Source of the DNA: a virus
IMG/VR virus record: IMGVR_UViG_3300024517_000107
Coordinates: 1 to 24,452 of that record
Direction: 5' to 3' (one strand)
Length of the DNA: 24,452 nt
Of this stretch, positions 1 to 24,452 are shown piece by piece. Each line of letters begins with the position of its first letter. Positions within the stretch are counted from its first letter, which is position 1. The position numbers and the translations under genes were made by a program. The notes under the pieces are model-generated. The model searched no databases and was not told the DNA's origin. It saw only the letters and a program-made list of their open reading frames with translations.

Positions 1-9
1 ACGCGCCTA

Positions 10-36
10 GCTGGGACGGGCCCCCCCCGTCCCAGC
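10..36 (+). other. Perfect GC-rich hairpin, terminator-like
   Basis: An 11-bp perfect stem (GCTGGGACGGG at 10-20 with CCCGTCCCAGC at 26-36) closes on a five-C loop. The following bases, ATTTCACTT, are not a proper U-tract, so it may be a weak terminator of a gene lying before the window or an mRNA-stabilising hairpin ahead of the small membrane peptide that starts at 60. The structure is plain in the sequence; the role is inferred. Confidence 0.55.
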
Positions 37-59
37 ATTTCACTTAAAGCGGAGTTCCT

Positions 60-131
60 ATGACACGCACGGAATTTTATGTTTGCCTGTTTGGTGTCTT
101 GATGATCGGGGTGTTTTTAGTGACCGGCTAA
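60..131 (+). CDS. 23-residue single-pass membrane peptide
   Basis: A short frame starts at ATG 60 behind a GGAG Shine-Dalgarno at 51-54 and ends at TAA 129-131. The predicted peptide has a polar start (MTRTEF) and then an almost unbroken hydrophobic run from about residue 6 to 22, enough for one membrane-spanning helix. I recognise no family. Similar micro-peptides occur in phage genomes as inner-membrane or lysis-related proteins, but nothing here proves that. The good ribosome site and hydrophobic pattern favour a real gene; the small size keeps confidence moderate. Confidence 0.45.
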   Translation: MTRTEFYVCLFGVLMIGVFLVTG

Positions 132-535
132 TGGCTACCGTACCGCCTCGCCCAGATCTGCTTTACAAGGGGTTGCTGTACCGCCGTACCACTATAGTAT
201 TAAATTTACAAAAACAAAAAAAATAAATTCCCGAGTTTATAGACGGTACAGACGGTACAGGTGGTACAGTCCACTAACCATATCGTATATAAGGATTTTT
301 CGGCTGTCGGAGCGTACCGCCTCGGAACACACGGAATCTCGGTCGCGGGACGCTGTCTCAGTTAATTGCAGTTTGTTTTTGGGGTTTCTGGGGGTATTGT
401 AACTAAGGTTAACTATTTCAGGACTTGTCTTATACCACTTACGGCACGTTGTTAAAGTGAGCCGGTGGTACACTGGCGGTACAGCTATGAAACTAAAGGA
501 AAAAGTGCTGTTAGAGTGCTTTTGGAGAGGGGCAT
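132..535 (+). promoter_or_regulatory. Gene-free region with GGTAC site array and A/T-rich block
   Basis: About 400 bases hold no convincing gene. Nine copies of a GRYGGTACR-like nonamer lie here on both strands, with GTAC cores at 140, 178, 186, 246, 255, 264, 314, 468 and 479; two more (573, 582) lie inside the next gene. Three copies at 246-267 are exact 9-bp tandem neighbours. An A/T-rich stretch, about 190-232, sits between copies. Repeated protein-binding sites beside an easily melted block next to the terminase small subunit gene would fit a replication origin, a pac/cos recognition region, or a repressor-controlled promoter. The sequence alone does not choose among these. Confidence 0.6.
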
Positions 536-1168
536 ATGGGTAACCAAAATAAGGTGTATAAAAAGACGGACGGTACAGGTGGTACACCTCAACGAGGGGG
601 GAATCGTGGCCCCAATCGCAAGCTGACTCGACGGCAAGAGAAGTTTGTGAAGGAGTTGGTTGCGAACGACGGACTAATCACCCTCAGAGAGGCAGCGATT
701 CGCGCGGGTTACCCTTCCGGAAGCGCGCATGCTAGGGCTTGGGAGTTAACCAACAGCAACATCAGCCCGCATGTCGTTGCGGAAATTGCGAGGTATCGAG
801 ACGAATTAGATGAGCAATACGGGGTCACATACAAACGACATATCAAAGACATGCACAGACTGAGAGAAATTTGTATCCAACAAGGTGCGCTTTCGGCAGC
901 CGTCCAGGCCGAGAAAAATCGGGGTTTGGCGGAGGGTTTGTATGTCAGCAAGTCAGAAATCAGGACCGGCAGCATCGACCAGATGAGCCGCGCCGACGTG
1001 GAGAAAGAACTTGAACGCATCAGATCGGGATTTGACCAGATTATTGACATCACTCCAGAAGCCGAAGAAATCGACGAACCAGATTCCGAGGACGGCGATG
1101 AAGAACCGGGAATCGGGGTTGTGGCGTCTGATAAGCGACGGGCTGCGAAAGTCGAAACGGAAAATTGA
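536..1168 (+). CDS. terS: Terminase small subunit
   Basis: This 210-residue protein looks like a phage terminase small subunit, which binds viral DNA at the packaging site and hands it to the large subunit. Residues 28-59 hold the typical opening, LTRRQEKFVKEL followed by LREAAIRAGYP, which forms the DNA-binding helix-turn-helix. A helical middle (about 80-165) suits ring oligomerisation, and the tail (175-193) is very acidic. The ATG at 536 has a purine-rich GAGAGGGG site upstream. Residues 12-17, DGTGGT, are encoded by two GGTACA sites that continue the upstream array, so the array reaches into the gene. The large subunit lies 3.4 kb downstream instead of adjacent. The last 71 bases overlap the next gene. 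Confidence 0.85.
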   Translation: MGNQNKVYKKTDGTGGTPQRGGNRGPNRKLTRRQEKFVKELVANDGLITLREAAIRAGYPSGSAHARAWELTNSNISPHVVAEIARYRDELDEQYGVTYKRHIKDMHRLREICIQQGALSAAVQAEKNRGLAEGLYVSKSEIRTGSIDQMSRADVEKELERIRSGFDQIIDITPEAEEIDEPDSEDGDEEPGIGVVASDKRRAAKVETEN

Positions 1169-1499
1169 AACCACACGCCTTGAAAGCTGGGCCCTTCCGG
1201 GAGTCCCTGATGTTCTTCTATGTAACGAGCGTGGCGTCATCAGCCTTTTGGAACTTAAGGTTATTAAAGGACGGTCTGGTAAGGTCAATTTGTCCGCCCA
1301 TCAGTGTGCTTGGCTGTCTCGGCATTCCAGGGGGCCTGCTTTTATTGTCGTTCGCGATGGCAGCTTGGATATTAGTGTGTTTCCTGCTTCCGCCGCTGTT
1401 GATCTGCGTATGGATGGCCTTGCAGCCGTGGAGGCTATGGCTGTTTTTGCGGAGCCGTATGATTGGGAATCTTTTTTCAGGTTGACCTCACCAACCTGA
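1098..1499 (+). CDS. VRR-NUC / PD-(D/E)XK-type nuclease
   Basis: The 133-residue product carries a compact PD-(D/E)XK nuclease core: GVPDVLL (Asp38), then LLELK (Glu52, Lys54), then LSAHQCAWL (Gln69). This spacing matches VRR-NUC or Holliday-resolvase-like enzymes that cut branched or damaged DNA. In phages such proteins may resolve replication intermediates before packaging, which would suit a gene coupled to the terminase small subunit. I chose ATG 1098 because GAGG lies seven bases before it; a longer frame from 1011 would add 29 residues without a comparable site. The start lies 71 bases inside the preceding gene, a long overlap that suggests translational coupling. Substrate specificity is unknown. 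Confidence 0.75.
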   Translation: MKNRESGLWRLISDGLRKSKRKIETTRLESWALPGVPDVLLCNERGVISLLELKVIKGRSGKVNLSAHQCAWLSRHSRGPAFIVVRDGSLDISVFPASAAVDLRMDGLAAVEAMAVFAEPYDWESFFRLTSPT

Positions 1500-1537
1500 A
1501 TGATGTATGGGTTAACTCCCATAACAAGGAGTCAAAA

Positions 1538-1816
1538 ATGCTGACCGATATCGTCAAGACCAAAGAAGAGTGCGTCTGCGAGCGTGCCGAGCGTGTCGCG
1601 GCGGAGCTTTTCCGCATCAAGCCCGCGTACCTTATTGATGCAATCCGCCGTGAGCACCGCACGAACCAGCAGCTAATCGCGGTTTTCATTCTGGAGTTGT
1701 TGCAGCACTGGAGCCATGAGTACGAGTCGGGTAATTACGATCTGCGCAACGAGGCGACGTGCGAGATGGCGAACGATGTCATGGACGACCGCACGCCTCA
1801 CCTACCTTACATCTAG
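1538..1816 (+). CDS. Small helical protein of unknown function
   Basis: A 92-residue, probably all-helical and acidic protein that I do not recognise. The start at ATG 1538 is set by AAGGAGTCAAAA directly before it; a frame extending up to 1463 has no such site. The middle, about residues 20-60, contains amphipathic helices (ERVAAELFRIKPAYLIDAI, then LIAVFILELLQHW), and the end is polar. No transmembrane segment or catalytic motif is visible. It sits in the run of small genes after the terminase small subunit and shares the GGAGTC-type initiation site with four other accessory genes here. Confidence 0.7.
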   Translation: MLTDIVKTKEECVCERAERVAAELFRIKPAYLIDAIRREHRTNQQLIAVFILELLQHWSHEYESGNYDLRNEATCEMANDVMDDRTPHLPYI

Positions 1817-1829
1817 AGAGGAGTCGAAT

Positions 1830-1901
1830 ATGGAATGGTTCGCGGACTGGTTGCAGGAAGTTATCGAAAGATTAGCCCATTGGCTGGAGGACAGAGGATG
1901 A
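1830..1901 (+). CDS. 23-residue Trp-rich amphipathic peptide
   Basis: A tiny gene with a strong ribosome site, GAGGAG before ATG 1830 in the pattern GGAGTCGAATATG, whose stop overlaps the next start (ATGA at 1898-1901). The peptide begins MEWFADWLQEVIE and is a likely amphipathic helix with three tryptophans and alternating acidic and hydrophobic faces. Such a helix could bind a membrane surface or another protein. No family is recognised. The ribosome site, its place in the operon and the stop-start overlap are the main reasons to accept it. Confidence 0.45.
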   Translation: MEWFADWLQEVIERLAHWLEDRG

Positions 1902-2080
1902 TTTGTTCAGACTGCCATGGAAACGGGTACGCGCGGCAATCCGACGGCGAGATAGCGCAGTGCGAAATGTGCGACTCACAAGGTGAAATAAGCGAGTTAA
2001 GGAGACCTAGCCATGGTCACACCGGAGGAGCGGATGGCGCTTTGGAAGCGCCACGCCGCCGAGCATCCCAACCCGCTTAG
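1898..2080 (+). CDS. DnaJ-type zinc-finger small protein
   Basis: The 60-residue product opens with two CXXCXGXG-like pairs, CSDCHGNG at residues 3-10 and CEMCDSQG at about 23-30, matching a single DnaJ-type zinc-binding module. In DnaJ this module binds unfolded protein; in small phage proteins it is usually of unknown role. The C-terminal half, rich in Arg and Ala, overlaps the next gene in another frame and may be of low constraint. The start ATG overlaps the stop of the preceding peptide gene, indicating coupled translation. Zinc binding is well supported by the cysteines; the partner is unknown. Confidence 0.65.
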   Translation: MICSDCHGNGYARQSDGEIAQCEMCDSQGEISELRRPSHGHTGGADGALEAPRRRASQPA

Positions 2081-2189
2081 TTGGGAATCATTCAAGCGGG
2101 CAATCGTGCCCGGTGCCACGCCAGCCGAGATTCTGGAGATCGCCGCCGAGCGTGCAAACAAGCAGAGAACAAGTTGGAAAAACCCATAA
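2013..2189 (+). CDS. 58-residue unknown protein, overlapping the zinc-finger gene
   Basis: A frame from ATG 2013 to TAA 2187-2189 has an excellent ribosome site, AAGGAG at 1999-2004, eight bases before the start. The protein begins MVTPEERMALWKRHAAEHP and continues with a helix containing GATPAEILEIAAERANK, which looks like a small soluble helical protein. It overlaps the last 68 bases of the zinc-finger gene in a different frame. I recognise no family. It is the last gene before the terminator at 2231. Confidence 0.6.
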   Translation: MVTPEERMALWKRHAAEHPNPLSWESFKRAIVPGATPAEILEIAAERANKQRTSWKNP

Positions 2190-2230
2190 GGAGCCTTCCA
2201 GTGACTGTTTAGCGCGATCGTGCCCTACTA

Positions 2231-2258
2231 AGCCCGCTTCAGAGCGGGCTTTCTTTTT
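2231..2258 (+). terminator. Rho-independent terminator
   Basis: AGCCCGCT (2231-2238) pairs with AGCGGGCT (2243-2250) across a TCAG loop and is followed by TTCTTTTT. This is a strong intrinsic terminator that ends the terS-nuclease-small gene transcript and separates it from the accessory cassette starting at 2318. Confidence 0.9.
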
Positions 2259-2260
2259 GC

Positions 2261-2289
2261 TTGCTTGTGTGGGATTTATCCCATAACAT
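2261..2289 (+). promoter_or_regulatory. Candidate promoter with palindromic spacer
   Basis: TTGCTT (2261-2266) and TAACAT (2284-2289) are 17 bases apart, an acceptable though weak sigma70-like promoter for the cassette that begins at 2318. The spacer contains the inverted repeat TGGGAT-TT-ATCCCA (2270-2283), placed where a repressor would block RNA polymerase. Its location right after a terminator supports a promoter here. The hexamers are imperfect, so the exact position is uncertain. Confidence 0.4.
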
Positions 2290-2317
2290 AAGATTCCTTA
2301 TCATATAGGAGTCGACG

Positions 2318-2491
2318 ATGTATCAAGGAATTCAGACAGAAATACGCGAACTAGTGCAGAAGCGAATCAAAATGGCGCTGCTTCTATGCAATGGAAACAA
2401 AACCGCCGCCGCCGATATGCTTGGCTTGCCTAGTTATCAAACGCTGACTAATTGGATGGCAAAATATGGAGTCAAAAATGATAAATGATAT
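2318..2491 (+). CDS. Fis-like helix-turn-helix protein
   Basis: The 57-residue product is nearly all one Fis-type (HTH_8) DNA-binding domain. Residues 24-51 read as a helix ending LLLCNGNKTAAADMLGL followed by a recognition helix in SYQTLTNWMAKYGV, the usual GNKTxAAxxLGI...L...LxxxGI pattern. It could regulate its own cassette, whose candidate promoter at 2261-2289 contains a palindrome. The ATG at 2318 follows GGAGTCGACG, the same initiation pattern as four neighbouring genes. Its end overlaps the start of the next gene by 14 bases. It is shorter than Fis itself (98 residues), lacking the N-terminal dimer region, so its oligomeric state is unknown. Confidence 0.7.
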
Positions 2492-3260
2492 TGAAACGCT
2501 ACGCCGCGCTCTAAAACTCGGCGAATATTGCGGCATCGTATTATACGATGGCCCATCGCGAATTGATGGCGCGCCCATTGTCTGCATCGCTTGCCGCATC
2601 ACTGAAGCCAGCGGGAACGCTAAAACCGGCGCAATGGTTCAAACTTTTATAATGCTCCGGGATATCGACCCTAACAAAGCATTGAAAACCGGCGACGATG
2701 CGAGCGTATGCGGTGATTGTCCGTTGCGTCCAATTCATAAAGGCGCGACTCGGTGCTATGTGCGGGTGTATCAAGCGCCGCTATCGGTTTGGAACGCGTA
2801 CCAGCGCGGACGGTATGCCGTGCCTGGAGTCGATTTTGACGCCGCATTATTGCCGCAATTGTTCGCCGGGTTATCGTTTCGCATAGGATCATATGGCGAC
2901 CCCGCCGCTATTCCCGCCAACGTGTGGAAAGTAGCAACGCGGCGCGTGAAGAATCGCACGGGATACACGCACCAATGGCGTCGGCGCATCGGAGTCGGAC
3001 TCAAGAATCTATGTATGGCGAGCGCGGACTCCGAGTCCGATGTCGCGACGGCGACGGCGCGCGGATGGCGAACATTCAGAGTCCGCAAACATGACGCGCC
3101 GACTCTCGTAAACGAGTCTATTTGTCCAGCAAGCGCGGAAGGCAAGCGGCGCACGCAATGCGATACGTGCGGACTCTGTAAAGGCGCAACAATTGCCGCC
3201 AGAAATATCGTTATTGCCGATCACGGGCTGATGGACTCGCGCCGTCGCGCCGTTGCTTAA
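2478..3260 (+). CDS. Cysteine-rich phage/plasmid protein of unknown function
   Basis: A 260-residue protein I cannot assign to a named enzyme family. The N-terminal half has CGDCPLRP (about residues 72-79) followed by CYVRVYQAPLSVW; the middle has an SYGDPAAIP segment and then GYTHQW; the C-terminus has CPAS and CDTCGLCKG. The paired cysteines suggest one or two zinc or iron-sulfur sites. Proteins with this overall pattern occur in phages and plasmids as uncharacterised families, often near DUF932 genes as here; that association is recalled, not checked. ATG 2478 is preferred over ATG 2466 because GGAGTC lies directly upstream of it. The segment 2951-3238 is unusually dense in GANTC sites. 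Confidence 0.75.
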   Translation: MINDIETLRRALKLGEYCGIVLYDGPSRIDGAPIVCIACRITEASGNAKTGAMVQTFIMLRDIDPNKALKTGDDASVCGDCPLRPIHKGATRCYVRVYQAPLSVWNAYQRGRYAVPGVDFDAALLPQLFAGLSFRIGSYGDPAAIPANVWKVATRRVKNRTGYTHQWRRRIGVGLKNLCMASADSESDVATATARGWRTFRVRKHDAPTLVNESICPASAEGKRRTQCDTCGLCKGATIAARNIVIADHGLMDSRRRAVA

Positions 3261-3268
3261 TTCTAGGC

Positions 3269-3296
3269 TTGCTAAATAGGATCTGTCCGCTATAAT
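3269..3296 (+). promoter_or_regulatory. Sigma70-like promoter for the DUF932 gene
   Basis: TTGCTA (3269-3274) and a perfect TATAAT (3291-3296) are 16 bases apart in the short gap before the DUF932 gene. An inverted repeat, TAGGAT (3277-3282) and ATCCTA (3295-3300), brackets the -10 box and could be an operator. The predicted transcript would begin near 3303, at a stem formed by GCGGCAA (3305-3311) and TTGCCGC (3321-3327), which could stabilise the message 5' end. Confidence 0.65.
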
Positions 3297-3349
3297 CCTA
3301 TCTAGCGGCAAGCAATGGGTTTGCCGCACCATCTAAAACGGAGTCAAAC

Positions 3350-4123
3350 ATGTCTACATTACTTTATAATTCAGCAACTGATATCAAAGTAAACCGTTCC
3401 GATCTGGCAAACTTGCAAACGCCGCCGCCGATTGGTTCGCGCCACGCGCCCTATCCATTTCACTCGTTTGTACAGGATACGGTAAACGCGATTGAGAATT
3501 CCGGTTACGTTATTAATGACGAGGATTATGCAATAACCAAAAACGAAAACCGGCTATTCGGTTTGCTTACCGTATCGCGTCCGGTCGATGGATATCCGGC
3601 GCGCCGACATGATACGTTTGTAGGATTGCGGGGGGCGCATGACCAATCGATATCACGCGGACTCACTATTGGTTCACGCGTTATGGTTTGTTCCAATCTT
3701 TGCTTTTCTGGCGATCTGGGAAACTGGAAAAGCAAGCAAACCACAAACATCGCAGACCGGATTCCCGATATGGTTTCCGACGCTGTTGCCGGACTGTGCC
3801 ATGCGGACAAGCAATTGACTGTAGACTTCGACTCGTTTGCACAGCGCCAAATAACGCGCGACCAAGGCGACGATATCCTACTGGATATTTTTCGTTCCGG
3901 CGGATTTAGTTCGAGCCAATTGGGCCGCGCAATTGCGGATTGGGATGATTGCAGCGTGCCGGAACACACGGAACATGGTCGCTCCGCATGGTGGTTATTC
4001 AATAGCTGTACGCACGCCTTAAAGCCAACTGGGGCAAATAGTAACCACGGCGATTTGCAGCACCGCTCAACAATTATCTATAACAAGATGGTGCGAGGTT
4101 CGCGCCCGTTGCTTGCTGCATAA
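3350..4123 (+). CDS. DUF932 phage/plasmid-like protein
   Basis: The 257-residue protein matches the DUF932 family of phage and plasmid proteins. The diagnostic core is present: FVGLRGAHDQSISRGLTIGSRV (about residues 90-111) followed by MVCSNLCFSGD, and a C-terminal WWLFNSCTHALK segment. The biochemical role of DUF932 is not established; members are often found on mobile elements and sometimes near recombination or defence-related genes. The start at 3350 follows GGAGTCAAAC, and a promoter lies 55-80 bases upstream. A strong terminator follows 25 bases after the stop, so the gene can be expressed as its own unit or as the last gene of the accessory cassette. Confidence 0.85.
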   Translation: MSTLLYNSATDIKVNRSDLANLQTPPPIGSRHAPYPFHSFVQDTVNAIENSGYVINDEDYAITKNENRLFGLLTVSRPVDGYPARRHDTFVGLRGAHDQSISRGLTIGSRVMVCSNLCFSGDLGNWKSKQTTNIADRIPDMVSDAVAGLCHADKQLTVDFDSFAQRQITRDQGDDILLDIFRSGGFSSSQLGRAIADWDDCSVPEHTEHGRSAWWLFNSCTHALKPTGANSNHGDLQHRSTIIYNKMVRGSRPLLAA

Positions 4124-4148
4124 TCCGTTCAACATATCCCTCCTACTT

Positions 4149-4177
4149 GGGCCCGCCATTGCGCGGGCCCTCTTTTT
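4149..4177 (+). terminator. Rho-independent terminator
   Basis: GGGCCCGC (4149-4156) pairs with GCGGGCCC (4163-4170) over a six-base loop and is followed by TCTTTTT. It closes the accessory cassette after the DUF932 gene and insulates it from terL. Confidence 0.9.
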
Positions 4178-4346
4178 ATGGTGCGCGTTACTGTGCGTTA
4201 ATCCGTCCCCGTGCCGCCTGCCGCACGGGGCAATGAAACGTACGAACCGGTGATCCTCGCGCCGTGCCAATGTGTTAGCGCGCATGGTGCGCGACTAGTT
4301 GTCCCCGGCTATCGCCTACCGCACCGGACAAGCTTGATTCCGGGGT

Positions 4347-4396
4347 GCACGTGTTTGCGTCCAGGCGCACGTGTTTGCGTCCAGGCGCACGTGTTT
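4347..4396 (+). repeat. 2.5 tandem copies of a 20-bp unit with CACGTG core
   Basis: The unit GCACGTGTTTGCGTCCAGGC occurs at 4347-4366 and 4367-4386, with a third partial copy (GCACGTGTTT) at 4387-4396. Each copy contains the palindrome CACGTG, so three such cores are spaced exactly 20 bp apart. There are no unique spacers, so it is not CRISPR. The regular spacing near two helical turns suggests stacked protein sites on one face of the DNA. Confidence 0.8.
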
Positions 4397-4591
4397 GTCG
4401 TCCTGGTGACGTACACTGGCGCTAGGTTCCTCGACACTGATTCCACTAGCGATTCCAATGACTTGTCGCGATCGATCCGATAATCTGGCCCGCGTGGGGG
4501 AGGGGCGATGGCTTCGGCTCTGTTCCGCGAAAATAATCCCGTAAAAAATGATATGGCTTAACGGGTGTACTTTTTGCTACAACAAATCCCA

Positions 4592-4597
4592 TATAAT
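4592..4597 (+). promoter_or_regulatory. -10 box of the presumed late (terL) promoter
   Basis: A perfect TATAAT lies 32 bases before the terL start. No strong -35 lies at 16-18 bases; the nearest TTGCTA (4574-4579) is only 12 bases away, so the promoter may need an activator or a phage factor. The transcript would start near 4603-4605, inside the parS palindrome that begins at the last base of this hexamer. Confidence 0.5.
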
Positions 4598-4612
4598 GTT
4601 TCACGTGAAACA
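4597..4612. promoter_or_regulatory. parS: parS centromere-like site (ParB-binding)
   Basis: The 16-bp perfect palindrome TGTTTCACGTGAAACA matches the bacterial chromosomal parS consensus TGTTNCACGTGAAACA at every position. In bacteria ParB binds this site and loads as a CTP-dependent clamp that slides onto flanking DNA to guide chromosome segregation. Here it shares a base with the terL -10 box and covers the expected transcription start, 17 bases before the terL ATG. No parA or parB gene is visible in the window, so host ParB would be the likely binder. The sequence match is direct; the function in this phage is inferred. Confidence 0.85.
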
Positions 4613-4628
4613 ATTGTGAGAGGCTCCC

Positions 4629-6092
4629 ATGCTCCGAACAGAGACGCCAGAAGTCCAAGATCGCAGACTAAAGTTAGAGCTTAGGCTCGCCCAGATGTCA
4701 GAGGTAGAAGGGTGCAGGGAGGACTTCCTGAAGTACGTCAGGAAAGTATGGCCTGAGTTTATTGCAGGGGCCCATCACCGTATGATTGCAAAAAAGTTCG
4801 AGGACATTGCAACGGGAAAAAACAAGCGTCTGATAATCAACATGCCTCCACGGCATACGAAGTCCGAGTTCGCTAGTTACCTTCTTCCGTCATGGATCAT
4901 TGGCCGTGAGCCGAAGACAAAAATAATCCAAACCACTCACACTGCGGAGCTAGCTGTAAACTTTGGCCGTAAGGTTCGAAATCTCATTGCAACGACCGAG
5001 TACCAAAATATTTTCGATTCTGTAAACCTACAGGCTGACAGCAAGGCTGCGGGTCGATGGTCCACGAACCATGGTGGGGAGTATTTTGCGGCTGGTGTAG
5101 GCGGTGCGATAACGGGTCGCGGCGCTGATTTGTTGATTATTGACGATCCTCATTCGGAGCAGGATGCGTTATCGGATACGGCCATGGACCATGCGTATGA
5201 GTGGTACACGTCGGGTCCCCGGCAGCGTTTGCAGCCCGGAGGTGCCATTGTAATTGTAATGACTCGTTGGTCGTTGCGCGATTTGACGGAGAAGGTGATC
5301 AAGGCCCAGGGTTATGATGAGAATTCGGACAAGTGGGAGATAGTAGAGTTTCCTGCTTTGATGCCGAGCGGGAATTCCTGTTGGCCTGAGTATTGGAAGA
5401 AGGAGGAATTGGAGGGTGTTCGTGCTTCGTTGTCTGTTTCCAAGTGGAACGCGCAGTGGCAGCAGAATCCTACTTCTGCGGAGGGTGCGATTATCAAGAA
5501 GGAGTGGTGGAAGCGTTGGGAGGAGGACGAGATTCCGCAACTTGAGTATGTAATACAGAGTTACGACACGGCGTTTAGTCGCAAGGAGACTTCGGATTAC
5601 AGTGCGATAACGACGTGGGGGGTATTTTATCCGCAGCAGGAGGGTCCTGCGCATTTGATACTTTTGGATTCAAAGAAGGGGCGCTGGGATTTTCCGGAGC
5701 TTAAAACGCAGGCTTTGGATCAGTTCAATTTTTGGGAGCCTGAGACGGTTATTGTGGAAGCAAAGGCTTCTGGGATGCCTTTGACTCAGGAGCTTCGGCA
5801 ACTGGGCATACCTGTTGTAAACTTTACACCTAGCAAAGGAAACGATAAGCTTACGAGGGTCCATTCGGTTTCTCCATTATTTGAGAGCGGAATGATATGG
5901 GCCCCGGACGAACGTTGGGCGGACGAGGTTATTGACGAGTGCGCGGCATTTCCGAATGGCGAGCACGATGATCTTGTAGACAGCACCACGCAAGCTCTGA
6001 TGCGTTATCGTCAGGGCAATTTTGTACAGTTGCCGAGCGACGATTGGGTAGACAGTGAGCCGTCCACCTACATACGGAGTTACTATGGCTGA
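4629..6092 (+). CDS. terL: Terminase large subunit
   Basis: The 487-residue protein is the packaging motor ATPase and nuclease. Its ATPase part shows a variant Walker A, MPPRHTKS (72-79), Walker B LLIIDDP (168-174) and the coupling motif MTRW (211-214). The RNase H-like nuclease part shows its acidic residues in SYDTAF (Asp313), VIVEAKASG (Glu377) and GEHDDLVD (Asp447/448). It uses ATP hydrolysis to drive DNA into the prohead through the portal and cuts the DNA to unit length. The start at 4629 follows GAGAGG. Length and motif order are normal and all key residues are present. The stop overlaps the next start by eight bases. Its small subunit partner lies 3.4 kb upstream. Confidence 0.95.
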   Translation: MLRTETPEVQDRRLKLELRLAQMSEVEGCREDFLKYVRKVWPEFIAGAHHRMIAKKFEDIATGKNKRLIINMPPRHTKSEFASYLLPSWIIGREPKTKIIQTTHTAELAVNFGRKVRNLIATTEYQNIFDSVNLQADSKAAGRWSTNHGGEYFAAGVGGAITGRGADLLIIDDPHSEQDALSDTAMDHAYEWYTSGPRQRLQPGGAIVIVMTRWSLRDLTEKVIKAQGYDENSDKWEIVEFPALMPSGNSCWPEYWKKEELEGVRASLSVSKWNAQWQQNPTSAEGAIIKKEWWKRWEEDEIPQLEYVIQSYDTAFSRKETSDYSAITTWGVFYPQQEGPAHLILLDSKKGRWDFPELKTQALDQFNFWEPETVIVEAKASGMPLTQELRQLGIPVVNFTPSKGNDKLTRVHSVSPLFESGMIWAPDERWADEVIDECAAFPNGEHDDLVDSTTQALMRYRQGNFVQLPSDDWVDSEPSTYIRSYYG

Positions 6093-6243
6093 CGAACCAA
6101 CGGATTCCAGCGCAGAAAAAGACATGAAGTGCCCTATTTGCGGGTGCGACAAGCCCAAGGCGTGGGTAGAGGGCCGTTATCGGTGCGTGGATTGCACTTG
6201 CGCCGTGGACGACGCCTGCTGGGGAGCCCTTGAGGATGGCTGA
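6085..6243 (+). CDS. Small zinc-ribbon protein
   Basis: A 52-residue protein with CPICGC at residues 16-21 and CVDCTC at about 34-39, two CXXC knuckles that should form one zinc ribbon. The remainder is acidic. ATG 6085 is chosen for the GGAG six bases upstream; it overlaps the terL stop by eight bases. The first 16 bases of the gene are identical to the first 16 bases of the next gene, so both proteins start MADEP, hinting at a local duplication or an insertion at this junction. Function unknown. Confidence 0.65.
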   Translation: MADEPTDSSAEKDMKCPICGCDKPKAWVEGRYRCVDCTCAVDDACWGALEDG

Positions 6244-7630
6244 CGAACCAAAACCGTCTCGTTTTTGGGTAGAGTACTTGCCCGTTAACGATGCATATGT
6301 GGCCTTGTTTGGCAATAAATTAGAAACAGCTTCGCTCATTCCTTTACGGCACCCCGACATACCGGCACTGGGGAAAAAGCGCAATGTTGCGACTCCTATG
6401 GAGCAGCAATATGGGCACGAAAGGTGGGAGCAGTTACCAAAAGAACAGACCCTTTTTTCATCGTTAGAAGAGATTGATTCCGTTTTGAAAAAAAGTGGCC
6501 TGTGGAGAAACCCAGAAAACAACGATATATCTACGATACAGGGTCCGACAAATCTCAGCACCCCGCCCACCCCCGACGAACCACGGCCCACGGACCAGTC
6601 TAATTTACCCGCCGCAATTGGCGCAGCCGCCGAAGCTTCCCGGCTTGCACTGCCTCCGGACGACAAACCAGGGCCCAAGGGAAAAGCATTCGGTAGCGGT
6701 ATTGGGAGTTTGATGTTCCGTAGGATGTTTCCTCTTATCCAAGCCGTACAGAAGGGCTACGAGCATCTTTTAACCGAAGATCAAAAGAGAGAAATGCGGG
6801 AGTTTCTTGCCCAGCCCACCCATGAATTTTTTGGCATGGACAAGTCGGGCCTTGAATCGTTCAAGGAAAAACTTGGTATCTTGGACGACGACATACCGGA
6901 GGAGACTTCTCTCAGCGTTATTGAAGGGCGCACGGAAAAACCCTTGGATGAGGTGTCTCAGAGCACTCTTAAACGGCGATTAAAAGCGGCGAAGAAGGAG
7001 CTTTCAGACCTGACCGGTATGACGGTCAAAAGGGACGTTACAAATCGGATGGAGGAACGAATACAAAATCTTGGCAAGGAAGATCCTCTTCTTGCAAGAC
7101 GACTGGATAGTCTTGTTACCCGAATTTACGATTTGAAGGAACGGATAAATCCTGACACTAGGTTTGGGTCAAGTTGGCGCACACACCCCGAGCAAGGTCC
7201 TCCCCCGGGCCCCACAGACTTGTATTTTCAAGGCATGGCTAGGCAACGGGAAGAGACTGAGGGAACTCTTTTCAAGGCCCTTGGTTCATTGCCATCCGAT
7301 TATCTTGGTGTGGAATCGGATTGGTTTCCCCAAGACCTTGGGCGGATATTGTCTAACCTTCCCCCGGACAGAATCCGTTCTATAGACGCGCTTCTCAAAC
7401 AACGCGACGGGAAAGGTTTGCTAGACCACACGTTCCCTCAGACTCGAACCGACACGATAATTAAGGTAGATCCCGATCTGCCTAGAACAGACCCAGAAAC
7501 GGTTCAAAACCGGGTACGAAACATTCTTGATCCAGGGGCCCAATCCTACATTCAACTTGTAGACGAAGAGCCTCCGGATACCACTATGGCTTATGGTGGT
7601 CTTGTGGTTAGGCCCTTGTACGACCCGTGA
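6236..7630 (+). CDS. Unassigned 464-residue phage protein
   Basis: A large hydrophilic protein between terL and portal that I do not recognise. It has a proline-rich, low-complexity linker at about residues 104-145, then a helical, charged centre (about 200-310) likely to form coiled coils (for example TLKRRLKAAKKELSDL), and ends MAYGGLVVRPLYDP. Short glycine-rich tails of this type recur in marine phage proteins encoded near portals. The start is ATG 6236 (GGGGAG upstream), eight bases inside the zinc-ribbon gene. No enzyme motif or membrane segment is visible. Its position between packaging genes and the portal suggests a virion or assembly role, but that is inference. Confidence 0.75.
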   Translation: MADEPKPSRFWVEYLPVNDAYVALFGNKLETASLIPLRHPDIPALGKKRNVATPMEQQYGHERWEQLPKEQTLFSSLEEIDSVLKKSGLWRNPENNDISTIQGPTNLSTPPTPDEPRPTDQSNLPAAIGAAAEASRLALPPDDKPGPKGKAFGSGIGSLMFRRMFPLIQAVQKGYEHLLTEDQKREMREFLAQPTHEFFGMDKSGLESFKEKLGILDDDIPEETSLSVIEGRTEKPLDEVSQSTLKRRLKAAKKELSDLTGMTVKRDVTNRMEERIQNLGKEDPLLARRLDSLVTRIYDLKERINPDTRFGSSWRTHPEQGPPPGPTDLYFQGMARQREETEGTLFKALGSLPSDYLGVESDWFPQDLGRILSNLPPDRIRSIDALLKQRDGKGLLDHTFPQTRTDTIIKVDPDLPRTDPETVQNRVRNILDPGAQSYIQLVDEEPPDTTMAYGGLVVRPLYDP

Positions 7631-7650
7631 TTCGTGTAAAAGTGTAAGTT

Positions 7651-7938
7651 GTGAAACTCTTATCTTTTCTTGTTTTGTTTTTCGTAGCTGTGTCTTCGGC
7701 TTCCGCGCAGAACTTTTGTGGCAAACGGGAAGAGGTTATAGAAAGGTTACGGGACACGTGGCAGGAATTACTAACGGCTAACGGATTGGCGTTTAACAAC
7801 CAGCTTGTTGAATTATTTGTGTCGGATAAAGGCTCATGGACCATTGTCCTTTCTGACCCCAACGGTCGTTCCTGTGTTGCGGCTACTGGTCAAGGTTGGA
7901 CTTCCCGCGAACCACGTGTATCTCCAGAAGGCACGTGA
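7651..7938 (+). CDS. Secreted/periplasmic small protein with signal peptide
   Basis: The 95-residue product starts with a classic signal peptide: a lysine, then a hydrophobic core LLSFLVLFFVAVSS, then a likely cleavage after ASA at about residue 19. The mature part contains two cysteines (residue 23, and one in RSCVAA), which may form a disulfide in the periplasm. The start codon is GTG at 7651; no in-frame ATG lies nearby and the ribosome site is weak. Similar exported proteins occur in marine phages and bacteria without a known role. It is coupled to the next gene through a TGATG overlap. Confidence 0.7.
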   Translation: MKLLSFLVLFFVAVSSASAQNFCGKREEVIERLRDTWQELLTANGLAFNNQLVELFVSDKGSWTIVLSDPNGRSCVAATGQGWTSREPRVSPEGT

Positions 7939-8105
7939 TGGATGGTAAATCTTTAGACAGGACTATTTTACAGGAAACTTTAGATGGTGCTACTATGTCT
8001 ATTGTGATTGATCCGCGCGTCGAGGAGAGTCCTCCGGGCTTTATACGTGTGTTTGAAGACCTTAGATTAGTCCGGGATTATTTAACTTACCTACGGTCAA
8101 CCTAG
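7938..8105 (+). CDS. Small unknown protein, 55 residues
   Basis: A short acidic soluble protein starting at ATG 7938, whose A is the last base of the preceding TGA stop. Near the middle lies IDPRVEESPPGFIRVFEDL and the end LVRDYLTYLRS looks helical. No family is recognised. Translational coupling to the exported protein before it and the two-base gap to the next gene support it as a real operon member. Confidence 0.55.
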   Translation: MDGKSLDRTILQETLDGATMSIVIDPRVEESPPGFIRVFEDLRLVRDYLTYLRST

Positions 8106-8107
8106 CC

Positions 8108-9025
8108 ATGTCCAACTTAAAAGAACTTACCGTTAGCGAATATCTTCTAAATTTACGGAGGCCGAAGAAACAATCTGGGTTTAAACTTCCTTTTGTTCCT
8201 TATGAGATTGTCCCAGAGGATTCGACAGTACCGGACTCAGAGGGGCGTCAACAAGTGCTTGGGGTAGCGGCAAACCCGTTACATTCAACAAAGATTTTGC
8301 CCCAGTTTATTTTCCGGTCTTCGTCACCCGGGGTGGGAGCGGCACCGGATAGGGTGCAAGCGGAAACGAGTGTTGGAGGGGATAGGGCAGCGTTAAATGT
8401 AAGCGGGGAGCGCAGCATAAGTGGAGGCCCGTACGACATGAACTACATAAATGCCCGCGTTGGTCCTCTATCTTTTTTTGGAAGCGAAGGCACTGGGGAG
8501 GGACGAGAAAAAATACGCAGAGTTGGCGGTTCTGCAAGCCTTGGTCCCGTAGCTTTGTATGGTGAAAGAGAAGACACCACTCGGACGGTCATTCCGGAAC
8601 GGGACCGACGATTTTTCACAAACCCGAATGTAGACGTAAACCAGCGGGTGTTCGGGGTCCGTGGTTCAGTGCCCGTGGGCCCCGGTACGTTATTCGCTGA
8701 TCTTTCCCGTCGGTTTTCGGGTGTCAGAGAACCCCAGTTTTTTCGTCAACCCCAGCGCCCGCAGCACCGGGGTCCCAACGTGACGGAGTTGCGAGGCGAG
8801 TATGCGGGCAAGGTCGGCCCCGGAAGACTTGGTCTCGCAGGTCGTTATACGGACATTCGTGGAAGGGGAACGGACAAAGAGGCGGGTTTGTCTTATATGG
8901 TAGACGACCCATTTGGTCGCGGTGGACAGTTCACGGTCCAAGGAACCTATGCAAATCCATACGGTGCTCCGAGCGCAGCGCAGGGGACACTGCGGTGGAC
9001 GGTGCCTTTAGGAGGTCGCCGCTAA
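8108..9025 (+). CDS. Beta-strand-rich, barrel-like protein of unknown function
   Basis: A 305-residue basic protein without enzyme motifs. After about 90 disordered residues, its C-terminal two thirds repeat a pattern of alternating hydrophobic residues, turns and glycine-rich links: ARVGPLSFFGSEG, SLGPVALYGERED, SVPVGPGTLFADLS, KVGPGRLGLAGRYTD, QFTVQGTYANPYG and finally GTLRWTVPLGGRR. Such xVGPxxLxG strands resemble transmembrane beta-barrel hairpins in bacterial outer-membrane proteins, but there is no signal peptide. It could equally be a beta-rich virion protein. It lies between an exported protein gene and a basic small protein gene in the stretch leading to the portal. Its stop overlaps the next ATG (TAATG). 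Confidence 0.65.
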   Translation: MSNLKELTVSEYLLNLRRPKKQSGFKLPFVPYEIVPEDSTVPDSEGRQQVLGVAANPLHSTKILPQFIFRSSSPGVGAAPDRVQAETSVGGDRAALNVSGERSISGGPYDMNYINARVGPLSFFGSEGTGEGREKIRRVGGSASLGPVALYGEREDTTRTVIPERDRRFFTNPNVDVNQRVFGVRGSVPVGPGTLFADLSRRFSGVREPQFFRQPQRPQHRGPNVTELRGEYAGKVGPGRLGLAGRYTDIRGRGTDKEAGLSYMVDDPFGRGGQFTVQGTYANPYGAPSAAQGTLRWTVPLGGRR

Positions 9026-9177
9026 TGCCTTTGACAAAGAAGGGCGCAAAGATAAAGCGCAAGATGACGAAGACGTATGGTAAAGGTAAGGGTAATCAAG
9101 TCTTTTACGCCAGTATAAATGCAGGTAAGGTAAAAGGCGCGGAGAAACACAGAAAAGGTGGACGACGAGATGCCTAA
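9025..9177 (+). CDS. Very basic small phage protein
   Basis: A 50-residue, lysine- and glycine-rich protein starting MPLTKKGAKIKRKM and containing a VFYASINAGK segment. Small proteins of this pattern, with a basic start and an FYAS core, are widespread in tailed phages beside the portal gene, with no proven function; DNA binding would fit the charge. The start ATG overlaps the preceding stop as TAATG, and the end overlaps the next gene by eight bases. Confidence 0.65.
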   Translation: MPLTKKGAKIKRKMTKTYGKGKGNQVFYASINAGKVKGAEKHRKGGRRDA

Positions 9178-9823
9178 CGTAATGGGACGCGAATTTCCGT
9201 ACACGCCGCAAGGCATGGCGGCGGCTGAACAGTATAAGCAAGCCATGGGTATGCGCGACGGCGGCATGATGGGATTTCGTCCTATTGGGTACGCTAACGG
9301 AAGTCCGGGCGTCCCGGTAACAGATTCGATGGCCGTGATCCGAGAGTTGCAGGAACTGGAACTAACAGGAACCACACCGGATGTGATTGCGTTTATAGAA
9401 GGGAGGCAACGCGATCTAGCGAGGGCCGTGGAGGAATACCCGGAGTTCGCATCCTACCTTAACAGGATGCTGACACGCTTCGCTTCGGAATCGGCGGCTC
9501 CTCAACCCGCTGTCGAGAACAGGGGCGACGTACCATACACGGGGGTTCTTCCCGGAATGAGGATGCCTCCTGAAGGAGGAGATCAACTTTTAATCCAGCC
9601 TCCGCCGGAGACGGCTCCGCCTCAAGGGATGGCTCCGATGCCGGAGATGGCTCCGTATAACGACCTGCCAAACCAAGGGATGGCTCCGATGCCGGAGATG
9701 GCTCCGTATAACGACCTGCCAAACCAAGGGATGGCCCCGATGCCGGAGATAGCTTTTCCCCAAGGGATGGCTCCTCCCCAGCCATTCCGGGGCGGTGGGA
9801 TTGCCTCACTAAGGCGTTACTAG
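9170..9823 (+). CDS. Met/Pro-repeat protein upstream of portal
   Basis: A 217-residue protein that begins MPNVMGREFPYTPQGMAAAEQY, a start commonly seen in marine phage proteins next to the portal. The middle is helical (about 60-110). The C-terminal part, about residues 140-205, is a Pro/Met/Ala-rich repeat (QGMAPMPEMAPYNDLPN, 17 residues) present twice with partial copies, ending in FRGGGIASLRRY. I use ATG 9170; GTG 9158 in the same frame would add four residues. The low-complexity tail may be a flexible linker or scaffold-binding segment. Function unknown; virion or assembly role inferred from position one base before the portal gene. Confidence 0.7.
   Translation: MPNVMGREFPYTPQGMAAAEQYKQAMGMRDGGMMGFRPIGYANGSPGVPVTDSMAVIRELQELELTGTTPDVIAFIEGRQRDLARAVEEYPEFASYLNRMLTRFASESAAPQPAVENRGDVPYTGVLPGMRMPPEGGDQLLIQPPPETAPPQGMAPMPEMAPYNDLPNQGMAPMPEMAPYNDLPNQGMAPMPEIAFPQGMAPPQPFRGGGIASLRRY
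9623..9760 (+). repeat. 51-bp in-frame tandem repeat
   Basis: Near-identical 51-bp units begin at CAAGGGATGG 9623, 9674 and 9725, the third being incomplete; the same opening recurs at 9761. They encode the 17-residue Met/Pro repeat of the surrounding gene. The near identity at DNA level points to recent slippage or unequal recombination. Confidence 0.9.
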
Positions 9824-12256
9824 ATGGCTAGGAACCCGCTACCCCGCAGTAATTTTGGAACGGCCTCTCTTATAGAAAGGCGCAACGAGATACCGCCTGT
9901 GGAACTGGAAGAAGGCTCTGACGCAGAGGTGTTTCTTGACGATGCAAGCATCATCGAAGCGCCCGGTTTAAATATAGAACTGGAAGATGACGGGGGAGTT
10001 GTTGTCGATTTTGATCCCCGTATGGATCAGGTTTCAAATGCAGGGTTTTATGACAACCTTGCAGAGGAAGTGGACACCGGACTCTTGTCCCGGATAGCTT
10101 CGGACCTGTTGGATCAGTACGAGGCTAACAAGGATGGTCGTAAGGATTGGGAGGACACTTACCGAACCGGTTTAGAACTTCTTGGTTTTAAATACGAGGA
10201 GCGTTCGGAACCTTTCCGGGGTGCAACAGGAGTGACGCACCCTCTTCTTGCAGAAGCCGTAACCCAGTTTCAGGCGCAGGCGTTTGGAGAGCTTTTACCA
10301 GCAGGGGGACCTGTAAACACACAGATTTTAGGCGAGTCTTCTCCTGACATAGAGGCCCAATCGGATCGTGTACGCAACTTTATGAATTATCAAATCACGT
10401 GTGTTATGAAGGAATACACACCTGAATTTGACCAAATGTTGTTTTACCTACCGTTGGCTGGTTCCACGTTCAAAAAGGTGTATTACGATGATTTCCTGGG
10501 TCGCGCTGTCAGCAAGTTTGTTCCTGCGGAACAACTGATCGTCCCGTATACCGCGACGGATTTGGAAACAGCCGAGAATGTAACACATGTTATCCAGATT
10601 TCGGAGAACGAGCTTCGGAAGAAACAAGTAGCCGGTTTTTATTCCGATATTAAAGTGTCCGCATCGCAGTCGGACCCGTCCGAGGTCCGTGAGGAGATGG
10701 ACGAGATAAGTGGAGTAGAGCCCAGCCGTCTGGATACCGAAGTTACGTTACTTGAATGTCATGTAGATCTGGATTTGGAAGGATTTGAAGATTCCGATCC
10801 CAGCGGCGAACCCACGGGTATCAAACTTCCCTACGTTGTAACTGTGTCAGAGGATAATGGGAAGGTTCTAAGCATTCGTCGGAACTACAAGGAGGGAGAT
10901 CAGAACCGTAAGAAAAACCAGTACTTTGTTCATTTCAAATTCCTTCCCGGGTTTGGTTTTTACGGCTTAGGTTTAATTCACATGATTGGTGGGTTAAGCC
11001 GAACGGCTACTGCTGCGTTACGCCAGCTTATTGATGCTGGGACTTTGGCTAATTTACCCGCAGGTTTCAAGACTCGCGGTCTTCGTATCCGGAATGATGA
11101 CGAACCGCTGTCCCCGGGCGAGTTCCGGGACGTGGATTCTCCCGGAGGTGCTATCCGGGATTCATTGATGCTCCTTCCGTACAAGGGAGCGGATCAGACT
11201 CTGTTTCAGCTAATGGGGTTCTGTGTGGAGGCTGGTCAGCGGTTCGCTGCGGTGTCTAATTTACAGGTTGGAGACGGGAACCAGCAGGCTGCGGTTGGAA
11301 CCACCATTGCAATGCTGGAGCAGGGTGCAAAAGTAATGTCGGCCATACATAAACGGCTGCATTACGCTCAGAAAGACGAGTTTGATCTTCTTGCAAAGGT
11401 GTTCGGGGAATCCCTTCCACCGGAGTACCCTTACAACGTTGTTGGTGCGGAACGGGTTATAAAATCGGAGGATTTTGATGATAGGATTGACATTATTCCA
11501 GTTTCCGATCCCAACATATTTTCTATGTCGCAAAGGGTTGCTATGGCGCAGACTGAGTTACAGTTGGCGCAAGCGGCTCCGGACTTGCATAACATGTACG
11601 AAGCGTTTCGTAGGATGTATAAGGCGCTTGGGGTCAAAGACGTTGATTCTATTCTCAAGGTCGTAGATCAGGAAGAAGCTGTTCCTAAAGATCCCGCAGT
11701 AGAGAATTCGGAAGCACTTGAGAACATTGAACTAGAGGCGTTCCAAGGACAGAATCACAAGGCCCACATAATGGCTCATCTAGTTTTCGGGTCTTCTCCT
11801 ATGGTTGGACAGCTACCTTCGGTAGCAATGTCCTTGCAAAAGCATGTCATGGAGCATGTTTCTATAGGCTCTAAGGAACAGGTTTCATCACAGATGATGC
11901 AACAGCTTCAGGGACAAGAGCCGAGCGAGGAGCAGGTTTTACAGATAGAATCCATGGTGGCGGAACAGATAGCGCAAGGGATGCAGGAGGTCAAAGCTCT
12001 AAGTCTTCAAATAAGCGGTCAGTCCGAACAGCAACAAGATCCTTTGATTGCCTTGAAAGAGCAGGACTTACAGCTTCGGGCAAAACGGGATGAGGCCGAG
12101 CATCAGATAGATCAGGCACGACTTTCTCTGGATCAACAGAAAGCACAGTCCACGGCAGATCTTGGGGCGCAAAGAATACAGTCTCAGGAAGAAATAGTGG
12201 CGGCTCGTATACAGGCGGCACGCGAACGCGAGTTGATGAAACAAACTGGTCAATAG
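9824..12256 (+). CDS. Portal protein (P22-like type)
   Basis: An 810-residue protein with the order and motifs of large podovirus portal proteins. After an acidic start, the core opens with KDGRKDWEDTYRTGLELLG and FRGATGVTHPLLAEAVTQFQAQ (about residues 128-157), the typical wing-domain region of P22/SU10-type portals. A central stretch with FLPGFGFYGLGLIHMIGG is also typical. The C-terminus from about 690 is glutamine-rich and probably coiled coil, corresponding to the barrel region. Twelve copies would form the ring at one capsid vertex through which terminase pumps DNA and to which adaptors bind. Long size (P22 portal is 725 residues) and position after terL and before scaffold and capsid support the call. 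Confidence 0.88.
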   Translation: MARNPLPRSNFGTASLIERRNEIPPVELEEGSDAEVFLDDASIIEAPGLNIELEDDGGVVVDFDPRMDQVSNAGFYDNLAEEVDTGLLSRIASDLLDQYEANKDGRKDWEDTYRTGLELLGFKYEERSEPFRGATGVTHPLLAEAVTQFQAQAFGELLPAGGPVNTQILGESSPDIEAQSDRVRNFMNYQITCVMKEYTPEFDQMLFYLPLAGSTFKKVYYDDFLGRAVSKFVPAEQLIVPYTATDLETAENVTHVIQISENELRKKQVAGFYSDIKVSASQSDPSEVREEMDEISGVEPSRLDTEVTLLECHVDLDLEGFEDSDPSGEPTGIKLPYVVTVSEDNGKVLSIRRNYKEGDQNRKKNQYFVHFKFLPGFGFYGLGLIHMIGGLSRTATAALRQLIDAGTLANLPAGFKTRGLRIRNDDEPLSPGEFRDVDSPGGAIRDSLMLLPYKGADQTLFQLMGFCVEAGQRFAAVSNLQVGDGNQQAAVGTTIAMLEQGAKVMSAIHKRLHYAQKDEFDLLAKVFGESLPPEYPYNVVGAERVIKSEDFDDRIDIIPVSDPNIFSMSQRVAMAQTELQLAQAAPDLHNMYEAFRRMYKALGVKDVDSILKVVDQEEAVPKDPAVENSEALENIELEAFQGQNHKAHIMAHLVFGSSPMVGQLPSVAMSLQKHVMEHVSIGSKEQVSSQMMQQLQGQEPSEEQVLQIESMVAEQIAQGMQEVKALSLQISGQSEQQQDPLIALKEQDLQLRAKRDEAEHQIDQARLSLDQQKAQSTADLGAQRIQSQEEIVAARIQAARERELMKQTGQ

Positions 12257-12265
12257 GAGGCTGTT

Positions 12266-12451
12266 ATGGAAAAACAGAAAGGTTCCGTGGGCGTTGCGCG
12301 GAAAGGTATTGTTGTGAAGGATCAGGGTTTTGTTCCTTACAGCGACTCGAAGACCGAGACCACACCGAACGTGTCCAAGGCTACTTCGGTTTCCGGGAAA
12401 AATCGTGGTATGGGCGCGGCGCTTCGTGGTGGCTCCTTTAAAATCTGCTAG
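12266..12451 (+). CDS. Small basic phage protein with RGMGAALRGG tail
   Basis: The 61-residue basic protein ends with NRGMGAALRGGSFKIC. Small proteins with an RGMGAAxRGG tail are frequent directly after portal genes in marine phages, with no established role. A good AGGAGG site lies before ATG 12266. No membrane segment is visible. Its place between portal and the membrane-protein cluster suggests head assembly, but this is inference. Confidence 0.65.
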   Translation: MEKQKGSVGVARKGIVVKDQGFVPYSDSKTETTPNVSKATSVSGKNRGMGAALRGGSFKIC

Positions 12452-12466
12452 ATAAGGATCATACAA

Positions 12467-12628
12467 ATGACCTGGATCATGGATCGCATGAAAGAGCCTT
12501 CCAGCTACGCTGCTCTGGGCGGTGTAGTTGTGGGAGTAGGTGTTCTTCTCTCGCAGCCTGCTGTAATTGTTGTCGGCATGGTGGGGGGAGTGGTTGGCTT
12601 TCTTTTAAAAGAAAAAGGCGTCTTTTAA
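12467..12628 (+). CDS. Two-segment hydrophobic small protein, holin-like
   Basis: A 53-residue protein with a short amphipathic start (MTWIMDRMKEPSSY) and two close hydrophobic segments, about 15-29 and 31-47, rich in Gly and Val, ending with KEKGVF. Two short membrane passes and a charged tail are typical of small holin or antiholin proteins, which time cell lysis by permeabilising the inner membrane. AAGGAT lies upstream of ATG 12467. It is the first of four successive membrane-protein genes. No family is certain. Confidence 0.6.
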   Translation: MTWIMDRMKEPSSYAALGGVVVGVGVLLSQPAVIVVGMVGGVVGFLLKEKGVF

Positions 12629-12656
12629 GTTCTTCTGATGTGTACGGAATTAAGTC

Positions 12657-12824
12657 ATGTCGCAAGGAACGGATGTATCTATTATAGAGCTTTTCAATGC
12701 GGGATGGCCGGTTATCGTTGCTATTATTGGGCTGATAATCGTACTCGCCAAGATGCACGGTGATCTGGAAGTACTGAAAGATAAGGTTAAAGTCTTGTTT
12801 GATCTCTGGAACGCTAAAAAATGA
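12657..12824 (+). CDS. Single-pass membrane protein, holin-like
   Basis: A 55-residue protein with a short N-terminal outside segment, one clear membrane helix at about residues 15-31 (AGWPVIVAIIGLIIVLA) and a charged amphipathic tail (DLEVLKDKVKVLFDLWNAKK). This N-out or N-in single-pass layout is compatible with a class III holin or with a lysis regulator. Its stop overlaps the start of the next gene (ATGA at 12821-12824). Function is inferred from topology and from membership in the membrane-protein cluster. Confidence 0.6.
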   Translation: MSQGTDVSIIELFNAGWPVIVAIIGLIIVLAKMHGDLEVLKDKVKVLFDLWNAKK

Positions 12825-13126
12825 CCCAAAAAAAGTTGCAAAAGGATAGCCGGTATCAAGCCCTGGATCTTGATGGTGACGGTATTGTGTCGGACACCGA
12901 ACTGGCAGCGGTTGAAGCCCTTGAGACTGCGGAAAAGATGGATGCCCAACGTCACATGGCATGGTGCGCCCTTGCCATTATGGCTGTTATGACAGGTCTT
13001 TTGTTTTTTGTAGTGAGCGAGAGCAGACTCAAGTCTATAAGCGATCTTTTGGGTCTGGCTTACATAGCTTTCTCTGGGGTTGCCTGTGCTTATATGGGTA
13101 TGAGCGCCTATATGAGCAGAAAGTAG
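12821..13126 (+). CDS. EF-hand membrane protein, two transmembrane helices
   Basis: The 101-residue protein has a textbook EF-hand calcium loop, DLDGDGIVSDTE at residues 16-27, with Asp16, Asp18, Asp20, Ser24 and Glu27 at the calcium-binding positions. It is followed by two hydrophobic helices, about 45-65 and 75-97. A single EF-hand usually pairs with another copy, so the protein may dimerise. A calcium-binding membrane protein within a lysis-like cluster could sense or stabilise membrane state, but this is inference. It overlaps the gene before it by four bases and ends 11 bases before the holin gene. Confidence 0.75.
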   Translation: MTQKKLQKDSRYQALDLDGDGIVSDTELAAVEALETAEKMDAQRHMAWCALAIMAVMTGLLFFVVSESRLKSISDLLGLAYIAFSGVACAYMGMSAYMSRK

Positions 13127-13137
13127 GATAGAATCCT

Positions 13138-13617
13138 ATGATTATGTCGCTTCTAGGTACTGCGTTAGGGTTTGGAACGTCTATAATCCCGGAGGTTTTG
13201 GGGTATTTTAAGCAGGGGCAGCAAAATAAGCAGGATTTGGCCTTGCTTGAGGCCAAGGCCAAGTATGCAAGCCAGTTATCCACGCTAAAGATTGCGGAAC
13301 TGGATGCGGAAGCGGATATTGCGGAGACGAAGGGTATTTATGAGCATGACAGGTCTATTGACGCTGGAGATTTTGTCAACGCTCTCAGGGGTAGCGTTCG
13401 CCCTGTCCTTACTTATGCCTTCTTTCTCCTATTTGCTACCATCAAAGGCGTCACGGTATACACTATGGTGATGACTGATGGGATGGACTTGTCTGCGGGT
13501 CTAATTGCTATCTGGGACCCCGAAACTTCCGTCATATTCTCTTCTATAATTGCCTTCTGGTTTGGTTCTCGCAGCATGAGCAAGGCTCGGGCATGGCAAC
13601 AAGAGAAGAAGCCCTAA
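13138..13617 (+). CDS. GTA-type holin (3TM family)
   Basis: The 159-residue protein resembles the holin family known from gene transfer agents of alphaproteobacteria. It has a short hydrophobic N-terminus (residues 1-24), a long helical coiled segment (about 28-75), then the characteristic RPVLTYAFFLLFATIKG membrane segment (89-104) and a last segment ending IIAFWFGSRSMSKA (136-150). The FWFGSR motif is the most recognisable part. Holins open the inner membrane so that lytic enzymes reach the cell wall. No endolysin is in the window, so lysis genes are split or incomplete here. AGGAT precedes the ATG. Confidence 0.75.
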   Translation: MIMSLLGTALGFGTSIIPEVLGYFKQGQQNKQDLALLEAKAKYASQLSTLKIAELDAEADIAETKGIYEHDRSIDAGDFVNALRGSVRPVLTYAFFLLFATIKGVTVYTMVMTDGMDLSAGLIAIWDPETSVIFSSIIAFWFGSRSMSKARAWQQEKKP

Positions 13618-13805
13618 TGGACGGAATTTTATTGGCGGAAAAACTTTTGCAGGTTATTACAGAACGTCGAGGTCGGGTCTCGGATATTATGGTTTCCGGT
13701 GGGGTGCAAAATCACGAAGAGTATAAACAACTGGTTGGCAACGTAGAGTCTTTGGATTATATAGGACAGGAGTTGAGAGATATCTTAGAAAAGGCAGATT
13801 TATGA
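13593..13805 (+). CDS. Small helical protein of unknown function
   Basis: A 70-residue, probably all-helical acidic protein (for example MDGILLAEKLLQVITERRG, then YIGQELRDILEKADL). The ATG at 13593 lies 25 bases inside the holin gene with AAGG seven bases upstream; ATG 13617, overlapping the holin stop as TAATG, would give a protein eight residues shorter and is an equally serious choice. It overlaps the GroES-like gene by four bases. No known family is recognised. Confidence 0.65.
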   Translation: MATREEALMDGILLAEKLLQVITERRGRVSDIMVSGGVQNHEEYKQLVGNVESLDYIGQELRDILEKADL

Positions 13806-14245
13806 CCCAAAAATCCGAAACTACCGGGGCTTCCAGTGTAGTTTCCTTAGACCACGCCTATGTGAGACCCGAAGAACGGGTTCTAGACCCCACGAAGTTA
13901 GACGCCGATACTTTCAACAGGTTGCCCAATCCCACGGGCTGGCGTTTGTTAATTCTCCCGTACAGAGGCAAAGGTAAAAGTCAGGGGGGCGTTCTTCTTC
14001 CGGATGCCGTTGTTGACAGAGAGTCGGTAGCTACGGTGTGTGGGTATGTCCTAAAAGTCGGTCCCCTTGCTTATGAAGATCGCAAGAAGTTTCCGAGTGG
14101 GCCGTGGTGCCGGGAGAAGGATTGGATTATGTTTGGAAGATATGCTGGGGCACGATTTAAGATAGACGGCGGAGATGTCCGCATTCTGAACGATGACGAG
14201 GTAATAGCGGTTATACAGGACCCTGAAGATATCCTGCATTTTTAA
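13802..14245 (+). CDS. GroES-like co-chaperonin
   Basis: The 147-residue protein is a divergent Cpn10/GroES. After a 40-residue phage-specific extension come NPTGWRLLILPYRGKGKS (43-60), a mobile-loop-like KSQGGVLLPDAV (59-70, with GGVLL in place of GroES GGIVL), CGYVLKVGPLAY (80-91) and the DWIMFGRYAGARFKIDGGDVRILNDDEVIAVI region (107-138) of the beta-barrel. Like T4 gp31, it would cap host GroEL to help fold the phage capsid protein. The gene lies just before the scaffold and capsid genes, matching that role. Start and previous stop overlap by four bases. Confidence 0.85.
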   Translation: MTQKSETTGASSVVSLDHAYVRPEERVLDPTKLDADTFNRLPNPTGWRLLILPYRGKGKSQGGVLLPDAVVDRESVATVCGYVLKVGPLAYEDRKKFPSGPWCREKDWIMFGRYAGARFKIDGGDVRILNDDEVIAVIQDPEDILHF

Positions 14246-14259
14246 CATGGAGATGAACC

Positions 14260-15174
14260 ATGCCTGAAGAAGCCCAAGACGAGTTAGTTGTAGACATTCC
14301 TGAGACTGCTTCCAGTGTAGACGTTGTCGTGGAAGATTCCCCGGCGATTGAGGGGTTAGAACGGGGGTCCGAGGAACCTTCTCAAGAGCACGAAGAATAT
14401 AGTAAAAAAGTTAAGCGACGAATCGACCGGCTTACGAAAAAAGCGCGGGAGGCGGAACGGCAGCAACAGGCGGCAGTTGAATATGCCAGGGGTGTGCAAG
14501 CGGAGAATAGTCAGCTTAGGAACCGTGTTCAGGATTTAGACCAAGGTTACATTGAAGAATATGGGGACCGCGTAGCAACGCAGTCCGAATCCTTGTCCCG
14601 AGATCTGGAGACTGCCATAGCGACCAATGACACTTCTTCTCAGGTAGAGATTAATAAGAAGCTCTCGCAACTTGCAATAGAGGAGGAGCGGGTTAAGGCG
14701 GCTAAACAACAACAGTCCGAGGCTGCTCAACGGGCTCAACAGGTTCAAGCTCAACAGGTTCAAGCTCAACAGGTTCAAGCTCAACAGGTTCAAGCTCAAG
14801 CTGCCGCACCGGCCCGTCCTGATCCAAGAGCCGTGGAATGGGCGGAGAGGCCAGAGAACCATTGGTTTGGTGAAGACGATGCCATGACGTTCGCGGTTTT
14901 CGGAATACACAAGACTTTGGTCGAGCAAGAAGACTTTGACACAGACTCACCAGAGTATTATCGTGTAATTGATGAGAGAATACGAGAAGCGTTTCCCCAT
15001 AAATTTCGGGGCACTACTTCTTATACAGGAGGAAACAGGCCACAACAGGCTGTTGCTTCTGCCACACGTTCGGGGCCATCCGGGCGCAAAACAGTGAGAT
15101 TATCCCCAAGTGAAGTTACTATCGCGCAGAAGTTGGGGGTTCCTTTAGACCAGTACGCGAAATACAAACGCTAG
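14260..15174 (+). CDS. Capsid scaffold protein
   Basis: A 304-residue, mostly acidic and helical protein with a long coiled-coil centre (about residues 46-175) and the C-terminal signature SPSEVTIAQKLGVPLDQYAKYKR, which is common in scaffolding proteins of marine podovirus-like phages. Scaffold guides capsid proteins into a closed shell and then leaves or is degraded. Residues 159-178 are four perfect copies of AQQVQ. Its position two genes after the holin and just upstream of the capsid cluster fits. A GGAGATGAACC site precedes the ATG. Assignment rests on size, coiled coil, tail signature and gene order. Confidence 0.72.
   Translation: MPEEAQDELVVDIPETASSVDVVVEDSPAIEGLERGSEEPSQEHEEYSKKVKRRIDRLTKKAREAERQQQAAVEYARGVQAENSQLRNRVQDLDQGYIEEYGDRVATQSESLSRDLETAIATNDTSSQVEINKKLSQLAIEEERVKAAKQQQSEAAQRAQQVQAQQVQAQQVQAQQVQAQAAAPARPDPRAVEWAERPENHWFGEDDAMTFAVFGIHKTLVEQEDFDTDSPEYYRVIDERIREAFPHKFRGTTSYTGGNRPQQAVASATRSGPSGRKTVRLSPSEVTIAQKLGVPLDQYAKYKR
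14734..14793 (+). repeat. Four perfect 15-bp in-frame repeats
   Basis: GCTCAACAGGTTCAA is repeated four times without change (14734, 14749, 14764, 14779), encoding AQQVQ x4 within the scaffold coiled coil. Perfect identity suggests recent slippage, which changes coiled-coil length in steps of five residues. Confidence 0.92.
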
Positions 15175-15177
15175 GAA

Positions 15178-15651
15178 ATGACAGTGTCTGAAAACAATAT
15201 TGATCGTACTCCTCGCGCATCCAAGACCCGAGCCGTAAAAATGCAAAGGAAACCTTGGAGCCCACCGTCTTTATTAGACGCACCCGAACCGCCAGAAGGC
15301 TTTGTCCACCGATGGATACGGTCCGAAGTCAGGGGTTTTGACGACCGAAAGAATGTGTCCGCCCGCATGAGAGAAGGGTGGGAACTTGTTCGGAAAGAAG
15401 AGTACCCTGAATTTGAGGCCCCAACAGTGGATACCGGGACCTATGAAGGTGTTTTCGGCGTAGGAGGACTGTTGCTGGCCCGTATTCCAGTTGAGATTGT
15501 TGCGGAGCGTAAGGACTATTTTGGTAAAATGAGTTCGGATGCAATGACCGCAGTTGACAATGATCTTATGAAGGAAACGCAGCATCATTCGATGGCGATT
15601 CAGAAGCCTGAACGACAATCGCGTGTAACGTTTGGAGGCCCTAGAAAATAG
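15178..15651 (+). CDS. Conserved phage protein between scaffold and capsid
   Basis: A 157-residue protein opening with a basic tail and then RKPWSPPSLLDAPEPPEGFVHRWIRSE (about residues 24-50), a pattern that recurs in marine phages beside the capsid gene. It continues with a mixed alpha/beta domain and ends in a basic tail, VTFGGPRK. Function is not established; a structural or head-assembly role is inferred from its position. The start is ATG 15178 with a purine-rich site (TAGGAAATG context), three bases after the scaffold stop. Confidence 0.7.
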   Translation: MTVSENNIDRTPRASKTRAVKMQRKPWSPPSLLDAPEPPEGFVHRWIRSEVRGFDDRKNVSARMREGWELVRKEEYPEFEAPTVDTGTYEGVFGVGGLLLARIPVEIVAERKDYFGKMSSDAMTAVDNDLMKETQHHSMAIQKPERQSRVTFGGPRK

Positions 15652-15692
15652 GGCACATGTTTTGAACCCTTTTGCTTTAAGGAGCAAACGAA

Positions 15693-16337
15693 ATGGCTAA
15701 CATTAACGGAAGCTTTGGCCTCCGTCCGCTCAATAAGATGGGTGGCGCGGCCAATTCCACTGCTACTTCAAACTATACTCTTTATGAGATAGCGAATGGC
15801 AATACAAACAAGCTTTATCACGGGGAACCCGTGATTCCTCTATCCACTGGTTATATCGACGCTCCTGGAGCGGCGGCTGGTGGTACGGTAGGGCTTTTGG
15901 GTGTATTCCAGGGCTGTGAGTATGTTTCTAGTACCACTGGAAAACCTACGTGGAGCAATTACTGGCCCGGTTCTGGGGCAGATAGCAACCACCCCGTCAA
16001 GGCATATGTCAACGACGATCCAATGCAGCTTTATGTTATTGCAACGGATGCTTCGTGGACCAGTAAAGCTACGGCACGTGCCGCAGTTTTTGCTAACGCC
16101 AACTTCTCAACCGCAATTACTGGCACGGATTCCACTGGTGTGTCGTTAGGTCGCCTCGCGATCAGCACGATTGCCACTACGGCTGCGCTACAAATGCGGA
16201 TTATGGGTTGGGTGGAAGATTCTTCAAACGAAGATTTTTCCGCAGCGGGCATTGGTGCAATTGTCCGATTTAATAACCACTTCAATAGCAATAACGGTGC
16301 TATTGCTGCTGGTACTCCTTCAACTACCGGCGTATAG
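15693..16337 (+). CDS. Head decoration or minor capsid protein
   Basis: The 214-residue protein starts MANINGSFGLRPLNKMGG, a start seen repeatedly in virion proteins of marine phages that lie beside the major capsid gene. It is beta-rich, low in lysine and charge, and high in Gly, Ala, Ser and Thr, as in capsid-surface proteins. It has a good AAGGAG site before ATG 15693 and ends 13 bases before the capsid gene. A decoration or minor capsid role is the best reading; there is no motif that proves it. Confidence 0.65.
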   Translation: MANINGSFGLRPLNKMGGAANSTATSNYTLYEIANGNTNKLYHGEPVIPLSTGYIDAPGAAAGGTVGLLGVFQGCEYVSSTTGKPTWSNYWPGSGADSNHPVKAYVNDDPMQLYVIATDASWTSKATARAAVFANANFSTAITGTDSTGVSLGRLAISTIATTAALQMRIMGWVEDSSNEDFSAAGIGAIVRFNNHFNSNNGAIAAGTPSTTGV

Positions 16338-16350
16338 GAGGGTTTGAAAA

Positions 16351-17259
16351 ATGGCTATTAGTAGAGCACAACTCGTTAAAGAGTTGGAACCCGGCCTGAA
16401 CGCATTGTTCGGAATGGAGTACGATCAGTATGATCGGGAGCACGAAGAGATTTTTTCTATGGAAAGCTCGGACCGTGCTTTTGAAGAAGAGGTGATGCTT
16501 TCGGGTTTTGGAAGCGCCCCAACCAAGGCGGAAGGTAGTGCAGTATCCTTCGATGACGCGCAAGAAGCTTATACAGCACGTTATACGATGGAAACGATTG
16601 CCCTGGCCTTTTCGATCACAGAAGAGGCTGTTGAGGATAACCTGTATGACCGTCTTGCCGGTCGTTACACAAAGGCCCTCGCACGTAGCATGAGCCAGAC
16701 AAAGCAGGTTAAGGCCGCAGCGGTTCTTAACAATGCTTTTGACAGCACATATACCGGTGGTGACAGCAAGGAACTTTGCGCTACGGACCATCCCCTCGTA
16801 ACGGGGAGTACGTTCCGTAACGAACTTTCCACTGCGGCGGATCTTAACGAGACTAGTCTTGAACAGTCTCTGATTGATATCGCAAGTTTTGTTGACGAAC
16901 GGGGCCTGAAAGTTGCGGTTCGCGGCATGAAACTGATTGTTCCTAAAGAGCTTCAGTTCACAGCGGATCGTCTTCTAGAATCTACCCTACGCACGGGTAC
17001 TGCGGACAACGACATTAACGCAGTCCGGAATATGGGTATGCTTCCAGAAGGATACGCCGTTAATCACTTCCTTAGTGACACGGATGCTTTCTTCATCTTG
17101 ACAGATGCACCCAACGGTCTTAAAGGCTTTAACCGTACCGCCGTCCGAACTTCTATGGAAGGTGATTTTGATACGGGGAATGTCCGTTACAAAGCTCGGG
17201 AGCGGTATGCTTTCGGCTGGTCTGACCCACGCGGCATTTTTGGCTCCCCAGGAGCATAA
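16351..17259 (+). CDS. Major capsid protein (HK97-fold, Mu gpT-like)
   Basis: A 302-residue protein with the features of HK97-fold major capsid proteins: an N-terminal helical arm, an extended E-loop region (about residues 45-95, MLSGFGSAPTKAEGSAVSFDD), a long spine helix (RYTKALARSMSQTKQVKAAAVLNNAF, roughly 108-133), then the P- and A-domain segments including LKVAVRGMKLIVPKELQFTADRLLES and a GWSDPRGIFGSPGA tail. Hundreds of copies form the icosahedral shell. A strong AGGAGG site precedes ATG 16351, as expected for a highly made protein, and a hairpin follows the stop. The gene order scaffold, decoration, capsid supports the call. Confidence 0.88.
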   Translation: MAISRAQLVKELEPGLNALFGMEYDQYDREHEEIFSMESSDRAFEEEVMLSGFGSAPTKAEGSAVSFDDAQEAYTARYTMETIALAFSITEEAVEDNLYDRLAGRYTKALARSMSQTKQVKAAAVLNNAFDSTYTGGDSKELCATDHPLVTGSTFRNELSTAADLNETSLEQSLIDIASFVDERGLKVAVRGMKLIVPKELQFTADRLLESTLRTGTADNDINAVRNMGMLPEGYAVNHFLSDTDAFFILTDAPNGLKGFNRTAVRTSMEGDFDTGNVRYKARERYAFGWSDPRGIFGSPGA

Positions 17260-17265
17260 ACCATA

Positions 17266-17292
17266 AGGGGAGGGTCTTTTAGGCTCTCCCCT
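17266..17292 (+). terminator. Possible intrinsic terminator after capsid gene
   Basis: AGGGGAG (17266-17272) pairs with CTCCCCT (17286-17292), extendable by two pairs including one G-U. A T-rich tract appears only after a gap (AATTTTT at 17301-17307). It probably reduces read-through after the very active capsid gene or caps the mRNA 3' end. Confidence 0.5.
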
Positions 17293-17307
17293 GCTTTATA
17301 AATTTTT

Positions 17308-17377
17308 CTGGGACTACATAGCCCTAGCGACTGGCCCAGCAGACGCTCACAAGACTCTAGGGCGAAACCTTTGTGAG
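17308..17377 (+). ncRNA. Candidate structured leader RNA with kissing loops
   Basis: Two hairpins can form before the gene at 17392: CTGGG (17308-17312) with CCCAG (17335-17339), and CTCACAA (17346-17352) with TTGTGAG (17371-17377). The first loop contains GCCCTAG (17321-17327) and the second CTAGGGC (17357-17363), a perfect 7-base complement. This gives a kissing-loop or pseudoknot. The second stem ends in the AGAAGGAT ribosome-site region of the next gene, so folding could control its translation. The pairing is directly visible; the role is inferred. Confidence 0.45.
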
Positions 17378-17391
17378 AAGGATATTACGAT

Positions 17392-17907
17392 ATGGCTAGA
17401 ACAACTTTTTCCGGGCCCGTTCGTTCGTTGCGCGGGTTTATAACCGCAGGACCCGATGCAGTTGTAAATATAACTGCTGAGACCACTCTTACGTTTGCCA
17501 GTCATGCTGGTCGTGTCATGGAGGTAAATGACGCGGATGGTGCAATAACCCTGCCTACCATACAAGCTGATTCTAAGGGATCATCTGCCGGGCAAGATGA
17601 TCCAAATGTAAACAACCAACTTGGTGCTGTTTACAGGTTCTTTATTGGAACCGACGCTACTGATCTTGATATTAAAACAGACGGAACAGACAAGTTTCTT
17701 GGCTCTGTAGCGGTTGGCGTCACGGATGGAAGTTACAAAGTTTTCATACCCGGAGCCTCTAATGATGTGATTTCTATGAATGGCGGAACGCAAGGTGGAG
17801 ATAAATTCTCTTACCTTGAGATTACTGCCATTGCGGATAATGAATATCTTGTTCAGGGTGTTCTTATTGGCTCTGGAACAATCGCAACTCCTTTCGCGGA
17901 TAGCTAA
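17392..17907 (+). CDS. Small beta-rich virion protein
   Basis: A 171-residue acidic beta-rich protein. Its N-terminus, MARTTFSGPVRSLRGFI, resembles small structural proteins found after the capsid gene in marine phages, and the body has alternating hydrophobic strands, many Asp/Thr/Gly residues and no lysine-rich or catalytic motif. A capsid decoration or fibre role is possible but not shown. The start follows AGAAGGATATT in a leader that could fold over this site. It is bounded by two hairpins, which suggests separate control of its expression level. Confidence 0.65.
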   Translation: MARTTFSGPVRSLRGFITAGPDAVVNITAETTLTFASHAGRVMEVNDADGAITLPTIQADSKGSSAGQDDPNVNNQLGAVYRFFIGTDATDLDIKTDGTDKFLGSVAVGVTDGSYKVFIPGASNDVISMNGGTQGGDKFSYLEITAIADNEYLVQGVLIGSGTIATPFADS

Positions 17908-17918
17908 ACCTGAGTGAT

Positions 17919-17943
17919 AGGATGGGGGCGTTGCCCCCGTCCT
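17919..17943 (+). other. Strong intergenic hairpin without U-tract
   Basis: AGGATGGGGGC (17919-17929) pairs with GCCCCCGTCCT (17933-17943) across a three-base loop, with one G-U pair. It is followed by AAGAGGAGAG, the ribosome site of the next gene, and not by a U-run. It is more likely an mRNA stabiliser or processing barrier between two virion genes than a terminator. Confidence 0.6.
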
Positions 17944-17957
17944 AAGAGGAGAGTCTC

Positions 17958-18362
17958 ATGGCAGACGCCGTAACTGCTACCACCGTAATAGATGGCCCCA
18001 AGTCCGTGGTGATTTATTGCACCAACACAAGCGACGGAACTGGAGAAGCTGCTGTTACAAAAGTAGATGTTTCCGAGTTGTCGAAGCTTCAAGACGGAAC
18101 TGCTTGTACAGGAGTTCGTATTCAGAAAGTCGTGTTTTCCAATGTTGGTATGGGTGTCAAGGTTCTTTGGGATGCCTCGACGGATGTTATTGCAGTTCAA
18201 CTTCCGGCGGACTACTCAGACACGCTGGACTATTCGGACATGAGCGGTCTTCCAAATGTCGCGGCTTCTGGCGGAAAAACAGGAGACATACAGTTTACTA
18301 CTGTTGGTCACACCAGCGGGGACACGTATTCCGTAGTTCTATATTGTTTAAAACAATATTGA
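17958..18362 (+). CDS. Small beta-rich virion protein
   Basis: A 134-residue acidic, beta-rich protein with a MADAVTATTVIDGPKS start and a YSVVLYCLKQY end. The even distribution of Thr, Val, Asp and Gly and its position directly after the previous small structural gene suggest another capsid-surface or neck protein. No family can be named. GAGGAGAG precedes ATG 17958, and the strong hairpin lies 14 bases upstream. Confidence 0.65.
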   Translation: MADAVTATTVIDGPKSVVIYCTNTSDGTGEAAVTKVDVSELSKLQDGTACTGVRIQKVVFSNVGMGVKVLWDASTDVIAVQLPADYSDTLDYSDMSGLPNVAASGGKTGDIQFTTVGHTSGDTYSVVLYCLKQY

Positions 18363-18392
18363 GGCGTGTCTTTATGAAAGGCTACTTGTGTC

Positions 18393-19292
18393 ATGGCTGT
18401 TTCCGGATCTAAGGATTTTGAACCTAATGTAGCGGAATACGTGGAAGAAGCGTTTGAGCGGTGTGGCTTAGAATTTCGTACAGGATATGATGCGCGAACT
18501 GCGCGGAGATCCATTAATTTTCTTTTTGCGGATTGGGCGAACCGGGGTCTTAATCGTTGGACCATAGATCAGGTAACTCAGACCATGGTTTCCGGGATCT
18601 CTGAATATCCCATAGGGACAATAACCGCTACTGTAGGATCCTCTACAAATCTTGTTGTTGGTAATACCTTAACAGGTTCTTCGAGCGGTACGACCGCAAT
18701 TGTCCTAACAAAACCTGGGTCAACTACGGTAACACTAAGTATTCCTTCGGGATCGTTTACCGCTGGAGAAACCATAACGAGCCTGGACAGCAGTGGTTCA
18801 CCAGTAAGTACTACAATATCGTCAGATCCTAGTATTAGCGACATCCGAGCTACTATTGACATATTATCTGCTGTAATTAGACGGAGTAGTTCGGATATTT
18901 CTATTAGCCGGGTCAGCCGAGACGATTACCTAAGCATACCCTCCAAAACAACGTCTGGCAGACCGGTCCAGTTTTACGTGGACCGACAGATAACACCCGT
19001 TGTTAAAGTTTGGCCTGAACCTGAAAACAGTACCGACGCATTGATTTATGATCGTCTGGTACGCATAGATGATGCCGACGCTTCTGTGAACACAGTTGAG
19101 GTCCCCTTCCGATTTTATCCGTGTCTGGCCGCAGGTCTGGCTTATTACCTTTCCTTAAAAAAAGCCCCCGACCGGGCCTCCGTTTTAAAGTCTATCTATG
19201 AAGAAGAGTTCCTTCGAGCAGCCGAAGAAGACCGGGACCGCGCGAGTTTCAGTGTAGTTCCTTCTTATAGTTATCTAAGTGCAACTTCATAA
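18393..19292 (+). CDS. Head-tail adaptor-like protein with inserted beta domain
   Basis: A 299-residue protein in which residues 1-77 and 149-299 form a recognisable phage connector/adaptor pattern: helices including ARTARRSINFLFADWANRGLNRW (35-57), IDILSAVIRR (155-164), a VSRDDYLSIP segment, GRPVQFYVDR and a helical end with GLAYYLSLKKAPDRA and YEEEFLRAAEEDR. Such proteins sit below the portal and help seal the head or join the tail. Residues about 78-148 are a Thr/Ser/Gly-rich insert (LTGSSSGTTAIVL, then GSFTAGETITS), common as a mobile beta module in phage virion proteins. The adaptor role is inferred from pattern and gene order. The start follows AAAGG with a long gap. Confidence 0.7.
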   Translation: MAVSGSKDFEPNVAEYVEEAFERCGLEFRTGYDARTARRSINFLFADWANRGLNRWTIDQVTQTMVSGISEYPIGTITATVGSSTNLVVGNTLTGSSSGTTAIVLTKPGSTTVTLSIPSGSFTAGETITSLDSSGSPVSTTISSDPSISDIRATIDILSAVIRRSSSDISISRVSRDDYLSIPSKTTSGRPVQFYVDRQITPVVKVWPEPENSTDALIYDRLVRIDDADASVNTVEVPFRFYPCLAAGLAYYLSLKKAPDRASVLKSIYEEEFLRAAEEDRDRASFSVVPSYSYLSATS

Positions 19293-19795
19293 TGGCAAGA
19301 TACGCCTCAAATAAGTATGCCATGGGCATTTCGGACCGGTCTGGAGCCGCGTACCGATTAAAAGACATGCGTAAAGAATGGACGGGTATGCTTGTTGGAA
19401 AGGATGAGTGGGAACCTAAGCAACCCCAGTTAATGGTTGTTAAGACGCCTGCTGACCCCCAAGCCCTGAGAAATCCTCGACCAGACCGGACGGAACCTGC
19501 TGTAGAGGTTTTACTATCCGGGGATGCTTTCAAATCCTCCTCCAGTGGCTCTGCTACAATAACAGTCACGGAACCTGGGCACGGGAGAAGTACGGGAGAT
19601 ATAGTGCGGTTTCGTTCGGTAAATCCTTTCGACGGATTTACTTCCGCAGTTGTAGAAAATTCTAGCGGTTATTCCATAACCAAGGTTGACAACAGTCGAT
19701 ATACCTTTTCCGCGAGCAGCGGAACGGCAGAAACGGGTAATGTAGAAGGTGGCGGGGAAGCCGCCTCTGCGGGCCCTGCAACGGTGAGCGCATAA
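19292..19795 (+). CDS. Two-part virion protein, function unknown
   Basis: The 167-residue protein has a conserved-looking N-terminus, YAMGISDRSGAAYRLKDM then RKEWTGMLVGKDEWEPKQPQ (about residues 9-46), widely seen in phage neck/tail gene clusters. The C-terminal half, from about residue 86, is a beta module (ATITVTEPGHGRSTGDIVRF, then YSITKVDNSRYTFSASS) also used repeatedly in phage tail and fibre proteins. It overlaps the stop of the adaptor-like gene by one base and ends one base before the next adaptor gene. A role in the neck or tail is likely; the exact one is not known. Confidence 0.68.
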   Translation: MARYASNKYAMGISDRSGAAYRLKDMRKEWTGMLVGKDEWEPKQPQLMVVKTPADPQALRNPRPDRTEPAVEVLLSGDAFKSSSSGSATITVTEPGHGRSTGDIVRFRSVNPFDGFTSAVVENSSGYSITKVDNSRYTFSASSGTAETGNVEGGGEAASAGPATVSA

Positions 19796-19796
19796 G

Positions 19797-20441
19797 ATGG
19801 CCTATACTTTCACGACGTTGAAGACAGCTATCCAGGATTACACACAGAACACGGAGACAACTTTTGCCAGCCAATTGCCTCGTTTTATTGTTAATGCCGA
19901 AGAACGTATTCTAAAAGAATGCCAGTTAGATGTTTTTCGTAAATCTTCGCAAGGATCCACTACTTCAGGGAGCCAGTATTTATCTAAACCAACTGATTTT
20001 TTGGCCCAGAATTCCTTGAGCGTAATTAATTCTTCGAGTAAAGAGTTTCTATTGTACAAACAAGTAACGGCCTTACAAGACTACACGCCGAATCCTGCGA
20101 CCACCGGGACTCCCCAATACTACGCGGATTGGGACAACGATACGTTCTTGTTGGCCCCTACCCCAGACAGTAACTACGACATGGATCTACATTATTTTTA
20201 TCGTCCAACATCCATCACCACAAGCTCCGACGGGACGAGTTGGCTTGGGACCAATGCAGAACTCGCCCTTTTGTATGGGAGCCTTGTAGAAGCCTATACT
20301 TTTATGAAGGGGGAAGCGGATATTTTCCAGATTTACGATGGAAGATTCCAGGAAGCATTACAATGGATGAAGAATCTTGGGGAAGGTCTCCAGACTAGGG
20401 ATCAATATCGGTACGATAGAGTTAGAAGGAATGTGGTGTGA
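19797..20441 (+). CDS. SU10-type head-tail adaptor
   Basis: A 214-residue protein resembling the adaptor family named after podovirus SU10. Typical parts are the start FTTLKTAIQDYTQNTETTF and LPRFIVNAEERILKE (about residues 4-41), a central beta region containing YLSKPTDFLAQNSLSV and TPQYYADWDNDTFLLAP (about 61-118), and the helical end with LYGSLVEAYTFMKGEADIFQIYDGRFQEAL (157-186). The protein binds under the portal and leads DNA into the short tail. Its presence is one of the better reasons for a podovirus-like layout. The start ATG follows the preceding stop by one base. Confidence 0.8.
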   Translation: MAYTFTTLKTAIQDYTQNTETTFASQLPRFIVNAEERILKECQLDVFRKSSQGSTTSGSQYLSKPTDFLAQNSLSVINSSSKEFLLYKQVTALQDYTPNPATTGTPQYYADWDNDTFLLAPTPDSNYDMDLHYFYRPTSITTSSDGTSWLGTNAELALLYGSLVEAYTFMKGEADIFQIYDGRFQEALQWMKNLGEGLQTRDQYRYDRVRRNVV

Positions 20442-21166
20442 TGCTTGATCTTAAAGGAGCCTCGGTAGCTTTAGTTGGATTAGGGGGTTCTCAACGAGAA
20501 TACACCTCCTCGGTAGCTAATGGAGCAGAATATGATGAGGTGTGGGTGGTGAACTCTATGCTAGCGCCCATTAAGCATGATCGAGTGTTTATGATGGATC
20601 CGCCGTCTAGATTTTTTGATACCGATTTAGCCGGTAAGCAAACATCCGCTCTTAGAAGGGAACTCCCGAAACATCCAGGTCCCATATACACCTGTGAACT
20701 AGATAGCAGGGTTCCTGGGGCCGTTCTTTTTCCGTTAGAAAAAATCATAGAAAAGACAGGGCTTTGCTATTTTAATAATACAATCCCTTATGCGGTAGCT
20801 TTTGCCATATACAATGAGATAGGAAAACTTTTCTTATACGGAATAGATTATTCCTATAGAACTAATCTGCATATGGCTGAATCTGGTCGTGCATGTACAG
20901 AGTTTTGGCTTTCGGCTGCTATTGCAAGAGGTATGCAGATAGAGGTGGCGTCGTGTTCGGGTCTTTTAGATACCGATGTTCCTATCGAAGAAAAACTATA
21001 CGGATATCATAGATTAGAGGATCCGTTAATAATAAATATGAAGGATGATACTATTTCATTGATACAGAAATCCAACATCGAGCCTCCAGAGCCCTTGGAT
21101 GTAGAACCGGTTTTATATGAAAGAAACGATAAAGTTGTTTCTATGCAGGGGAAGGGAAATGTTTAA
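20441..21166 (+). CDS. MptE/DUF115-like protein (nucleotide or sugar-nucleotide fold)
   Basis: The 241-residue protein lies amid tail genes but looks like a cytoplasmic enzyme. Its N-terminus has VALVGLGGSQREY (about residues 8-20), a Rossmann-type phosphate loop, followed by EVWVVNSML and HDRVFMMDPPSRF strands. The second half, PYAVAFAIYNEIGKLFLYGIDYSY with a small-residue helix near RACTEFWLSAAIARGMQIEV, resembles the MptE/DUF115 family, whose relatives are pterin diphosphokinases and sialyltransferase-like glycosyltransferases. It might modify a virion or host sugar. ATG 20441 overlaps the previous stop (TGATG); GTG 20438 adds one residue and has better spacing to AAGGA. Confidence 0.6.
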   Translation: MLDLKGASVALVGLGGSQREYTSSVANGAEYDEVWVVNSMLAPIKHDRVFMMDPPSRFFDTDLAGKQTSALRRELPKHPGPIYTCELDSRVPGAVLFPLEKIIEKTGLCYFNNTIPYAVAFAIYNEIGKLFLYGIDYSYRTNLHMAESGRACTEFWLSAAIARGMQIEVASCSGLLDTDVPIEEKLYGYHRLEDPLIINMKDDTISLIQKSNIEPPEPLDVEPVLYERNDKVVSMQGKGNV

Positions 21167-21449
21167 TGTAAATTCGTCGGCTTCAGTGGGTAACATAGAT
21201 GTGCTCACTTCCGATAACGGGGGTCATTCTATAGAAGAGGTTGCTGAAATGGCCGCGAATAGGATTCTTTATGTTGCGGAGGACGCACCTCCTCCTATAC
21301 GGGATCAGGCTAGGGCCTTTAAAAATACGCTGAAGCAGACACTAGTTTACTATATGCTGCAAGCAGTAGAGCAAGATAGAGCAACAATGTGTGCTAAATT
21401 AAGGAATAGTGGTTATTCCGATTTAGCCAACAATTTGAGGAGTTTGTAA
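21159..21449 (+). CDS. Small helical phage protein
   Basis: A 96-residue, mainly helical acidic protein. Residues 25-90 contain EEVAEMAANRILYVAEDAPPPIRDQARAF, then a helix with LVYYMLQAVEQDRATM and a final LRNSGYSDLANNLRSL. Proteins with the PxPIRDQAxAFK core are common in marine phage tail regions, but their role is unknown. ATG 21159 overlaps the preceding gene by eight bases with AGGGGAAGG upstream. The next gene starts one base after its stop. Confidence 0.68.
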   Translation: MFNVNSSASVGNIDVLTSDNGGHSIEEVAEMAANRILYVAEDAPPPIRDQARAFKNTLKQTLVYYMLQAVEQDRATMCAKLRNSGYSDLANNLRSL

Positions 21450-21450
21450 G

Positions 21451-21906
21451 ATGGCTATCACAGCAGCAATGTGTACTTCATTTAAGAGCCAGGTTCTCAC
21501 GGCAACCCATAATTTCGCCGCGACTGGAGGCAATAGTTTTAAGTTAGCTTTATACGCGGAGGGTGCCGGGGGGAAAAGTAGTACTACAGCTACGTTGGGT
21601 GCAACCACTACCGTTTTTACTACAACAGGTGAAGTAGCGTCTAGTGGAACGTATGTAACTGGAGGTTTGGCTCTTACTAATATTGATCCCACTACTGGTG
21701 GAACTACTGGTTTTACTGATTTTGCGGATAAAAGCTTTACGACAGCGACCATAACAGCTATGGGAGCTATGATATACAACGATACGAACGGTGACAAAGC
21801 TGTTTGTGTTTTAGATTTTGGAAGTAATAAAACCAGTACCTCTGGCACGTTTACTATTACTTTCCCGGCGGCTGCGGCCTCAACGGCCATAATTCGTATA
21901 GCGTAA
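21451..21906 (+). CDS. Beta-rich tail or fibre protein
   Basis: The 151-residue protein is Thr/Gly/Ala/Ser-rich with repeated beta strands and few charges. After a short helix (AAMCTSFKSQVLTATHNF) comes NSFKLALYAEGAG, and later TYVTGGLALTNI and a C-terminal TFTITFPAAAASTAIIRIA strand. This order is typical of small marine phage proteins encoded before fibre genes, thought to be structural. The gene has a one-base gap before it and a TAATG overlap after it. A tail or fibre-base role is inferred. Confidence 0.68.
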   Translation: MAITAAMCTSFKSQVLTATHNFAATGGNSFKLALYAEGAGGKSSTTATLGATTTVFTTTGEVASSGTYVTGGLALTNIDPTTGGTTGFTDFADKSFTTATITAMGAMIYNDTNGDKAVCVLDFGSNKTSTSGTFTITFPAAAASTAIIRIA

Positions 21907-22133
21907 TGACTACGCGCGAGGTCAACGGTGGGCTTCAAGATCATTTGGCATACCCGTCTATTCGGGTGCCTGAAGGTCTTCGATATAGCTTGCCGGTCGC
22001 GCATTATGATGATGCGCGGATCTGTCGTGATACTTCCTCGATCACTGTCGATGTTTTATACACAGATTTGTATGACCCCGGTCTATGTGAACAGGAATTT
22101 CGCGCTGCCGTTGCTTCGGAATTGGCGAAGTGA
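21906..22133 (+). CDS. Small protein, 75 residues, tail region
   Basis: A soluble mixed protein starting MTTREVNGGLQDHLAYPSIRV, with several Asp and Tyr residues and an end FRAAVASELAK. It is coupled on both sides, sharing the A of TAATG with the previous gene and GTGA with the next, which suggests it is made together with the large fibre-like protein. I recognise no family. A chaperone or baseplate-linker role would fit the position but is a guess. Confidence 0.58.
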   Translation: MTTREVNGGLQDHLAYPSIRVPEGLRYSLPVAHYDDARICRDTSSITVDVLYTDLYDPGLCEQEFRAAVASELAK

Positions 22134-23974
22134 CCGTTTACTGGTGCGACCCGTACTATAACTCCACCAATGGTCGCCTGCACGGGTACACCGGGGCGGG
22201 CGCTCTTGGAACTTACACCAATCCTTTCGAGATGGATGGTGATTGTAACGACATAAGTGGCATAACGTCTGGCGATGAAATAAGAATAAAAGGTTTGGCC
22301 GAAGCTTCGTTTTTTGGCACTCAACAAGGTCTGACAGCCCATGTCAGGGCTGGAGGATCGGGTGCTGAATATGATTATTATCTACCTACTACAGGCAGTT
22401 GGACTACGAGCAGTTTAATCAAATTTCGGACTAGTCAAACCCAGAAAGAAGTCTATTGGTGGTCATATGGCACTCAATGTTATACCGTGAAAGACCTTCA
22501 ATTTTATTATCAAGGTTTAGGATGTTACCTCGATACTACTTACGGTTATTATGAATTCGACCTTGATTATCGAATCAGTAATTCTATTACTCTCCAGACT
22601 GGTAGTTCAGCAGTCACGGCGGGAGTGAAGATAACCGCCGGATGGACAAGCGAAACCGTCAAGAGCGGCGTTTCTGTTATTCATGTCAGTGGTTCAATAG
22701 AGTTTGGTCGTCAAAATTTGAGTAAGGTCCCCTGGGGAGGATCAGGAAATTACGGTTTAGAAATAGATGCTACGGAATTAACTCTTGCAGGCACATCAAA
22801 TTCATATATTTGGATCAACGATCTAACTATTGGAAGGACAATGGCATGTGGAGCATTTAGCCAATTTAAAGTTGGTGTCTCAGAGGTTGGTCATATTCAG
22901 CAATATTATGGTGGATATTACGAAAACTGGCATCTAGAAAATTACCAAGTATCAGGACCGGCCAGTGTTAATCTGACCATCGACCATTATTTAGTTCCGT
23001 ACCAGGCCCAAAACAACACTTTCAACACTGACAAAGATACTAGTGTTAGCCGTTGGAAATTGTTCTTTACAGAGTTCTATGGACCGGGGAGTTCGGGATC
23101 GAACCTTGTTGTTCAAAGCGGACATACTTTAGACATCGAATGGAAAACTAACTGGTTACGAGCGGGCAAAAGCTCTGTAACTTATGGGTTAACTACCGGG
23201 ACGGTTGGAACGTACACAGTAAATTCCACAACAAGAACATTTGAAATGGGTTGGTCGGGTTCCGGCTGTCGAGATGAAGTATTCAGTGGCCCGACTCTGT
23301 CATCAGCATACAACACATCAGTCCCAAGCCCCAATAGTAGCGTATCCACTCTATACATAGGCAGTTCTCCGTTTGAAATAGCTACGTCCAGCGGACAATT
23401 TGGGCCTTCTATTTTCGTAAAGGCGCTTAACAATACTGCTACGCTCGATGATCTCGACGCAAAAATTATGACCTCAACTCTCAGCACTGTTTATTCGTCT
23501 CCGTCAAAATTGACTATTCTGGCGGACGGATACGCGGAGGAACCATGTCAACTTATGTGGTCATCCAATGTGTCTACGGTAGAGTTTCCGGTGGTGATAA
23601 ACCGCTCGCCCAATTTCTCGGATAAACTTACCTGGCATTTTAGTAGCCACACTGACGGTGGTGTGTACGCCGAGTCCTTCGCCATCGATATGCCAACCAT
23701 CGCCGAGCTTGACTTTGATTGTGCGTTTACAACGTCGTCTTCACCGGGTGTGACAATAAAGGCACAACTTTATACGGCAAACAGTAGCGGAGTGACAACA
23801 GGTTACGGGTTGCAAACTGCGTCGGTAGTTGGGACCGCCGCAACGATTACTCAGACGATTGCTGCCGCAACTTTCACCAGTAATGACGCGCAGTCGGCCT
23901 ATGCGATTGTGGAGATGACGAAGACAAGTGCCGCCGTGGCGAACGTATCGATTAACACGTTGGGTCTAAGCTGA
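22130..23974 (+). CDS. Large tail-fibre or spike-like protein
   Basis: The 614-residue protein begins at GTG 22130, overlapping the previous stop. Its N-terminus, VYWCDPYYNSTNGRLHGYTGAGALGTYTNPF (about residues 3-33), with GDEIRIKGL soon after, resembles the start of right-handed parallel beta-helix proteins used in phage spikes. The body is rich in Ser, Thr, Gly and Tyr with repeated short strands. The C-terminal 120 residues form a separate beta domain (DFDCAFTTSSSPGVTIKAQLYTA). No catalytic polysaccharide-lyase site can be identified by eye. It probably binds host surface glycans. The stop overlaps a short frame (TGATG) before the next fibre gene. Confidence 0.7.
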   Translation: MTVYWCDPYYNSTNGRLHGYTGAGALGTYTNPFEMDGDCNDISGITSGDEIRIKGLAEASFFGTQQGLTAHVRAGGSGAEYDYYLPTTGSWTTSSLIKFRTSQTQKEVYWWSYGTQCYTVKDLQFYYQGLGCYLDTTYGYYEFDLDYRISNSITLQTGSSAVTAGVKITAGWTSETVKSGVSVIHVSGSIEFGRQNLSKVPWGGSGNYGLEIDATELTLAGTSNSYIWINDLTIGRTMACGAFSQFKVGVSEVGHIQQYYGGYYENWHLENYQVSGPASVNLTIDHYLVPYQAQNNTFNTDKDTSVSRWKLFFTEFYGPGSSGSNLVVQSGHTLDIEWKTNWLRAGKSSVTYGLTTGTVGTYTVNSTTRTFEMGWSGSGCRDEVFSGPTLSSAYNTSVPSPNSSVSTLYIGSSPFEIATSSGQFGPSIFVKALNNTATLDDLDAKIMTSTLSTVYSSPSKLTILADGYAEEPCQLMWSSNVSTVEFPVVINRSPNFSDKLTWHFSSHTDGGVYAESFAIDMPTIAELDFDCAFTTSSSPGVTIKAQLYTANSSGVTTGYGLQTASVVGTAATITQTIAAATFTSNDAQSAYAIVEMTKTSAAVANVSINTLGLS

Positions 23975-23986
23975 TGGCGTTTACTG

Positions 23987-24452
23987 ATGGCGTTTACTGA
24001 TTTTGATTTCAGTGATGTTGGTGTTGTCGGGTTATTAAGACCTGTCGCCAGAACCTATGCAATATCGAGTGGCGGTGGAGTTGATGTCACCGTTACGGGC
24101 GTTTCCGGGACGGGGTCTATTGGCACCGTCACGGTTGGCGAAGGTGTTGGTGGCGAAGGTTGGGGACGAGGCACCTGGGGTGAAGGTGCTTGGGGTGAAG
24201 GCATTGGTGTTACTGTTACTGTCTCGGGCGTTTCCGGGACGGGATCTATTGGCACCGTCACGGTTGGAGAGGGAGTTGGGGTTACCGTCACGGGCGTTTC
24301 CGGGACGGGATCTATTGGCACCGTCACTGTTGGCGAAGGTGTTGGTGTCACCGTCACGGGCGTTTCCGGGACGGGTGCTGCGGGCACCGTCACGGTTGCC
24401 GGTGGAAGCATTGTCACCGTCACGGGCGTTTCCGGGACGGGATCTATTGGCA
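23987..24452 (+). CDS. Repeat-rich tail fibre protein, cut by window end
   Basis: A frame open from ATG 23987 to the window end (155 codons seen). After MAFTDFDFSDVGVVGLL come repeats of a 22-residue unit, VSGTGSIGTVTVGEGVGVTVTG, in which Val and Thr alternate as in beta-strands; two short Gly/Trp/Glu insertions interrupt it (GEGWGRGTWGEGAWGEG). This resembles the collagen-like or beta-repeat shafts of phage tail fibres. A 13-bp tandem duplication of the start (23974-23999) puts an extra ATG upstream in another frame that ends after eight codons, so 23987 is the functional start. The protein is incomplete, so total length and tip are unknown. Confidence 0.75.
   Translation, partial: MAFTDFDFSDVGVVGLLRPVARTYAISSGGGVDVTVTGVSGTGSIGTVTVGEGVGGEGWGRGTWGEGAWGEGIGVTVTVSGVSGTGSIGTVTVGEGVGVTVTGVSGTGSIGTVTVGEGVGVTVTGVSGTGAAGTVTVAGGSIVTVTGVSGTGSIG
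24101..24452 (+). repeat. 66-bp in-frame tandem repeat in fibre gene
   Basis: The motif GTTTCCGGGACGG recurs at 24101, 24230, 24296, 24362 and 24428; the last four are exactly 66 bp apart, giving a 22-residue protein repeat. The first interval is 129 bp because of a short Gly/Trp-rich insertion. The array runs off the window end. Confidence 0.92.

Follow-up and report, generated by a model that had tools for sequence, protein, structure and literature searches.

A 9-bp word occurs about 13 times near the left end of a marine viral contig, in sets that flank an A/T-rich block, and we propose that this array is probably an iteron-type replication origin. The contig is the IMG/VR record IMGVR_UViG_3300024517_000107, and the window refers throughout to the whole stretch analysed, 24,452 bp. 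The array runs into terS, the gene for the terminase small subunit, which at first sight invites a different explanation. The comparison with relatives that the initial annotation of this DNA had proposed shows the array conserved in over 50 contigs from related marine phages, and a core of the same layout is found beside primase genes in phages of quite different hosts.

The initial annotation had listed eleven GTAC cores and assigned all of them to a single nonamer, GRYGGTACR. On recount every position is exact, as is the division into four inverted and seven direct copies. Ten of the cores match the nonamer exactly; the shared word does not extend in full to the copy at 185-193 (AGTGGTACG), which has one mismatch, an A at its first base. 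The excess over chance is also real, with eleven cores where we calculate about 1.4 per 459 bp (about two in the earlier estimate), and the window as a whole contains 74 GTAC in its 24,452 bp. The window has 12 exact matches to GRYGGTACR; 100 shuffles that preserved dinucleotides averaged 1.2 and never gave as many. Ten exact nonamers are packed into 448 bp, and the maximum in any 450-bp stretch of 200 Markov-1 simulated windows was two. Two weaker copies had been overlooked, CGCGGGACG at 344-352 and the inverted AGTGGTATA at 431-439, and both of these slots are filled in relatives. The nine-base tandem spacing described earlier is present at 242/251/260 and again at 569/578, so that, as in iteron origins, there are multiple direct copies of a short word with regular spacing. 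The two copies inside terS do encode DGTGGT (codons GAC GGT ACA GGT GGT ACA), and the stretch at 190-232 that had been called A/T-rich is 81% A+T. The complete set of features is given in Table 1.

Table 1. Sites of the array and neighbouring features, in window coordinates.
Feature	Coordinates	Strand	Sequence	Remarks
Site S1	139..147	-	GGCGGTACG	Exact match; slot shared with L013 and L016
Site S2, left set	177..185	-	GGCGGTACA	Slot conserved
Site S3	185..193	-	AGTGGTACG	8 bp from S2; slot conserved
A/T-rich block	194..241			83% A+T; TATAG-type box at start; separates the two site sets
Site S4, first copy of tandem triple	242..250	+	GACGGTACA	Most relatives have a 9-bp-spaced triple
Site S5	251..259	+	GACGGTACA	Exact match
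Site S6	260..268	+	GGTGGTACA	Exact match
TATATAAGG element	286..294	+	TATATAAGG	Conserved across the alignment of relatives
Site S7, first copy of inverted pair	313..321	-	GGCGGTACG	
Site S8, lone direct copy	344..352	+	CGCGGGACG	GGGAC spelling; slot conserved
Weak site S9	431..439	-	AGTGGTATA	GGGAC-type relatives read TATGGGAT
Site S10	464..472	+	GGTGGTACA	Exact match
Site S11	475..483	+	GGCGGTACA	11 bp from S10
terS, terminase small subunit (210 aa)	536..1168	+		PHROG 51, E=1.7e-9; Terminase_2 0.00084, under the cut-off
Site S12, within terS	569..577	+	GACGGTACA	Codons D-G-T
Site S13, within terS	578..586	+	GGTGGTACA	Codons G-G-T; GGT to GGG in relatives is synonymous
VRR-NUC-like nuclease gene	1011..1499	+		phrog_2165, 1.6e-10; overlaps terS; start codon uncertain

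The block between the two site sets is a candidate DNA-unwinding element. Like the unwinding region of an iteron origin it adjoins the sites; both the block and its TATAG-type box are kept in the alignment of relatives, with related boxes in L032 and L123. The TATATAAGG element is possibly a -10-like or easily melted sequence, and a search for a sigma-70-like promoter found none in window positions 1-1200. Other repeats occur at both ends of the window. At positions 10-36 there is a perfect inverted repeat with 11-bp arms (GCTGGGACGGG/CCCGTCCCAGC), which contains GGGAC words and resembles a terminator except that its T run is incomplete, and positions 24,050-24,452, at the contig end, hold coding tandem repeats of GTVTVTGVSGTGS-like units. 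A second repeat, CCACGGCCCACGG-like, precedes the array in many loci (L046 at about 11,026-11,700, L060 and L063 among them) and, in DSL-LC04, terL.

The comparison rests on about 55 loci that two protein scans of viral contigs made available. In nearly all of them the array is at the same place with near-fixed slots: S2 and S3 are 8 bp apart, S3 and S4 about 56-57 bp, S4, S5 and S6 mostly 9 and 9 bp, and S10 and S11 11 bp. The partner of S7, 12 bp further on, is missing from the window and kept in four relatives (L060, L088, L101 and L104). What varies is the word. The window and nine other loci use GRYGGTACA and most loci use GRYGGGACA, with rarer spellings in L064 and L069 (GRYGATAGR), 023Pt_psg01 (TGGCACA), L032 (TGTTACA) and L123 (GTGTAACT, of the TGTAACA type). 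Nearly all copies within one array switch word together. A minority base occurs at 17 of 254 sites, where independent choice would give 79 +/- 5 (39 arrays with at least five sites, kinship ignored), and mixed arrays are few (L017, L059, L094). The switch reaches into the coding sequence, where a T-to-G swap turns GGT GGT ACA into GGT GGG ACA; both read Gly-Gly-Thr, and the selection pressure therefore acts on the DNA and not on the protein.

Some relatives carry repeats of other kinds. Synechococcus phage MinM2 (L134) has nine GTCATAC words in two groups at 6,960-7,365, with a CCTATAGGG box, after a gene that by eye is TerS-like; this is possibly another array type. HTVC027P (L045) has intergenic AAGCTTG and CTTGTGGC repeats at 7,990-8,110 and 8,878-9,220 that are unlike the array, and a GGTGATAGG-type contig, L129, starts with nine CCTTGCC repeats (39-200) within a predicted reading frame.

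The gene content around the array places it at a module border. In the window, terS is followed by the overlapping VRR-NUC-like gene, terL, the portal gene and the capsid genes. The VRR-NUC name is putative; a homologue of this reading frame comes after terS in 55 of the 55 loci compared. The large terminase is 61-65% identical to those of 023Pt_psg01, Pelagibacter phage HTVC027P and DSL-LC04. Since the 24-kb window record holds no replication gene, we infer its replication cassette from relatives. In the longer of these the order is a HepA-like helicase, a protein of about 195 aa, an annealase-like protein (Pam3 gp34), an archaeo-eukaryotic-type (AEP) primase, a UvrD-like helicase, a family-A DNA polymerase, accessory genes, the array and terS, and the array thus marks the border between the replication and late modules. 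In the clade to which the window belongs, about 9-11 kb separate the array from the primase gene and terS adjoins the array, with two of the sites in the variable N-terminal segment of terS. The terS gene of 023Pt_psg01 and of HTVC027P is encoded on the opposite strand, several hundred bases from the repeats.

The variable region before the array encodes differing DNA-binding regulators in relatives, GcrA-like and several Xre/HTH (e.g. L047 3178-3576, L077 3592-3783, L059 1668-2141 and L129 616-1299). In 16 loci a conserved protein of about 250 aa (KNRYCGPSVISALT...HWQLVSGR) is encoded just before the array (e.g. L063 5904-6659); it is cysteine-peptidase-like by eye, with no match to a Pfam or PHROG family.

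A good illustration of what the array belongs to comes from distant phages. The core layout consists of three direct copies 8-9 bp apart, a gap, two inverted copies 12 bp apart, a second gap and one direct copy. It immediately precedes the AEP primase gene in PMBT28, PSA28 and Kokobel2 (phages of Salmonella, Pseudomonas and Providencia), with weaker forms at the same place in Bhz9 and JeffCo, and the primases of these five phages share only 28-31% identity with the marine ones. A geometric search scored PMBT28 at 35/35, Kokobel2 and PSA28 at 34/35, and six marine or aquatic loci (L178, L167, L175, L218, L123 and L032) at 33-35/35, against at most 26 for shuffles. The gaps are 41-45 or 51-52 bp long, a difference of about one helical turn, which is consistent with the expectation for a phased complex. 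Under this strict geometry the window scores 27/35, because its second inverted copy is lost and its single copy displaced, and its membership of the core rests on slot alignment with the full-core relatives L060 (31/35) and L104 (30/35). In PMBT28 the large terminase gene is at record position 1-1470 and the array near 20.9 kb; Kokobel2 has terL at 18.4 kb, a primase-side array at 39.2 kb and a second array at 14.2 kb, about 4 kb before terL. The array is therefore linked to replication genes, through the primase-side core and through the AEP primase/PolA cassette of the window's relatives. Because the same core sits upstream of distant AEP primase genes, we conclude that the array tracks this cassette rather than terS. 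ct3Et533, whose primase is 40% identical, yielded no such array and DSL-LC04 no clear one; a scan for tandem-plus-inverted words matched 6 of 51 primase-bearing contigs, many of which end before the expected position. PMBT28 and PSA28 (L140, L141) also encode adenylosuccinate synthetase, a gene found as well in phages with 2-aminoadenine DNA.

The array can also be approached without reference to any gene. Viral contigs were searched for TGTAAC words alone in a 3-2 geometry, and 64 contigs matched. This terS family is present in 52 of them, nearly always within a few hundred bases, and 16 extend to PolA; among 80 control contigs one has terS and none has the replication genes searched for. Seven of the 12 matches without this terS family have a primase-type gene near the array. 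In L246 and L255 a DUF927 primase-type gene with a CHC2 zinc finger (tested in L246) has the array at its 3' end, in L228 and its near-copies L234, L242, L251 and L284 it is beside a DUF3854/DUF5906 protein, and in L264 the neighbour is, by eye, a CHC2-like primase. Such arrays therefore occur beside differing primase-type proteins. The match in L243 lies inside coding sequence and may be a chance event. A scan for TGGTAC triples probably returned mostly a codon-periodic artefact (Trp-Tyr repeats) and was kept as a control set only.

How might such an origin work? We envisage that a phage replication protein would bind the copies cooperatively as a phased complex, that the bound complex would melt the A/T block, and that helicase and primase would then be loaded, letting the phage family-A polymerase start. 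We propose that copies switch in concert because the initiator must recognise all of them, so that any shift in its specificity would favour one and the same substitution at every copy. GC skew was of no help as an origin signal, as in 023Pt_psg01 it tracks the gene strand.

The initial annotation had named both an iteron origin and a packaging recognition site. The former has gained from the conserved array, its two sets and the core upstream of distant primase genes; the latter has lost ground. For the array to be a pac site, TerS would bind it and the terminase would cut nearby, as at P1 pac or SPP1 pacL/pacR, which we consider unlikely, with only a small share of our belief. Its appeal is plain, as the array lies beside terS in nearly all relatives as well as in 52 of the 64 blind matches, and the copies at 569-586 lie inside terS, where they are preserved through synonymous changes. 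However, the array does not move with the terminase genes between phages: in PMBT28 and Kokobel2 the core is beside the primase, with the gene annotated as large terminase about 20 kb away, and in 023Pt_psg01 and HTVC027P terS lies on the other strand. Neither does the word covary with the DNA-binding domain of TerS. The recognition helix SAHTRAYE is identical in L056 (GGGAC) and L123 (GTGTAAC), and in TerS the arm LTRGPNRKLTRRQ is common to L064 (GGTGATAGG) and L055 (GGGAC), whose helices are almost identical as well. With the HTH unchanged between word types we rejected TerS as the reader of the words, although in mycobacteriophages repressors whose HTH is identical may recognise distinct motifs (PMC6550527). 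A residue in the N-terminal arm of TerS does associate partially with the word (8 of the 10 GGTAC phages have Asn there and none of the 37 GGGAC phages does), but it is encoded about 20 nt from the coding sites and linkage can therefore explain this. Contig 5' ends are in excess 500-750 bp upstream of terS (9 against 3.4 expected, in one of 13 bins), a weak proxy for packaging ends that the variable region could account for. Under the origin reading, the extension of the array into terS would be a consequence of the location of the origin at the module border and not of packaging. Repeats at terS should not be assumed to be packaging sites without caution.

Transcriptional control offers another explanation, which we hold to be rather doubtful: the array would be an operator, and a phage regulator bound to it would control promoters of two kinds, those of the replication operon in phages like Kokobel2 and, in the clade of the window, those of the late operon led by terS. 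A regulator acting upstream of both operons could produce the same pattern, and Kokobel2 has two arrays. The array is intergenic; terS and the late genes that run rightward lie downstream of it, and elements of the TATAG and TATATAAGG kinds adjoin the site sets. HTH or GcrA-like genes are near it in several relatives, and concerted change of words between phages is known for repressors and stoperators (PMC6550527). Against this, the HTH genes vary by phage and no common one was found, the 1-1200 region lacks a sigma-70-like promoter, the convergent terS of 023Pt_psg01 leaves its array without a directly facing late operon, and the primase-type gene of L246 and L255 has the array at its 3' end. 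A paired structure, in which direct copies would base-pair with inverted ones in RNA or single-stranded DNA and would change in concert so as to stay paired, is very improbable. The two kinds of copy in each phage are complementary by construction, but direct copies outnumber inverted ones and those without a partner change too; furthermore, the sets are unequally spaced (8 versus 9 bp) and so cannot pair in register.

If the array is an origin, as we favour, some protein must read its words. The most likely candidate is the AEP primase, through a predicted C-terminal winged-helix domain. The last 134 residues of the window-type primase are predicted to fold as H-H-E-E-H-H-E-E, a winged helix, with pLDDT mostly 70-89 in the folded part. 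The best of the matches listed by a fold search with this region are TcpK, an oriT-binding protein, in complex with oriT, and PadR regulators, with Z up to 7.8. The top match, to TcpK at Z 7.8, is suggestive only, and values in this range may reflect a common arrangement alone; the P4 origin-binding domain is absent among the matches listed, and a PDB sequence search with the primase C-terminus gave no significant match. The predicted recognition helix reads SNK in marine phages with YGG words and SHK or PYK in phages with YGT words, a contrast that coincides with two clades. Residues of the predicted wing weakly follow the variable base, with V, P and P at a T and T, T, S, S and A at a G or an A, a difference short of significance (Fisher about 0.07 on a hand calculation). 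A gene-by-gene search near the array for a protein that clusters by word type gave none that was convincing, and an RHH-like 53-aa protein (KWKSVVVPI) was rejected as the reader because its strand is, by eye, constant across word types.

These data raise the possibility, which we put forward tentatively and think less probable than its converse, that the AEP primase is itself the origin-reading initiator. Its C-terminal winged helix would read the 9-bp word in a phased 3-2-1 array, with a specificity that would have changed repeatedly and in all copies together, in pelagiphage-like phages and in phages of Salmonella, Pseudomonas and Providencia. If true, one phage family would contain many origin types that are incompatible with one another. 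The word switches seen in nature are a ready test of how an initiator and all of its sites can change specificity jointly, and with a recognisable, conserved array of several word types the sequence by itself would suffice to locate origins. Pelagiphages of the HTVC023P type occur widely in the ocean (PMC9599517), and a term search of two papers on them found no description of an origin.

Several known systems resemble the array in part. Short sites at or inside a packaging gene are known from P1, where seven hexamers lie inside pacA (PMC10028697), and from SPP1 pac (PMC7617512), but here the array accompanies replication genes in distant relatives. The stoperators of cluster A mycobacteriophages are likewise short words whose consensus varies by phage (PMC6550527). 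They are scattered genome-wide, in contrast with the one place occupied here; the 28-kb and 20-kb relatives G001 and G002 each have a single cluster, and scattered stoperators were rejected on this ground. In SCCmec, the C-terminal domain of Cch2 binds direct-repeat iterons beside replication genes (PMC7581432), but these are three 5-nt iterons and the initiator is a helicase. The AEP enzyme of NrS-1, NrSPol, initiates synthesis at TTTGGTTA, GTGG or GTGA (PMC8718748). It shares sequence-specific initiation with our proposal, and several words here include GTGG or GTGA; it recognises a single-stranded template, however, and the comparison made here is of words.

P4 provides a likeness both in its short repeats and in the winged helix of its primase protein. 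The iterons of P4 ori and crr are spelled GGTGAACA; GGTGNNACA-type words here look similar, and the window word is GRYGGTACA. P4 alpha reads the origin repeats by a winged helix, and pRN1 has an AEP replication protein with a C-terminal winged helix (PMC4234260). Alpha differs in being a TOPRIM primase with its own helicase, whereas here the primase is of the AEP type and the helicases are separate. In PICIs, two iteron sets surround an AT-rich region, and pri-rep-ori supports plasmid replication (PMC6092414). The window has the same plan, with S1-S3 and S4-S6 around the block at 194-241. The PICI origin is 3' of rep and is served by Pri-Rep proteins, whereas the relatives of the window are phages with a stand-alone AEP primase, and their array, instead of lying immediately 3' of the rep gene of a pri-rep module, adjoins terS about 9-11 kb from the primase in the window clade, has more sites and runs its copies into terS.
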